A stretch of DNA of 64,000 bases. Origin: Haloarcula pelagica. Its GTDB lineage: Archaea; Halobacteriota; Halobacteria; Halobacteriales; Haloarculaceae. A program made the translations under genes and the position numbers. Shown here one piece after another: positions 1 to 64,000 of the stretch. The notes beneath the pieces are model-generated. The model saw only the letters and a list, made by a program, of their open reading frames with translations. It was not told the origin of the DNA and did not search any database. The stretch covers positions 1,364,001 to 1,428,000 of the forward strand of contig NZ_CP126161.1 in NCBI RefSeq assembly GCF_030127105.1. Direction: 5' to 3'. Positions within the stretch are counted from its first letter, which is position 1. Every line of letters begins with the position of its first letter.

Positions 1-2
1 AG

Positions 3-722
3 AAGCGCGTCCAACTGGAGATGGGCGGGAAGAACCCGACCGTCGTGATGCCCAGTGCCGACCTCGACGAGGCGGTCGACATCGTCGGCGTCGGCGCCTT
101 CGGCACGACCGGCCAGTCCTGTACGGCCACCTCGCGGGCCATCGTCCACGAGGCTGTCCACGACGAGTTCCTCGATCGGATGGTCGAGTACGCGGAGACC
201 CTCGACATCGGTCCCGGCCGGGCGGACCCGGACATGGGGCCACACGTCAGCGAGTCGGAACTGGAAGTCACCCAGGAGTACGTCGACGTGGCACGGGCCG
301 AAGGCGCGACCCTGGAAACCGGCGGGGAGACCCTCGACGGGGGCGTCCACGAGAGCGGGCACTTCGTCGAGCCGACCGTCTTCTCGGACGTGGTCTCGGA
401 GATGCGGATCGCCCAGGAGGAGGTGTTCGGGCCGGTGTTGAGCGTCATCGAAGTCGGTGACTTCGAGGAAGCGGTCGCGGTCGCCAACGACACCGACTAC
501 GGCCTCTCGGCCAGCATCGTCAGCGAGGACGCCGAGGAGATCAACACCTTCGTCGACCAGGTCGAGTCCGGTGTCGTGAAGATCAACGAGAAGACGACCG
601 GGCTGGAGCTACACGTCCCCTTCGGCGGGATGAAAGGCTCCTCGAACGAACTGTACAGAGAACAGGGCGACGCCGGCCTGGAGTTCTACACGACGACGAA
701 GACGGTCTACGCGAACCGCTGA
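3..722 (+). CDS. Aldehyde dehydrogenase, C-terminal part (5' end outside window)
   Basis: This is the C-terminal half of an NAD(P)-dependent aldehyde dehydrogenase; the reading frame is open from base 3, so the gene starts upstream of the window. The first visible residues carry the motif LEMGGKNP, which holds the general-base Glu, and about 30 residues later comes GQSCTATSR with the catalytic Cys. The later EEVFGPVLSV and PFGGMKGSS segments are typical of the superfamily. Family members oxidise an aldehyde to the acid. In haloarchaea close relatives act on alpha-ketoglutarate semialdehyde in pentose oxidation, but the substrate cannot be read from this fragment. The next gene lies on the other strand, so it ends its own unit. 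Confidence 0.9.
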   Translation, partial: KRVQLEMGGKNPTVVMPSADLDEAVDIVGVGAFGTTGQSCTATSRAIVHEAVHDEFLDRMVEYAETLDIGPGRADPDMGPHVSESELEVTQEYVDVARAEGATLETGGETLDGGVHESGHFVEPTVFSDVVSEMRIAQEEVFGPVLSVIEVGDFEEAVAVANDTDYGLSASIVSEDAEEINTFVDQVESGVVKINEKTTGLELHVPFGGMKGSSNELYREQGDAGLEFYTTTKTVYANR

Positions 723-767
723 CCGCGGTCGAACACACGTTTTCCGTTCGTCTGTCTCCTGGGGAGT

Positions 768-1421
768 TCAGAACGTCCCGTGTTGCTCGTAGGCCTCGGT
801 AGCCTCGACGCCGTCTTCGAGCGCGGAACGGACCGCGTCCTCCGAGGACGCCATCTCGTGGGCGTCGGCGGCGACATCGGCCGCGACTTCCTCGGGGACG
901 ACGACGACGCCGTCCCCGTCGCCGACGACCACGTCGCCCGGACTCACGCGGACGCCGCCGACGACGGCCTCGGTGTTCCAGTCGAGGAGCTCCCAGCGGA
1001 AGATACAGTCGACCGGCGACGTGTACCGGTTGAACACCGGGAACCCGCGCTCGCGGATGACGCTGGTGTCACGGACGCCGCCGTCGATGACGGCCCCGGC
1101 GACGCCTTCGGGCTGGAGCGAGGTGACCTCCAGTTCGCCCAGGTGGGCCGATGTCGTGTCGTTGGTGTCGTAGATCATCACGCCGCCCTCGGGGACATCC
1201 TCGTGCATTTCGAGGAAGCGTTCGAGCACCTCGTCGGCGTCGACGCTCCGGTTGGGCCGCCCGACGATGGGGAAGGCCGTCCCGAGGATGCTCATGCCGT
1301 CTTCGAGCGGGGTGATCTGTGGGTCGATCGTCTGTTCCTCGTAGCCGTACTCGTGGAGCACGTCGGCGATCGCCGGCGTGTACAGGTCTTCGAACTCCGA
1401 AACGATGTCTGAGTCTGTCAT
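768..1421 (-). CDS. RraA / 4-hydroxy-4-methyl-2-oxoglutarate aldolase family protein
   Basis: A 217-residue protein of the RraA-like fold. The stretch GVAGAVIDGGVRDTS matches the conserved substrate and metal region of the family, which includes class II pyruvate aldolases of protocatechuate and gallate meta-cleavage and the bacterial RNase E inhibitor RraA. Archaea lack the RNase E degradosome, so an aldolase or decarboxylase role on a 2-oxo acid is more likely. The start is the ATG at 1421; a longer reading to 1607 would run through arginine-rich shadow sequence. It is the last gene of a leftward unit behind a Rieske protein and an amidohydrolase, with a 38-bp gap, which suggests one catabolic path. 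Confidence 0.75.
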   Translation of the reverse strand: MTDSDIVSEFEDLYTPAIADVLHEYGYEEQTIDPQITPLEDGMSILGTAFPIVGRPNRSVDADEVLERFLEMHEDVPEGGVMIYDTNDTTSAHLGELEVTSLQPEGVAGAVIDGGVRDTSVIRERGFPVFNRYTSPVDCIFRWELLDWNTEAVVGGVRVSPGDVVVGDGDGVVVVPEEVAADVAADAHEMASSEDAVRSALEDGVEATEAYEQHGTF

Positions 1422-1459
1422 GGTGGTGTCTTGGATCGGTCGGTTGTCGAACGATACGC

Positions 1460-1858
1460 CTACAGCGTGACGACGACGTGGCCGGCCTCGGCACGGACGG
1501 GGATCGACCGAAGCCGACAGCCGTCGTCGACGAGACACTCGCCGGTGGTCGCGTCGAACTCCCAGCCGTGCCAGGGACAGCTCAGGACTTCGCCCTCGCG
1601 GGACCACTCCAGTTCCGTCTCCAGTTCGTCGCGGTCGAACTCGCCTTCGACGGTACCGCTGAGCATCCCCTCACAGAGCGGGCCCCCCTGGTGGGCACAC
1701 CAGTTCGGGTAGGCGTGGAGTTCGCCACCGATGTTGAACACGCCGATCTCCTTGCCGTCGAGGAGGGCGATGAGGCGTTCCCCCTCGGTGAGTTCGTCGG
1801 TGCGCGCGACGACGTGTTCGTCGTCGTCGAGCCCCAGGTCGGTGGTCTCGGTGCTCAT
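1460..1858 (-). CDS. Rieske [2Fe-2S] domain protein
   Basis: A 132-residue single-domain Rieske protein. The cluster ligands are visible as CAH (C54, H56) and CPWH (C94, H97). There is no membrane segment and no catalytic oxygenase domain, so it resembles the small ferredoxin components of aromatic-ring dioxygenases and NirD-like proteins rather than a bc1 subunit. Its ATG overlaps the stop codon of the upstream amidohydrolase by four bases, showing translational coupling. It probably passes electrons to an enzyme in the same pathway; no oxygenase subunit is visible in the window. The domain call is secure and the role is inferred. Confidence 0.85.
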   Translation of the reverse strand: MSTETTDLGLDDDEHVVARTDELTEGERLIALLDGKEIGVFNIGGELHAYPNWCAHQGGPLCEGMLSGTVEGEFDRDELETELEWSREGEVLSCPWHGWEFDATTGECLVDDGCRLRSIPVRAEAGHVVVTL

Positions 1859-3018
1859 GCTTCCACGTCGATGTCGAACACGTCCGCGGAGTTCTTGTAC
1901 AACACCTTGTTCCGTTCCTCCTCGGTGAAGTCACCCAGATACTTCAGCAGGGCCTCGGTGTTGTCGATGTCGAAGTGGGGGTGGTCCGTCGCGAACATGA
2001 GCACGTCCGGTCCCCACATCTCGATGAGCTGTTTCATCATCGTCGAGTCGTCGGGCTCGTCGAGGGGCTGGGTGGCGAAGTAGAACTGGTCGCGGACGTA
2101 CTGTTCCGGGGTCTTCTCCAGCAGCGGGACCTCGCTCCGGCGCTGCTTGTACTCCCGGTTGAGCCGGAAGATGAGCGAGAGCCAGGCGATGCCGGCCTCC
2201 TGGAAGACGAACTCCAGGTCGGGGAACTTCGCCGGCGTCCCGTTCTCGAAGAGGCTCGTGAGGGTCAGCATCTGCGAGTAGACGTGCCCCAGCGCGTGGT
2301 TCGCCATGTACGTCTGCATCTCGTGCTGGATGATCGGGAAGTCGAGCGCCAGTCCGGGAGCGGCCGCGCCGTGGTAGACGACCGGCAGGTCGTTGTCCTC
2401 GGCGGCCCGGTAGATCGGGTCGTAGCGCTGGTCACCGAGGGGCGTCTTCACGCCCGTCGAGTTGAGGAACACGCCACAGATCTGGTCTTCCTTCGCGACA
2501 CGGTCGATCTCTTCGGCGGAGGCCGCCGGATCGTGCGGGACGACCGACGCCAGTCCGCGGAAGTTCTCCTGCCCGTCGAGGAACCGCTCGATGAGGACGT
2601 TGTTCGCGGCGCGGTTGAACGCGACCGCCTTGTCCGTCTGGCGGACCATGTTGAGTTCCGGGAGCATGTTGACGATGGGGTAGTCCACGTGGAACTCGTT
2701 CGAGAGGACATCGTCGATGTCCTCCTGCGGATCGGTCACCTGCATCAACTCGGTCGGTAGCTTCCCGTTGAGATCCCGGTTGTAGTTGTCCGTCGGGTAG
2801 AGCCCGTCGTACGACGAGGTGTCTGGCTGGAGGTAGTACTCCACTTCCTGGCGATACGGGTCGTCGAGGTGGTCCAGCATGTCGCGCTGGATCGCCTCGT
2901 GCCGGAAGGACGTGTGAACGTCCATGTCGATGACCGGCACGTCGGCGAGCTGATCGGCGAGGGGGTTCTGTCGCGCCTGGTCGCTGCGTTCGGCGAGACT
3001 GTCGGACTGGTGCGCCAT
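1855..3018 (-). CDS. Amidohydrolase family protein (ACMSD/LigI-type superfamily)
   Basis: A 387-residue TIM-barrel metal hydrolase of the amidohydrolase-2 group. The N-terminal metal motif appears as VIDMDVH, with only one of the usual two histidines. Later come YHGAA, HALGHVYSQ and the C-terminal ATDHPHFDID with the catalytic Asp. Members of this group decarboxylate or hydrolyse ring-cleavage products or hydrate dicarboxylates, acting in the cytoplasm. It is the first gene of the leftward unit with the Rieske and RraA-like genes. A TATA-like box at 3041-3052 lies about 28 bp before the ATG, and a perfect palindrome at 3077-3095 lies just upstream, so regulation by the adjacent IclR-type protein is likely. 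Substrate unknown. Confidence 0.75.
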   Translation of the reverse strand: MAHQSDSLAERSDQARQNPLADQLADVPVIDMDVHTSFRHEAIQRDMLDHLDDPYRQEVEYYLQPDTSSYDGLYPTDNYNRDLNGKLPTELMQVTDPQEDIDDVLSNEFHVDYPIVNMLPELNMVRQTDKAVAFNRAANNVLIERFLDGQENFRGLASVVPHDPAASAEEIDRVAKEDQICGVFLNSTGVKTPLGDQRYDPIYRAAEDNDLPVVYHGAAAPGLALDFPIIQHEMQTYMANHALGHVYSQMLTLTSLFENGTPAKFPDLEFVFQEAGIAWLSLIFRLNREYKQRRSEVPLLEKTPEQYVRDQFYFATQPLDEPDDSTMMKQLIEMWGPDVLMFATDHPHFDIDNTEALLKYLGDFTEEERNKVLYKNSADVFDIDVEA

Positions 3019-3040
3019 ACACGAGAGACGATGTATACAA

Positions 3041-3052
3041 TTATTATAAATG
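3041..3052 (-). promoter_or_regulatory. TATA box for the amidohydrolase unit
   Basis: On the minus strand this reads CATTTATAATAA, an AT-rich island in GC-rich DNA centred about 28 bp before the ATG at 3018. This spacing fits a leaderless haloarchaeal transcript. Confidence 0.55.
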
Positions 3053-3076
3053 TTTTCCCGGGACGAGCCGGCAGTC

Positions 3077-3095
3077 CGTTTCGTGACGCGAAACG
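3077..3095. promoter_or_regulatory. Perfect palindrome, candidate IclR-type operator
   Basis: CGTTTCG-TGACG-CGAAACG, two 7-bp perfect arms around a 5-bp spacer. It touches the stop codon of the iclR-like gene and sits about 30 bp upstream of the TATA box of the amidohydrolase unit. Degenerate copies with the same 7-5-7 layout occur upstream of the regulator at 3905-3923, 3986-4004 and 4177-4195. It could instead be a 3' hairpin of the regulator mRNA, but there is no T-run after it. Confidence 0.5.
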
Positions 3096-3875
3096 TCAGT
3101 ACGACGTGTCCTCGGCCCGGGAGATGTTGAGGCTGATGACGTTGGCCGCGCTCTTGACCGCTTCCGCGAGGTCCTCGTGGAAGTACTCGCCCGTGAACTT
3201 CATCGCCGGGCCAGAGAGGCTGACCGCCCCGAGGGCGTGGTCGTCGTCGTTCAGGATCGGCGAGGCGATACAGCGCAGGCCCTTCTCGTACTCTTCGAGG
3301 TCGAGTGCCAGTTGCTCTTCCCGGACCGAGGAGAGGTCCGATTCGAGTTCCTCGCGGGACGTGATCGTGTGTTCAGTGTAGGGGTCCAGTCCGTGCGTAC
3401 GTACGACTTCGTCGACGACCGCCTGAGGCGCAAACGCCAGCATCGCCTTCCCGGTGGCCGAACAGTGAAGGTCGTGGCGTTCGCCAGCGTCGGTCGAGAA
3501 CTGGACTTCCGTCTCGCCCTGCGTGCGGTAGAGATAGACGCCCCGTCCGTTCTCCCGGGTCGCGAGGTTAGCGAGTTCACCGGTTTCGGCGGCGATAGCG
3601 TCGACCTCGGATCGGGCGAACGCGAACAGCGGCCCGTAGTTGCGCGCCGACTCGCCCAACTGGAGGAACCGAAGCCCCAGGTGGTAGTCCTCGCCGTCCT
3701 TGACGACGTATCCCTCCTGGCGGAGCGTGCTGAGGTGGTTGTGGACCGTACTCTTCGTGAGTCCCGTCGTCTCGGTGATACGACCGATCCGCCCGCCCCC
3801 CAGTTCCTCGATGGCCTCCAGGATCGTCACCAGCGTGAGATCGGATTGGATCGGGTTTTTCGCGTCGTGTGTCAT
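3096..3875 (-). CDS. IclR family transcriptional regulator
   Basis: A 259-residue protein with an N-terminal winged helix-turn-helix (roughly residues 10-75, with TGLTKSTVHNHLSTL as the recognition part) followed by an IclR effector domain. The segments CSATGKAMLAF and ALGAVSLSGPA are typical of that domain. These proteins bind small acids, often aromatic or sugar-derived, and regulate a neighbouring catabolic operon. The gene lies 77 bp upstream of the amidohydrolase unit in the same direction and probably controls it and itself. Degenerate 7-5-7 boxes lie upstream, one over its own promoter region. The ATG at 3875 is used because the longer frame lacks protein-like sequence. Confidence 0.88.
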   Translation of the reverse strand: MTHDAKNPIQSDLTLVTILEAIEELGGGRIGRITETTGLTKSTVHNHLSTLRQEGYVVKDGEDYHLGLRFLQLGESARNYGPLFAFARSEVDAIAAETGELANLATRENGRGVYLYRTQGETEVQFSTDAGERHDLHCSATGKAMLAFAPQAVVDEVVRTHGLDPYTEHTITSREELESDLSSVREEQLALDLEEYEKGLRCIASPILNDDDHALGAVSLSGPAMKFTGEYFHEDLAEAVKSAANVISLNISRAEDTSY

Positions 3876-4599
3876 AGCCTAGCGTGCTCGTGGCCGTACT
3901 TGATTCTTTTGTGTGACGAAACGCTCGAACTACACACATGACCCGAAGCCACGGTTCGTGTGATCGCTCCACACGCCGTCGCTACCGTTTCGTGTCGCCG
4001 AACGGCCCCGGATCGCCGTCAGTGCCCGCCGAGACGGCGTCGCGTCGCCGTGTCACGGCTGCCACCGGTCACCGACGCCCGATCCACTAACAGCTGTACT
4101 ACTGTTATGTTCTCGGCTCGTCCGCCCTCGACCGGACCGGGACACCAGTGATCGCCGGACACCCACGCGGGAACGTCGTTCTTTATCACGAAACGGAGCC
4201 GCCGGCCCGGTCCGACCCGGCGACAGGCTGGGGAGCCACAGACACCGATCGGCTACGACGGCACACTGTAACGAGCGTACGAGTGTTAGGAATGGCGAGT
4301 CTAGCAGTCCGAACCCGTCGGTTCGGATAGTCAGAGCTACTTTCGGGAGTGGATAAGGATTTTATAGTCGTGTACTCCGTTTTCTAGTATCGTATCCAGT
4401 TTTTCAAATTTTTATCTGTCGTATAAATCCCCACATCACAGTTTATAAGTATATTTCGTCCATTCTACTTCGATATACGAGTTTTCTGTCACCAAACTCG
4501 CCGCGTATCGGTCACAGCTACATCGGCCGACCGTCTTGGCCCGACAGCCGGGGACCGGAAGTGATGTGCTTTTCACCCGGGCCCGTCGAAGATTCGGGC
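3876..4599. other. Long intergenic region with AT-rich core
   Basis: There is no convincing gene in these 724 bases; two short open frames (3960-4151 and 4148-4330) have arginine-rich, low-quality composition and no recognisable motif. The left part carries three degenerate copies of the CGTTTCG-N5-CGAAACG box. The stretch 4340-4500 is markedly AT-rich, with several TATA-like strings, unlike its surroundings. The hemC promoter probably lies near 4567-4577 (CTTTTCA about 28 bp before the ATG). No tRNA or stable RNA fold was recognised. Confidence 0.5.
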
Positions 4600-5742
4600 A
4601 TGACTACGGAGACGCTCAAACTGGCGACACGGGGGTCGGACCTGGCGCTCCGACAGGCCGCGTCGGTCCGGGACCGGCTGTCGAGCCGCCGCCTCGGGGT
4701 CGAGTTGGTCGAAGTCGAGACGACGGGCGACCAGATCCGCGACGAACTCATCCACCGGCTGGGCAAGACCGGCGCGTTCGTCCGGAGCTTAGACGAGAAG
4801 GTCCTGGCCGGGGAACTGGACGCGGCCGTCCACTCGATGAAGGACATGCCGACCGAGCGGCCAGAGCAGCTGGTCGTCGCCGCCGTCCCCGAACGCGGGC
4901 CGGCGGGCGACGTGCTCGTGACGCCCGCGGGAGACACACTCGACGACCTCCCGGAGGGTGCGACCGTCGGCACGTCCAGCCTGCGGCGGCGGGCGCAGTT
5001 GCTGGCCGAGCGTGCGGACCTGACCGTCGAGCCGCTCCGGGGCAACGTCGACACCCGCATCGAGAAGCTGCTGGCGCCGACGCTCCAGCACGAACACCAG
5101 GAACGCCACGAGGCCGAACAGGAGCGCAAGGAACACGCCGGTGAGGACGACAGCGACTACGAGTTCCCCTACGACGAGGATGTCGAGGCGTGGTTCAACG
5201 GCCTCTCGGAGCTCCAGCGCCGGGCGATGGAACGCGAGCCCGACACGGAGTTCGACGCGATCGTCCTCGCCGCGGCCGGCATCGAGCGGGCGGGTCTGGC
5301 CCACCACGTCGAGACGGTCACGCTCGACACCGACCGGTTCGTCCCGGCGCCGGGCCAGGGCGCGCTGGCGGTGACCGCCGTCGACGGCGATCTGGCTCGG
5401 ACGATCAAGGATCGGCTCGACGACCCACAGACCCGCGCCGAGACCACCGTCGAACGGACGATCCTGGCGGAACTGGGCGGGGGCTGTGTCGCACCCATCG
5501 GCGTCTACGCGCGACTGGAGGGCGCGGTCGTCCACACGACCGTCCGGGTGCTCTCCCGAGACGGCGACGAGGAGATCACGGTCTCCCGGGACCTGCCCGC
5601 ACAGTCTCACATCTCCGCTGCACGGGAGCTAGCGGCCGAACTCGCCGACCGGGGCGCCGACGACCTCATCGCGGCGGCGAAACGCGACGCCGGCGCGGCC
5701 GACGACGACGCCGCGACCGCGCGGGAGGGTGAGGACGCGTGA
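4600..5742 (+). CDS. hemC: Hydroxymethylbilane synthase (porphobilinogen deaminase)
   Basis: A 380-residue enzyme that polymerises four porphobilinogen units into hydroxymethylbilane in heme, siroheme and cobalamin synthesis. Visible motifs are ATRGSDLAL at the start, HSMKDMPTE, GTSSLRRRAQL, RGNVDTR and GGGCVAPIG, where C296 carries the dipyrromethane cofactor. The protein is longer than the usual 310 or so residues because a highly acidic and charged segment (about residues 160-216) is inserted after RGNVDTRIEKL. The ATG at 4600 matches the family N-terminus; an upstream GTG at 4561 would add 13 unsupported residues. It overlaps cobA by four bases and begins the operon hemC-cobA-hemD. Confidence 0.97.
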   Translation: MTTETLKLATRGSDLALRQAASVRDRLSSRRLGVELVEVETTGDQIRDELIHRLGKTGAFVRSLDEKVLAGELDAAVHSMKDMPTERPEQLVVAAVPERGPAGDVLVTPAGDTLDDLPEGATVGTSSLRRRAQLLAERADLTVEPLRGNVDTRIEKLLAPTLQHEHQERHEAEQERKEHAGEDDSDYEFPYDEDVEAWFNGLSELQRRAMEREPDTEFDAIVLAAAGIERAGLAHHVETVTLDTDRFVPAPGQGALAVTAVDGDLARTIKDRLDDPQTRAETTVERTILAELGGGCVAPIGVYARLEGAVVHTTVRVLSRDGDEEITVSRDLPAQSHISAARELAAELADRGADDLIAAAKRDAGAADDDAATAREGEDA

Positions 5743-6500
5743 GCGACGACAGCGTGGGAAAGGTGTATCTGGTCGGCTCCGGCCCGGGGGACCCGGACCT
5801 GCTGACGGTCAAGGCCAAACGGCTGCTGGAGGCGGCCGACGTGGTCCTCCACGACAAGCTCCCCGGCCCGGAGATCCTGGGGATGATCCCCGAGGAGAAA
5901 CGCGAGGACGTGGGGAAACGCGCCGGCGGGGAGTGGACGCCACAGGAGTACACGAACGCTCGGATGGTCGAACTCGCGCGCGAGGGCAAGACCGTCGTCC
6001 GGCTCAAGGGCGGCGATCCGACGGTCTTTGGCCGCGGCGGCGAGGAGATGGTCCACCTGGCGAACGAGGGGGTCCCCGTCGAGATCGTCCCGGGGATCAC
6101 GAGCGCCGTCGCCGGGCCGGCCGTCGCCGGCATCCCGGTCACCCACCGGGATCACACCTCGTCGGTGTCGTTCGTCACGGGCCACGAGGACCCCACGAAA
6201 GACGAGTCCGCCGTCGACTGGGCGGCGCTCGCCGACACCGGCGGCACCATCGTCGTCCTGATGGGCGTCGGCAAGCTCCCGGAGTACACCGCCGCGCTGC
6301 GCGAGGCGGGGATGGCCCCCGAGACGCCAGTCGCCCTGATCGAGCGGGCGACCTGGCCCGACCAGCGGGTCGCCACGGGCACCCTCGAAACCATCGTCGA
6401 GGTCCGGGACAGCGAGGGGATCGAACCGCCGGCGATCACCGTCATCGGCGACGTGGCCGGCCAGCGCGAGCAGGTCGTCGAGTTCCTGGAGGGCGACTGA
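5739..6500 (+). CDS. cobA: Uroporphyrinogen-III C-methyltransferase
   Basis: A 253-residue SAM-dependent methyltransferase that methylates uroporphyrinogen III at C2 and C7 to give precorrin-2, the branch point to siroheme and cobalamin. The N-terminal VGSGPGDPDLLTVKA motif and the later VVRLKGGDPTVFGRGGEE and PGITSAVAGPA motifs are diagnostic of SUMT. The start is GTG at 5739, overlapping the hemC stop. Its stop overlaps the hemD start by one base. There is no CysG-like dehydrogenase domain, so later siroheme steps must be encoded elsewhere. Confidence 0.95.
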   Translation: MSDDSVGKVYLVGSGPGDPDLLTVKAKRLLEAADVVLHDKLPGPEILGMIPEEKREDVGKRAGGEWTPQEYTNARMVELAREGKTVVRLKGGDPTVFGRGGEEMVHLANEGVPVEIVPGITSAVAGPAVAGIPVTHRDHTSSVSFVTGHEDPTKDESAVDWAALADTGGTIVVLMGVGKLPEYTAALREAGMAPETPVALIERATWPDQRVATGTLETIVEVRDSEGIEPPAITVIGDVAGQREQVVEFLEGD

Positions 6501-7252
6501 TGCGGGAGGCCCCGCGGCTGCGCGTTGCGTTCTTCCGACCCGACGACGAGCGGACCGAGGAGGCCGTCGAACTCGTCGAGTCGTTGGGCGCGGACCCGGT
6601 GCCGGACCCGATGCTCGCCGTCGAACCAACCGACGCGGCCCCCCGCTCGGACGCCGACTACGTCGTCCTGACGAGCAAGACCGGCGCCGAACTGGCCGCG
6701 GCGGCCGACTGGGACCCCGACGGGGCGACGGTGTGTGCCATCGGCGACGCGACCGCCGCGGCACTCCGGGCCGAGGGCTACGCCGTCGACCACGTCCCCG
6801 CGGAGTTCTCCTCGGCCGGGCTGGTCGACTCCCTCGGGGACGCCGTCGACGGCGCCCGCGTCGAGGTGGCCCGCTCGGACCACGGCTCGGCGGTCCTGAC
6901 CGACGGCCTCGAAGCGGCCGGCGCGTACGTCCACGAGACGGTGCTGTACCGGCTGGTCCGCCCCGAAAGCGCCGGCGAGTCGACCGAACTGGCCGCCGCC
7001 GGTGACCTCGACGCGGCGCTGTTTACCTCCTCGCTGACCGTCGAGCACTTCCTGGCGGCGGCCGACGAACGGGGCGTCCGCGCGGCCGCGATCGAGGGGC
7101 TCGACGCGGCGACGGTCGGCGTCATCGGCGAGCCGACCCGCGAGACGGCCCGAGCGCACGGGATCACCGTCGACGTGGTGCCCGACCGTGCCGACTTCGA
7201 GGCGCTTGCCTGTGCGGTCGTCGAGGACGCGGCCCCGACCCACCACGAGTGA
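6500..7252 (+). CDS. hemD: Uroporphyrinogen-III synthase
   Basis: A 250-residue protein placed directly behind cobA with a TGATG stop-start overlap. HemD sequences diverge strongly, so the call rests on operon position, length and the two-domain pattern: DYVVLTSKTGAELAA in the first half and LFTSSLTVEHFLAAA plus VIGEPTRETARAHG in the second, which are typical of the family. It closes and inverts ring D of hydroxymethylbilane. The longer frame to 5729 is a shadow of cobA and is not used. Together with hemC and cobA it forms a compact unit making precorrin-2. Confidence 0.92.
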   Translation: MREAPRLRVAFFRPDDERTEEAVELVESLGADPVPDPMLAVEPTDAAPRSDADYVVLTSKTGAELAAAADWDPDGATVCAIGDATAAALRAEGYAVDHVPAEFSSAGLVDSLGDAVDGARVEVARSDHGSAVLTDGLEAAGAYVHETVLYRLVRPESAGESTELAAAGDLDAALFTSSLTVEHFLAAADERGVRAAAIEGLDAATVGVIGEPTRETARAHGITVDVVPDRADFEALACAVVEDAAPTHHE

Positions 7253-7338
7253 GCCTGCTGTGCTCGCGGCGCACGCTTCTCAATAGACGTATCGAGCGCT
7301 ACGTTCCGGAACCATCCCGGAATATCAGTACAGAATAC

Positions 7339-7348
7339 AAATATAAAC
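7339..7348 (+). promoter_or_regulatory. TATA box for the ABC importer operon
   Basis: AAATATAAAC, centred about 38 bp before the ATG of the solute-binding protein, in a short AT-rich island between hemD and the importer genes. It implies a leader of about 10-15 nt. Confidence 0.5.
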
Positions 7349-7381
7349 TGCCTTTCCAGTCTCACGGAAGAGTCCACTCGT

Positions 7382-8548
7382 ATGGAGTATTCACGTCGGC
7401 GACTCCTCCAGGCGTCAGGTGCAGCAATCGCGACCGGACTCGCGGGGTGTTCCGGTGGGAGCGGTTCGGAAGGGAGCGGTGGCTCCTCCGGCGGGAGCTC
7501 GGGTGGCTCCGGCGGGACCTCCTACGAGGTCGGCCACGGCGACTACCAGACGACGGTCTCGCCGAGTTCGTTCCCCGAGAAGCTGTTCGTCTACGCCGTC
7601 CAGACCGGCTGGTCGAACTGGGGTGCGCTGATGAGCGACTTCGAGGAGCAGTACGGCCTCCCGCTGAACGACGACCAGCGATCCTCCGGCGAGGCGCTGT
7701 CGGACCTGCGTTCACACGCCCAGGACCCGACTCACTCGGCGTACAACGGCGGCTACACCTACGGTATCCTGGCGATGCAGGACGGGCTCACCCAGGCGTA
7801 CAAACCGAACGGCTGGGAGAAGGTCCCCGAGAAGCTCAAGACCGACAACGGCCACATGACCGCCACCCGGCGGATGACCACGACGGTCACCTACCGGAAG
7901 GACATCTACGAGGAGGAAGGCATCGAACCGCCCGAGACCTGGGACGACCTCAAGCGAGAGGAGATCGCCGCGAACACCCAGTTCCAGCCGCCAAACGCCG
8001 CGGTCGGGCTGGCCGGCGCGCTCTCGATCAACAACGCATACGGGGGGAGTCTCGACGACGTGCAACCGGTCGTCGACTACTACTCCGAGATGAAAGAGAA
8101 GGGGGCGGTGTTCGCCGGCAACGTCGAACAGAAGTTCAGCAAGGGCGAGATCACGACCTTCGTCGAGTACGACTACACCGGCCTCGACCTGAAGTACAAC
8201 GCCGACTCCATCGCCGAGGAGAAGGTCGGCGTCTCGCTGCTGACCGGCCCCAACGGGGAGAAGGGGGCGTTCAACCAACCGTACGGCTACGGGATGCTCA
8301 AGGGCGCACCGAACCCCGAGGCGTGTAAACTGTTCATGGACTACGTGCTCTCGCTGGAGGGCCAGCGGAAGTTCCTCGACGCCTACGTCCGGCCGATCCG
8401 GGCGCCGGAACTGGAGATGCCCGAGGAGTTCCCCGCACAGTCGGCCTACGAGGAGGCGCAGTTCCAGGTCGACTACCAGCAACTCGTCGAGAACCAGGAG
8501 GGCATCATCAACGAGATCGGGCAGGGCGTCGGCCTGACGGGGTACTGA
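7382..8548 (+). CDS. ABC importer solute-binding lipoprotein (Fe/polyamine/thiamine-type)
   Basis: A 388-residue secreted binding protein. The N-terminus has an RRRLL Tat-like arginine pair, a short hydrophobic stretch and the lipobox LAGC (Cys at 23), followed by a Gly/Ser-rich linker that is common in haloarchaeal lipoproteins. The mature part resembles the family 1/8 binding proteins of the ferric-iron, spermidine/putrescine, thiamine and 2-aminoethylphosphonate importers. It heads a tightly coupled run of two permeases, an ATPase and a metallophosphoesterase (1- or 4-base overlaps). The coupled phosphoesterase hints at a phosphorylated substrate such as a phosphonate or phosphodiester; this is inference only. 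Confidence 0.8.
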   Translation: MEYSRRRLLQASGAAIATGLAGCSGGSGSEGSGGSSGGSSGGSGGTSYEVGHGDYQTTVSPSSFPEKLFVYAVQTGWSNWGALMSDFEEQYGLPLNDDQRSSGEALSDLRSHAQDPTHSAYNGGYTYGILAMQDGLTQAYKPNGWEKVPEKLKTDNGHMTATRRMTTTVTYRKDIYEEEGIEPPETWDDLKREEIAANTQFQPPNAAVGLAGALSINNAYGGSLDDVQPVVDYYSEMKEKGAVFAGNVEQKFSKGEITTFVEYDYTGLDLKYNADSIAEEKVGVSLLTGPNGEKGAFNQPYGYGMLKGAPNPEACKLFMDYVLSLEGQRKFLDAYVRPIRAPELEMPEEFPAQSAYEEAQFQVDYQQLVENQEGIINEIGQGVGLTGY

Positions 8549-9522
8549 TGGCGACCCGAGACGAGTCGGCGCCGCTGGGACGGTTCCGGACCGGCCTCGC
8601 CAGCCTCCTCGCGCCGACGACCGAGCGCGACCGGAGTCGTCGGCGCATCGCCGCACTGGCGGCCCCCTTCCTCGTGCTTGCGACGTTCGGCGCGTTCGTC
8701 CCGCTGGCGACGATGGTGCGGATGAGCACCTCGGCGTCGAACTTCGCCATCGAGGGGCTCACGCTCGCGGCCTACGAGCGGCTGTTCACCTCGATCCTGG
8801 CCGCGGTTCCCGGTGCCGGGATCGACGCCAACCCGGTGTACGGCGAGGTCATCTGGAACTCGCTGTGGTTCGGCGCGGCCACGACCCTCGCAAGCGTCGT
8901 GATCGGCGTCGCCATCGCACACGGGTTAGAGAAGTACGACCTGCCCCGGGAGGGACTACTCGTGACCCTCATCTCGTTCCCGATCAGCCTGCCGGGTATC
9001 GTCGCCGCGTTCATGATGATCGTCTGGTTCGGCAAGACCGGCCTCCTGACGAACGTCCTGACCGTCTTCACCGGCGCCGGCCCGAACGCCGTCGCCCTGA
9101 CCGGCCAGCCCTCGGGGACCCTGCTGGCGATCACCGGCCTCTTCTTTGGTTATCTCTACTCGATGATCCCGCGGGCGACGTTCCTCCTTCGCGGGAGCTA
9201 CGCCGAGGTCAACACCGACGCCGAGGAGGCGGCCAGATCGCTGGGGGCGACCCCCTGGCAGACGTTCCGCTACGTCACGCTGCCACAGATCCGCCCGGGC
9301 ATCGTCGGCGCGCTCATCCTCACCTTCCGGACGGCACTGGCCATCTTCGGCACCGTCCTCGTGTTGAAGGCGCTGTCGGTGGTCACCTTCCGGTTCAGCC
9401 AGGAGATCAGCGTCGGCTTCGACCTCCAGATGGCGTCAGCGCTGGCGACGGTGTTTTTCGTCTTCACCGTCCTCTTTACCTTCCTGAGCCTGCGCCTGAC
9501 GAGCGCGGAGGTGGCCGGATGA
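8548..9522 (+). CDS. ABC importer permease, first subunit
   Basis: A 324-residue inner-membrane permease with about six hydrophobic segments. The cytoplasmic coupling motif is seen near the C-terminal half as EEAARSLGATPWQTFRYVTL, the EAA loop that docks on the ATPase. The closest families are the PotB/ThiP/AfuB-type permeases. Its ATG shares a base with the stop of the binding-protein gene, so the two are translated together. The partner permease overlaps its 3' end by four bases. Confidence 0.87.
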   Translation: MATRDESAPLGRFRTGLASLLAPTTERDRSRRRIAALAAPFLVLATFGAFVPLATMVRMSTSASNFAIEGLTLAAYERLFTSILAAVPGAGIDANPVYGEVIWNSLWFGAATTLASVVIGVAIAHGLEKYDLPREGLLVTLISFPISLPGIVAAFMMIVWFGKTGLLTNVLTVFTGAGPNAVALTGQPSGTLLAITGLFFGYLYSMIPRATFLLRGSYAEVNTDAEEAARSLGATPWQTFRYVTLPQIRPGIVGALILTFRTALAIFGTVLVLKALSVVTFRFSQEISVGFDLQMASALATVFFVFTVLFTFLSLRLTSAEVAG

Positions 9523-10472
9523 GCACACCCGGTGCCGACGCCGGCGACACCGCGGACTCGAATACGGGAACCGGACGCTCGGTCCCCGCCCGCGATCCGG
9601 GTCGGTTCGGCCGGCTCTCGGCGGCCGTCGGCCGGCGGGTCATCACCGCCCTGATCCTGGTGACCGTCGTCTTCCTGATCGGTCCGGTCGTGTTCACGTT
9701 CGTCGCCTCTTTCGCCGGCGAGTGGACCGGCGTCCTCCCGAGCGGGTTCGTCACGCTGGATAACTGGAAGCAGGCGCTCGGGCTGTCCTCGACGCTCGGT
9801 GCGAGCCGCGGGCTGGGCGGGTCGACGACGATCCCTATCATCGGCGCGACGATCCCGCTGCCCGAGACGCTGAGTCTCAGCATGGCGCTGGCGCTGGGCG
9901 GTGTCTTCATCAACCTCCTCGTGGGGGTCCCGATCGCCTACGCCGTGACCCGCTACGACTTCTACGGGCAGAGCTGGCTGAATACCTTCGCCGTGTTGCC
10001 GGTCGTGCCGGGGATCATCCTCGGGATCGCGTTCCTGCGGACCTATCCGAACTTCCCCAGCGCCGTCGCGCTGATGATCGGCTACTCGCTGCTGAAGGCG
10101 CCGTACATGGTGCTCGCGGTCCAGTCGTCGTTCGAGTCGATGGATCTGCGCCAGATCGAAGAGAGCGCCCGATCGCTGGGGGCCTCTTGGCCGCGGACCT
10201 TCCTGACGGTGGTCGTCCCGAACGCGAAACAGGGGATCCTCTCGGGAGCGATCGTCTGCTGGACGCTCGCGGCCGCGGAGTTCAACTTCTCGTATATCGT
10301 CTACTCGCGCGGGCCGAAGCCGTTCTCGCTGTTCCTGTTCGAGAACATCTCGAACAACCCGTTCCTGCGGGCCGCCGCCGCCATCTCGATCTACTTCCTC
10401 ATCGTCGTCGTCGTGACGGCGCTGTTGCGGTCGACCGGGGAACGGGGCTTCTCGATCGGAGGTGTCCGCTGA
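9519..10472 (+). CDS. ABC importer permease, second subunit
   Basis: A 317-residue permease. A polar N-terminal tail of about 40 residues precedes the membrane part, which ends with the EAA-type loop EESARSLGASWPRTFLTVVV. It pairs with the preceding permease as a heterodimer in the importer. The ATG at 9519 overlaps the stop of the first permease and gives a normal family length; a longer frame from 8865 is a shadow. The stop overlaps the ATPase start by one base. Confidence 0.86.
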   Translation: MSTPGADAGDTADSNTGTGRSVPARDPGRFGRLSAAVGRRVITALILVTVVFLIGPVVFTFVASFAGEWTGVLPSGFVTLDNWKQALGLSSTLGASRGLGGSTTIPIIGATIPLPETLSLSMALALGGVFINLLVGVPIAYAVTRYDFYGQSWLNTFAVLPVVPGIILGIAFLRTYPNFPSAVALMIGYSLLKAPYMVLAVQSSFESMDLRQIEESARSLGASWPRTFLTVVVPNAKQGILSGAIVCWTLAAAEFNFSYIVYSRGPKPFSLFLFENISNNPFLRAAAAISIYFLIVVVVTALLRSTGERGFSIGGVR

Positions 10473-11500
10473 TGGCAGAACAGATCAAACTCGATACAGT
10501 CACGAAGGAGTTCGGGGAAACGACCGCCGTCGACGGGGTCTCGCTGACCGTCGAACCGGGAGAGACAGTCGGGCTCGTCGGCCCGTCGGGCTGTGGGAAG
10601 ACCACGACCCTGCGGACCGTCGCGGGGTTCGAGACGCCCACCGACGGCGCGGTCCGCTTCGACGGCGAGGCGGTGACGAACGTCCCGCCCGAACAGCGGG
10701 ACGTGGGGCTTGTCTTCCAGTCCTATGCCCTGTTCAACAACATGACCGTCCGGGAGAACGTCGAGTTCGGCCTGAAGATGCGGTCGCTGCCGGCCGACGA
10801 GCGAGCGGAACGCGCCCACGAGGTGCTCTCCTTGCTCGGCATCGACGAACTGGCCGACCGGGACCCACAGACGCTCTCGGGCGGGCAACAACAGCGGGTG
10901 GGACTCGCTCGTGCGCTGGCGATCGAGCCCCGCGTCCTCCTGCTCGACGAACCGATGACCGGCCTCGACGCGAAGCTCAAGACCCGCCTGCAAGAGGAGA
11001 TGGGCGCTCTGCTGGACGACCTGGACGTGACGGCCATCTACGTCACCCACGACCAGGAGGAGGCGATGGTGATGTGTGACCGCATCGCGGTGATGAACGA
11101 CGGCCACGTCGAGCAGGTCGGCCCGCCGCGGTCGGTGTACCAGGAGCCCGAGACACCCTTCGTCGCGGAGTTCGTCGGCACGTCGAACCGGCTCCCCGCC
11201 ACCGCCCGGAACGGGACCGTCGACGTTGGCTTTACCGACATCGAGAACCGCACCGGCGCCGAGGGAAGCGTGACCGTCGTCGCCCGGCCGGAGGCGTTCG
11301 CGGTCGGCGAGGGGTCGATCACGGCGACGGTCCAGAACACGTTCTACCTGGGCGAACACGTCCGGACGGTCGCGACGCTCCCCGACGGCAGCGAGGTGAC
11401 GCTGAACCTCGACGGGACGGTCACGCCACAGGCCGGCGAGGAGGTGTCGCTGGCGCTGGACCCCGAACGGGTCCACGTCATCGAGGAGGAGCCGGCGTGA
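10472..11500 (+). CDS. ABC importer ATP-binding subunit
   Basis: A 342-residue ATPase of the PotA/FbpC type. Walker A is GPSGCGKT (about residues 37-44), the Q-loop lies in VFQSYALFNNMTV, the signature is LSGGQQQRVGLARAL, Walker B is LLLDEPMTGLD and the H-loop is VTHDQEEAM. A C-terminal domain of about 100 residues (TOBE-like) follows, consistent with regulation by substrate or ligands in this family. It energises the two upstream permeases. It overlaps the metallophosphoesterase gene by four bases. Confidence 0.92.
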   Translation: MAEQIKLDTVTKEFGETTAVDGVSLTVEPGETVGLVGPSGCGKTTTLRTVAGFETPTDGAVRFDGEAVTNVPPEQRDVGLVFQSYALFNNMTVRENVEFGLKMRSLPADERAERAHEVLSLLGIDELADRDPQTLSGGQQQRVGLARALAIEPRVLLLDEPMTGLDAKLKTRLQEEMGALLDDLDVTAIYVTHDQEEAMVMCDRIAVMNDGHVEQVGPPRSVYQEPETPFVAEFVGTSNRLPATARNGTVDVGFTDIENRTGAEGSVTVVARPEAFAVGEGSITATVQNTFYLGEHVRTVATLPDGSEVTLNLDGTVTPQAGEEVSLALDPERVHVIEEEPA

Positions 11501-12399
11501 CGGCCGGGCCGGCGCTCGCCCGGTTGGACCGGCCGGCCACCGACGAGTCCGTCCGGCTCACCGTCGTCGCGGACCCCCACGTCACCGCGAGCGAACGCGG
11601 GACCTGGAAGTGTTACCACCGGACAGTCGACCGGCTGCGGACGGCGCTTGCCGGCGCCGACCGCCGCGGCGCCGACGCCGTCGTCCTGGCGGGCGACCTC
11701 ACCGCCGACGGCCGCCCGGACGAGTTCGACACCGTCGACGAACTGCTCGGGGAGACACCCGCCGACCCGTTGGTCGTCCCCGGCAACCACGACGTGCCCA
11801 AGACCTTCGACGGCCACGACACGCCGGCGGTCGCGGCCTTCGAGGAACGCTACGGCTCACTGCCGGCCGCCAGGGAGGTCGGCCCCGTGACGCTGCTTGC
11901 CGTCAACAGCGCGAGCGACCCGGGCGGGCGCCTCCGGGACACCTGGGGCGGCGCCGTCGGTCCGGCCCAGCGGGAGTGGCTGGCCGACCGGGCGGCCGAC
12001 GCCGCCCTCCCGATTCTCGTCACACACCACCCACTGGCGGCGCTGCCCGAACACGACGGCCCGCCGTGGACGAACTTCCAGGCGCGGGACCGCGAGGCCG
12101 TCCGGTCGGTGTGTCGCCGCCACGGTGTCGAACTGGTCGTCAGCGCCCATCACCACGTCCCCACGGTGGCGCGCCACGGCGGCGTCGCGGAACTGCTCTC
12201 GCCGGCTGTCTGTTCGTTCCCCCAGGCCGCCCTGGACATCGTGATCGGCCCCGACGGGACGACGGCACGGCTGGTCCCGCTCGCCGACGCCGCCGGCGTC
12301 GAGGAGGCGTATCACCTCGCCCGCGGCGGGAAGGCACTGGGCCAGGGCATCTGTTCGCTGGCCGAGTCCCGGCTGGGACGACTCCCGCTCGCGGAGTGA
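11497..12399 (+). CDS. Calcineurin-like metallophosphoesterase
   Basis: A 300-residue phosphoesterase. The dinuclear metal motifs are visible in order: VVADPHV, LAGDLTADG, VPGNHDVPK, VTHHPLAAL and SAHHHV. This order is typical of the Icc/CpdA-like branch, which cleaves phosphodiesters. The start is GTG at 11497, overlapping the ATPase stop by four bases, so it is translated with the importer genes. The coupling suggests that it acts on the imported compound or a product of it. No signal peptide is seen, so it is probably cytoplasmic. Substrate unknown. Confidence 0.85.
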   Translation: MTAGPALARLDRPATDESVRLTVVADPHVTASERGTWKCYHRTVDRLRTALAGADRRGADAVVLAGDLTADGRPDEFDTVDELLGETPADPLVVPGNHDVPKTFDGHDTPAVAAFEERYGSLPAAREVGPVTLLAVNSASDPGGRLRDTWGGAVGPAQREWLADRAADAALPILVTHHPLAALPEHDGPPWTNFQARDREAVRSVCRRHGVELVVSAHHHVPTVARHGGVAELLSPAVCSFPQAALDIVIGPDGTTARLVPLADAAGVEEAYHLARGGKALGQGICSLAESRLGRLPLAE

Positions 12400-12451
12400 G
12401 AACCGGCACGAGGGACCGGACTCGAAACGTTCAGGTACGGCCCTGGCTAAC

Positions 12452-13639
12452 GTGGGTTTCCACGTGTCCGAGAGTCCGCGAACGGCGGTCCACGTCGCGC
12501 TGGTCACCGGCTGGCAGGTCGTCGCCAGCACCTGTTTCTACGCGCTGTTCGCCGGCACCACGCTGTTCCGCGAGTATCTGGGGCTCTCGCCGTTTCTCGT
12601 CGGCGTCGTCGTCACCGCGGCGACGCTTGGCTACACGCTCGCGCTGTTCCCGGTGGGCGCGGCCGTCGACGGCGCCGGCGAACGGCCGGTCCTGATCGGC
12701 GGGCTGATCGCGCTTGCCGCGAGCGTCGTCGGTGTCGGCCTCGCCGGCGGCGTCGTCGGACTCGCGCTCGCGGCTGGCTGTCTGGGAGCGGCCTACGCGA
12801 CGGCGATGCCCGCGACGAACCGCGCCATCGTCACCGCGGTTCCGGAGGGGACCAGAGGACGGGCGATGGGGCTCAAACAGGTCGGTGTCACCGCCGGCAG
12901 CGGGCTCGCAGCCGTGCTCGTGGTCAGCGTCGCGCCGACGGTCGGCCCCTGGAACGGCGGGTTCCTGGCGGTCGGCGCCGCCGCGCTGGTCGTCGCCGCC
13001 GCGTTCGCCGTCGGCTACCGGGGGACCCCCGGGGGCGAGTGGCGCCTGCCCGATGTCCGGGGACTCCGGCGAAACCGGGCCTACGTCGCGCTCTCGGCCG
13101 GCGGGTTCTTCCTCGGGGCCGCGCTGTTCACGACCGTCGGCTACACGACGCTGTATCTGACCGAGGCGGTCGGCGTCTCGGTGGCTCTGGCAGGGCTGGG
13201 ATTCGCCGCGATGCAGGTGACCGGCAGCGCCGGCCGCGTCGTCGCCGGCTGGCTCGCCGACCGACTCGGTGGCGGGGCGCGGGCGAACGCGACGGTGTTG
13301 CTGGGCCAGGCGCTGCTGGGCGTCGGGCTGTTGGCGGTGCTTGCGGCCCCGGGACTGTCGCGGCCGACGGCACTCGCGGTGGTCTCGCTCGTCGGTGCGA
13401 CGATCCTCGGCTTCACCGGGCTGTACTACGCCTGCATGACCGCGCTGGTCCCGACAGAGGAGGTCGGCGCGGCGACCGCCGGCGGCCAGACCGCGCTCAA
13501 CGCCGGCGCGCTGCTCGCGCCGCCCGCCTTCGGCTGGCTGGCCGACACCACGTCCTACCGGGCCGGCTGGCTGTTGCTCGCCGTAGTCGCTCTGGCCGGT
13601 ACCGCAGCCATCGCCGTCGTCGTGAGACAGACCCGCTGA
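12452..13639 (+). CDS. MFS transporter
   Basis: A 395-residue membrane protein with about 12 hydrophobic segments and the MFS loop pattern, including GRAMGLKQVG after segment four and a second-half loop GRVVAGWLADRLGG that matches motif A. The start used is GTG at 12452. It lies 52 bp after the metallophosphoesterase in the same direction and may export or import a related compound, but the substrate cannot be inferred. The stop codon abuts the convergent pspA gene with no spacer. Confidence 0.85.
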   Translation: MGFHVSESPRTAVHVALVTGWQVVASTCFYALFAGTTLFREYLGLSPFLVGVVVTAATLGYTLALFPVGAAVDGAGERPVLIGGLIALAASVVGVGLAGGVVGLALAAGCLGAAYATAMPATNRAIVTAVPEGTRGRAMGLKQVGVTAGSGLAAVLVVSVAPTVGPWNGGFLAVGAAALVVAAAFAVGYRGTPGGEWRLPDVRGLRRNRAYVALSAGGFFLGAALFTTVGYTTLYLTEAVGVSVALAGLGFAAMQVTGSAGRVVAGWLADRLGGGARANATVLLGQALLGVGLLAVLAAPGLSRPTALAVVSLVGATILGFTGLYYACMTALVPTEEVGAATAGGQTALNAGALLAPPAFGWLADTTSYRAGWLLLAVVALAGTAAIAVVVRQTR

Positions 13640-14371
13640 TCAGTCGGCCGCCTCCGCGTCGGCGGGTTCGGCCTCGCCGCCCAGTTCCGCCCGCAGGGTC
13701 TCCAGTTCGTAGTCGACGGCCCGTTCGTTCGAGAGCCGGTCGAGTTCGCGGTCGATGTCGTCGCCCTCGCTGAGCACCGACTCCAGTTGCCCGGTCTCCT
13801 CCAGTTCCTCCAGCGCGGCGGCGCGGGCCTCCATGCGTTCGGTGCGCTCGGTCGCGCGCTCAATCGAGCGGCTCACGTCGGCCATCGTGTCGCCGACGCC
13901 AGTGAACGCCTCCGAGACGCGGGCCGACGCTTCGGCAGCCTCGTAGCGCGCCTTGACCGTCTCTTTTTCCGTCCGGAACTGCTCGATCTGGCTCGACAGC
14001 TCCGCGCGCTTGCCGACCAGTCGGTCCTGTGTCCCCTGGAGTTCGTCGATCTGTTCGGTCAGATCGGCGATCTGTGAGACGTGGGCCTGTTTCTTCGCCA
14101 GCGCGCGCCGAGCGAGATCCTCGCGCTCCTGGCGCATTGCATCGCGAGCCTGGCCGTCGTACTTCTCGACGTTCTCCCGGAGCCGCCGCCGGTGGATCTC
14201 CAGACGCTTCTTCTGGGTCGTCACGTCGGCGATGCCACGAGTCACGTCCTGGAGTTGGTCCCGCAGTTGCTCGTAGGAGTAGTCCAGCTCCGCGCTCGGG
14301 TCGCCAGCACGGTTCAACAGCGCGTTGAGCTTCGACCGGACGAAAAAGAGGAACCGATCGATCAGTCCCAT
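13640..14371 (-). CDS. pspA: PspA/IM30 family protein
   Basis: A 243-residue, almost wholly helical coiled-coil protein. The N-terminus MGLIDRFLFFVRSKLNALL is the membrane-binding amphipathic helix of the PspA/Vipp1 family, followed by ALDYSYEQL-like spacing and long heptad-rich helices rich in Glu, Arg and Gln. The family forms ESCRT-III-like rods that protect or remodel the membrane under stress. The ATG at 14371 begins exactly with the conserved helix. The C-terminal end is acidic (AEPADAEAAD). It converges on the MFS gene and diverges from the DHH phosphoesterase. Confidence 0.9.
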   Translation of the reverse strand: MGLIDRFLFFVRSKLNALLNRAGDPSAELDYSYEQLRDQLQDVTRGIADVTTQKKRLEIHRRRLRENVEKYDGQARDAMRQEREDLARRALAKKQAHVSQIADLTEQIDELQGTQDRLVGKRAELSSQIEQFRTEKETVKARYEAAEASARVSEAFTGVGDTMADVSRSIERATERTERMEARAAALEELEETGQLESVLSEGDDIDRELDRLSNERAVDYELETLRAELGGEAEPADAEAAD

Positions 14372-14473
14372 CGGCCGCCCTCCCGGTCGAACGCTCCGCA
14401 TAGCTTTGTTTTCATTGACACTTCACAGTACGCTCGTCGGCGGCATAACCGTATCGTCGCCCCCGAGTGAACG

Positions 14474-14480
14474 TTTTTAA
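14474..14480 (+). promoter_or_regulatory. TATA box for the DHH phosphoesterase
   Basis: TTTTTAA, 26 bp before the ATG at 14506. It decides the start: upstream in-frame codons would place the start at or before the promoter, so a leaderless mRNA starting near 14506 is most likely. Confidence 0.55.
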
Positions 14481-14505
14481 CCCGGGGCGCACCTACGCCC
14501 AGTCG

Positions 14506-15963
14506 ATGACGACCGGTCCCGTCCCCGAACTCGGCGAGCGCGCACGGGCCTGTGCCGACCGCCTGCGGGCCGCCGACGGCGTGTTGCTGGCCTCGCACAT
14601 CGACGCCGACGGCCTCACCAGCGCCGCGATCGCGACGACCGCCCTAGAGCGGGCCGGGATCCCGGTCGAGACGGTGTTCAAGAAGCAACTCGACGACACG
14701 GAGATCGCGACGATCGCCGCCCGCGAGTACGACACTGTCCTCTTTACCGACTTCGGCTCCGGCCAACTCGACGCCATTTCCGAACACGTCGCCGCCGGGG
14801 ACTTTTCGGCCGTGATCGCCGACCACCACCAGCCCGCGGCGCCCGAGGACTGTCACCCCGACGCCGTCGTCGACACCGACGGCTACGCCGACTTCGAGTG
14901 CCACCTCAATCCGCTGCTGGAGGGGATCAACGGCGCGTCGGAACTGTCCGGCGCCGGTGCGGCGTACGTCCTCGCCCGGGCACTCGAACCGGACGGCGGC
15001 GACAACCGCGACCTGGCCGCGCTGGCCGTCGTCGGCGCCGTCGGCGACATGCAGGCGGTCGGCGGCGAACTCGTCGGCACCAACGCGGCTCTCGTCGAGG
15101 AGGGCATCGAGGCCGGCGTGCTCGCGGAGGGGACCGACCTCTCGCTGTACGGCAAGCAGACCCGGCCGCTACCGAAACTGCTCGAATACGCGACAGAGGT
15201 GCCGATCCCCGGGATCTCCAACAACGAGGCCGGCGCGACCCGCTTTCTCGAAGCCCTGGGCCTGGACCTGAAATCGGGGGGCGAGTGGCGCACCTGGGCC
15301 GACCTCTCGGACGAGGAACGCCAGACCGTCGCGAGCGCGCTGGTCCAGCGGGCGGTCAAACGCGGGGTCCCGGCGGACAAGATCGACTCGCTCGTGGGGA
15401 CGACCTACACGCTGACCGCCGAACCCGTGGGGACCGAGCTCCGGGACGCCAGCGAGTTCTCGACGCTGTTGAACGCCACCGCCCGCTACGAGCGGGCCGA
15501 CGTGGGCCTGGCCGTCTGTCTGGGCGAGCGCGGCGCGCCGCTGGAACGGGCGCGGAAACTGCTCGCGAACCACCGCCGGAACCTCTCGGAGGGGCTGAAC
15601 CTGGTCAAAGAGCGCGGCGTCGACCAGGCCGACCACGTCCAGTACTTCGACGCCGGCGACGCCATCCGCGAGACCATCGTCGGCATCGTCGCCGGGATGG
15701 CCCTGGGGACCGACGGCGTCGACTCGGACAAGCCGATCATCGCCTTCGCCGACGCCGACGGCGAGACGAAGGTCTCCGCGCGGGCGACCGGTCCACTGGT
15801 CGGCCGCGGCGTCGACCTCTCGGTCGTGATGAAGGAGGCGTCCCAGTCGGTCGGCGGCGACGGCGGCGGTCACGACATCGCCGCCGGCGCGACGGTCCCC
15901 GCCGGCGAGGAACAGGCGTTCGTCGACGCCGCTGACGAGATCGTCGCCGAGCAGTTGGGATAG
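14506..15963 (+). CDS. DHH family phosphoesterase (archaeal RecJ-like)
   Basis: A 485-residue protein with an N-terminal DHH domain and a C-terminal DHHA1 domain. Visible catalytic motifs are SHIDADGLTSA (residues 30-40), TDFGSG and ADHHQP (DHH at about 106-108); the C-terminal GGGGHDIAAGA is the nucleic-acid-binding DHHA1 signature. Archaeal relatives act as RecJ-like single-strand exonucleases, some in the CMG replisome as GAN/Cdc45 homologues, or as nanoRNases. Haloarchaea encode several paralogues, so I do not assign a number. No clear S1/OB extension is seen. Confidence 0.85.
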   Translation: MTTGPVPELGERARACADRLRAADGVLLASHIDADGLTSAAIATTALERAGIPVETVFKKQLDDTEIATIAAREYDTVLFTDFGSGQLDAISEHVAAGDFSAVIADHHQPAAPEDCHPDAVVDTDGYADFECHLNPLLEGINGASELSGAGAAYVLARALEPDGGDNRDLAALAVVGAVGDMQAVGGELVGTNAALVEEGIEAGVLAEGTDLSLYGKQTRPLPKLLEYATEVPIPGISNNEAGATRFLEALGLDLKSGGEWRTWADLSDEERQTVASALVQRAVKRGVPADKIDSLVGTTYTLTAEPVGTELRDASEFSTLLNATARYERADVGLAVCLGERGAPLERARKLLANHRRNLSEGLNLVKERGVDQADHVQYFDAGDAIRETIVGIVAGMALGTDGVDSDKPIIAFADADGETKVSARATGPLVGRGVDLSVVMKEASQSVGGDGGGHDIAAGATVPAGEEQAFVDAADEIVAEQLG

Positions 15964-16012
15964 CGCGGCGAGCGGGCCCCGGACTTATGATCCGTCCCAC
16001 GTAGTCCCGTGC

Positions 16013-16294
16013 ATGGACACGGACCCGATCGACGACAAGGGACGGCTGCTCTTTGGCGCGGGCTTCGTCTTCGGCGCAGGGTTCATCCTGCTGGTGCTCG
16101 GACTGGTCGTCGCGACGACGGGGAGCGGTGTCGGCGCGCTCGGGATCGACGTGGCGGTCCTCATCGCCGCGAGCGTCCTCGTGACCGCGGTCGTCGGCGC
16201 CGCGCTCTTCCTGCTTGCCTTCCCCGAGAACCGCGTCGAGGTGCCGGTCTCGCTGGCACCGGGTCCCGAAGACATCGACGAGGAGCGATCGTGA
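16013..16294 (+). CDS. Small two-helix membrane protein, unknown function
   Basis: A 93-residue protein with two hydrophobic segments (about residues 13-35 and 45-70), a short charged N-terminus and an acidic C-terminal tail ending EDIDEERS. I recognise no family. A TATA-like ACTTATGA lies about 28 bp upstream of the ATG, consistent with its own leaderless transcript. It sits between the DHH phosphoesterase and another small haloarchaeal gene in the same direction. Codon use matches its neighbours. Confidence 0.7.
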   Translation: MDTDPIDDKGRLLFGAGFVFGAGFILLVLGLVVATTGSGVGALGIDVAVLIAASVLVTAVVGAALFLLAFPENRVEVPVSLAPGPEDIDEERS

Positions 16295-16335
16295 GTCCGG
16301 GCCATCTTTAGGCGCCGGTCTCGAACCCGTCGGCA

Positions 16336-16659
16336 ATGGCAACCTTCGATCCCGACCAGTTCGAAGACAAGTACGCGAACTACTTCCCCGAACTCCAGAA
16401 GGCGTACAAGCAGGCCTTCGAGCGCATGAACGACGCGTACGACTCGGAGCTCATCCACGCCATCGACCAGCAGATCCTGAACGAGTCCGAGCCGTTCTAC
16501 GAGGGCGACCAGGAGTTCCGTATCGACCTGCCCGAGGACCCGCTGGACCGCCTGACGGCGGTCCTCGTCGACGACGAGAAGGCCGAGAAGATTCTCCAGG
16601 AGTACGTCGAGACCATCGAGCGCGAACTCCAGTCGGTCTTCGAGTTCGACGCGGAGTGA
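16336..16659 (+). CDS. Conserved acidic haloarchaeal protein (DUF5783-like)
   Basis: A 107-residue soluble, acidic, helical protein beginning MATFDPDQFEDKYANYFPEL. Its look matches a small family found only in haloarchaea that I believe is DUF5783; no function is known. A box CTTTA about 28 bp before the ATG suggests an independent leaderless transcript. No metal-binding or nucleic-acid motif is seen. It lies between a small membrane protein and an Nfu gene, all rightward. Confidence 0.7.
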   Translation: MATFDPDQFEDKYANYFPELQKAYKQAFERMNDAYDSELIHAIDQQILNESEPFYEGDQEFRIDLPEDPLDRLTAVLVDDEKAEKILQEYVETIERELQSVFEFDAE

Positions 16660-16867
16660 AACGCGCTGGCTGGCGCCACCGCTGGGGTGGCCCCGGTTAC
16701 AGCCGTCCCGTATGCCTCCCAACGACAACACGGGCGGGACTGAAACGGGCCGGATCGAGCGATCGGGGCTCTCTGTCCGTTGGCAGCCGTATGCGCGCTC
16801 TCGGGACCGACAACCGAACCCGTCAGTCCAAAGGTCTAAGCCTCCCGGGGCCGGACCTAGAGCCACT

Positions 16868-17239
16868 ATGAGCACGGAGACCGAGGACGGGGACGACCTG
16901 CGCGAGCGTATCACGAACTTCCTGCGCCGGAACTTCCCACAGATCCAGATGCACGGCGGGAGCGCCGCGATCGAGGAGATCGACCGCGAGGAAGGCAGCG
17001 TCACGATCCGCCTGGGCGGGGCCTGCTCGGGCTGTGGCATCTCCCCGATGACGATTCAGGCGATCAAGACCCGCATGACCAAGGAGATCCCCGAGATCAG
17101 CGAGGTCGTCGCCCGGACCGGGATGGAACAGCAGGAGGGCATGGCCGGCGGCAGCGGCGGCATGAGCCCCTCGTTCCCCGGCGAGTCGCGCGGCGGCGAC
17201 GTGACCGACGACGACGAAGGTCCCGAAGCGCCCTTCTGA
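16868..17239 (+). CDS. NifU C-terminal domain (Nfu) Fe-S carrier protein
   Basis: A 123-residue Nfu-type protein. The diagnostic CxxC is in GACSGCGISPMT, preceded by QMHGGSAAIEEID and followed by VARTGMEQQ. Nfu proteins hold a transient [4Fe-4S] cluster between two subunits and hand it to target enzymes. A C-terminal Gly/Met-rich and acidic tail of about 35 residues is extra. The ATG at 16868 lies 30 bp after a TCTAAG box; the longer frame from 16712 has no supporting sequence. A shorter paralogue lies at 58569-58895. Confidence 0.92.
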   Translation: MSTETEDGDDLRERITNFLRRNFPQIQMHGGSAAIEEIDREEGSVTIRLGGACSGCGISPMTIQAIKTRMTKEIPEISEVVARTGMEQQEGMAGGSGGMSPSFPGESRGGDVTDDDEGPEAPF

Positions 17240-17245
17240 AACCAC

Positions 17246-17250
17246 TTTTT
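17246..17250 (+). terminator. Candidate T-run terminator after the Nfu gene
   Basis: A run of five T residues begins seven bases after the Nfu stop codon, in otherwise GC-rich DNA, and is followed at once by a strong hairpin. Archaeal RNA polymerase can terminate on such T-runs without a hairpin. Confidence 0.35.
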
Positions 17251-17253
17251 ACT

Positions 17254-17333
17254 GCGGGGGGTTCGCGGAGCGAACCCCGCTTGCAAAAACCTGGGGAAAA
17301 CGGCCGAACTCGCGCCGACGGCGCGAGTTCGGT
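17254..17333. repeat. Two adjacent palindromic stem-loops
   Basis: The first inverted repeat is GGGGTTCGC-GGA-GCGAACCCC (17258-17278). The second, at 17304-17332, has perfect 14-bp arms around a single base. Such GC-rich paired hairpins between genes resemble dispersed haloarchaeal intergenic palindromes. They lie between the Nfu gene and the convergent beta-galactosidase and may act as a two-way terminator. No open frame crosses them with protein-like content. Confidence 0.55.
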
Positions 17334-17487
17334 GAACCCGACTCGCTTCGCTCGCGGGATGCGCTCGTGAAAGCCCTGCCCTTCCCCATTGTCGCTCGAC
17401 CGCGACTGTCGTCGCGGTACTCGCTCCCGGCCGACAGCAACCGCAGTGATCCGAGACTAGTGAGACAGTTCGCGGGCAGACCGACCG

Positions 17488-19485
17488 CTACTCGTCGACC
17501 GAGAGGGCCGCCGCTTCGCCCTCGTAGACGGTCGCGCCGAAGGCGTCGACGGTGTCGTCGCCGACCACCGGACGTGCGTCCTCGGGGAGCGTCACCGAGA
17601 CGGGATCGCTCGTGAAGTTCGTCACCCAGGTGTAACCGTCGCGCTGGGCGGCCCGAACGCCGGTCGGGAACCGCTCGGAGTAGGCCACGCCGGCCCGGTC
17701 GAGCAGGTCCGTCACGACGGCGTCCGCGAGGTCCGCCTCGGGCCAGACGCCACAGTAGGCGGCGTGGCCCGCGCCGAACTCGTGTTCGGTGATCGCCCCG
17801 CGGCCGTCGCCGACGCCGCCGACGTGGCTCCCTGCGACGGTGGCGTCGTCGGCGTCGAGCCACTCGGCGAAGGTGCGGAACTCGTAGGGGTCACCGTCGT
17901 AGGTGACTCGGCGGTCCAGTTGCTCGGGGACCGACTCGTGCTGGTCGACGGTCGCCCCCACGAGATCGGTGAGCGGCCCGGGCGCGGGAGCGTCCGGGAG
18001 CTTGTTCGCGCGGTCTTTGGCGCCCGATCGGACCGTCAACAGTAGTTCCGTGCCGTCTTCGACCGCGCCCTCCAGTTTCGCGGCGAGATCGTCGTCGACG
18101 AGGTGCAGCGCGGGCGCGACGATGGCGTCGTACCCCGAGAGATCCCGGTCTGGATGGACCACGTCGGCCTGGACCGACCGGGCCCGCAGCGCGGCGTAGT
18201 ACTGGCGCATGTGGGTCCAGTACTCCCAGTCGGGGGCGTGGGGCTGGATGCTCGTCGCCCAGAGGTTGTCGTACTCGTGGAGGAGCGCCACGTCGGCGTC
18301 GACCGGATCGAGGTCCAGTTCGGCCAGTTCGGTGGCCGCCTGGTCGGCGTCGTGGTACCCCCGGTCGGGCGAGCCGTCCTGTTTGCGCAGGCCGGCATGG
18401 TACTGCTCTTGCCCTTCCCGGCAGCGGCGCCACCGGAAGTACAGCACGGCGTCGGCGCCGTGGGCGACCGCGTGGTGGGCCCACAGCCGCATCGCGCCCT
18501 CGCCGGGCTGGGGGGCGTAGGGCGGCCAGTTCACGTCTCCCGGCTGTTGTTCCATCACCCAGAAGGGCTGCTGTTTGGCCCCGCGATACAGGTCGTGGTT
18601 CATCCCGACCTGGTCGGGGTCGCCGGCCCGGAGTTCGTCCGGGCTGGCCGCGCCGGGCCGGCGGTCCTGGGCGAATCCGGTGGGATAGGAGTCCCACGTG
18701 AACAGGTCCAGGTCGTCGGCAAAGCGGAAGGCGTCACAGGAGTCGAAATCGCCCATGAAGTTGTGGGCGACGAACCAGTCGTCGTTTGCCTCGCGCAGCA
18801 GGTCCGCGTGGAGCGCGTTGTAGTCGACGGCGCTGTCGGCGCTGAAGCGGTAGTAGTCCAGCAGCCGCGACGGGTGGTGTTCGGCGGCGGTGTGTCGCGG
18901 CGGGTCGACCTCCTCGAACGACCGGAGCGTCTGGCTCCAGAAGCTCGTCCCCCAGGCCTCGTTGAGCGCGTCGATGTCGCCGTAGCGCTCGCGGAGCCAC
19001 TCGCGGAACGCGGTCGCGCAGTCGTCACACCAACAGCGGATCGTCTCGTGACAGCCGTACTCGTTGTCGGTCTGCCAGCCGGCGACGTGGGGGTCGTCGG
19101 CGAAGTGCTCGGCCATCGTCGAGACGATCCGGCGGGTCTCCTCGCGGTAGGCCGGCGAGTTGAAACAGTAGTGCCGGCGGCTCCCGTAGTGGCGGACCGT
19201 CTCGTCGGGTTCTTCCTGCAGGATCGAGGGGCGCTGGTCGACGAGCCACTTCGGCGGTGTCGCCGTCGGCGTACACAGCACCGCCTCCATCCCGTGCTCG
19301 CCGATCAGCGAGACGGCCTCGTCGAGCCACGAGAGGTCGATCTCGCCCGGTTCGGGTTCGATGCGTGACCAGGAGAACTCGGCCATGCGGACGTACTCGA
19401 TCCCCGCCTCGGCCATCTGCTCGATGTCCCGTTCCCAGCGCTCGTGGGGCCAGTGCTCGGGGAAGTAACAGACGCCGACGGTCAT
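17488..19485 (-). CDS. bgaH: Beta-galactosidase, GH42 (BgaH-like)
   Basis: A 665-residue glycoside hydrolase that removes terminal beta-galactose. The acid/base is E142 in TDNEYG and the nucleophile is E312 in WVMEQQPG, matching the spacing known for the haloarchaeal enzyme BgaH. C107 and the C151-W-C153-D-D-C156 cluster fit the zinc site of GH42. The N-terminal barrel is followed by the trimerisation and C-terminal beta domains, so the protein is full length. No signal peptide is present, implying a cytoplasmic enzyme acting on imported galactosides. The gene overlaps the upstream SDR gene by four bases and ends the leftward galactoside operon. Confidence 0.94.
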   Translation of the reverse strand: MTVGVCYFPEHWPHERWERDIEQMAEAGIEYVRMAEFSWSRIEPEPGEIDLSWLDEAVSLIGEHGMEAVLCTPTATPPKWLVDQRPSILQEEPDETVRHYGSRRHYCFNSPAYREETRRIVSTMAEHFADDPHVAGWQTDNEYGCHETIRCWCDDCATAFREWLRERYGDIDALNEAWGTSFWSQTLRSFEEVDPPRHTAAEHHPSRLLDYYRFSADSAVDYNALHADLLREANDDWFVAHNFMGDFDSCDAFRFADDLDLFTWDSYPTGFAQDRRPGAASPDELRAGDPDQVGMNHDLYRGAKQQPFWVMEQQPGDVNWPPYAPQPGEGAMRLWAHHAVAHGADAVLYFRWRRCREGQEQYHAGLRKQDGSPDRGYHDADQAATELAELDLDPVDADVALLHEYDNLWATSIQPHAPDWEYWTHMRQYYAALRARSVQADVVHPDRDLSGYDAIVAPALHLVDDDLAAKLEGAVEDGTELLLTVRSGAKDRANKLPDAPAPGPLTDLVGATVDQHESVPEQLDRRVTYDGDPYEFRTFAEWLDADDATVAGSHVGGVGDGRGAITEHEFGAGHAAYCGVWPEADLADAVVTDLLDRAGVAYSERFPTGVRAAQRDGYTWVTNFTSDPVSVTLPEDARPVVGDDTVDAFGATVYEGEAAALSVDE

Positions 19486-20258
19486 CGTTCCTCCCGGTAG
19501 TCGGGCAGGAAGTCGTCCTGCAGGACGGCCGTGCGGCCGCCGTCGACGGTGATGGTGCTCCCGGTGACGAAGCCGGCGTCGTCGCTGGCGACGAACGCCA
19601 CCGCGCCGGCCACGTCCGCGGGCGTGCCGAGCCGGCCGGTCGGGTGGATGCCCTCCAGTTCCCGGCGGCGCTCCTCGCTCATGTCGCCGGTCGTCCGGTC
19701 GACCTCGACCCAGCCCGGGGCGACGGTGTTGACCCGGACCTGTGGTCCGAAGTCGACGGCCATCGCCCGCGTCATCCCGTTGATGCCGGCCTTGACGGCG
19801 TTGTACGGGAATATCTCCGGTGTGGTCGCCATCGAGTGGTTCGAGGACATGTTGACGATGGCGCCCGTCTCCATGTGCTCGTAGGCGTGTTTCGCGGCCA
19901 GCCAGAACGCCCGGAAGTCCGTCTCGACGACGAACGACCAGTCCTCGACGGTCGCCTCGTCCGCGCCGGTGTAGGTCTCGACGCCGGCGTTGTTGACCAG
20001 GACATCGAGGCCCCCGAACTCCGCGACGGTCGCCTCGACCAGCGTCTCGATGTCGGCCGGGTCGCGCATGTCCGCCCGGACGAAGTGGGCGGTACCGCCG
20101 GCCTCGCGGATCGATTCGACGGTTTCCCGGCCGTCGTCTTCCGAACGGCCGGAGACGACGACGCTGGCGCCCTCTTCGGCGAGTCGTTCGGCGACGCCGG
20201 TACCGATCCCTCTGGTCGATCCCGTGACGATGGCCACGTCGTCGGCAAAGCGATTCAT
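19482..20258 (-). CDS. SDR family dehydrogenase, likely sugar (galactose) 1-dehydrogenase
   Basis: A 258-residue short-chain dehydrogenase. The cofactor motif is TGSTRGIG (residues 13-20), with NNAG near 89-92 and the catalytic set S139, Y152 and K156. The C-terminal GSTITVDGG is typical of the glucose-dehydrogenase-like branch. Its position between beta-galactosidase and galactonate dehydratase suggests that it oxidises galactose to galactonolactone, the missing step between the two. No lactonase is present nearby. The SDR assignment is secure; the substrate is inferred from context, and a role on another polyol or sugar cannot be excluded. Confidence 0.82.
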   Translation of the reverse strand: MNRFADDVAIVTGSTRGIGTGVAERLAEEGASVVVSGRSEDDGRETVESIREAGGTAHFVRADMRDPADIETLVEATVAEFGGLDVLVNNAGVETYTGADEATVEDWSFVVETDFRAFWLAAKHAYEHMETGAIVNMSSNHSMATTPEIFPYNAVKAGINGMTRAMAVDFGPQVRVNTVAPGWVEVDRTTGDMSEERRRELEGIHPTGRLGTPADVAGAVAFVASDDAGFVTGSTITVDGGRTAVLQDDFLPDYREER

Positions 20259-20259
20259 C

Positions 20260-21408
20260 TCACCACTCCGCGACGCTCCCGTCGTCGTGGCGCCAGACCG
20301 GGTTGTGCCAGTCGACCTCGCCGGCCTGCATCCGGACGTAGCTGTGGTCGATGTCGATACCGAGTCCCGGTCCTTCCGGTAGGTCGACGTAGCCGTCGTG
20401 GTACTGGAACACCGAGGGGTCTTTCAGGTAGTCCAGCACGTCGCTGGTCTCGTTGTAGTGGATGTCCAGGCTCTGTTCCTGGATGAGCGCGTTGGGCGAG
20501 CAGGCGTCGACCTGGAGACAGGCCGCGAGCGCGATCGGGCCCAGCGGACAGTGGGGGGCCATCGCCACGTCGTAGGCCTCGGCCATGGAGGCGATCTTCT
20601 TGACCTCGGTGATCCCCCCGGCGTGTGAGAGGTCGGGCTGGATCACGTCGACACAGCCGTCCTCGAAGACCTCCTTGAAGTCCCACCGGGAGAACATCCG
20701 CTCGCCGGTGGCGATGGGATTGGTGGTGTGACTCGCCAGTTGCGGGAGCGCGTCGTTGTGTTCGGGCAGGACCGGCTCCTCGATGAACATCGGGTCGTAC
20801 GGTTCCAGGGCCTTCGCGAGGCGCTTGGCCATGGATTTCGAGACCCGGCCGTGGAAGTCGACGCCGATGTCGATCTCGTCGCCGACTGCTTCCCGGACTG
20901 CGGCGAGGCGGTCCTCGGCCGCCTGGACGGCCGACGGGGAGTCGACCCGGCGCAGTTCCGCGGTCGCGTTCATCTTCAGGGCGGTAAAGCCCTCGTCGAC
21001 CTTCTCGCGGGCGGCGTCGGCGACGCCCTCGGGGCGGTCGCCCCCGACCCACTGGTAGACCCGCATCCGGTCGCGGGCCTTCCCGCCCAGCAGTTCGTAG
21101 ACGGGCATGTCGTGGTGTTTGCCCTTGATGTCCCACAGCGCCTGGTCGATGCCGGCGATCGCGGACATCAACACCGGTCCGCCGCGGTAGAACCCGCCGC
21201 GGTACATCGTCTGCCAGTGGTCCTCGATTCGCATTGGGTCCTTGCCAAGCAGGTAGGTGTCGAGCAGTTCTTCGACGGCCGTTCGGACGGTGCGGGCGCG
21301 GCCCTCGACGACTGGTTCGCCCCAGCCGGCGGTGCCGTCGCTCGTCTCGAGTCGCAGGAACAGCCATCGTGGCGGCACTTCGTAGAGATCGTAGTCAGTG
21401 ATAATCAT
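20260..21408 (-). CDS. dgoD: D-galactonate dehydratase
   Basis: A 382-residue enolase-superfamily enzyme of the same length as the bacterial DgoD and very similar to it along its whole length. It converts D-galactonate to 2-keto-3-deoxygalactonate in the De Ley-Doudoroff type galactose pathway. Metal ligands are D184, E210 and E236; the catalytic bases are H186 (in DFHGRVS) and H286 (in APHCPLGP). The MSAIAGIDQALWDIKGK and C-terminal NPVWRHDDGSVAEW segments are diagnostic. The ATG at 21408 matches the family start. It lies one base from the SDR gene and one base from the ATPase gene, so it belongs to one operon with the transporter. Confidence 0.95.
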   Translation of the reverse strand: MIITDYDLYEVPPRWLFLRLETSDGTAGWGEPVVEGRARTVRTAVEELLDTYLLGKDPMRIEDHWQTMYRGGFYRGGPVLMSAIAGIDQALWDIKGKHHDMPVYELLGGKARDRMRVYQWVGGDRPEGVADAAREKVDEGFTALKMNATAELRRVDSPSAVQAAEDRLAAVREAVGDEIDIGVDFHGRVSKSMAKRLAKALEPYDPMFIEEPVLPEHNDALPQLASHTTNPIATGERMFSRWDFKEVFEDGCVDVIQPDLSHAGGITEVKKIASMAEAYDVAMAPHCPLGPIALAACLQVDACSPNALIQEQSLDIHYNETSDVLDYLKDPSVFQYHDGYVDLPEGPGLGIDIDHSYVRMQAGEVDWHNPVWRHDDGSVAEW

Positions 21409-21409
21409 G

Positions 21410-22534
21410 TTATTCGGGTCGTGTGACGTAGTCCTCGATAGCAACGTCAGTCTCGTCGGTCATCGTCTTTAGCGCTTCGCCGGTCTCGGGGTCGAACAGG
21501 TACAGCGCGGTCTCCTCGAACCCGAACTCGACGGTTTCGTCCGGGCTCGGGCGGAGACTGGAGTCGATGCGGGCGGTCAGGTCGACCTCGCCCAGCTCCA
21601 TGTAACAGAAGTTCTCGTTACCCATCGGTTCGACGACGGTCACCGAGGCGGCGATCCCGTCCTCGACGAGGGTCATGTCCTCCGGACGGATGCCCACGCG
21701 GACGCGATCGTACCCCTCGACCGGCGCCGGATCGTCGAGCCGGTAGCTGAACCCGCCTGTTCCTTTCAGCAGGTCGCCCTCGACGGTCGCGGTCAGCAGG
21801 TTGATCGACGGCGAGCCGATGAAGTTGGCGACGAACTCGTTCGTGGGGCTGCGGTAGACCTCCTCGGCGGTCCCGACCTGCTGGAGTTCCCCGTCGTTCA
21901 TGATGGCGATACGGTCGCCCATCGCCATCGCCTCCGTCTGGTCGTGGGTGACGTAGACGGTAGTCACGTCGAGTTCGTGTTGCAGTTCCTGGAGTTCCGT
22001 CCGCATCTGAGCCCGGAGTTTCGCGTCCAGGTTCGAGAGCGGTTCGTCCATCAGGAACACTTCGGGGTCCCGGACGATGGCCCGCCCCAGCGCGACGCGC
22101 TGTTGCTGACCGCCCGAGAGCGCTTTGGGCTTTTTCCCCAGGAGCTCCTCGATACCGAGCATCTCCGCGACATCGTCGACGCGGCGGTCGATCTCCTGGG
22201 AGGACATGTCCGTCGAGAGCCGCAGCCCGAAGCCGATGTTGCGCCGCACGTTCATGTGGGGGTACAGCGCGTAGTTCTGGAACACCATCGCTACGTCCCG
22301 GTCACGGGCGCGGAGGTCGGTGACCTCCTCGTCGTCGAAGGTGATGGTGCCTGCCGTTACCTCTTCGAGTCCGGCGACGCTGCGCAGCGTCGTCGTCTTG
22401 CCACACCCCGAGGGACCGACCAGGACGAGGAACTCCCCGTCCCTGATGGTCAGATCGAGGTCGTTGACCGCGACGATAGTGCGGCCGTCGTCGGCGAACT
22501 CCTTTCGTACTGTGTCGAGATTTATCTGTGCCAT
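21410..22534 (-). CDS. Sugar ABC importer ATP-binding subunit (MsmK/UgpC-type)
   Basis: A 374-residue ATPase of the CUT1 sugar importers. Walker A is GPSGCGKTTT, the signature is LSGGQQQRVALGRAI, Walker B is FLMDEPLSNLDAKLR and the H-loop is VTHDQTEAMAM. The C-terminal third, from about residue 240, is the MalK-type regulatory OB fold with VGIRPEDMTLVEDG. It powers the two permeases encoded just upstream, three bases away. In haloarchaea such ATPases are usually dedicated to one importer, and its place beside dgoD ties it to galactoside uptake. Confidence 0.93.
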   Translation of the reverse strand: MAQINLDTVRKEFADDGRTIVAVNDLDLTIRDGEFLVLVGPSGCGKTTTLRSVAGLEEVTAGTITFDDEEVTDLRARDRDVAMVFQNYALYPHMNVRRNIGFGLRLSTDMSSQEIDRRVDDVAEMLGIEELLGKKPKALSGGQQQRVALGRAIVRDPEVFLMDEPLSNLDAKLRAQMRTELQELQHELDVTTVYVTHDQTEAMAMGDRIAIMNDGELQQVGTAEEVYRSPTNEFVANFIGSPSINLLTATVEGDLLKGTGGFSYRLDDPAPVEGYDRVRVGIRPEDMTLVEDGIAASVTVVEPMGNENFCYMELGEVDLTARIDSSLRPSPDETVEFGFEETALYLFDPETGEALKTMTDETDVAIEDYVTRPE

Positions 22535-22537
22535 GGG

Positions 22538-23392
22538 TTACTCCTTGACCGAACCTGCGAGGATCCCGCTGACGAAGTGTCGCTGCAAGAAGAGGAACAC
22601 CAGGAACAGCGGGATGATGCTGAGCGCTGCCGCGACCATGATCTGGTCGTAGTAGACACGCTGAGCGCCGACCAGTTCGTTGATCGCCACTGGGATGGTG
22701 TACTTGCCCTGGTTCAACACGACCAGCGGGAACAGGAAGAGGTTCCACTGGAACAGGAACAGGACGATGGCGAGCGCCGCCAGCGACGACTTCATGGTCG
22801 GGAGTGCGATGCGGTAGTACAGCTGGAACTCGGTCGCGCCGTCGATGCGGGCCGACTCCAGCAGGGCGTCGGGGATCTGTTTCATGTTCTGGCGCATCAG
22901 GAAGATGCCCAGCGGGTTGGCCGCCCACGGCAGGATGATCGCCCAGTAGGAGTTGGTCAGCCCCATCTGCGAGATCAGCAAGAAGAGGGGGATGACCAGC
23001 AACTGGATGGGCAGGGTCAGCGTCGCCAGGATCGCGTAGAAGATCGGTTCCTTGAACCGGAACTCGTACTTGGCGAAGGCGAACCCGCCCATCGAACACA
23101 GCACGAGCGACAACAGCGTGTAGACGATGGCGATGAACACGGAGTTCCAGATGCTCTGGATGAAGTCGACGCTCTCGCGGGCCTGCAACGCCTCCAGGTT
23201 CGCGAAGAAGTTCGACCCGGGGAACAGCTGGATGTCTGTCCCCGCCGAGAGAAACGCCTGTTCGGGCAGCGTCGAGGCGACGATGATCCAGTAGATCGGG
23301 ACCACCATCAGCAGTGTCACGAGCAGGACGAAGGTGTAGCCAAGGAACCGCCAGATCGCCTCGTCGCGGGTCTGCTTACGCATCCGACTCAC
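22538..23392 (-). CDS. Sugar ABC importer permease (MalG/UgpE-type)
   Basis: A 284-residue permease with about six membrane segments. The EAA coupling loop is DGATEFQLYYRIALPTMKSS, preceded by ALLESARI, as in CUT1 permeases. The N-terminus is short and basic. It pairs with the upstream MalF-like subunit, overlapping its 3' end by 17 bases, and lies three bases before the ATPase. It would carry galactose-containing oligosaccharides or galactosides, judging from the surrounding hydrolases. Confidence 0.9.
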   Translation of the reverse strand: MSRMRKQTRDEAIWRFLGYTFVLLVTLLMVVPIYWIIVASTLPEQAFLSAGTDIQLFPGSNFFANLEALQARESVDFIQSIWNSVFIAIVYTLLSLVLCSMGGFAFAKYEFRFKEPIFYAILATLTLPIQLLVIPLFLLISQMGLTNSYWAIILPWAANPLGIFLMRQNMKQIPDALLESARIDGATEFQLYYRIALPTMKSSLAALAIVLFLFQWNLFLFPLVVLNQGKYTIPVAINELVGAQRVYYDQIMVAAALSIIPLFLVFLFLQRHFVSGILAGSVKE

Positions 23393-24500
23393 CTCCGATC
23401 CGGAGCTGGACGATCGAGAGGACCGCGACGATGCCGACCAGCACGACCGTCATCGCGCTCGCGTACCCGAGCTGGAACTGCTGGAACGCGATGTTGTAGA
23501 TGTAGACCACGAGGGTCCGGGTCGCCGACAGCGACGCGCCCCCTTCCGAGATGATCAGCGGCTCGGAGAACAGCCGGAAGGTCCCGATGGTCGAGGTGAC
23601 GACCACGAACAACAGGACCGGGCGCAGTTGCGGGAGCGTGACGTAGCGGAACTTCTCCCAGCGGCTCGCGCCGTCGATCTCGGCGGCCTCGTACAGCTGC
23701 TGGGGGACGCTCTGGAGCCCCGCCAGCAGGATGATCATGTTGTAGCCGGTCCAGCGCCAGGTGACGGCGCCGACGAGCGAGATGCGCGGCCAGAACCCGG
23801 TCCCCAGCACCGACTTGAGCGGGCCGGGGATCAGTTCCGTCCCGCCGCTGAGCCACGGGACCGTCGGGAGCCCGAGCATCTGGAAGACGGTGTTGACCAG
23901 GCCGTTGTCCTGTAACAGCAACAGGAACACCGTCGCGTACGCGACGAGGTTCGCGGCGACCGGCAGGGCGATGGTCGTCCGGAACAGCCCCTTGAACCGC
24001 ATCCAGGAGGCGTTCAGCGCCAGCGCGAGCGCCAGCCCGAGGACGATCATCAGCGGCACCTGCACGAGCAGGATGAAGGTCGTGTTCGCCAGCGCGTTCT
24101 GGAACAGCGCGTCACCGAGCAGCCGCTGGTAGTTCTGGAGCCCGACGTACTCCAGTTGGGCGATGCGTGTCAGCTCAAACTGGATCGGACCGACGTTGAT
24201 CCAGAACAGCGTGGCGTTGCCGATCCCCTGGTAGGTGTGAAAGGAGAGATACAGCGTATAGAGGATCGGAAAGGCCAGGAACGAGCTGAACAGGACGAAA
24301 AACGGCGCCAGGAAGAGATACGGTGCGCTCACCGAGAACGGGAGCCGGGCGCCGACCGACCGGGTCGCCCGGATCTGGGCCTGTCGGGCCGGGCGGACGG
24401 CGTCGATGAACGCCCGCCAGATCGGTGCGACGGCCTGGCCGGCCCACTCGCGGACCGCAGTGAGCTTGTCTCTAACCGGGTTTGAGGAGCTGGTCGACAT
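23376..24500 (-). CDS. Sugar ABC importer permease (MalF/UgpA-type)
   Basis: A 374-residue permease with a long N-terminal cytoplasmic part (about 50 residues) and six or more membrane segments. The EAA loop is seen as EAAEIDGASRWEKFRYVTLP. It is the partner of the MalG-like subunit. It follows the binding-protein gene by 21 bases in the leftward operon. Its length and segment pattern agree with the family. Confidence 0.9.
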   Translation of the reverse strand: MSTSSSNPVRDKLTAVREWAGQAVAPIWRAFIDAVRPARQAQIRATRSVGARLPFSVSAPYLFLAPFFVLFSSFLAFPILYTLYLSFHTYQGIGNATLFWINVGPIQFELTRIAQLEYVGLQNYQRLLGDALFQNALANTTFILLVQVPLMIVLGLALALALNASWMRFKGLFRTTIALPVAANLVAYATVFLLLLQDNGLVNTVFQMLGLPTVPWLSGGTELIPGPLKSVLGTGFWPRISLVGAVTWRWTGYNMIILLAGLQSVPQQLYEAAEIDGASRWEKFRYVTLPQLRPVLLFVVVTSTIGTFRLFSEPLIISEGGASLSATRTLVVYIYNIAFQQFQLGYASAMTVVLVGIVAVLSIVQLRIGGESDA

Positions 24501-24521
24501 GAGAGATAAAGAACGGCGGAG

Positions 24522-25922
24522 TTACGCGAGCTCCCGGCCCGTGCGCTCGGCGACCTGATTGGCCGCGCTGTCGACGGCCTCCTTCGGCGAGAGGTCGCCG
24601 GAGATCATCTTCTTGAACTCGCTGTTGATCGCCTTCGTGATCTCGGGCGTGTCGGTCGTGTACGTGTAGCTCGGGATGTTCGGCGCGATCTCGGCGAACA
24701 TCCGGCCGGCGGCCTGCCCGCCCAGGAACTCCGAACCCTGGTCGAAGGCGTCCGACTCGTAGGCCGGCTTGTACGCCGGGAAGAGCCCGTATTCCCTGTA
24801 CATCTTGAGCTGCATCTCCTCGTTTGCCAGCGCGTACTGCATGTAGTCGAAGGCACGGCGGGCCTTGGCGTCGCTGACCTGGTCGGCGATGACGAGGTTC
24901 GAGCCGCCCCAGTTGGTCGCGCGGTTGCCGCCGGACTCGTAGGCCGGCGGCTTCATGACGCGCCACTTACCGGAGGTGTCGCCGATCTCGGCTTTCAGCG
25001 TCCCTTCGATCCAGGCACCGCCGTACAGTCCGGCGATGGAGCCCTCGGCGAAGCGGTTGAACCACTCGCTGGACCAGGAGGCGACACTGGAAGTGATACC
25101 GGCGTCGTGGGCCCGCTTCATCTGGCGGGCGACCTGCAGGGACTTCTCGGAGTGGATGTTCACGGCGCCGCTGTCGGTGAACGGAAGCCCGCCCAGCTGG
25201 CGGAACATCATCCGCCAGATGCCGTCGTAGTCGTTCGGCGGGAGGTTCATCAGCGCGGTGCCGTCGGGGAGTTTCTCGCCCTCAGTGATGAACTGATCCC
25301 AGGTCTCGACGCTTTCGAGGTCGAGCCCGTGTTCGTCGGCGACATCGTTGCGGTAGAACATCCCGACCGGACCGAGGTCCCACGGGAGCGCGTACGTGGC
25401 GCCGTCTTTCGTGAGCGGGCCCCACTTCCCGGAGACGAAGCCGTCCTTGACCCCGGCGTCCTCGATCCACGGGCCGATGTCGCGCAGACCGCCCGTATCG
25501 ACCCAGGCGGCCGCGTCGACGCTCTCCATCGTGGCGATAGCCGGTGCGCCCGACCCGGAGAGGATGCGCGATTTGAACTTGTCTTTCATGTTCGAGCGGC
25601 CGAACTGCTCGACGGTGACATCCCCGCCGTTGGCTTCCTCGTAGGGGTCGTCGATGAGATCGAGCGATTTGGCCGCAACGTCCCAGCTCCAGGCCGTCAC
25701 CGAGGAGGCCATCTGCGAGCCGGAACTCCCGTCGGCGGATGTCTCGGTCGAGCTGCCACCGCTCCCGCCGTCGCTGCTGCCGCTGCCGCCACTGCCGCCG
25801 TCCGAGCCACTGCTGTCAGTGGCTGGCTGGCTACCGGTTCCACAGCCGGCCAGGCCCGCGAGGCCTGCCGCGCTCAGTTGCAAGATGCGTCGTCGGTCGA
25901 GTCGTCGGTTGGAGTCAGTCAT
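24522..25922 (-). CDS. Sugar ABC importer solute-binding lipoprotein
   Basis: A 466-residue family-1 extracellular binding protein. A Tat-type signal with RRLDRRRILQL is followed by a hydrophobic stretch and the lipobox LAGC, so it is a lipid-anchored exported protein. A Ser/Gly-rich linker of about 40 residues precedes the binding domain. The ATG at 25922 places the arginine pair near the N-terminus; an upstream ATG at 25970 would lie above the TATA box and is rejected. It is the first gene of the leftward galactoside operon, divergent from an IclR regulator. Confidence 0.9.
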   Translation of the reverse strand: MTDSNRRLDRRRILQLSAAGLAGLAGCGTGSQPATDSSGSDGGSGGSGSSDGGSGGSSTETSADGSSGSQMASSVTAWSWDVAAKSLDLIDDPYEEANGGDVTVEQFGRSNMKDKFKSRILSGSGAPAIATMESVDAAAWVDTGGLRDIGPWIEDAGVKDGFVSGKWGPLTKDGATYALPWDLGPVGMFYRNDVADEHGLDLESVETWDQFITEGEKLPDGTALMNLPPNDYDGIWRMMFRQLGGLPFTDSGAVNIHSEKSLQVARQMKRAHDAGITSSVASWSSEWFNRFAEGSIAGLYGGAWIEGTLKAEIGDTSGKWRVMKPPAYESGGNRATNWGGSNLVIADQVSDAKARRAFDYMQYALANEEMQLKMYREYGLFPAYKPAYESDAFDQGSEFLGGQAAGRMFAEIAPNIPSYTYTTDTPEITKAINSEFKKMISGDLSPKEAVDSAANQVAERTGRELA

Positions 25923-25947
25923 CGGCGCTATCCCAATACATGATAGT

Positions 25948-25961
25948 CCATTATTTAATGG
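25948..25961. promoter_or_regulatory. TATA box within a palindrome, galactoside operon promoter
   Basis: CCATTA-TT-TAATGG, with perfect 6-bp arms. On the minus strand it contains TTAAATAA about 30 bp before the ATG at 25922, so the TATA box is inside a symmetrical site. It may be either an operator or chance symmetry of an AT-rich promoter. Confidence 0.5.
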
Positions 25962-26067
25962 TTTTGCCAATTGTCGGATGAGCCGATAGTACCGCTCCCG
26001 TATTGCGTTTTCTCCAAATTCGAGGTGGAAAATTCAGCCGTTAGGTAATTTTTCTGAGTTTTACTGT

Positions 26068-26086
26068 TGTTCACCGAAAGTGAACA
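26068..26086. promoter_or_regulatory. Perfect palindrome, candidate operator of the galactoside IclR regulator
   Basis: TGTTCAC-CGAAA-GTGAACA, perfect 7-bp arms with a 5-bp spacer, in the middle of the 323-bp divergent region. A degenerate copy with the same layout (left arm TGTTCAC intact) lies at 26197-26215 directly before the TATA box of the regulator gene. The 7-5-7 layout is the same as that of the box beside the other IclR-type gene in this window. Confidence 0.55.
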
Positions 26087-26214
26087 TCCTCTGGCCCGGG
26101 AGCAAAGGCAGTAAAGAAGTATCCGTGCGTAGCGACCCTGAAACAGTGGTTTTCTGGCTCGTCTCGCGGCGGGCGTTTCGGCCGCCGCTCAAAGTCTGTT
26201 CACTGCTCACGAAC

Positions 26215-26222
26215 GATATATA
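26215..26222 (+). promoter_or_regulatory. TATA box for the IclR-type regulator gene
   Basis: GATATATA, about 27 bp before the ATG at 26246, fits a leaderless transcript. The degenerate operator copy at 26197-26215 abuts it, which suggests autoregulation. Confidence 0.6.
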
Positions 26223-26245
26223 CATCTGGGTGCCGATAGCCGACT

Positions 26246-26995
26246 ATGGACGAGTCGTATCCGGTGCAGGCCACTGCGACGACGCTGCGGGTCGTCGAGG
26301 CGTTACTCGACCGGGGTGAAGCGGGCGTGACCGAACTCGCACGGGAACTCGATCTCTCGAAAGGCGCGGTCCACAACCACCTCCAGACGCTCCAGCAGTT
26401 GGAGTACGTCGTCCGCGAGGGCCGCCAGTACCGCGTCGGATCGCGGTTTCTGGATCTCGCCGCGCGGGCGCGAGAGACGATGCCGGTGTACCAGGCCGCG
26501 CGGGCAGAAGTCGCCCGCCTCGCGCGCTCCAGCGGCGAGGTCGCGGCCCTCGTCGTCGAGGAACACGACACGGCGACGTACGTGCTGGTAGCGGGCGACG
26601 ACGAGGGCGAAACCGCCATCCGCGAGGGGATCCGTCGACCGTTACCGGCCGACGCCGCGGGCCGAGCGATACTGGCACACCGTCCCGAAGACGAGATCAG
26701 GACGCTGCTGGCCGAGGCGGAGTATCCGGCGGGCAGCGGCCGTTCCGCACCCGACGAGACGGCACTGCTCGACGAACTCCGGACCGTCCGCGAGCAGAGC
26801 GTCGCCTTCGACCGCGAGGAACGGGCCGACGGGACCAGAAGCGTCGCCGCCCCGCTCACGACCGACGACGGGCGGTCGGTCGGCGCGGTGTCGGTCACCG
26901 GGCCGGCAAACCGGATGAGCGGGAAGCGCCTCGAAGAGGACGTTACCGGCCTTGTTGTCAGCAGCGCGAATAGTATCTCTGTCGACCTGTTCTAA
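26246..26995 (+). CDS. IclR family transcriptional regulator of the galactoside island
   Basis: A 249-residue protein with an N-terminal winged helix-turn-helix (about residues 8-70, LDLSKGAVHNHLQTLQ as recognition helix) and an IclR effector domain (ADAAGRAILAHRPED, VGAVSVTGPAN). It is divergent from the solute-binding/permease/dgoD/bgaH operon and is followed by the alpha-galactosidase gene, so it probably senses a galactose-derived acid and controls both units. It is a paralogue of the regulator at 3096-3875, with the same length and DNA-binding pattern. Confidence 0.9.
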   Translation: MDESYPVQATATTLRVVEALLDRGEAGVTELARELDLSKGAVHNHLQTLQQLEYVVREGRQYRVGSRFLDLAARARETMPVYQAARAEVARLARSSGEVAALVVEEHDTATYVLVAGDDEGETAIREGIRRPLPADAAGRAILAHRPEDEIRTLLAEAEYPAGSGRSAPDETALLDELRTVREQSVAFDREERADGTRSVAAPLTTDDGRSVGAVSVTGPANRMSGKRLEEDVTGLVVSSANSISVDLF

Positions 26996-27267
26996 TCCGT
27001 ATTTGTGCCAAATGTTGCCGATAAAATGTGAATGTGAGTCTAGCAGTTTACCAGGAATGAACGGCCGGCTAGGACCGGTCCTTAGCTCTACTATGTACAT
27101 TCTTCGGTGAAGTCTGAGGTCGATACCAGCACGAACTGGAGCAGACCGTTTTTTATCGGTGAACGAGCCGGTCGGATTTCGTCGAACGACCTTATATCAG
27201 TATCAATAAATAATTCTCACCAAGGCCCCACCAAACAGCTATTACGATCGGGCCGGGCAGATGCCGT

Positions 27268-29409
27268 ATGGTCCGACTCGACGCGGGCGAGACGGCCGTC
27301 GGGTTCGCGCCCGAGGCGGCACGCCTCGCGGTACGACACGGAGGGGAGACACTCGCGAGTGGCACCGTCCTGGCCGAACTCGGCGCCGAGCGCCTGCCGG
27401 CGACCGACAGCTACCACGTCGCCAGTGACGAAAACGGGATCCGAGTCCGCTACGACGGCGCCACCGCGGAGACGACGGTGTGGCTCACCACGGCCGACGG
27501 CGGCGTCCACGTCTCGGTGTCGGTGACGAACACGGCCGACGAACCCAGGCCGGTCGGTCGGCTCTGTCCGCTCGCTGCCGACGACCTGGCCTTCGGCCCC
27601 GAGACGCAGGTGTACCGCCACGGCTACCAGTCCTGGACGCCGACCGCGGCGCTCCCCGTCGGCGAGGCGTTCCCCGCCGTCGAACCGGTCGACGTTCCGA
27701 TGATGACCGACGTGGCCGCACCGACGACGACGAGTCACTGCCAGATCGGACTGGCCGAGGACGACACGACCCTGACCGCCGGCTTCCTCGACCACGCCGA
27801 GTTCGTCACCCGCTTCGACTACGAACACGGCGACGGCGTGGAGTCGCTGTCGGCGGTCTGTCCGGGCGACGGCGTCGACCTGGCGCCGGGCGAGACGGTG
27901 CGGAGCGCGCCCCTCCGGATCGACGCGACCCACCCGGTCGACGAGGCGCTGGCCGCGATCGCCGAGCGGACCGGCGCGCGGATGGACGCCCGCGTCGGCG
28001 AGTGGGTGCCGACCGGCTGGTGCTCGTGGTACCACTACTTCACCGAGGTCACCGCCGCGGACGTGCGGACGAACCGCGCCGCCCTCGACGACTGGGGGCT
28101 CCCGGCCGAGATCGTCCAGCTCGACGACGGCTACCAGACCGCCTTCGGTGACTGGCGGACGCTGGCCGAGGGGTTCGAGGACATGACCGCGCTGGTCGCG
28201 GACATCGACGACGCCGGCCACACGCCGGGCCTGTGGCTCGCGCCCTTCTTCGTCCAGGAGGACGCCGCACTCGTCGACGAGCACCCCGAGTGGCTGCTGA
28301 CCGACGGCGACGGGGCGTTCGTCTCGGCGGGCGAGCGCCACGGCGAGATGTACGGCCTGGATCTGACCCACCCCGGCGTCCAGCGGTGGCTCCGGGAGAC
28401 CTTCCGGACGATCACCGAGGAGTGGGGCTTCGAGTACCTCAAACTCGACTTCCTCTACGCCGGGGCGCTGCCCGGCGAGCGATTCGCCGACGTGACCCGT
28501 GCGGAGGCGTACAGACGGGGGCTGGCAGCGATCCGGGAGGCCGTCGGCGACGGGACGTACATCCTGGGCTGTGGCGCACCGCAGGGTCAGAGCGTCGGCT
28601 TCGTCGACGCGATGCGGGTCGGCCCCGACACCGCCGAGTACTGGGTCCGCGAGGGCGAGTCCGCCAGCGAACCGGCCCACGAGAACGCCATCCGGAACGT
28701 CCTCAACCGGGACTACCTCCACCGCCGGTGGTGGGTCAACGATCCGGACTGCCAACTGGTCCGGGAGACGACGGAGCTCTCGATGGCCGAACGGGAGACG
28801 TTCGCCGCAATCGTCGCGCTCACCGGCGGCTCGAACGTCTTCAGCGACAAGATCAGCGAGATCGGTGCGGGCGGACGGGAGTTGCTGGAGCGGTCGCTCC
28901 CGCCGGTCGAGGACGGGACCGTCGCCGGCGTCGGGGGAGTGGAGTTCCCCGAGCGTATCGAGTGTGAGCGGCCCGCCGACGCCGGCCGGGCGGTCGCGCT
29001 GTTCAACTGGCGCGACGAACCGGCGACCCGCTCGCTGTCACTCGCCGCCGAGGAACGCGGCTGGGACGCCTTGGAGGGCGAACCGGTCGCAGCCGGCGGC
29101 ACCGTCGAGCGGACGATATCGGCCCACGGCTGTCTGCTCGTCCACGTCGCGCCGGCCCAGGATCGCCCGCACCTGCTGGGGACCGACCACCTCGCCGGCC
29201 TCGGGGACCGCGTGGAGCGAGTGAGCTGGGACGCCGACGACGCGGGCGGCCGGCTGACGCTCTCGCTGGCTGTCGAGACTCCACAGGACATCCTGCTGGC
29301 GGTGCCGGAGGGCTGGACCCACTCCGACGCGAGCGCGGCGGACGACACCGGACTCCTCGAACTCACCGCCCGGCCAGGGACGACGACGATAGCCTTCGAG
29401 CGGGCCTGA
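27268..29409 (+). CDS. Alpha-galactosidase, GH36
   Basis: A 713-residue glycoside hydrolase. An N-terminal beta-rich domain (to about residue 240) is followed by the GH36 barrel starting at WCSWYHYFTEVT. The nucleophile is D394 in YLKLDFLYAG; the acid/base is most likely D454 in AMRVGPDTAEYW, 60 residues later as in characterised bacterial enzymes. A C-terminal beta domain completes the protein. It releases alpha-galactose from melibiose- or raffinose-type sugars. No signal peptide is seen, so it acts on imported oligosaccharide. It lies 272 bp after the regulator, with its own promoter region. Confidence 0.92.
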   Translation: MVRLDAGETAVGFAPEAARLAVRHGGETLASGTVLAELGAERLPATDSYHVASDENGIRVRYDGATAETTVWLTTADGGVHVSVSVTNTADEPRPVGRLCPLAADDLAFGPETQVYRHGYQSWTPTAALPVGEAFPAVEPVDVPMMTDVAAPTTTSHCQIGLAEDDTTLTAGFLDHAEFVTRFDYEHGDGVESLSAVCPGDGVDLAPGETVRSAPLRIDATHPVDEALAAIAERTGARMDARVGEWVPTGWCSWYHYFTEVTAADVRTNRAALDDWGLPAEIVQLDDGYQTAFGDWRTLAEGFEDMTALVADIDDAGHTPGLWLAPFFVQEDAALVDEHPEWLLTDGDGAFVSAGERHGEMYGLDLTHPGVQRWLRETFRTITEEWGFEYLKLDFLYAGALPGERFADVTRAEAYRRGLAAIREAVGDGTYILGCGAPQGQSVGFVDAMRVGPDTAEYWVREGESASEPAHENAIRNVLNRDYLHRRWWVNDPDCQLVRETTELSMAERETFAAIVALTGGSNVFSDKISEIGAGGRELLERSLPPVEDGTVAGVGGVEFPERIECERPADAGRAVALFNWRDEPATRSLSLAAEERGWDALEGEPVAAGGTVERTISAHGCLLVHVAPAQDRPHLLGTDHLAGLGDRVERVSWDADDAGGRLTLSLAVETPQDILLAVPEGWTHSDASAADDTGLLELTARPGTTTIAFERA

Positions 29410-29455
29410 GACGACCGGAGATCCGGTCGCCGGCGCTGGAATCGAAAGCACGGTG

Positions 29456-29461
29456 TTTTAA
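29456..29461 (+). promoter_or_regulatory. TATA-like box for the sulfatase-fold gene
   Basis: TTTTAA about 27 bp before the ATG at 29486, between the alpha-galactosidase stop and the next gene. It gives the sulfatase-fold gene its own leaderless start. Confidence 0.45.
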
Positions 29462-29485
29462 CCTCGCGGCGAAGTTGGTACGCCC

Positions 29486-30991
29486 ATGACCGACGCCGAC
29501 GGGTCGAACGTGCTGTTCGTCGTCCTGGACACGGTCCGGAAGGACCGCCTGTCCGTCTACGACCCCGAACTGGAGACCACGCCCCACCTCGCCGAGTTCG
29601 CCGAGGAGGCCGCCGTCTTCGACAACGCCGTCGCACCGGCGCCCTGGACCCTGCCGGTCCACGCCTCGCTGTTCACGGGCCTCTACCCCAGCGAACACGG
29701 GGCGACCCAGGAGGACCCCTACCTAGAGGGCGCGACCACGCTGGCCGAGTCGCTGTCGGCCGCCGGCTACGACACCGCCTGTTACTCCTCGAACGCCTGG
29801 ATCACGAGCTACACCAACCTGACCGCCGGCTTCGGCGACCACGACAACTTCTTCCAGATCATGCCCAGTGAACTGCTCTCGGGGCCGCTGGCGAGCGTCT
29901 GGAAGACGATGAACGACAACGACACCCTCCGGTCGGTCGCCGACCGGATGGTCCAGATCGGCAACAAGATCCACGAACACCTCGCGGAGGGCGGTGGCGG
30001 CGACACCAAGACCCCACAGGTCATCGACAAGACGATCGACTTCGTCGACGACTCTGAGGACTTCTTCGCGTTCATCAACCTGATGGACGCCCACCTGCCC
30101 TACCACCCGCCCGAGGAGTACGCCGAGGAGTTCGCGCCGGGCGTCGACTCCACCGAAGTCTGCCAGAACTCCAAGGAGTACAACTGCGGCGCCCGCGACA
30201 TCGACGACGAGGAGTGGGCGGCGATCAGGGGCCTGTACGACGCCGAACTGGCCCACATCGACGACCAACTGGATCGGCTCTTCTCGCATCTCAAGGAGAC
30301 CGGCCAGTGGGAGGACACCACCGTCGTCGTCTGTGCCGACCACGGCGAACTCCACGGGGAGCACGACCTGTACGGCCACGAGTTCGGCATCTACGACCCG
30401 CTCGTGAACGTCCCGCTGCTGGTGAAACACCCCGACATCGATCCCGAGCGTGACGCGGAGACCACGGTCGAACTCGTCGACCTCTATCACACCGTGCTGG
30501 ACGCCGCCGGGGCGACGGGGCGGGGGAAGTCACTCGACACCGCCCGGTCGCTCCTCTCGGCTGAGTACCGCGACTTTGCCGACGACGTGGGCGGCACCGA
30601 CCGGGGCGACGTGGGCTTCGTCGAGTACCACCAGCCCGTCGTGGAGCTGCGCCAGCTGGAGGGGAAGGCGAGCGCCGCGGGGATCGAACTGGACGAGCAA
30701 TCCCGGTTTTACTCCCGGATGGGCGCCGCACGCACTCCCGAGGACAAGTTCATCCACTGCACGCGGGTCCCCGACGAGGCCTACCACGTCGACACCGATC
30801 CCGGCGAGACCGACAACGTCGCCGACGCGGACGACCCCGCGATCGACGCCCTGCGGGACGCGCTGTGGGCGTTCGTCGACGAGGTCGACGCCGACTGGCC
30901 CGACGAGGCCGACGGCGCCGACGGCGACGTGTTAGACGAGATGGACGACGACACCAAAGACCGACTCCAGGATCTGGGGTACATCGACTGA
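29486..30991 (+). CDS. Sulfatase-fold hydrolase/transferase with Thr at the nucleophile site
   Basis: A 501-residue member of the alkaline phosphatase/sulfatase superfamily. D15 in VVLDTVRKDRL and the DHGELHGEH segment provide metal ligands. In the active-site motif APWTLPVHASLFTGLYP the position normally held by formylglycine-forming Cys or Ser is T55. Thr is used by phosphoglycerol and phosphoethanolamine transferases and by phosphodiesterases, so a true sulfatase is unlikely. No signal peptide or membrane anchor is seen, so it is probably cytoplasmic or at the inner membrane face. A YbhN-type membrane protein gene follows after seven bases, pointing to lipid or surface-glycan chemistry. 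Confidence 0.85.
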   Translation: MTDADGSNVLFVVLDTVRKDRLSVYDPELETTPHLAEFAEEAAVFDNAVAPAPWTLPVHASLFTGLYPSEHGATQEDPYLEGATTLAESLSAAGYDTACYSSNAWITSYTNLTAGFGDHDNFFQIMPSELLSGPLASVWKTMNDNDTLRSVADRMVQIGNKIHEHLAEGGGGDTKTPQVIDKTIDFVDDSEDFFAFINLMDAHLPYHPPEEYAEEFAPGVDSTEVCQNSKEYNCGARDIDDEEWAAIRGLYDAELAHIDDQLDRLFSHLKETGQWEDTTVVVCADHGELHGEHDLYGHEFGIYDPLVNVPLLVKHPDIDPERDAETTVELVDLYHTVLDAAGATGRGKSLDTARSLLSAEYRDFADDVGGTDRGDVGFVEYHQPVVELRQLEGKASAAGIELDEQSRFYSRMGAARTPEDKFIHCTRVPDEAYHVDTDPGETDNVADADDPAIDALRDALWAFVDEVDADWPDEADGADGDVLDEMDDDTKDRLQDLGYID

Positions 30992-30998
30992 CGCGACC

Positions 30999-32027
30999 GT
31001 GAGCGGAGCAAACGACGCCCCCCTGGAGTTCGCCGACCGGCGCACCGTCGCCCAGATCCTGCTGGGTTTCGGTGTCGCGGCGATCGTCCTCTACTTCCTG
31101 GTGGATTTCGTCGGGACCGCCGAGGTACAGGCGCGCCTGCGTGGCTCGGAGTGGGGCTGGCTGGCCGTCGGCTGTCTCTCGACCGCGCTGTGTCTGGTCG
31201 CCTGGGGGAAAGCCTGGCAGATCGTCCTCGCCGTCGCCGGGATCGAGGAGCGGTTCTCGCGGCTCGTGGTCACCTACTACGCCGCGACCTTCGCCAACTA
31301 CGTCACGCCGCTGGGCCAGGCCGGCGGCGAACCGTTCATCGCCTACGTCCTCTCGCGGGACACCGAGGCCAGCTACCAGGACAGCCTGGCGAGTGTGGTC
31401 ACTGCGGACCTGCTCAACCTCTTCCCGTTCGTCACGTTCGCGGGCGTCGGCTTCGCCGCTCTGCTGTATCAGGCACAGCTCCCGCCGGCGATCGAACCGC
31501 TGGCCGGCGGGCTGGTCGTCCTCTCGGTTGGCGTCCCGCTCGTCGCCGCCGTCGGCTGGCGCTTCCGCGGGGCGCTCAGACGCGGGTTACTCAGGCTCGC
31601 GGCGCCGGTCGCCCGCCGGACCCGCTTCGTGACGCTCGACGGGCTGCGCGAGCGCCTCCACGAGACCGAGACGGCGTTCCAGCGCATCGCCCGCGACCGG
31701 CGGGCGCTCGTCAAAGCGCTCTCCTTCTCCTACGTGGGCTGGGTCTTCTTCGCGCTGCCGCTGTACGCCGCCGCGATGGCCGTCGGGGAGTCGATCCCGC
31801 TGGTGCTCGTCTTCTTCATCGTCCCCGCCTCGACGCTCGCCGGGCTGGTGCCCTCGCCGGGCGGGTCCGGCGCCGTCGAGGCGGCGCTGGGGCTGCTCGT
31901 CTACACGCTGACGCCGATCGATCCCGTCGGTGCGACCGCCATCGCCATCCTCTACCGGGTCGCCAGCTACGTGTTCGCGCTGGTCCTGGGCGGCGGGGCG
32001 GCGCTGTACGTCATCAAGCGTAACTAA
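30999..32027 (+). CDS. Lysylphosphatidylglycerol synthase-type (YbhN/UPF0104) membrane protein
   Basis: A 342-residue membrane protein with about eight hydrophobic segments. The pattern YYAATFANYVTPLGQAGGEP and the C-terminal PSPGGSGAVEAALG are hallmarks of the flippase-like domain found in MprF, YbhN and haloarchaeal glycosylation proteins such as AglD. The start is GTG at 30999. It follows the sulfatase-fold gene at once, so both may act on a polar lipid or dolichol-linked intermediate. The last four bases overlap the convergent ketopantoate reductase gene. Confidence 0.85.
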   Translation: MSGANDAPLEFADRRTVAQILLGFGVAAIVLYFLVDFVGTAEVQARLRGSEWGWLAVGCLSTALCLVAWGKAWQIVLAVAGIEERFSRLVVTYYAATFANYVTPLGQAGGEPFIAYVLSRDTEASYQDSLASVVTADLLNLFPFVTFAGVGFAALLYQAQLPPAIEPLAGGLVVLSVGVPLVAAVGWRFRGALRRGLLRLAAPVARRTRFVTLDGLRERLHETETAFQRIARDRRALVKALSFSYVGWVFFALPLYAAAMAVGESIPLVLVFFIVPASTLAGLVPSPGGSGAVEAALGLLVYTLTPIDPVGATAIAILYRVASYVFALVLGGGAALYVIKRN

Positions 32028-32911
32028 CGCAAGTCCCGCGCTCGCTCCCAGGTCCGGACCAGCCGCGCCAGCGTCTCGTTGACCGGCACCGGCTCCCGGG
32101 CGCGGTCGACAACGGCCCCGTTGATCGCGTCGACCTCCGTCCGCTGGCCGGCCTCGATGTCCTGACGCATCGACGACCGGTTGGCGGCGGTGTCCCGGAT
32201 CACCTGCTCGGTCAGCGACAGCGCGCGGTCGGTCGGGAGGTCGACACCCTGCTCGCGGGCGACGCGGGCGGTCTCCCGAGCGGCACCGTCGGCGAGGCCG
32301 TCCCCGGGTTGGCGGGCCAGCGCGCCGTTCTCGACGCGGGCCAGCGCGGTCGTCGCGTTGATGGCGGCGTTGACCGCGAGTTTCTCCCAGAGCCGTGTCG
32401 GCATGTCCTCGGCGGCCGTCGACTCGACGCCGGCCGCCCGGAACGCCCCGGCAACGTCGTCGGCGACCGCGCTGTGGCCGCCGGCCGGTGCCCCCAGCGT
32501 CAGTTCGCCGCGACCGGTGAACTCGACGGTTCCGGGAGAGGCCAGCCGGGCACCGTACGTGCAGGTCCCGGCCAGGACCGGACAGTCGACGGCGTCGGCG
32601 AGGATCGCCTCGTTGCCCAGTCCGTTCTGGACCGAGAGACAGGCGTCGAACGCGCAGTCGGCCAGATCAGCCGCCACGGCGGCCGTGTCGTAGGCTTTGA
32701 CCGCGACGACGGCGAGGTCGCCGCCGGCCGGGAGGTCGGTCCGAGCGGTCGGGTGAACCCGGAACTGTTCGAGCCCCGTGACCGCCAGTCCGCCGTCCGA
32801 GACGGCCCCGACGTGTGGCTCGCGCCCGACCAGCACCACGTCGTGTTCGCGGGCGAGCAGCCCGCCCAGCAGGCTGCCGAGGCTCCCCGCACCGACGACG
32901 ACGATATCCAT
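32024..32911 (-). CDS. panE: 2-dehydropantoate 2-reductase (ketopantoate reductase)
   Basis: A 295-residue NAD(P)-dependent reductase of the pantothenate/CoA pathway. The Rossmann motif VVVGAGSLGSLLGGLLA starts at residue 4, and the catalytic Lys lies in WEKLAVNAAINATTAL. A C-terminal helical domain completes the family length. The ATG at 32911 is chosen because it begins directly with the Rossmann strand and lies about 28 bp after a minus-strand CTGTTTTGTC box; the longer frame to 33043 is Ser/Arg-rich shadow. No other pan genes are adjacent. Confidence 0.9.
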   Translation of the reverse strand: MDIVVVGAGSLGSLLGGLLAREHDVVLVGREPHVGAVSDGGLAVTGLEQFRVHPTARTDLPAGGDLAVVAVKAYDTAAVAADLADCAFDACLSVQNGLGNEAILADAVDCPVLAGTCTYGARLASPGTVEFTGRGELTLGAPAGGHSAVADDVAGAFRAAGVESTAAEDMPTRLWEKLAVNAAINATTALARVENGALARQPGDGLADGAARETARVAREQGVDLPTDRALSLTEQVIRDTAANRSSMRQDIEAGQRTEVDAINGAVVDRAREPVPVNETLARLVRTWERARDLR

Positions 32912-32996
32912 ACCGACGGGAGGGGCGGCCGGGACAAAACAGGTGTGACTCGCCCGGGACCGCCAGCCACTTCGCTGCCCGCGCCGAACGAACGGT

Positions 32997-33572
32997 ATGG
33001 ACGATGACGACGACCGCGAGGCCGCCCGCGTGGCCGAGGCCATCGACGAGGTCGGCGTCGACCGACTCGCCGACGCGATCGTCGAGGCCTGGGACCGCGG
33101 CGGGGTCGACGCGGACGCGGAACTGACCTGGCCGGAGACGGCACAGCGGTACCGGCTCGAACTGACCGACCCCGACGAACCGGCGGGGATGGACGTGTTC
33201 GCGACGGCGCTGGATCACGCGCCCGGCTCGCCCGAGGCCGTCGCCGTCGACATCGAACTCGGCCGGCGGGACACGCTCGCGGGCGACCAGCAGACTGCAC
33301 TGGAGCGACTGGCCGCGAACCCGGGCGTGACCGCCGGGACCGACCGGACCCAGGGGACGGCCCCGGCCACGCTGGAGACGATCGACGCGCTCGCGCGACT
33401 CCCCGGCGACGCCGTCACACACGCCGTAGTCCTCGACGAGGACGGCCGTGCCATCGTCGAGCGGCGGACCCGGACCACCGTCCGGTTCGCGCTCCCGGAG
33501 TCGAGAGACCAGGCCGCCGTGGCGGGGCTCGCGCCCGCGGTCGTCGACCGGCTCGTCCGCGAGAGCGCCTGA
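32997..33572 (+). CDS. Haloarchaeal protein of unknown function
   Basis: A 191-residue acidic soluble protein starting MDDDDDREAARVAEAIDEVG. I recognise no domain. The first 70 residues look helical, with an amphipathic VDRLADAIVEAWDRGG stretch; the C-terminal half is alpha/beta in character. There is no Cys or metal motif and no signal or membrane segment. Codon and amino-acid use match neighbouring real genes, which supports coding. It lies alone between panE (divergent) and a rubredoxin-like gene (convergent). Confidence 0.7.
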   Translation: MDDDDDREAARVAEAIDEVGVDRLADAIVEAWDRGGVDADAELTWPETAQRYRLELTDPDEPAGMDVFATALDHAPGSPEAVAVDIELGRRDTLAGDQQTALERLAANPGVTAGTDRTQGTAPATLETIDALARLPGDAVTHAVVLDEDGRAIVERRTRTTVRFALPESRDQAAVAGLAPAVVDRLVRESA

Positions 33573-33602
33573 GTTGTCCGGTGACCACACCGACCGTCGC
33601 GG

Positions 33603-33905
33603 TCAGTCCTCCTGCCAGTAGTAGATCTCCTCTTTGGGCGCGTCACAGGCCGGACAGGACTCGGGGAGTTCGTCGATCTTGCCCATCTCGCCACACTCCC
33701 AGCAGCGCCACATCAGTTCGGCCTCGCCGGCCGAGCCGGTGGCGATGTGCTCGCTGGAGAGTGCCTCGATCCCCTCGTCGGCCGTGACGTAGAAGCCGTG
33801 TTCGTCGAACCCGCGGATCGTCCCCAGCGCGGTCCCCTCGTCGTCGTACACCGTCTGGCCGAACGCGACCTCGTCTGCGTCGGCACTCGTTGACATGTCT
33901 GACAT
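33603..33905 (-). CDS. PRC-barrel-like plus rubredoxin-like small protein
   Basis: A 100-residue protein. Residues about 12-55 (FGQTVYDDEGTALGTIRGF) look like a PRC-barrel or similar small beta domain. The C-terminal part has two CxxC pairs, CWECGEMG and CPACDAP, spaced like a rubredoxin or zinc ribbon. It may bind iron or zinc and act as a redox or regulatory adaptor. The ATG at 33905 lies 28 bp after a minus-strand TTTAT box, favouring a leaderless start; an ATG three codons further in is possible. It is 70 bp downstream of the flavoprotein gene in the same direction and could serve it as redox partner. Confidence 0.78.
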   Translation of the reverse strand: MSDMSTSADADEVAFGQTVYDDEGTALGTIRGFDEHGFYVTADEGIEALSSEHIATGSAGEAELMWRCWECGEMGKIDELPESCPACDAPKEEIYYWQED

Positions 33906-33975
33906 ACTCGTCAGTTGACATCGAGAGGTGATAAAGACAGGTGGCAGTCGGAACCGATCCCGAAACGCGGTATGG

Positions 33976-35763
33976 TTACTCCAGCTGGTGGTAGTCCAGT
34001 TCGTAGCCGGCGTCCAGCGCCGCCTGGACGGCCTCGCTGGGGGACCCGATGGGGACCGTTTCGGACCGCATCCGCCCGAGATCGGCCCGTTCCAGCCTGA
34101 TGTTGCACTGCCAGTCGGGGTCACGCTCCTCGTGGTCGGTCCGGTAGTGTGCCCCGCGGGACTCCGTGCGTTCGAGCGCCCCCCGGAGGACCGCCTCTGC
34201 CGCGGTCAGCATGAACCCGAGGTCGACGGCGAACTCGAAGGACTCGCTGCTTGGCGGTCCCACGGCCGCGTCGTCCGCACGGCGGCGGATGTCCGCGACT
34301 GCGTCCAGTCCCGAACGGAGTCCAGCCTCGTCACGCAGGATCCCCGCGTGGTCCCACATGACGTGCTGGAGTTCGGTCACGAGGTCCCGGATCTCGGTCT
34401 CGCCGTCGGTGTCGGCGGTCGCCGCCAGCCCGGCGAAGTGGGGCTCGACGACGCTCCCGACGAGGGACTCGGGGATCGCTCCCGCCCCGTCGGAGCGCGC
34501 CGCGAGGTGACTCCCGGCGACGACGCCGTAGGCGACGGTCTCGGCCAGGGAGTTGCCGCCCAGTCGGTTCGCGCCGTGGACCCCAGCCATCGTCTCGCCG
34601 ATCGCGTAGAGGTTCTCGACATCGGTCTGGCCGTCGTCGTCGACCTCGACCCCACCCATGCCGTAGTGGGCCGTCGGCGCGACCTCGACGGGCCCGTCGG
34701 CCATGTCGACGCCCAGCGCCGCGAAGCGCTCGGACATCCGGGGGAGCCGCTCGCGGATGAACTCGCTCTCCCGGTGGGAGATGTCCAGGTAGACGCCGCC
34801 GTTTTCGGTGCCGCGGCCGGCGTCGATCTCGGTCGCGATCGCACGGGCGACGACATCCCGCGCGTCGAGTTCCATCTGGTCTGGCGAGTACCGCTCCATG
34901 AACCGCTCGCCGTCGGCGTTGTAGAGTCGCCCGCCCTCACCGCGGACCGCTTCCGTGACGAGGCGGCCGCTCCAGGGCGCCCAGTCGGGGTCGGCTTCGT
35001 CGACGGCCATCCCGGTCGGGTGGAACTGGACGAACTCCATGTCGAGCAGCGTCGCTCCGGCGTCGTAGGCCAGCGCCGGGCCGTCGCCGTTGTTCTCGTC
35101 GTCGCGGGAAGTGTGGCGGTCGTAGATCGACGCGTACCCACCGGCCGCGAGGACGACGTGGTCGGCGTCGAACAGCAGAAACTCGCCGGTATCCATGTCG
35201 AATCCGAGGGCGCCGTAACAGGTCCAGCCGTCCGAGACGAGTTTCGTGATCATCACGTTCTCGCGGTAGGGGATTTCGAGTTCCCGGGCGCGCTCGACGA
35301 GCGTGTCGAGCATCGACTCCCCGGTGTGGTCGCCGGCGAAAGCCGTCCGCCGGAACGACTGGGCGCCGAAGTACCGCTGGTCGATCTCGCCGTCCTCGGT
35401 CCGGGAGAAGGCCATCCCCCACTCGTCGAGTTCCCGCAACCGGTCGGGCATCTGTCGGGTGACGGCCTCGACCTTCTCGGGATCGTTGAGGAAGTGCCCC
35501 TCTTTCAGCGTGTCGGCCGCGTGGATCGTCCAGTCGTCCTCGGGGTCGTGGGTGCCGAGCGCGCCGTTGATGCCGCCACGGGCCCACGTCGTGTGGGCGT
35601 CGCCGTGACCGCGCTTGCCAAGCACCAGCACGTCCTCGACGCCGGCCTCGGCGAGTTCGATCGCCGTCCGGGCGCCAGCGGCCCCCGCACCGACGATCAG
35701 GACGCCGACATCGATGCGTACGTAGTCGGTCTGTCGGTTCTGGCCCGCATCCCTGTCGTTCAT
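33976..35763 (-). CDS. FAD-dependent oxidoreductase (SdhA/FrdA/NadB family), stand-alone
   Basis: A 595-residue flavoprotein. The dinucleotide motif VLIVGAGAAGARTAIELAEAG lies near residue 20, followed by ARGGINGALG, the active-site QFHPTG, the RGEGGRLYN segment and AHYGMGGVEV. The last is closer to succinate dehydrogenase/fumarate reductase than to L-aspartate oxidase. A C-terminal helical domain with ESRGAHYRTDHEERD completes the SdhA plan. No SdhB, C or D genes and no nadA or nadC are adjacent. The ATG at 35763 lies about 25 bp after a minus-strand TTATCC box. The family is secure and the substrate is not. Confidence 0.87.
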   Translation of the reverse strand: MNDRDAGQNRQTDYVRIDVGVLIVGAGAAGARTAIELAEAGVEDVLVLGKRGHGDAHTTWARGGINGALGTHDPEDDWTIHAADTLKEGHFLNDPEKVEAVTRQMPDRLRELDEWGMAFSRTEDGEIDQRYFGAQSFRRTAFAGDHTGESMLDTLVERARELEIPYRENVMITKLVSDGWTCYGALGFDMDTGEFLLFDADHVVLAAGGYASIYDRHTSRDDENNGDGPALAYDAGATLLDMEFVQFHPTGMAVDEADPDWAPWSGRLVTEAVRGEGGRLYNADGERFMERYSPDQMELDARDVVARAIATEIDAGRGTENGGVYLDISHRESEFIRERLPRMSERFAALGVDMADGPVEVAPTAHYGMGGVEVDDDGQTDVENLYAIGETMAGVHGANRLGGNSLAETVAYGVVAGSHLAARSDGAGAIPESLVGSVVEPHFAGLAATADTDGETEIRDLVTELQHVMWDHAGILRDEAGLRSGLDAVADIRRRADDAAVGPPSSESFEFAVDLGFMLTAAEAVLRGALERTESRGAHYRTDHEERDPDWQCNIRLERADLGRMRSETVPIGSPSEAVQAALDAGYELDYHQLE

Positions 35764-35819
35764 GTCTACTATTGGGGTCGAACACGGATAAGCCTCGCTC
35801 GCGCGCGCGGACGACGATC

Positions 35820-35861
35820 GTCCGGCCGCCACGTTCCACAGTCCGGCCGCCACGTTCCACA
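35820..35861. repeat. Perfect 21-bp tandem duplication
   Basis: A 21-bp unit beginning GTCCGGCCGCCACG occurs twice head to tail without any spacer or mismatch (35820-35840 and 35841-35861). It lies in the divergent region between the flavoprotein gene and the histidine kinase gene, upstream of the flavoprotein TATA box. It may duplicate a regulator site or be a recent slippage event. Confidence 0.8.
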
Positions 35862-35956
35862 CGCCTGCGGCGTCCCCTGTTCGGGCCCGGATTCGCAATA
35901 GACGTACGTACCGGACATAGAAGGATTCAAACCACTGATTTCGTCTCTGTACACAC

Positions 35957-37156
35957 ATGGGCGAGTCCGCATCCGGCGTCGAATCCGACACCGCGCTGAA
36001 GCTCCGTGGTCTCCACGATGTCACCCGGGAGATGATGGAGAGCGACTCCCGACAGGCGGTGTTCGAGACGGCGACGGCCGCCGCCGTCGAGTTGCTGGAG
36101 TTCCCGTACAACACCGTTCGGATGTACGACCCCGAGCGCGACGTGCTCCACCCGGTCGCCGCGTCGCCGGCCCTGGTCGAGAGCGCCGGTGACAGGCCGA
36201 CGTACGACCGCAGCGAATCGGTCCAGTGGGAGGCCCTGACAGACGACGAGATCCTGGTCTATCAGGAGGTGGAGACGATCCAGGACGCCGTCTCCCGCGA
36301 CGGCGGCGGGAGCATGATCGTCGTCCCCGTCGGCGACCGGTACGTGTTGACGCTCGGGTCGCCGACCTCGCAGGCGATCAGCGAGAGCGACATCGAACTC
36401 GTCCGGGTGTTCCGGGCCAACCTGGAGACGGCCGTCGACCGCGTCGAGACGGTCCAGAAACTGCGGACACGTAAGCGGCGTCTGCAACAGAAAAACGAGC
36501 GGCTCGACCGCCTCAGCGGCATGATCGCCCACGAGTTCCGGAACCCGCTGACGATCATCTCCGGCCAGTTCGACTTCATCGAGGGCCGGGAGAGCGATCA
36601 AGAGCATCTGGCGACGGCCCGCCGGGCCGTCGATCGGATGGACCGGCTGACGGAGAACCTGCTCGATCTCGTCCGGAACGACACGCTGGGAGGGGCGACC
36701 GAACCCATCAGGCTCGACGAGTTCGCCGTCGGCGTGTTCCGGGAGGTCGCTCCGTCCTCGGCCTCGATCGTCACGCTCGGTCCGATCACGGTCACGGCGA
36801 ACAGGGCTCGCTTGCGGACGGTCCTCGAGAACCTGTTCGACAACGCGGTCGACCACGGGACCATCGACGCCGTGGTCTGGGTCGGGACGCTGGAAGACGG
36901 CGGGTTCTACGTCGCCGACGACGGCCCCGGGTTTCAGACGGACGACGTGGAGGATGTCTTCTCGTACCGTCACACGAGCGGGACCAACGGCGTCGGACTC
37001 GGACTCGCGATCGTGCGGGACATCGCGTCGGCCCACGGCTGGGAGATCACGGTCGGGGAGAGCCGGGTCGGCGGCGCGCGGATCGCGTTCCACGAGCACG
37101 CGGACACGCGACCGCGGGGAGCGAGTGCCGACCCACAGCCTGACGGCGGTTCGTAG
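35957..37156 (+). CDS. GAF-domain sensor histidine kinase
   Basis: A 399-residue soluble kinase. Residues about 15-165 form a GAF-type sensor (QAVFETATAAAVELLEFPYNT and later VPVGDRYVLTLGS). A short coiled coil leads into the H-box IAHEFRNPLT with H192. The N-box ENLFDNAVDHG and the G-boxes VADDGPGF and GVGLGLAIV follow. No membrane segment and no receiver domain are present, and no response regulator is adjacent, as is common for haloarchaeal kinases. The tail of about 25 residues is disordered. The signal is unknown. Confidence 0.92.
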   Translation: MGESASGVESDTALKLRGLHDVTREMMESDSRQAVFETATAAAVELLEFPYNTVRMYDPERDVLHPVAASPALVESAGDRPTYDRSESVQWEALTDDEILVYQEVETIQDAVSRDGGGSMIVVPVGDRYVLTLGSPTSQAISESDIELVRVFRANLETAVDRVETVQKLRTRKRRLQQKNERLDRLSGMIAHEFRNPLTIISGQFDFIEGRESDQEHLATARRAVDRMDRLTENLLDLVRNDTLGGATEPIRLDEFAVGVFREVAPSSASIVTLGPITVTANRARLRTVLENLFDNAVDHGTIDAVVWVGTLEDGGFYVADDGPGFQTDDVEDVFSYRHTSGTNGVGLGLAIVRDIASAHGWEITVGESRVGGARIAFHEHADTRPRGASADPQPDGGS

Positions 37157-37262
37157 TCGAGCGTCGGTGTGTCACCGGGAACCGCGTGGCACAATAGGGC
37201 GCTATAGCGCTCCTAGTAAGCGCTACTTAGCAGCGGCCGGGAAAGCGAGACGAGGGCAGGAG

Positions 37263-37380
37263 ATGCGACCACCCAGATTCTCCCCCGGCGTCGAGGCACA
37301 GCACAGACGGATACCGGCGGACGCCTACGAGACGATCTACGTGATCGGCGACGTACACGGCTGCCGATGGAGGCGGCTAC
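37263..37380 (+). pseudogene. 5' remnant of a Ser/Thr-phosphatase-like metallophosphoesterase gene
   Basis: From the ATG at 37263 the frame reads MRPPRFSPGVEAQHRRIP and then YETIYVIGDVHGC. GDVHG is the first metal motif of the calcineurin/PPP phosphatases, and in intact haloarchaeal proteins it lies close to the N-terminus as here. After this motif the similarity stops and the frame runs into sequence antisense to the end of the DMT transporter gene. The other metal motifs (GDxxDRG, GNHE) are absent. This looks like a gene truncated by a deletion at about 37360. Confidence 0.55.
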
Positions 37381-37387
37381 CGGAATC

Positions 37388-38278
37388 TCAGCCCCCGACG
37401 ACCAGCACGACGCCGGCGACGAGGACGACGACGGCCCCGACGAGCCGTGCGGTCACCCGTTCCTCGCGCCCCAGGAACAGGGCCGAGCCGACGACGACGA
37501 GTAACGGACTCGCGCCCAGGACCGGCGCGACCACCGAGACGGGCGCCCTGTCCAGTGCCGCGAGGTAGGTCCCGAGGTAGGCGGTGTTCGCGAGCGCCGT
37601 CACCAGCGTCCACCGGTCGGGTCGTGCCGGCCACGGGCGACGCTCCCGGAGTCTGCGGACCAGGAGATACAGCCCGAACCCCGACGCCGCGGCGACGACC
37701 CGTACGGTCACGCCGACGAGTGCGGGCGTCCCCTCGGCCAGCCCCGTCCTCGTGAACACCGGATCGAGTCCGAGCAACAGCGCCGCCGCCAGCGGGAAGC
37801 CGATATCGACCCACGCGCGTCGCCCCGCGGGAGTGAGGGGGCTGGCCCGAGTGTCCCACGACACCGCCACCGCGCCGCCGACCAGGAGGACGACGCCGAC
37901 CGCGAGCGTCGTCGTGAGCGGTTCGTCCAACAGCAGGACGGCACCGAGGACCGCGACGAGCGGGAACGTCGACTTCAGCGGCTCGGCGCGACTCGCACCC
38001 AGTCGCTGGATGCCGACGAACAGCGCGACTCTGGCCAGCAGCGAGCCCAGGAGCCCGCCGACGGCGAACGCGACCACCGAGCGCGCCGTCAGTCCGTACG
38101 GCGGGCCGTAGACGACGGCCGTGACCGGGAGCAAGACGAGAAGGTTGACCGCGAAGACACCCGCGACGAGGTCGGTCAGGGATCGGGTCCGCGTGCTCAC
38201 GCGGACAGCGAGGCTCTGTGCTGCGAGTGCGACCGCCGCCAGGACGGCGAACCCGACGCCCAGTGTGCCCGCCACCAT
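37388..38278 (-). CDS. EamA/DMT-family transporter
   Basis: A protein of 296 residues from the ATG at 38278, or 310 if the ATG at 38320 is used. It has ten predicted hydrophobic segments arranged as two EamA repeats; the typical GASRAEPLKSTFPLVAVLGAVL stretch closes the first half and SVVAPVLGASPLLVVVGSALF the second. Such carriers move metabolites or amino acids across the membrane. The shorter start is preferred because it begins at the first membrane segment. It follows metX by about 58 bp in the same direction, so an association with methionine metabolism is possible but unproven. Confidence 0.83.
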   Translation of the reverse strand: MVAGTLGVGFAVLAAVALAAQSLAVRVSTRTRSLTDLVAGVFAVNLLVLLPVTAVVYGPPYGLTARSVVAFAVGGLLGSLLARVALFVGIQRLGASRAEPLKSTFPLVAVLGAVLLLDEPLTTTLAVGVVLLVGGAVAVSWDTRASPLTPAGRRAWVDIGFPLAAALLLGLDPVFTRTGLAEGTPALVGVTVRVVAAASGFGLYLLVRRLRERRPWPARPDRWTLVTALANTAYLGTYLAALDRAPVSVVAPVLGASPLLVVVGSALFLGREERVTARLVGAVVVLVAGVVLVVGG

Positions 38279-38336
38279 CGGTTCTGCCCCGAGACAGGAG
38301 GGGGCGTCGCTTGAATCCACGTGGTCGAGGAGTCGC

Positions 38337-39539
38337 TTAGCGCGAGAAGAGGCTGTTGTGGACCGGCGCGAAGTCGGACTCCTCGGTCTCGACCTCGACG
38401 GTGTCCGAGACGGCGTTGCCCTCGATCCCCGAATCGAGGAAGTCCGCCAGCGGCGGGCCGACGCTGTCCGGTTCGACCAGGAAGGCGTCGTGGCCGTAGT
38501 CGGAGTCGACGACGTGGTGGGCCACGTCGGTGTCGGTCTCCCGCAGCGCGTCGGCCAGGGCCTCGGACTGCTGGGTCGTGAAGTGCCAGTCCCCGGTAAA
38601 GGACATCACGAGCGCCGACCCGTCGAAAGCCGCGAGCGCGTCGGCGTCCGATTCGAAGCCACTGGCCAGGTCGTAGTTGTCCATCGCCCGCGTCAGGTAG
38701 AGGTAGCTGTTGGCGTCGAACCGCTCGACGAACTTCGAGGCGTTGTAGTCGAGATACGACTCCACGTCACGGTACGGGAAGAAACGCCCGGCGGGGTCGA
38801 CCGGGAAGGCCCGCTCGGCCTCCCGGGTGGCCGCCCGGCGGCCGAAGCGCCGCTCCATGCTGGATTTCGAGAAGTACATGACGTGACCGATCTCGCGGGC
38901 CAGGGCCAGCCCCTCGTCGGGGTGGTCCCCATCGTAGTAGTTCCCCCCGTTCCAGTTCGGGTCGGTGGTGATCGCCCGGCGGGCGATGCCGTCGAGCGCG
39001 AGACACTGGGGGTCCAGCCGACCGGCGGCGGCGATGGGCACGAGTTTCTCGACGTGGTCGGGGTGGCGTTTGGCCCACTCCAGGACGTTCATGCCGCCGA
39101 CGCTGCCGCCGACGACCGCGTAGAGGTGGGGAATCCCGAGTTCGTCCAGCAGCGCGCGCTGGGCCTCCGTCCAGTCGGCGACCGTCACGGGCGGGAACTC
39201 CGGGCCGTACGGGTCGCCCGTCTCGGGATTCGTACTCGGCGGGCCGCTGGAGCCGTAACACGACCCTGGAACGTTGACACAGACGACGAAGTACTCGGTG
39301 GTGTCGATGGCCTTGCCCGGCCCGACGATGTCGTCCCACCAGGCGTAGGCCTGGTCGCTGTCCTCGAAGCGGCCCTGTGAGGCGACGTGGGCGCTGCCGG
39401 TCAGCGCGTGACAGACCAGGACGGCGTTGTCGCCCTCGAACTCGCCGTAGGTCTCGTAGGCCAGTTCCAGATCGGGGATCGTCTCCCCACACTGGAACTC
39501 GAAGGCCCCCAGCGAGACGGTCTCGTGGTCGACGGGCAT
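38337..39539 (-). CDS. metX: Homoserine O-acetyltransferase
   Basis: A 400-residue alpha/beta hydrolase-fold acyltransferase. The nucleophile S146 lies in [10 protein letters not shown], and the C-terminal [14 protein letters not shown] segment contains the catalytic Asp and His region. [11 protein letters not shown] and GPGKAIDT are typical of MetX. It acetylates homoserine with acetyl-CoA for methionine synthesis. One base separates it from the upstream metY gene, giving a metY-metX operon read leftward. MetX enzymes can use acetyl- or succinyl-CoA; the sequence was not examined at that level. Confidence 0.93.
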
Positions 39540-39540
39540 C

Positions 39541-40827
39541 TCAGCGCACCTCCTCGATGGCGCTGTCGATGTCGGCGATCACGTCGGCCGGGTCCTCGAT
39601 ACCGACGCTCATCCGAACCAGGTCCGGCCGGACGCCGCTCTCGCGCTGTTCGGCCGCCGAGAGCTGGGCGTGGGTCGTCGATGCGGGGTGGATCACGAGC
39701 GTCTTCGCGTCGCCGATGTTGGCCAGGAACTTCGCCAGATCTGTGCGCTCGCAGAACTGCCGGCCGGCGTCGTAGCCGCCGTCGAGGCCGAACGTGACGA
39801 CGCCGCCGAACCCGCCCGAGAGGTACTCGGTCGCGAGGTCGTGGGTCTCGTGGGATTCGAGGCCGGGGTAGGTGACCCAGGAGACTTCGGGGTGGTCCTG
39901 GAGGTGTCGGGCGACGGTCAGGGCGTTCTCGCAGTGGCGCTCCATCCGCAGGGCCAGCGTCTCCGTCCCCTGGAGCGTTGCCCAGGCGTCGAACGGTTTC
40001 TGGCCGTCGCCCAGCGAGCGCAGGCCTCGCTGGCGGGCGGCCATCGCGAACGCTCTGTCCCCGAACCGCTCGGCGAAGTTCGTGTCGAAGGCGGGGTTCT
40101 GGGCGCCCATCTCGGGGAACTTCTCGGGGTAGTCGCCCCAGGGGAACGAACCGCCGTCGACGAGGACGCCGCCGACGGTCGAGCCCGAGCCGTGGATCCA
40201 CTTCGTCGTCGACTCCCAGACGATGTCCGCACCGTGGTCCAGCGGGTTACACAGCGCCGGCGTGCCGAAGGTGTTGTCGACGAACAGCGGGACGCCGTGG
40301 TCGTGGGCCACGTCGGCGATCGCTTCGAGGGGCGGGACCACAAGCGAGGGGTTGCCGATGGCCTCGACGTGGACGTAGGCGGTGTCGTCGTCGATGGCCG
40401 CGGCGTAGGCGTCGGGGTCGAGCGTGTCGACGAAGCGGGCCTCGATCCCCCGCCGGCTGGCGGTACTCGTGAGATAGCTGTGGGTGCCGCCGTAGATCGA
40501 AGAGGAGGAGACGACGTTGTCGCCGGCCGACGCGAGCACGAGCGTCCCGGCGTCCAGGGCGGCCATCCCCGACCCGGTGGCGACGGCGTCGACGCCGTTC
40601 TCCAGGGAAGCAAGCCGGTGTTCGAGCATCCGCACTGTCGGGTTGTCGAAGCGGGAGTAGACGTTGCCGTCGTCTTCGAGGGCGTACCGGTCGGCCGCCG
40701 TCTCGGCGTCCTCGAAGACGTACGAGGAGGTCTGGTAGATCGGGGGAGCACACGCGCCCGTCGCCGGGTCGGGCTCCTCCTGCCCGGCGTGCACACAGCG
40801 TGTCCCGAACGCGTACTGGTCGGTCAT
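39541..40827 (-). CDS. metY: O-acetylhomoserine aminocarboxypropyltransferase
   Basis: A 428-residue PLP enzyme of the Cys/Met metabolism family. The Lys that binds PLP lies in [15 protein letters not shown]; the N-terminal [14 protein letters not shown] and the [13 protein letters not shown] segments are diagnostic of the sulfhydrylase branch. It makes homocysteine from O-acetylhomoserine and sulfide, so together with MetX it forms a direct-sulfhydrylation route. The ATG at 40827 is chosen because a minus-strand TTATAG box at 40855-40860 lies about 30 bp upstream; the in-frame ATG at 40854 would lie at that box. Confidence 0.93.
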
Positions 40828-40852
40828 GTGCAGTATGCATATATCTCCAAAC

Positions 40853-40860
40853 ATCTATAA
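40853..40860 (-). promoter_or_regulatory. TATA box for metY-metX
   Basis: On the minus strand TTATAGAT, about 28-33 bp before the ATG at 40827. A second AT-rich string lies nearer the ATG at 40837-40846 but is too close for a leaderless start. Confidence 0.5.
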
Positions 40861-40938
40861 CCACGAGTTACGGCAATACTCTCCCCGTGTGAACGCACCA
40901 CAACCAGCGTATTTGTCGCTGGCCCACGAGGGCAGGAT

Positions 40939-41892
40939 ATGGACCACGAGAGCGCCGGTGTCGCCTGCCAGCGGATCCTCGACGCGGTCGGGAGCGCGGT
41001 GGTGGCCGACGAGTCGTTTCTGGAGACGGTGCTGACTGGGATCCTCGCGAGAGGGCACGTCCTGCTCGAGGACGTGCCCGGGACCGGCAAGACGCTGACC
41101 GCGCGCTCCTTTGCGACCGTGCTGGACCTCTCCTTTTCGCGCATCCAGTTCACGCCGGACCTGCTGCCCGCGGACGTGACCGGCTCGAACGTCTACGACG
41201 AGGCGAGCGGCGAGTTCGACTTCCAGCCCGGCCCGATCTTCGGGAACGTGGTGCTCGCCGACGAGATCAACCGCGCGCCGCCCAAGACCCAGGCGGCGCT
41301 GCTGGAGGCGATGGGCGAGCGCCAGGTGACCGTCGACGGCCAGACCCACCCGCTGCCGGAGCCGTTCTTCGTCATCGCGACCCAGAACCCCGTCGAACAC
41401 GAGGGGACCTTCGGGCTGCCCGAGGCCCAGCGGGACCGCTTCGTCGTCAAGACCGAGATGGGGTATCCCGACTTCGCCGGCGAGCGTGACCTGATCGACC
41501 GCCGGGCCGACCGGACCGAACAGGCCCCGAGCGTCGCCGATATCGTCGATCACCGCCAGGTCCCCGCGCTCCAGGCGGCCGCCGAGACGGTCGCCGTCGA
41601 CGGGGCGCTCCGGGACTACGTCGTGGAACTGGGCCGGGAGACCCGCGACGACGACCGGGTCGACGTTGGCGTCTCGCCCCGTGGAATCCAGCGGCTGTTC
41701 GAGGCCGCCAGGGCGCGGGCGGTGATCGACGGACGCGACTACGTCGTCCCGGACGACATCCGCGGGGTCGTCGAGCAGGTGTTCGCTCACCGACTGGTCC
41801 TGACCGCCGACGCCGACGTGCGCGGGACCGATCCCGCAGCCGTCGTCCGGGACGTGCTCGGCCGGGTCGACGTGCCTGCCGTCGACCCCTGA
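40939..41892 (+). CDS. MoxR-family AAA+ ATPase
   Basis: A 317-residue ATPase. Walker A is EDVPGTGKT (Lys 51), Walker B is VVLADEINRAPPKTQ, and sensor 1 lies in FVIATQNPVEHEGTF; a C-terminal lid domain follows. MoxR proteins act as chaperones that mature or insert partner proteins, classically DUF58/VWA proteins encoded nearby. Here the partners lie on the opposite strand and convergent, with stop codons abutting at 41892/41893. The reading frame is intact, in contrast to all four genes of the neighbouring unit. Confidence 0.92.
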   Translation: MDHESAGVACQRILDAVGSAVVADESFLETVLTGILARGHVLLEDVPGTGKTLTARSFATVLDLSFSRIQFTPDLLPADVTGSNVYDEASGEFDFQPGPIFGNVVLADEINRAPPKTQAALLEAMGERQVTVDGQTHPLPEPFFVIATQNPVEHEGTFGLPEAQRDRFVVKTEMGYPDFAGERDLIDRRADRTEQAPSVADIVDHRQVPALQAAAETVAVDGALRDYVVELGRETRDDDRVDVGVSPRGIQRLFEAARARAVIDGRDYVVPDDIRGVVEQVFAHRLVLTADADVRGTDPAAVVRDVLGRVDVPAVDP

Positions 41893-43478
41893 CTACCGGA
41901 GGGCGGCGACCAGCGCCAGGACGGCCAGGACACAGACGACGAGCGCGGCGAGCGCGGTCCCTGGCGGGACCGACAACGCGCCACCGGCACCCCCGGCGAG
42001 CGCCGCGGCGACACCGGCACCGACGCTCCCGACGGCGACGGTCCCGCCGACGTGGAGCAGTTCGGTCCGACGGGTGCCGACGGCCGCCCCGAGTTCGCGG
42101 CCGAGCGTCGCCCCGAACGCGCCGGCGTCCCAGACGACGACGGCGGCGACGATCCCCCGAGGACCAGCGCCGGCGACGCCGACAGCGTCCCCGCGGCTCC
42201 CGTCGCGACGAACAGCCCCGCCCCGGCGAGCGCCGCCTCGCTCCCCCGGTCGCCGACGTAGCCGACGAACAGGACGGTCCAGAGCGCGCCCGTCACCCCG
42301 ACGAGCGCGAGCAGCGACGCGGCCGTGAGCCCCACCGCGACGGTACGCGGCCCGTAGAACTCGATCGGAGCCGAGACGAGGGCGTCCACGGCGCCGGCCA
42401 GGAACGCCGGCGCCTCGGCCCGGACGAGCGCCGCCCCGCTGCTGACGACCGGGCCGCCGGCCACGAGCGCCGCCGCCGTCAGCCCGACGCCACCGACGTA
42501 CGGCGCCAGCACGAGTCCCACACGACCGGGCGCACGCCGGACCGTCCGGCGGAGCAGCCACACCGCGAGGACGACCGCGAGCGCGGCGAGCGTCGTCCAC
42601 CACAGCGCCAGCCTGAGGGCCGGCGACCCCGAGACGGCGACGGCGAGGTCGTAGAGCGCCGGGACCGTCTCGCTGATCGCCGACTGGCCGGCGAGCAGTT
42701 CGATCAGTCCGGCGGCGAGCGCCGCCAGCAGCGCCAGGAGTGCGAGCGCTCCCAGGCCCTGGCGGGTCCGCCCGAGGGCCGCCCGGATGTCCGGTCCCTC
42801 CGGTGTCGCCGACGCGAGTTCCGCCAGCGGGAGCGCGCCGACGGCACGCGAACCGAGCCACGCGGTCACGGCGACCAGAGACAGGAACACGCCGAGATGG
42901 GTCCGCCCGGGGGTCGGGGTCAGCAGCGGCCCGGCGACGACGCCTACGAGCGACGGCGAGCCGTCGGCGGAGAGGACGCCAGCGACGGGGATTACCAGGG
43001 CGACGGCCGCGACGACGGTCACGGGCAGCGCGGTCCGGGCGACGACCCCGGCGTAGCGCCCGACACGGGCGGTGTCGACGGCTCCGGCGGTCGCCGCCGC
43101 GGCGCCGAAGACGGCGAGGAGACAGCCGCCGACGACCAGCACCGTCGCCCCGATGTCGACCAGGATCGGTCGCGCCAGCGCGGGGCCGGCGACGGGGAAG
43201 GAAGCGACCACGAGCGCCGAAAGCGTCCACACGAAGGCCACGCCGGCCCCGGCCGCGATCGGGACCGCCAGGAGGCTCGCGAGCAGCGTTCGGCTCGCGC
43301 TCCGGCGCTGTCCGCCGACGAGGGCGAGCGCGACCGCCAGCCCGACGGCCGCCGGGACACCGACCGCCGCCTGGCGGCCGACCGGAACCGTCCCGAGCAA
43401 ACGGGTGACAAGCACCGCCGTCAGCCCGAGAACCACGCCGAGGCTCGTCCGCGGCAGCCTCGCCGGCGGGCCGGTCAC
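41893..43478 (-). pseudogene. Large multispanning membrane protein (DUF7519-like), frameshifted
   Basis: An intact version would have about 528 residues and more than ten hydrophobic segments, in the position where haloarchaeal MoxR-DUF58 clusters encode a DUF7519-type protein. The frame from the ATG at 43478 stays membrane-like to ALVLGG, then turns into Ser/Pro/Arg-rich nonsense. The frame offset by one continues with IVAAVVVWDAGAFGATLG and further hydrophobic helices to the stop at 41893. The break falls in a C-run on the plus strand (42154-42158): one base missing or two extra. The start overlaps the DUF58 stop by four bases. Confidence 0.72.
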
Positions 43479-44807
43479 TCGCCGAACACCTCCGTCACTG
43501 CCGTCCGAAGCGCCGCGTCGAGCGGCCGGTCCAGGTCCCAGTCGACGACTGCCGTTCCGAGGTGTTCGATCCGGCGCAGTCCCTGGGCCCGTTCGAGCGC
43601 GAGGACCGACGCCCCCAGCGAGTCACGGCGCGTCACGTCCGGGCTGACCAGCGTCGTCGGGTAGTCCCGCCGGGTCAGTTCCGTCAGCAGCGAGTGCGCC
43701 CACTCGTCGGTCGCCGGGGAGACGACGACGACCTGGGCCGTCGCCGGGAGACGCGCGAGCACCGCACGAATCGCGTTCCGACCGCCGTCGGCCTCGGTGC
43801 GTTTGCTCGCCACCGGCCCATCGTCGCTGTCGCCCGGCCGGCGCGTCGCGGCCCGACCCACCCCGTCGACGACCCGCGCCGCCCGGTCGCCGGCGTGTCT
43901 GCCGCTGTCGTCGACCCACACCAGTCCGTCGGGATCGACCCCGCCGGGAACGTCGGCGTCCGTGAGCCCGACGGCGGCGACGCTGGTGACGGCCCCCGCC
44001 TGCGAGAGCGTCCCCAGCAGCCGCTGGGCGGCGTAGGCCGACAGTTCGGCGCCGGTCGGGAAGGCGGGGTCCGGCGTCGCCCGGGCGGGAGGCCGGGCGT
44101 CGACGAGCAGTACCGTCCTGACCGCGCGCTGCTCGCGGTAGTCGACGGTCGTCAGGTCGGTGGTCTTGGCGTAGCGGCGCCAGTCGATCCGGCCGGCCGG
44201 GTCGCCGTACTGGTACTGCCGCGTCGAGTGAAACGCCAGCCCGCTGCCGCCGCTGTCGGTCGAGTGTGTCCCCGCGAACGGGAGCGTCGCGTCGGTGAGC
44301 GGCCCCGATTCGACGGCGTTGGCACAGGTCAGGGACGTGTCGCCGGCGACGGCGACCTCGGTCGTGACGACCTCGCTGGCGGCCAGCGGCCGGACCCGGG
44401 CGTCGGCGTCGGCGAAGGCGTGTGTGCCCCGCTTGGCGCGGACCGTGTAGCCGACGGTCACCGTCTCGCCGGGGCGAAGCGCCGTGCAACACCGGGGCGA
44501 CCCGTCGACGACCGCCAGTTCGTCCGGAACGCCGTCGACGAGGCGAACGTCGGTCAGCGTCCGCTCGCCGGTGTTCTCGACGGTCAGTTCGACGGCCGCC
44601 AGCTCCGGGGAGCGGGCGGTCGTCGACGGAGCGCGTGGCCCCGAGCGACACCGGTTCGGGAACCCTGGAGAGCGCGCCGTAGCAGACGTAGGCGAGCGGG
44701 ATCGCCGTCGCCGCCAGGAGGAGCGGCTCGCCCGAGAGCAGCGCCAGCCCGACGAGGACGAGCGCGCCGGCCAGCCCGCCGGCCCAGCGGTGGACGCGCC
44801 GGCGCAT
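43475..44807 (-). pseudogene. DUF58 domain protein, frameshifted
   Basis: The gene starts at the ATG at 44807 with two membrane segments (GGLAGALVLVGLALL and ATAIPLAYVCYGAL), as usual for DUF58 proteins. At about 44604-44611 the frame changes; the offset frame continues ELAAVELTVENTGERTLTD and reaches the DUF58 core with YQYGDPAGRIDWRRYAKT, then a VWA-like C-terminal half to the stop at 43475. One extra base or two missing bases at the CCCCGG site would explain the break. DUF58 proteins work with MoxR ATPases. Read as intact the protein would have about 444 residues. Confidence 0.75.
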
Positions 44808-44808
44808 C

Positions 44809-45410
44809 TCAGCGACCCTCCGTTGCCCGTCGCTCGACGGCGGCGACGGCTCGGTCGAGGCGGCGCTCGCGCTCGCGCTCGGGGTCGAGCCACAGCCGGA
44901 GGCGGGCGCCGACCGGGAACGGCGTCTCGGGTGACAGCACGGCGGCCGCGATCCGGTCGTCGGTCCAGGTCCCGGAACGGACCGCCTCGCGGGCGGCCGA
45001 TCGCTCGCCGTCGGCCGCTCGGGCGTGTGCCGTCGTCGCTACCTCGCTGAGCCGCTCGACGACAGTCCGCATCGCCGCGTCGTCACCCTCGATCGCGTTG
45101 CCGACGGCCGCGTCGAGCCGGCCCCGACCAGCGAGTCCGGGGAGACGGTCGCCGCCTCCGGCGGGCTCTCGATCGCGGTCGCGTAGCCGGTCGTCCCCTG
45201 CTCGGCGCTACCGGCGGTGGGCCAGGCCGCGACCGCCCCGACGAGGAGGACGGCGACCCCAAGCAGCGAGAGCAGCGCGGCCGGCGGGACGGCGTCGAGC
45301 GTCCCGAGCAGGCCGTCGATCCCCAGCGCCCCCGGCGCGAAGACGATGGCGGTCGCGAGCGCCGTCGCCAGCAGCCCGACGGTCCCGAGCGCGACGGGTC
45401 GCCAGCGCAT
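44809..45410 (-). pseudogene. Small membrane protein (DUF7269-like), frameshifted
   Basis: From the ATG at 45410 two hydrophobic segments are read (VALGTVGLLATALATAIVF and AALLSLLGVAVLLVGAVAA), followed by a polar stretch to VSPDSLVGAG. The sensible sequence then continues in the next frame as RLDAAVGNAIEGDDAAMRTV and a charged helical C-terminus to the stop at 44809. The break lies at a C-run (45122-45125); one base is missing or two are extra. The intact protein would have about 200 residues. It lies between the transglutaminase and DUF58 genes with one-base overlap and one-base gap. Function unknown. Confidence 0.68.
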
Positions 45411-48087
45411 CAGGCCTCGCCCTCCCCGTCGGCTGCCGCCTCGATCGCCTCGATGGCCGCCTGGACGGCCGCGACCCGCTCGTCGGCCCCGCGGTCGCCG
45501 TACTCGACCGCGCGGAAGGCGTCCCGGAGCGTCCGGACGGCCTCGGGCGGGAGGCCGTCCTCGGCGACGGCGTGGGCCGCGATGTCGCCCGGCGAGTGTG
45601 TCCAGTACCGCGGGAGCGAGACGTGCGTCAGGAAGCGTCGCCAGGCCTCGCGGATCGTGACCTGTGCCGCCGGCGGGTCGGCGCCGTCCCCCGGTGTCGA
45701 CGCCGTCCCAGCGGTCGCGCGCTCGGCGGTCCCCGCGCGCTCGATCCACCGGCGGAGCCGGGCCAGCAGTTCGGTGACGGTCGTCTCGCGGGCGATCAGG
45801 GCACGCAACGCGGCCGAGAGCCGTGCGAGCGATCGGTCGAGCGACGCCGCCAGCGCGATCAGCGCACCGACGGCGGCCTGGACCGCCGCGTCGAGCCAGC
45901 GACGCACCGCGCCGGGCGTCAGCCCGCTGCGCCGAACACCGACCGCGACGCCGCCGACACAGAGCGCCGCCGCGAGGACGACGGCCGCGAGATTTCGGCC
46001 GAGCCGTCCACGGTGACCCGCTCGCGCTGGCCGTACCGGGAGACGGTCAGGTCCGTGCCGGCCGCGACCGGGAGCCGGACCGTCGCCGTGCCGTCGACGC
46101 CAGTTCGGCCGACACGGGTGCCGTCCTGAACCACTGGTGCGTCCGCCACCGGATCGCCGTCGAGCGTCGCGGTCACGGTCAGACCGGTCCCGGGGAGCGC
46201 GAGCGGGAGCGTCGGGTCCGCCGAGACGACCAGCGGCGCCAGCGACAGCGTCTCGTTGCCGCCGACGGCGTCCCGGCGGACGGCGACGGTCACGTCGCCT
46301 GGTTCGGTCGGCAGCGTCACGGTCGCCCGGCCGCTCGCGCCGGTCGTCCCCACGCGCCGGCCGTCGACCGTCACCGTCCCGTCCCGGACCGGCACGTCCT
46401 CGACGCTCGCGACGACGGTCACGGTGGCGCCGGTGACCGCCTCGCCGGAGACGGTGACCGTCGCCGCCGTCGAGACGTTGAACGTCTCGTTGGCCGTCTG
46501 TTGGGCTGGCGGACCGCCGACCGCGTAGAACCGGTCGCTCGGGCCGCCTCCGACGGCGGGAACCGTAGGTACGACCGCCGACTGACGGTCCGACGGGACC
46601 GACACGCCGACATCGAGCGTCGCGTCGTAGGGGACCCGGCCGACGACGGCTCCCTGGGCGTCGGTCCGGCCGACGGCCCTCCCGTTGAACGTGACCGTCG
46701 CGTTTTCGACCGGGCTGCCGTCCCGGGTCACCGTCACCAGCACCGGCGCGCCCGGCGTCGCAGTGCGGTTGAGGCGGACGGAGACGCCCTCCGTGGTGTC
46801 GGTCGGATCGTCGCGCTCCTCGGCCTCGGTGGGCTCCGGATCGCCCTCGTCCGACGGGGTGTCCTCGGGGAGCGGCGTCTGGGGCTGGACGGTCCCGATG
46901 GACGGCCCTTCGGCGCCGACGCCGAACTGTTCGCCGGGGCTCCCGCGCTCGCTGGCCCGGTAGTCCTCGCCCGCCGCGGCCATCGCGGCCTGCTCGGCAG
47001 CCAGGCGTTCCCGTCCCGGCGTCGGGTCGAAGCGAACCCACCCCCGGTCGGGGAAGTACACCTCGACCCAGGCGTGGGCGTTCAGCCCGCGGACGGTGTA
47101 GGTCCCCTCGCCGGTCCGCTCGCCCGTCGAGTAGCCGACGACGTAGCGGGCGGGGACCCCCTGACTGCGCAGCATCGCCGTCATCGCGGTCGCGAAGTAC
47201 TCGCAGTAGCCCGCCTCCATCTCGAAGACGAACTGCGAGGCGACGCGCTCGTCGGGTTCGTCGCTGACGTTCAGCGAGTACGCCTTCTCGGTCTCCAGCC
47301 ACCGCTCGATCGTCGTCGCCGTCTCGTAGGGGGAGTCGCTGCCGGCCGTCAGGTCGTCGGTAAACGGCCCGAGTCGCTGGCGCGTCCCGGGCGGGAGGGC
47401 GGTGTAGCGCTCCTCGACGGCCGCCGGGTAGTCGCGCCCGCTGGTCCGCAACACCGCCGGCTCCCGGGCCGGTCGGACGCTGCTCCCCTGGTAGGCGGTG
47501 CCGGCCGGGAGCGACCCGTCGGCCCGGATCGCTCCGGCGTCGGTCACCATCAGTCCCTCCCGAGAGACGGTCCGGGGCCGCCAGACCGTCGGGAGCGACG
47601 ACGCCGACCGTTCCAGCGTGACCGCGTAGCGCACCTCGGTGCCGGTGCCCGAACCGACGCCGGGAGGGATCGGGCCGTCGTAGGGAGCGAGGTCGGTGTC
47701 GGTCTCCCAGCCGGACCCGGTGTAGGTCTCGTAGGCGCCGGTCCGCCAGTACGCGGCGTCGGTGCTCTGTGCGGTGAAGTGAACGTCGGTGTCCCGGGAC
47801 TGGAAGGGGTTCTCGGCGGTGTCGACCCCGCCGACGGTCGTCGAGGTGCCCGGGTTCAGCGCGCCGAGGTCGCCGCTCGCGCCGAGGCCGGCGTCGGGAC
47901 CGGGGCCGCGCTGGCCCTCGGGCGGCAGCGGGACCAGCGACTCGGCGGGGCTGTCGCCGGCCGGTGCCAGAAGCGGCAGGACGGCCGTCGCCAGGACGAT
48001 CGCGACGGCACAGACCCCGACCAGGACCACTCGGGAGTACTCGCGCGCGTACCCGCCCTCGGTGGCGGTGGCGTCGTCTCCGGACAT
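45410..48087 (-). pseudogene. Transglutaminase-like/DUF4129 membrane protein, frameshifted
   Basis: The first gene of the unit, about 893 residues if intact. An N-terminal membrane segment (VVLVGVCAVAIVLATAVLPLL) precedes an outside region with the transglutaminase core: Cys in EAGYCEYFATAMTAML, His in LNAHAWVEVYF and Asp in WVRFDPTPG. Several Ig-like or carboxypeptidase-regulatory-like beta repeats follow. At about 45985-46010 the frame breaks after VTVDGSA; the offset frame continues NLAAVVLAAALCVGG (membrane segment) and a DUF4129-like cytoplasmic tail ending at 45410. One missing or two extra bases explain it. Confidence 0.75.
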
Positions 48088-48207
48088 GTCGGCAGCGATA
48101 GAGTGGCCCTACCTGACGCCGCCGGCAGCATAAGTCTGCTGTCGGGGACCCCGCTGGCGACCCCTCGTCTCGGTGGATACAAACGCCCCCGGACACAACG
48201 GACGGCA

Positions 48208-48480
48208 ATGACAGCCGACGAGACGGTCCGGTGCTGGCTGGTCGAACGCTCCAGCTACGGCGACGAGCGGATGGTCACTCTCGTCTACGCGACGCCGGAC
48301 GGCGAGCGGTTCCTCCAGCAGCAGTTCTCGACGAACCTCCTCATGAAAAAGCGCGTCACGGCCGCGATCGACGCCGACGCCGACCGACTGGAGACCCTCG
48401 ACGACGACGAGACGCGCGAGCGGTACGCGACCGAAGCCAGCCGGATGGCCGAACAACACGACCCCGACGAGGAAGTGTAG
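48208..48480 (+). CDS. Small haloarchaeal protein of unknown function
   Basis: A 90-residue soluble acidic protein starting MTADETVRCWLVERSSYGD. The sequence CWLVER..YGDERMVTLVYATPDGERFLQQQ looks like a small alpha/beta fold, followed by an acidic helix. I recognise no family. It is divergent from the transglutaminase unit and 53 bp upstream of an ABC exporter in the same direction. Longer frames through this position are antisense shadows of the transglutaminase gene, so the ATG at 48208 is used. Confidence 0.7.
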   Translation: MTADETVRCWLVERSSYGDERMVTLVYATPDGERFLQQQFSTNLLMKKRVTAAIDADADRLETLDDDETRERYATEASRMAEQHDPDEEV

Positions 48481-48533
48481 CCCGCGGGTCGTCATACGAA
48501 AGACTATACCCGAGGCCGGCACAAGCCGGGCGT

Positions 48534-49471
48534 ATGACAGCGATAGAACTGGACGGAGTCAGGAAGGAGTTTGGCTCCGTGACCGCCCTGAACGGGGTCG
48601 ACCTCACCGTCGAGGAAGGCGAGATATTCGGCTTCCTCGGTCCCAACGGCGCCGGGAAGTCGACCGCGATCAACGTCCTCCTGGACTTCATCCGCCCGAC
48701 GGAGGGGTCCGCGACGGTGCTCGGCCGGGACGCCCACGAGGAGTCAAAGCGCATCCGGGACCGGACCGGCGTCCTCCCGGAAGGGTTCGACGTGTACGGC
48801 CGGCTCACCGGCCGCCAACACCTGAAGTTCGTGATCGAGTCCAAAGACGCCGACGTAGAGCCGGCCGCGCTGGCCGAGCGTGTCGGTATCCCCGACGCCA
48901 TCGATCGCAAGGCTGGCGGCTACTCCAAGGGGATGCAACAGCGGCTCGTCCTCGCGATGGCGCTGGTCGGCGAGCCGGAGCTGCTCATCCTCGACGAGCC
49001 CACGAGCGGGCTAGACCCCAACGGCGCACGGCTGATGCGCGAGATCATCCGCGAGGAGAACGAGCGGGGCGCGACCGTCTTCTTCTCCAGTCACATCCTC
49101 GGACAGGTCGAGGCGATCTGTGACACCGTCGGCATCCTCCAGGACGGCGAACTCATCGCGAAAGACACCGTCGAAGGGCTCCGCGAGGCGGCCGCGGGCG
49201 ACACCACACTCGAAGTGACGTTCGCCGACGGCGCCGATGTCGACGCGGCGGTCACGACCGTCCAGAACGCCGGCATCGGGACCGGCGTCACCGCGGACGG
49301 CAACGGGATCAGAGTCACCTGCGACGAGAGCGAGAAGATGACCGTCCTCAACACTCTCGAAGAAGCCGGCATCGCCGTCGAGAACTTCGACACCGAGGAG
49401 GCGTCGCTCGACGACGTGTTCGCGGCCTACACCAGTCGGGACGAGGCCGACGAGGCCACGGAGGCCGAGGC

Positions 49472-49475
<4 letters not shown>
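48534..49475 (+). CDS. ABC exporter ATP-binding subunit (ABC-2 type)
   Basis: A 313-residue ATPase. Walker A is GPNGAGKST, the signature region is YSKGMQQRLVLAMAL, Walker B is LLILDEPTSGLDPNG and the H-loop is FFSSHI. A C-terminal domain of about 90 residues with ASLDDVFAAYT is typical of CcmA/NatA-like ABC-2 exporters. The ATG at 48534 lies about 27 bp after an ACTATACC box. It overlaps the permease gene by four bases. The substrate is unknown; multidrug, lipid or Na+ export are all possible. Confidence 0.92.
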
Positions 49476-53189
<3,714 letters not shown>

Positions 53190-53238
53190 GCATCGGTGGT
53201 CGGGGGACCCGCCGAAAAGCCTTCCCAAAATAGTTAGA

Positions 53239-53256
53239 CGTAACAAATTTGTTACG
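53239..53256. promoter_or_regulatory. 18-bp perfect palindrome upstream of riboflavin synthase
   Basis: CGTAACAAATTTGTTACG, perfect 9-bp arms with no spacer, about 50 bp before the GTG start and directly upstream of the TATA-like TATTTT. This is the expected place of an operator. Archaeal riboflavin genes are known to be controlled by the CTP-dependent riboflavin kinase regulator RbkR, which binds palindromes; the link here is inference. Confidence 0.65.
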
Positions 53257-53314
53257 CGAGTGGTGCGGACACGCGGTGCTAGTGTACGGGAAACCGGAAA
53301 GAGATCGCCCGTCG

Positions 53315-54433
53315 TTACAGGTCCGCGATGTCCTCGATCGCGTCGGTGAGCTCCTCGATGCTCTCGACGGTGTGTTCGCCCATGTGTCCGATCCGGAACG
53401 ACTCCTCGCTGAGGTCGCCGTAGCCACTGGAGAAGACCATGTCGTACTCCTCGGAGACCTGTTCGACCGTCGCGGCCACGTCGATCCCCTGCGTGTTCTC
53501 GACGCAGGTCACGGTCTGGGACTCGTAGCCCTCCTCCGGGAAGAGGCCGAAGTGCTCGCGGGCCCAGTCGCGGGTGTACTCGGCCATCTCTCGATGGCGC
53601 TGGTCGCGGGCGTCGTGGCCCTCGTCGAGCATGTGTTTCATCTGTTTACGGTAGGCGAGCATGATCGGGATGGCGGGCGTGGAGTGGGTCTGGCCCTTCC
53701 GGTCGTAGTAGTCCAGGCAGCGCTGGAAGCCGCCGTACCACGACGCGGAGTCCTTGTCGAGTTCGCGCTCGTATGCGGCGTCGCTGACGGTACAGACCGC
53801 AAGACCCGGCGGCATCGCGAAGGCCTTCTGGGTCGAGGTAAACAGCGCGTCGATGTTGTGGGCCTCGATGTCGATCTGATCGCCGCCCAGACAGGAGATC
53901 GCGTCGACGACGAAGTAGGTGTCGGGGTAGTCGGCCATGAGGTCGCCGATCTCCTCGACGGGGTTTCGCACGCCGGTCGAGGTCTCGTTCATCACGACGC
54001 CGACGGCGTCGTAGCCGTCGTCTTTCGCCTCCAGCGCGTCCCGGATGTCGGCGGGCTTGACGGCCTGGCCCCAGTCGTACTCGACGCGGTCGACATCCTT
54101 GCCCAGCCGGTCGGCAACGTTGGCCTGGCGCTCGCTGAACGCGCCGGAGGTCGCCACGAGCATGTCGTCCTCGACGAGGTTCAGCGTCGTCGCCTCCCAG
54201 AACTCGGTGCCCGAGGCGGTGAGGATGACGACCTCGTTGTCGGTGCCCAGGAACTCCTTGGTGTCCTCGACGATCGTGGTGTAGAGGTCGGTCATCCGGT
54301 CCATCCGGTGGCCGAACATCGGCTGGGCCATCGCCTCGATCACGTCCTCGCGGACCTCGGTCGGGCCCGGGAGGTACAGTGTCTTCTCGGGGTAGTCGTC
54401 GGTGTACTCCTGTTTCTCTCGCTGTGTAACCAT
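53315..54433 (-). CDS. Class V PLP-dependent aminotransferase (alanine-glyoxylate/serine-pyruvate type)
   Basis: A 372-residue aminotransferase. LYLPGPTEVREDVIEAMAQP near the N-terminus, GHRMDRM, the VVDAISCLGG strand with the PLP Asp and STQKAFAMPPG with the Schiff-base Lys place it in the alanine-glyoxylate/serine-pyruvate branch. It transfers an amino group between small 2-oxo acids; the exact pair is unknown. It lies upstream of ribE in the same direction with a 125-bp gap, and the palindrome sits in that gap, so the two genes are probably separate units. Confidence 0.88.
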   Translation of the reverse strand: MVTQREKQEYTDDYPEKTLYLPGPTEVREDVIEAMAQPMFGHRMDRMTDLYTTIVEDTKEFLGTDNEVVILTASGTEFWEATTLNLVEDDMLVATSGAFSERQANVADRLGKDVDRVEYDWGQAVKPADIRDALEAKDDGYDAVGVVMNETSTGVRNPVEEIGDLMADYPDTYFVVDAISCLGGDQIDIEAHNIDALFTSTQKAFAMPPGLAVCTVSDAAYERELDKDSASWYGGFQRCLDYYDRKGQTHSTPAIPIMLAYRKQMKHMLDEGHDARDQRHREMAEYTRDWAREHFGLFPEEGYESQTVTCVENTQGIDVAATVEQVSEEYDMVFSSGYGDLSEESFRIGHMGEHTVESIEELTDAIEDIADL

Positions 54434-54486
54434 CTGTTAGGCGGCCCTTCGTAACCGGGTGGCATGGTAGTTTTGATACCGCCGCG

Positions 54487-54978
54487 TCACCCGGCCAGCG
54501 AGGGGTCGATCCGGCGCACGACGAGGAGCACGAGCGCGGCGTAGACGATCGGCCCGAGCAGGGCGGTGATCGGCGGGACCGCGTACAACAGCGCCGAGAG
54601 CAGCCACAGCAGGAACGGTGCGAGCGCGAGCAGTTGCGCGCCGCGGGCGAGCGCGTCGGCGACGGTCGGTCGCTGGGCGCTCAGGTAGCCGATCGCGACG
54701 ACGGCCGCGAGATAGAAGAACGTCAGTCCCGGCGGGGAGACGATCGGAAGCGTGACCAGCGCCACCGCGGCGATCGCCACGCCGACGGCGCCCGGCCCGT
54801 ACTCGCTGGCGACGAGTTGATCGGCGATGGCGTTCCCGTCCCCGCGTGCCAGCGCCTCCGTGAGTTCGCCACTACCCGCCTCCCTGGGCTCGTCGAAGTC
54901 CTGTCCGCAGTGCATACACCAGGAGGCCGTGGCGCTGACCTTCTCGTTGCAGTGGGGACAGCGGGGATCAGTTCGCAT
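54487..54978 (-). CDS. Zinc-ribbon membrane protein, unknown function
   Basis: A 163-residue protein. The N-terminus carries a two-pair zinc ribbon, CPHCNEK and CMHCGQDF, followed by an acidic linker and three or four hydrophobic segments from about residue 62 to the end (VGVAIAAVALVTLPIV, FFYLAAVVAIGYL and further). Proteins with this plan are common in haloarchaea and have no assigned role. It is divergent from the following gene, another small membrane protein, with about 90 bp between them. Confidence 0.82.
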   Translation of the reverse strand: MRTDPRCPHCNEKVSATASWCMHCGQDFDEPREAGSGELTEALARGDGNAIADQLVASEYGPGAVGVAIAAVALVTLPIVSPPGLTFFYLAAVVAIGYLSAQRPTVADALARGAQLLALAPFLLWLLSALLYAVPPITALLGPIVYAALVLLVVRRIDPSLAG

Positions 54979-55069
54979 CGTTCGAACTCAGGGGCGGTAT
55001 CGTGTTAGCCGTTGTGGGTGTCTGCGGACAGGCCGAGGGTTGAAATCGGATGCCCGCGATACCGTCTGT

Positions 55070-55690
55070 ATGCGCTGGCTGGACCGCGCGGACGACCTCC
55101 TGTTCGACGGCGAGACCGTCGAGGCCGAGGTCGCCGTCGGCGACGGCGGCGTGGTCGTCACGACCCACCGGGTCCTCGCTTTCACCCCCGATCGGGAGGG
55201 ACCGAACTACCGGACGGTCGACCGGCCAAACGTCGAAGGCGTCGACCTGACGACGGGCGGGACCTGGGCGTTCCTCGAACGGGGTCTGAAGGCGCTGGTG
55301 GCCGGGGTCGTTCTGATCGCGGCGGGCCAGCTCGTCAGCCTCGACGAACTGATCGGCGGCGTCTCGCTGGACAGCGCCGGCGCGGCGGGCCAGCTCGGCA
55401 TGGGCGGGATGCTTGGACTGCTCCAGTCGATGCTGACGCTGCTCGCGCAACTTGACGAACTCCTCCAGCTGTTCGGCGGGCTGGCGCTCGCGTTCGCCGC
55501 CGTCGTCCTGGGCGTCTACGCCTGGAGCCGGGAGCGACTGCTCGTCCTCACTGTCGCCGGCGGCGACGACATCGAACTGACGGCGCCGGACGACGACCGG
55601 GCACTCGATCGGTTGCGGGCCGCACTCGCACCCGGTGACGCACCGACCGATATCGACTTCGAGACCCCACCCGACGACTCGCCGGCGTGA
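55070..55690 (+). CDS. Membrane protein with PH-like N-terminal region, unknown function
   Basis: A 206-residue protein starting MRWLDRADDLLFDGE. The first 65 residues (VVVTTHRVLAFTPDREGPNY) resemble the bacterial PH-like domains that follow a 'gives a value, tests a threshold' pattern of strands, but this is a weak likeness. Two hydrophobic regions follow (about residues 70-90 and 130-155), separated by a Gly/Leu-rich amphipathic stretch, and the C-terminus returns to a PH-like fragment and an acidic tail. The ATG at 55070 avoids an upstream frame with shadow sequence. It precedes uvrC by 33 bp. Confidence 0.72.
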   Translation: MRWLDRADDLLFDGETVEAEVAVGDGGVVVTTHRVLAFTPDREGPNYRTVDRPNVEGVDLTTGGTWAFLERGLKALVAGVVLIAAGQLVSLDELIGGVSLDSAGAAGQLGMGGMLGLLQSMLTLLAQLDELLQLFGGLALAFAAVVLGVYAWSRERLLVLTVAGGDDIELTAPDDDRALDRLRAALAPGDAPTDIDFETPPDDSPA

Positions 55691-55723
55691 CGTTCAACTC
55701 CACGCGGCGCTAACCGGCCGTCG

Positions 55724-57460
55724 ATGGACACTGCCGCAGTCCGGGCGCGTGCCGGTGACCTCCCCGGAGAGCCCGGTGTCTACCAGTTCGAGAACGGCGA
55801 CGGCCGGGTCCTCTACGTCGGGAAGGCCGTCGACCTGCGCGAGCGGGTCCGGTCGTACGCCGACCCGCGCAGCGACCGCATCGGGGCGATGGTCGAGCGC
55901 GCCCGGACGATCGACTTCTCGGTGACCGACACCGAGACACAGGCGCTTCTCCTGGAGGCCAACCTCATCAAGCGCCACCGGCCGCCGTACAACGTCCGGC
56001 TGAAAGACGACAAGTCCTACCCCCTGGTCCAGTTGACCGACCACGCGGTCCCGCGGATCGAGGTGACCCGTGACCCGGCCGAGGGGGCAACCGTCTACGG
56101 CCCGTTCACCGACAAGGGCCGCGTCGAGGTCGTCGTGAAGGCCCTGCGTGAGACCTACGGATTGCGGGGCTGTTCCGACCACAAGTACCGGGATCGGGAC
56201 CGTCCCTGTCTGGACTACGAGATGGGGATCTGTACGGCGCCGTGTACCGGCGAGATCACCGCGGCGGAGTACGCCGGCGATGTCGAGAGCGTTCGACGGT
56301 TCTTCGAGGGCGAGACCGGCGCCCTCACCGATCCGCTGCGGCGCGAGATGGAGGAAGCGGCCGCCGACCAGGCGTTCGAGCGGGCGGCGAACCTCCGTGA
56401 CAAACTCGACGCCGTCGAGGCACTCGTCGGGGAGAGCGACACCGCCGTCAGCGACACTACCGCCCACGCGGCGACCGACGTGCTCGGTGCTGCCTTCGAA
56501 GGCGACACCGCGATCGTCGCCCGGCTCCACGCCGACGGCGGGAAACTCGTCGAGCGGGACCGGCACACGCTCGACGTGCCCGACGGCGAGGGACCCGACG
56601 CCGTCTACCGGGCGTTCATCCCGCAGTACTACGCCGAGCGGGAGTTCCCGGACGCGATCCTCTGTGCCGAGGACCCGGCCGACGCCGACATCGAAGCGTG
56701 GCTGGCCGAGGAGGGCGTCGACCTCCGGGTCCCGGGTGCCGGCCGCGAGGCGACGCTGGTCGACCTCGCGCTCAAGAACGCCCGCCGTCGCGGCGGTGCC
56801 GACGACGAACTCGGCGCGCTCGCCGACGCGCTCGGGATCGCCCGGCCCGAGCGCATCGAGGGGTTCGACGTGAGCCACGCTCAGGGTCGTGCGGTCGTCG
56901 GGTCGAACGTTACCTTCGTGGGCGAGAGTCCCGAGAAGGCCGACTACCGCCGGAAGAAACTCAGCGAGCGAAACGACGACTACGCCAACATGCGCGAACT
57001 CGTCCGCTGGCGGGCAACGCGGGCCGTCGAGGGCCGGGACGACCGGCCCGACCCGGACCTACTGCTGATCGACGGCGGCGACGGACAGTTGGGCGCCGCC
57101 CGCGACGCCCTGGCCGAAGTCGGCTGGGACGTGCCGGCGGTCGCACTCGCCAAAGACGAGGAACTGGTCGTCACGCCCGACGGCGTCCACGACTGGCCCG
57201 ACGACGCGCCGCATCTCCACCTGCTCCAGCGGGTCCGGGACGAGGCCCACCGCTTTGCGGTCCAGTACCACCAGACGGTCCGGGACGACGTGTCGACGGC
57301 GCTCGACGACGTGCCGGGCGTCGGTCCAGCGACTCGAAAGCGGCTGCTCCGGCGCTTTGGCAGCGTCGACGGCGTCCGCTCGGCCTCGCTGGCCGAACTC
57401 CGGACGGTCGACGGCGTCGGCGAACAGACGGCCGAGACACTCCGGACGCGGCTGAACTGA
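55724..57460 (+). CDS. uvrC: Excinuclease ABC subunit C
   Basis: A 578-residue nucleotide-excision-repair nuclease. The GIY-YIG domain ([19 protein letters not shown], residues about 16-95) makes the 3' cut. A Cys-rich region follows ([20 protein letters not shown] with CTAPC), then the UVR domain ([17 protein letters not shown]), the RNase H-like domain for the 5' cut ([15 protein letters not shown] and [10 protein letters not shown]) and C-terminal helix-hairpin-helix motifs ([17 protein letters not shown]). All parts are present. Bacterial-type Uvr genes in haloarchaea were acquired from bacteria. UvrA and UvrB are not in the window. Confidence 0.96.
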
Positions 57461-58142
57461 TTCGATATAGCGGATAGGGATATACCACCGGCTGGGGCGG
57501 TCGGACACACGATTGTGAACGCAGGCGGTGACTGCCAGCGACGACCGCGACGAGCGGATAGCCGCTGTGTACGGGCAGGCCCCTCCGGCAGTCTGCCCCT
57601 CGGCCCGGGAAACACCCGACCAGGATCGCCGTCTGCCGCGGGGCGCGCTGCCGAATCGGTTCAGCCGTCGGAACGGGATCGGTCGAGATCGTCTGTGCGG
57701 GTTAATACCACGCCTGTTCCGGTACGTCGCCGGGACGGTACTGCCGACCCCTGGTGTGTGGACCGGGGGGTCATCGCTGCGAGTCGCCCCGCTCCACGAT
57801 GACTGGAGAGCGTGCGCGCAGTCACGACACGTCCGGGAAGCGTCGGTCCCTGACTCGCCGCTGGGAACCCGGTACTCGCGTATCGACCGTACCGGCTGTG
57901 GGTTGATTCGAGTCGGGACAGCGTGCTGCCGCCGGTCTGTAGGAGTTCGCTGTTCGACCCCGGCCACAGTCATAAACCAGTGACCGCGATACGAAATCCG
58001 ATTGGACGGCCTGCGTGTGGCGGGCAGCGCGTGGGTGTGTTCCTGTTCTTTTCGGTCTGCCTAAAATCCGGAACTGTTTTATTCTATTAGGCAGGCCTAA
58101 AACCATGGATAGCGCCGGGACACCGCCGCCGACGTACCATCG
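57461..58142. other. Long intergenic region before the DtxR-type gene
   Basis: These 682 bases hold no convincing gene. Open frames of up to about 150 codons on both strands are rich in Arg, Cys and Ser and have no motif; none has a clear promoter. The right end carries the DtxR-type promoter with a TTTTATT box near 58077-58083 and the palindrome at 58087-58100. No tRNA or rRNA-like sequence was recognised. Confidence 0.45.
58087..58100. promoter_or_regulatory. DtxR/IdeR-type operator, box 1
   Basis: TTAGGC-AG-GCCTAA, a perfect palindrome like the metal-dependent DtxR-family boxes. It lies just after the TATA-like TTTTATT and before the probable start of transcription of the DtxR-type gene at 58143, the classic place for self-repression. 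A half-site GCCTAAAA lies at 58059-58066. Confidence 0.7.
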
Positions 58143-58517
58143 ATGACACAGGCCTCGCAGTACCTGCTCGCGCTCTACATCGCACAACACCGAGCGGAAC
58201 CGCCGATCTCGTCCGGGACCGTCGCGGAACTGCTCGATCGGTCCAGCGCGACGACATCGGAGACGTTCCAGCGGCTGGCCGAGCGCGGGCTCGTCAGCTA
58301 CGAACCGTACGAGGGGGCAACACTCACCGAGGCAGGCTGGGAGCAGGCCGCCCAACTCCACGAGACGTACGTGACGCTGTCGTGGTTCTTCCGCGATGCG
58401 TTGGAGCTGGCGGAACACGAGCGAGAAGCGATGCGTCTCGCCAGCGATGTCAGTTCGACGGTGAGCGAGCAGTTGGCGACTGCACTCCTGGGCGACGACC
58501 TCGGCGACGGTGAGTGA
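58143..58517 (+). CDS. DtxR-family metal-dependent transcriptional regulator
   Basis: A 124-residue regulator. An N-terminal winged helix-turn-helix (about residues 3-65, VAELLDRSSATTSETFQRLAE) is followed by YEGATLTEAGWEQAAQLHETY and a short helical dimerisation part. There is no SH3-like domain, so it is the short SirR/Idr-like form found in haloarchaea, where such proteins sense Fe(II) or Mn(II) and repress uptake genes. It has a perfect TTAGGC-type palindrome in its own promoter. A convergent Nfu gene with a similar box lies next to it, which supports a role in iron homeostasis. Confidence 0.82.
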   Translation: MTQASQYLLALYIAQHRAEPPISSGTVAELLDRSSATTSETFQRLAERGLVSYEPYEGATLTEAGWEQAAQLHETYVTLSWFFRDALELAEHEREAMRLASDVSSTVSEQLATALLGDDLGDGE

Positions 58518-58568
58518 GCGCCGCGGAGACGCGGCCGATCCTGAACCGGGCAGTCGCGTCGCCCCGCA

Positions 58569-58895
58569 TCAGAACGGCGGGCTGTAGTCCTCGTACTCGT
58601 CCATCCCTTCCATCTCGTCGGTCTTCGACGGCATCACGGCGGCGCGTGGCCCGCCGGCGCGGACGACCTCGACATCGTCCAGCCCGTCGACGCTCTCCGG
58701 GAGCCGCTGTTCGATCGCTTTCATCGTCATCGGGGCGATGCCACAGCCCGAGCAGGCCCCGCCGATGGCGACGGTGGCCGTCCCGGCCGCTTCGTCGACA
58801 TCGCGCACTTCGAAGGAGCCGCCGTGTTGCTGGATCTGTGGCACGTTGTTACTGAGATAGTTCCGCGTCTGTCGTTCGAGACCTTCTGCGCTCAT
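58569..58895 (-). CDS. NifU C-terminal domain (Nfu) Fe-S carrier protein, second copy
   Basis: A 108-residue Nfu protein with CxxC in GGACSGCGIAPMTMKAIE and the preceding QQHGGSFEVRDVD. It is a paralogue of the protein at 16868-17239, with a shorter tail ending in EDYSPPF. It would carry a [4Fe-4S] cluster to target enzymes. The minus-strand TATA TTTTATTATATTT (58917-58930) lies 28 bp before the ATG, and a DtxR-type box lies directly upstream of that, so this copy is probably iron-regulated. It converges on the DtxR-type gene. Confidence 0.92.
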   Translation of the reverse strand: MSAEGLERQTRNYLSNNVPQIQQHGGSFEVRDVDEAAGTATVAIGGACSGCGIAPMTMKAIEQRLPESVDGLDDVEVVRAGGPRAAVMPSKTDEMEGMDEYEDYSPPF

Positions 58896-58916
58896 TGCAC
58901 TCGACGAGTAGTGCCG

Positions 58917-58930
58917 AAATATAATAAAAC
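58917..58930 (-). promoter_or_regulatory. TATA box for the second nfu gene
   Basis: On the minus strand GTTTTATTATATTT, centred 28 bp before the ATG at 58895, a strong haloarchaeal leaderless promoter. Confidence 0.6.
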
Positions 58931-58937
58931 TGATTGA

Positions 58938-58951
58938 TTAGGAGTGCCTAA
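58938..58951. promoter_or_regulatory. DtxR/IdeR-type operator, box 2
   Basis: TTAGG-AGTG-CCTAA, 14 bp, the same length and arms as box 1, directly upstream of the nfu TATA box. A third, imperfect copy TTAGGTGGCACTAA lies at 58983-58996, between the nfu gene and the HtpX-like gene. Confidence 0.6.
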
Positions 58952-59161
58952 AAGCGAGCGAAATAGACACTATAGAGGTGTTTTAGGTGGCACTAACTCT
59001 TCGATAGACAGTTTCCTGTTACTTTTCGCATGGCCTAAACCATCGGTGGTCGTGGTGTCCAGGCGACTGTTCCCGGGGCGCCGGTCGCGGGACAGCGACT
59101 GGCCTGCGCTGTCGGTCACCCCGATCGAAGCGGTTTCGACGGTCGGGGGCGAACACTCGGT

Positions 59162-60121
59162 ATGGGAGTCGGCCGTCGCGCGCTACTGGTGGGTCTGGGT
59201 CTCTCGTCGCTCGTCGCCTGTCTCCTGACCGCCTGGGTGGGCTACCGGCTGCTCGTCGCGCTCTGGCGGGTGCGCCCGTCGCCGGCGGTCACGGCGGCCA
59301 CCGTCGTCGGGACCGCGTTCCTGTTCGGACTGGTGAGCTACTGGGCCGGGACGGCACAGCTCAAACGCTCGCTCGACGCCGTCGAGTTACCCCCCTCGCG
59401 CGCACCGGGGACCTACCAGCGGCTGGAGCGGTTGCTCTCGGTGATGGACGTACAGCGGCCACAGCTGTTGATCGCGCGGTTACCGGTGCCAAACGCCTTC
59501 GCCGTCGGCGGCCCGGGTGCGGCGATCGTCGTCGACCGCCGGCTCTTCGGGTATCTGTCCGGGGACGAACTGGAAGCGCTGCTCGCACACGAACTCGCGC
59601 ACCTGGAGAGCCGTGACGCGCTCGTCCAGACACTCGCCTACAGCCTCACCCATACCCTCGTCGGGCTGGTGAGTCTCGCCGTGTTGCCCCTCGTTCTGCT
59701 GACCGGCGGGGTCGCCCGGGCGGTGGCGCTCCTCAGGGGAACCCCGGACGAGTGGTCCCGTTCGTGGTTCGCCCGGACACAGCGGAGCGCGCTGTATCTC
59801 GTCGGCCTGCTGGGGGTCGCGGTGACCCTGCTCGTCCTGGCCTACTCCCGGCGTCGCGAGTGGGCCGCCGACGACCGAGCCGTCGAGGTGACCGGGAACC
59901 CGCTGGCGCTGGCTCGCGCGCTCCGGAAGATCGAACGGGCCGCGACACCGGAGCTGGGGCCGCTGACGCCGCTGTACGTCCACGGCGACGACGAGAACCC
60001 GCTGTCACAACTGCTGTCGACCCATCCGCCGGTCGACGACCGGATCGAGCGGCTCCGCGAACGGGCCACTCGGGAGTCGACGCCGCGGTGGACGAGCGAT
60101 CCCCCATCACGCTACCGGTAG
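59162..60121 (+). CDS. M48 family metalloprotease (HtpX-like)
   Basis: A 319-residue membrane protease. Two N-terminal membrane segments (about residues 8-33 and 43-63) precede the zinc site HELAH at 143-147; the third ligand is E233 in EWAADDRA. Two further hydrophobic segments lie between them. HtpX-type proteases degrade damaged membrane proteins. NAFAVGGPGAAIVV and THPPVDDRIERL are typical of the family. The gene is downstream of two DtxR-like boxes but about 165 bp away, so metal control is uncertain. It ends abutting the convergent next gene. Confidence 0.9.
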   Translation: MGVGRRALLVGLGLSSLVACLLTAWVGYRLLVALWRVRPSPAVTAATVVGTAFLFGLVSYWAGTAQLKRSLDAVELPPSRAPGTYQRLERLLSVMDVQRPQLLIARLPVPNAFAVGGPGAAIVVDRRLFGYLSGDELEALLAHELAHLESRDALVQTLAYSLTHTLVGLVSLAVLPLVLLTGGVARAVALLRGTPDEWSRSWFARTQRSALYLVGLLGVAVTLLVLAYSRRREWAADDRAVEVTGNPLALARALRKIERAATPELGPLTPLYVHGDDENPLSQLLSTHPPVDDRIERLRERATRESTPRWTSDPPSRYR

Positions 60122-61045
60122 CTACTCCCGGAGCAGATCGGCGAGCGTCTCCCGGAGTTCGGTGCTGCCGGGACTCTGTGGGACCTGCCCGAGGATGTCC
60201 GCCCGGAGCCGATCGAGCGCCACCGAGAGCGGGAGCGCGTCGAGTTGCGCGCCGTATTTCAGCGCGAGCCGCGGCGAGACATCGAACAGCAGTTCGCGTT
60301 TGCCGATCACCGAGTGGGTGATCGACAGCGCGTCGACGGCGGCGCCGACGAACTGCTCGCTGTCGGGGGTGTCCGGGATCGTCGCGAACAGGAACGACTC
60401 CAGTTTCGCCTCCCGCTCGTGGATCGCGGGCGGGTCGGCGAGGAAGGTGGTCCCGTCGGGCTGTTCGGGGAGCATACTCGGCCGGGGGGCATACGAGAGG
60501 ACGGCACCGGTGTGTGGGGTCGTCGCGGCCGGGAGCGGCGATGCGAGGCGTTTCGAGGGCTGGGTGTCGGTGAACACGACGACGGCGTTGGCCGCCTCAC
60601 CGTCGACTGGATCGCGCCCGTCCGGGACCTGCCGTTCGGGCTGGCGGAAGCCCCGCCGGAGTGCCTCCCGGAGCGTTCCCGGCACCGGACCGGTGTCACC
60701 GCGGAGTTCGAGGTGGACGACGACCGGCCCGTCCGCACTCTCCCGGAGCACCTCCCACAGCGTCGGGACCGCGTCCCGAGCCATCGCGGAGAGCTGATAG
60801 CAGGGACAGTTCCGCTCCGTCGCCAGCAGGCGGGCGAGCGTCGCCCCGCGCCACCCGGTGAGGTCGGCGACGTACAGCCAGGGGAGCGCCTCGATCGGCC
60901 CCACTGCGGCGTCGCCGGCGTTGTCGAGACTCGCGGGCACCAACTCCAGGTACGCCTCGATCGTGTCCCGCTCCGTGGCGAAGTAGTCACCGGCAGCGAC
61001 CGGGAGCGTCGGATCGACGCGGCAGTGTGGCGGGACCGAACTCAT
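60122..61045 (-). CDS. Haloarchaeal protein of unknown function
   Basis: A 307-residue soluble protein that I do not recognise. It starts MSSVPPHCRVDPTLP and contains a CPCYQLSAMARDAVP segment and a run VVVHLELRGD that could be a beta strand of a P-loop-like or Rossmann-like fold, but no Walker motif is present. The C-terminal half is helical (IEREAKLESFLF-type and ALDRLRADIL). No signal, membrane segment or repeat is seen. The ATG at 61045 is preferred to a GTG two codons upstream. Neighbours are the HtpX-like protease (convergent) and an acyltransferase (same strand). Confidence 0.65.
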   Translation of the reverse strand: MSSVPPHCRVDPTLPVAAGDYFATERDTIEAYLELVPASLDNAGDAAVGPIEALPWLYVADLTGWRGATLARLLATERNCPCYQLSAMARDAVPTLWEVLRESADGPVVVHLELRGDTGPVPGTLREALRRGFRQPERQVPDGRDPVDGEAANAVVVFTDTQPSKRLASPLPAATTPHTGAVLSYAPRPSMLPEQPDGTTFLADPPAIHEREAKLESFLFATIPDTPDSEQFVGAAVDALSITHSVIGKRELLFDVSPRLALKYGAQLDALPLSVALDRLRADILGQVPQSPGSTELRETLADLLRE

Positions 61046-61110
61046 TGACACCGTTTGGTCCCCGCAGGTGAAAACGGTGGCGAGTGGGGGTTCGCCCGCG
61101 ACTCACCGCC

Positions 61111-62169
61111 TCAGCGGCCGGTGAGTCGCGCCAGCGGCCGCCGGACCCGGTCGACGATCCCCTCGCCGCCCAGAACCGAGAGGAGCCGACCGGCCCGCGA
61201 GCCGATCCGCTCCCAGCGGACCGTCGCCACCGGTTCGCCGCCGAACGCCGACTTGAACGCGTAGGTCCCGTCGTCGAAATCCGGCGTGGTATCGCCGTAG
61301 TTGCAGGTGGTCAATCCCCGGTCGATCCCCCACTGGACCGCCCCGCGGTAGAGGACTTCCGAGGGGTAATACCGGAACATCTCGGGGTCGTAGGCCGGAA
61401 AGAGCAGATAGAGGCAGTCGCGTTCGTGCCCGACGACCGCGAGCAACTCGCCGGCCGACTCGCCGTCGACGCGCGCCGAGAACAGTTTGATCCGGTCGCC
61501 GATCGTCGTCAGGAGCGCCTGGAGGAACGCCCGGGAGGTCCCGTCCCCGTCGATGCGGTCCATGTGGGTGTCGTGCGCGTGGGCGAACGACCGGAGCGCC
61601 GTCTCGGTGACCGGGACTTCCGTCGCCGTGACGCCCATCTCGTCGGCCTTCCGGAGGTTCCGGCGCTTCTTCTGGCTCAGGTCGGCGGCGACGGCGTCCC
61701 ACGCCCGGTCGATGTCGAGTTCGAACTGGCAGTCACGGACCGACGGGACGTACCCCCGGGCCTGGAGCCGTGTGGCGTACCGGAGTGACTCTGGGGAGGC
61801 GGGCTTGAGCAGGTGGCCGATCGTCCGGCCGCCGGTCGCGGCGGCCATCTCGTCGGCGATCGCCCCGAAGACGGCCGCCTCGTCGGTGGCGACGAGCGCG
61901 CCGTTCGAGCCGGGGACGGCCGGCCCGAGAAAGCGAACCGGTGTCCCCGGCAGCGGCCGGACGAACGCGGGATGGACACCCACGAGCGTGCCGTTCTTGC
62001 GAACCTGGACGTGGTGGCCGGTCCATCCGGTCGCCCGCTCGGTCGCCAGCAGCCACTCGTAGCGCTCGAAGACGCTGCCGGTGCGGGACTGCTGGGCGAC
62101 GATCGCGTTCCACTCCCCCTGTTTCACCTCGGTGATCGACCGATGGGCCGAGGTCGTGAGATCGGTCAT
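61111..62169 (-). CDS. FemAB-like GNAT acyltransferase
   Basis: A 352-residue protein of the FemAB/lipid II:glycine transferase-like GNAT group. The tandem GNAT plan is seen, with a first half ending around FLGPAVPGSNGALV and a second half containing LSQKKRRNLRKADEMGV and VLYRGAVQWGIDRG followed by YAFKSAFGGEPV, which is typical of the C-terminal CoA- or tRNA-site region. Archaea lack the murein substrates of FemAB, so it may acylate a surface sugar or an amino sugar. It diverges from the Gfo/Idh/MocA oxidoreductase gene, which suggests nucleotide-sugar or glycan chemistry. Confidence 0.8.
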   Translation of the reverse strand: MTDLTTSAHRSITEVKQGEWNAIVAQQSRTGSVFERYEWLLATERATGWTGHHVQVRKNGTLVGVHPAFVRPLPGTPVRFLGPAVPGSNGALVATDEAAVFGAIADEMAAATGGRTIGHLLKPASPESLRYATRLQARGYVPSVRDCQFELDIDRAWDAVAADLSQKKRRNLRKADEMGVTATEVPVTETALRSFAHAHDTHMDRIDGDGTSRAFLQALLTTIGDRIKLFSARVDGESAGELLAVVGHERDCLYLLFPAYDPEMFRYYPSEVLYRGAVQWGIDRGLTTCNYGDTTPDFDDGTYAFKSAFGGEPVATVRWERIGSRAGRLLSVLGGEGIVDRVRRPLARLTGR

Positions 62170-62243
62170 CGCCGGACCTTCACGCCCGGCACTCGTAACT
62201 GTACGCCCCCGAACGCGGCGTGATAGGCCGGCCCTACCGTGGG

Positions 62244-62249
62244 TTTATC
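62244..62249 (+). promoter_or_regulatory. TATA box for the Gfo/Idh/MocA gene
   Basis: TTTATC, about 28 bp before the ATG at 62274, fits a leaderless start and supports that ATG over an upstream in-frame ATG at 62220. Confidence 0.5.
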
Positions 62250-62273
62250 CCCGCGCCCGCCGAGAGAGCCACC

Positions 62274-63272
62274 ATGACGACACTGGCTGTCGGGGTGGTC
62301 GGCGCCGGCTGGATGGCGACCGACTACCACATCCCTGCCTTCGAGAGCCACCCGCGGACCCGGGTGGTCGCCGTCGCCGAGCGGGACGAGGAACGCCGGA
62401 GTGCGGTCGGCGAGGAGTTCTCTCTGCCGAGCTACCCGGACGTGACGACGATGCTGGCCGAGACGGACCTGGACGTGGTCTCGATCTGTACGCCGCCGGC
62501 GACCCACGAGCCGATCTTCCTGTCGGCCGTCGAGGCCGGCTGTCACGTCCTCTGTGAGAAGCCGCTGACGACGGACGCCGAGAGCGCCCGCCGGATGCGC
62601 GACGCCGCCCACGAACGCGGCGTCGTCACGCAGGTGGGCTATCTCAACCGCTACTACGCGAACTATCAGCGGGCGCTGACGATCCTCTCGAACGCGCTGC
62701 TTGGCGATCTCGTCGAGGTGTCGGTCGCCAACCACTCCGCGGCGCCCGGACAGGGCTGGTACTACGACCCGTCTGTCTCCGGCGGCGGCGTCGCTCGCGA
62801 TCTGTTCCCCCACACGCTCGACGTGGTCCTGGAACTGTTCGAGGACGCGCCGACCGTGACCGACGCCAGCGTCCGCCACCTCCGGGACCGCCCGGTCGAG
62901 GACGCCGCCCGGCTATCGCTGTCGTTTTCGGGCGTCCCCGCCGAGTTCTCGGCGACCTGGACACAGACCGACGGCGTCTCGCGGTTCCTCGTCGTCGGCA
63001 CCGAGGGGTGGCTGGAGATCACGCCCGATCGGCTGTCGGGCGACATCCACGGCCGCCCCCTGGAGTTCGAACACGGGGAACTCCCGATCGTCGACATCGG
63101 CGTCGCCGACCTCTACCCGGCCGGGACCGAGGCGCCACACACCGCCCGCATCCACGACTTCGCGGACCACGCCGCCGCCGGCGACACCGACACGGCCGCC
63201 CCGGTCGACCGGGGGGTCGAAATCGCCGAGATCCTCGACGCGGCCTACGAGCAGGCAGGGGTGCAGCGATGA
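62274..63272 (+). CDS. Gfo/Idh/MocA family oxidoreductase
   Basis: A 332-residue NAD(P)-dependent sugar oxidoreductase. The Rossmann motif is VVGAGWMATDYHIPAF near residue 8; the conserved EKPL motif is CEKPLTTDAES, and the second domain includes GGGVARDLFPHTLDVVLEL with the family His. Members oxidise or reduce inositols, glucose or nucleotide sugars. The stop overlaps the start of an NAD-dependent epimerase gene by four bases, which supports a nucleotide-sugar pathway. Substrate unknown. Confidence 0.9.
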   Translation: MTTLAVGVVGAGWMATDYHIPAFESHPRTRVVAVAERDEERRSAVGEEFSLPSYPDVTTMLAETDLDVVSICTPPATHEPIFLSAVEAGCHVLCEKPLTTDAESARRMRDAAHERGVVTQVGYLNRYYANYQRALTILSNALLGDLVEVSVANHSAAPGQGWYYDPSVSGGGVARDLFPHTLDVVLELFEDAPTVTDASVRHLRDRPVEDAARLSLSFSGVPAEFSATWTQTDGVSRFLVVGTEGWLEITPDRLSGDIHGRPLEFEHGELPIVDIGVADLYPAGTEAPHTARIHDFADHAAAGDTDTAAPVDRGVEIAEILDAAYEQAGVQR

Positions 63273-64000
63273 CGGTGCTCGTCACCGGCGCGACCGGCTT
63301 CATCGGCCTGAACCTCCTGCACGCGATGGCAGCCGAGGACGTGGCCGCGCTCGTCAGGCCCGGCGCCTCGACCGCCCGGCTTCCCGACGGCGTGACCGTC
63401 GTCGAGGGGAGCCTCACCGACGACTCGCTGGCGGTGGCGGCGACCGACCCCGACGCCGTCGTCCACCTCGCGGCCGCGACCTACGCCGAGTCCGAGATGG
63501 ACGCGACCAACGTCGGCGGAACCGAGCGACTGGTCGCGGCGGCGGCCGACCACGGCGTCGATCGGATCGTCTTCCTCAGCACGATCGGCGCCCACCCGGA
63601 GGTGCCAAGCGACCCGAACTCGACGTACCAGCAGTCGAAGGTCGCCGCCGAGGAACTGCTGTTCCGGCGGGATCACCCGTTCGATGTCTCGGTGCTGTAT
63701 CCGACCTACATCCTCGGGCCCCTGGACTACCGGCTGGCCCGCTACGACCTGGTGCGCCCGATCGCGTCCAACCGGGTGCTGGTCCCGCCGCTGTACACCC
63801 ACGACAAGTACAACATCGTCCACGTCGACGACGTGGTCCGCACGATCGAGCACTGCCTCTCGACGGGCGCCGACGGGCGCCACCTCGTGACGGGGCCGAA
63901 CCTCACGACCGGGCAGGTGCTCGGGACGATCGCTCGCCACGCGCCGGGTCAGTGTCGGGTCGTGAACGTCCCCTTCGGCGTCACGCGCTGGGTCGTCAAG
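63269..64000 (+). CDS. NAD-dependent epimerase/dehydratase, 3' end outside window
   Basis: The 5' 244 codons of an extended SDR. The ATG at 63269 overlaps the oxidoreductase stop and begins MTVLVTGATGFIGLNLL with the cofactor motif; HLAAATYAES and STIGAHPEV follow, then the catalytic YxxxK in TYQQSKVAAEELL and DDVVRTIEHCL in the sugar-binding part. The frame is open to the window end. Such enzymes epimerise or dehydrate nucleotide sugars or reduce related substrates. It forms an operon with the Gfo/Idh/MocA gene. Confidence 0.9.
   Translation, partial: MTVLVTGATGFIGLNLLHAMAAEDVAALVRPGASTARLPDGVTVVEGSLTDDSLAVAATDPDAVVHLAAATYAESEMDATNVGGTERLVAAAADHGVDRIVFLSTIGAHPEVPSDPNSTYQQSKVAAEELLFRRDHPFDVSVLYPTYILGPLDYRLARYDLVRPIASNRVLVPPLYTHDKYNIVHVDDVVRTIEHCLSTGADGRHLVTGPNLTTGQVLGTIARHAPGQCRVVNVPFGVTRWVVK

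Follow-up and report, generated by a model that had tools for sequence, protein, structure and literature searches.

The 64-kb window analysed here, the whole stretch from position 1,364,001 to 1,428,000 of a 3.53-Mb contig (4.46-Mb genome in four contigs, estimated 99.96% complete), contains a cluster in which Pfam identified MoxR, DUF58 and transglutaminase/DUF4129 proteins encoded side by side. Positions below are those of the window unless preceded by C1. Four genes lie on the minus strand: a transglutaminase/DUF4129 gene (45410–48087; TgpA_N, Transglut_core and Fn3_arc domains with a C-terminal DUF4129), a small membrane protein gene of family DUF7269 (44809–45410), a DUF58 gene (43475–44807) and a large membrane protein gene with a C-terminal DUF7519 (41893–43475), each delineated by tblastn, a codon model, Pfam and ortholog profiles. 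The MoxR AAA+ ATPase gene (40939–41892, plus strand; AAA_3 and AAA_lid_2 by Pfam) is convergent with these four and intact, as the original prediction had it. The neighbourhood of the MoxR cluster is preserved in relatives. Judged by family membership, the partners of the MoxR AAA+ chaperone in the intact operon would be a DUF58 protein and a membrane transglutaminase. MoxR and transglutaminase genes occur together a second time in the same genome, at C1:2.24 Mb (L046, C1:2234000–2252000, at 7832–11985 of that locus), and there both genes are open.

Each of the four minus-strand genes shifted frame once, as seen by three-frame translation and by tblastn with intact ORFs of same-genus relatives as queries against the window. 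The transglutaminase match ran from 48087 to 46003 in frame –2 and then from 45952 to 45461 in frame –1; the DUF7269 gene matched at 45395–45120 (frame –3) and 45117–44830 (frame –2), DUF58 at 44807–44604 (frame –3) and 44605–43484 (frame –1), and the DUF7519 gene at 43475–42159 (frame –3) and 42156–42028 (frame –2). Both halves of every broken gene thus matched single-frame orthologs, and in the transglutaminase gene Pfam placed the Transglut_core and TgpA_N domains upstream of the break and DUF4129 downstream of it. As a check independent of tblastn, we trained a codon-model Viterbi decoder on this chromosome, without use of homology; it switched frame at 46002/46003, 45118/45119, 44609/44610 and 42157/42158. 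Junctions were also scored against profiles of 12 orthologs, and the best ones fell at about 45996–46011, 45119, 44600–44618 and 42158. The joined reading outscored the unshifted reading for the transglutaminase (1043 vs 839 bits), the DUF7269 gene (177 vs 46 bits), DUF58 (584 vs 79 bits) and the DUF7519 gene (400 vs 292 bits).

The four breaks can be placed as follows, all on the minus strand. The transglutaminase gene is one base short at 45996–46011 (local GC 76.4%; longest G/C run within 12 bases, 2), the DUF7269 gene is one base short within 45113–45128, at about 45118–45125 (77.7% GC; G/C run of 4), the DUF58 gene has one base too many at 44600–44618 (75.1% GC; run of 4), and the DUF7519 gene is one base short within 42152–42161, at about 42155–42160 (77.0% GC; run of 5). 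The original prediction had claimed, from the letters of the window, that each gene reads in two frames with a single joint, that three breaks lack a base and one has a base extra, and that at least two lie in short C/G runs. The three methods bear out the joints, the direction and number of the breaks agree, and G/C runs of 4–5 occur at or close to three of the four sites. Its further remark that it had noticed no similar break in any other full-length gene of the window also held up, as the Viterbi decoder flagged no further same-strand frame break over the 64 kb.

Relatives carry the same genes without these breaks. All four genes were single-frame in 16 of the 17 relatives examined across the whole cluster, and the transglutaminase was one open frame of 910–964 aa in 12 same-genus genomes. 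For the DUF7269 gene, the N-terminal query of the scan was out of frame, and single-frame status was therefore taken from single ORFs and from ORFs at least about 200 aa long. The sole exception, G002 (2 contigs, 94% complete), had two frame breaks in the transglutaminase only (L048, G002 C1, 9911 and 10361), at other positions than here and at a local GC of about 76%. These could be assembly errors of the same sort. Offsets shared with relatives, which had been put forward earlier as a possible sign of a real feature, were not found. Intact clusters can be equally GC-rich: the loci of G017, G004 and G040 reach 77.8–78.5% GC, indicating that GC-richness alone does not break these genes.

On both sides of every site the two frames remain coding and conserved, which is what programmed ribosomal frameshifting joining the two frames of each gene would look like. 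However, every protein lies in one frame in those 16 relatives, the G002 sites differ so that no break position is conserved among the orthologs, the shifts go in both directions, and inspection revealed no motif common to the sites. We consider programmed frameshifting extremely improbable.

Breaks of this kind also occur commonly in other parts of the same chromosome, which the window alone could not reveal. We ran the same codon-model decoder over 2.0 Mb of it (C1, 0.2–1.8 and 2.2–2.6 Mb, of the 4.46-Mb genome). The scan returned 39 raw frame-break calls, from which 28 were kept: the four of the cluster and 24 others, curated from 35 raw calls, each a single-base frame break in an otherwise intact gene. 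The 24 lie at C1 positions 223227, 288852, 361721, 476980, 537302, 616552, 653770, 708819, 974698, 1512594, 1515213, 1515755, 1527666, 1574306, 1574770, 1782542, 1782783, 2204100, 2236401, 2408671, 2443560, 2472002, 2540880 and 2598841. The 11 calls set aside, judged false or doubtful, comprised those in out-of-frame threonine/proline- or aspartate-rich linkers, in repeat-rich genes or at ordinary gene ends, and in addition the doubtful ones at C1:2360105/2360314 and 537007.

Some of the 24 further breaks were checked with Pfam, and in several of these a single family was split across the break, namely in a PALP enzyme gene (family positions 1–136, then 143–295), a CobD gene (2–213, then 221–264), a GlcNAc-2-epimerase gene (GlcNAc_2-epim, 1–174, then 178–254) and a DAO gene (2–209, then 225–352). 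Other breaks separated adjacent domains that belong to one known architecture, in a Na/Ca exchanger, TmcA, a glycosyltransferase and a prolidase-like protein. The same type of lesion therefore recurs in unrelated genes, where it follows GC content and G/C runs as would be expected of consensus errors. The gene broken at about C1:616552 (73.6% GC) has a C-terminal part that looks similar, on visual inspection, to the DUF4129 end of the transglutaminase. In 400 kb of the relative G012 we found no frame breaks, with just 1.4 expected in that sample, as GC-rich DNA is scarce there; this zero therefore carries little weight.

The frequency of these breaks depended steeply on local GC. With the cluster excluded, the rate per 100 kb was about 0.2 below 68% GC, 0.9 at 68–70%, 2.8 at 70–72%, 6.5 at 72–74%, 14 at 74–76% and 21 above 76%. 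A Poisson regression, likewise fitted without the cluster, gave an approximately 2.6-fold increase in rate per 2 additional GC points (likelihood-ratio chi2 = 45). The cluster is the GC-richest 4-kb stretch (76.7%) in the 2.0 Mb scanned; in 2-kb steps, GC was 75–77% across 42001–48000 compared to 63–73% across the remaining window. At a uniform genome-wide rate only 0.07 breaks would be expected in 6.2 kb, and four would be very rare (P about 1e-6). The GC fit instead predicts 2.1 breaks in the 6.2 kb of the cluster (P of at least 4 = 0.17). Once local GC is accounted for, four breaks in 6.2 kb are thus unremarkable. For the window outside the cluster the same fit gave 1.2 expected breaks, and none was found.

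The lesions were also alike in direction. The ratio of short to extra breaks was 3:1 for the cluster against 19:5 outside it, and G/C runs of at least 5 were present at 32% of breaks compared to 3.5% of GC-matched positions. Slippage at short G/C runs that switches the genes, with the assembly having caught the off state, would fit the runs of 4–5 at or near three of the sites, and the genes are predicted to encode membrane or surface proteins. Yet such runs are ubiquitous (12,395 runs of 4 and 2,518 of 5 in 2.0 Mb) and shorter than typical slippage tracts. No long homopolymer or tandem-repeat tract was present at the breaks, the longest G/C runs being 5 (DUF7519), 4 (DUF7269), 4 (DUF58) and 2 (transglutaminase), so that one site has no run to slip on, and the four site contexts differ. 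Phase variation would also need all four genes to be off at once, and 16 of the 17 relatives, which share no break site, are in frame, while metabolic genes such as CobD are broken alike. Phase-variable slippage, one of three causes offered originally, is unsupported by these data and in our judgement highly improbable.

Decay of the whole pathway, another of those causes, would mean that the lineage recently dropped a surface or envelope pathway, with one single-base indel per gene. The breaks hit four side-by-side genes of a single pathway and spare their neighbours, and the related MoxR-transglutaminase locus elsewhere could render the cluster dispensable. In addition, the four proteins were 2–8 points less identical than those of other species to three more distant same-genus genomes, with MoxR not clearly lower; we take this deficit as a weak sign contrary to the error reading. 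On the other hand, the coding runs contain no nonsense-type lesion and no larger deletions, and conservation after the breaks is about the same as before them. Accelerated divergence was not seen apart from that small deficit to the three same-genus genomes: identity to G040, an outgroup from another family, equalled that of intact orthologs for the transglutaminase (0.500 vs 0.507), the DUF7269 gene (0.428 vs 0.427), DUF58 (0.495 vs 0.500) and the DUF7519 gene (0.349 vs 0.338). Four independent indels with no other damage would be an unlikely pattern of decay. Moreover, unrelated genes, including metabolic ones, carry the same lesions in proportion to GC, and both genes of the second locus remain open. 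Decay of the pathway is therefore poorly supported, and we regard it as very unlikely. A variant in which an unusually high, GC-dependent indel mutation rate produced four real recent indels, inactivating the MoxR-linked envelope operon of the strain and hitting other genes too, is in our view very unlikely.

We believe that the four breaks are single-base errors in the consensus of the assembly, not mutations, and we assign this reading a probability of roughly 0.93; that the errors sit in the consensus is inferred. Each break is an indel of one base in a gene with intact orthologs, as a consensus error would be. The assembly would lose single bases in GC-rich DNA (about 4 in 5 cases) or, less often, gain them (about 1 in 5), often at short G/C runs, and base-calling or polishing would be the probable source. 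The cluster would have collected four such errors because it is the GC-richest 4-kb stretch of the chromosome examined. The transglutaminase site, with no run longer than 2 nearby, is contrary to this reading. Locally poor sequence quality, the third cause put forward originally, is strongly supported by the chromosome-wide occurrence of the same type of break, its steep rise with GC and the extreme GC of the cluster. Neither decay nor phase variation is needed as an explanation. As biology, the four breaks are almost certainly not a real feature, and the organism, like its relatives, very probably has the transglutaminase/DUF4129, DUF7269, DUF58 and DUF7519 genes in intact form beside its intact MoxR gene.

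If consensus error is the cause, the reference chromosome would contain about one artificial frame break in every 80 kb, with a much higher density in its GC-richest parts. Reports of lost genes or of pseudogenes made from this assembly should be checked against reads, especially those concerning GC-rich membrane or envelope genes. A codon-model scan for frame breaks, regressed on local GC, can tell clustered error from decay without reads.

Errors of long reads are mostly short indels at homopolymers, with deletions peaking after runs of 4–5 (PMC12007338). The gene-fragmenting indel errors described there resemble ours in being single-base and mostly deletions, in lying at short homopolymers of 4–5 and in affecting genes that are intact in relatives; they differ in that here the rate follows local GC very steeply and the runs involved are G/C runs. 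Most frameshifted genes without a frameshifted homolog are expected to stem from sequencing errors (PMC3711429), and the GeneTack survey expects its singleton frameshifts to be such errors rather than genuine indels (PMC3711429). The breaks reported here are likewise validated by homologs and absent from orthologs, but unlike the GeneTack singletons (PMC3711429), four of them fall in one 6-kb cluster, which GC explains. As for the genes themselves, the adjacent MoxR, DUF58 and transglutaminase/DUF4129 genes here correspond to the aaa-atp, duf58 and tgm core genes of the PFNA cluster of bifidobacteria (PMC8430577), where DUF58 is described as having no known role (PMC8430577). The haloarchaeal cluster is not adjoined by the kinase and FN3 genes found in PFNA; it has the DUF7269 and DUF7519 membrane proteins and a MoxR gene convergent to the rest.
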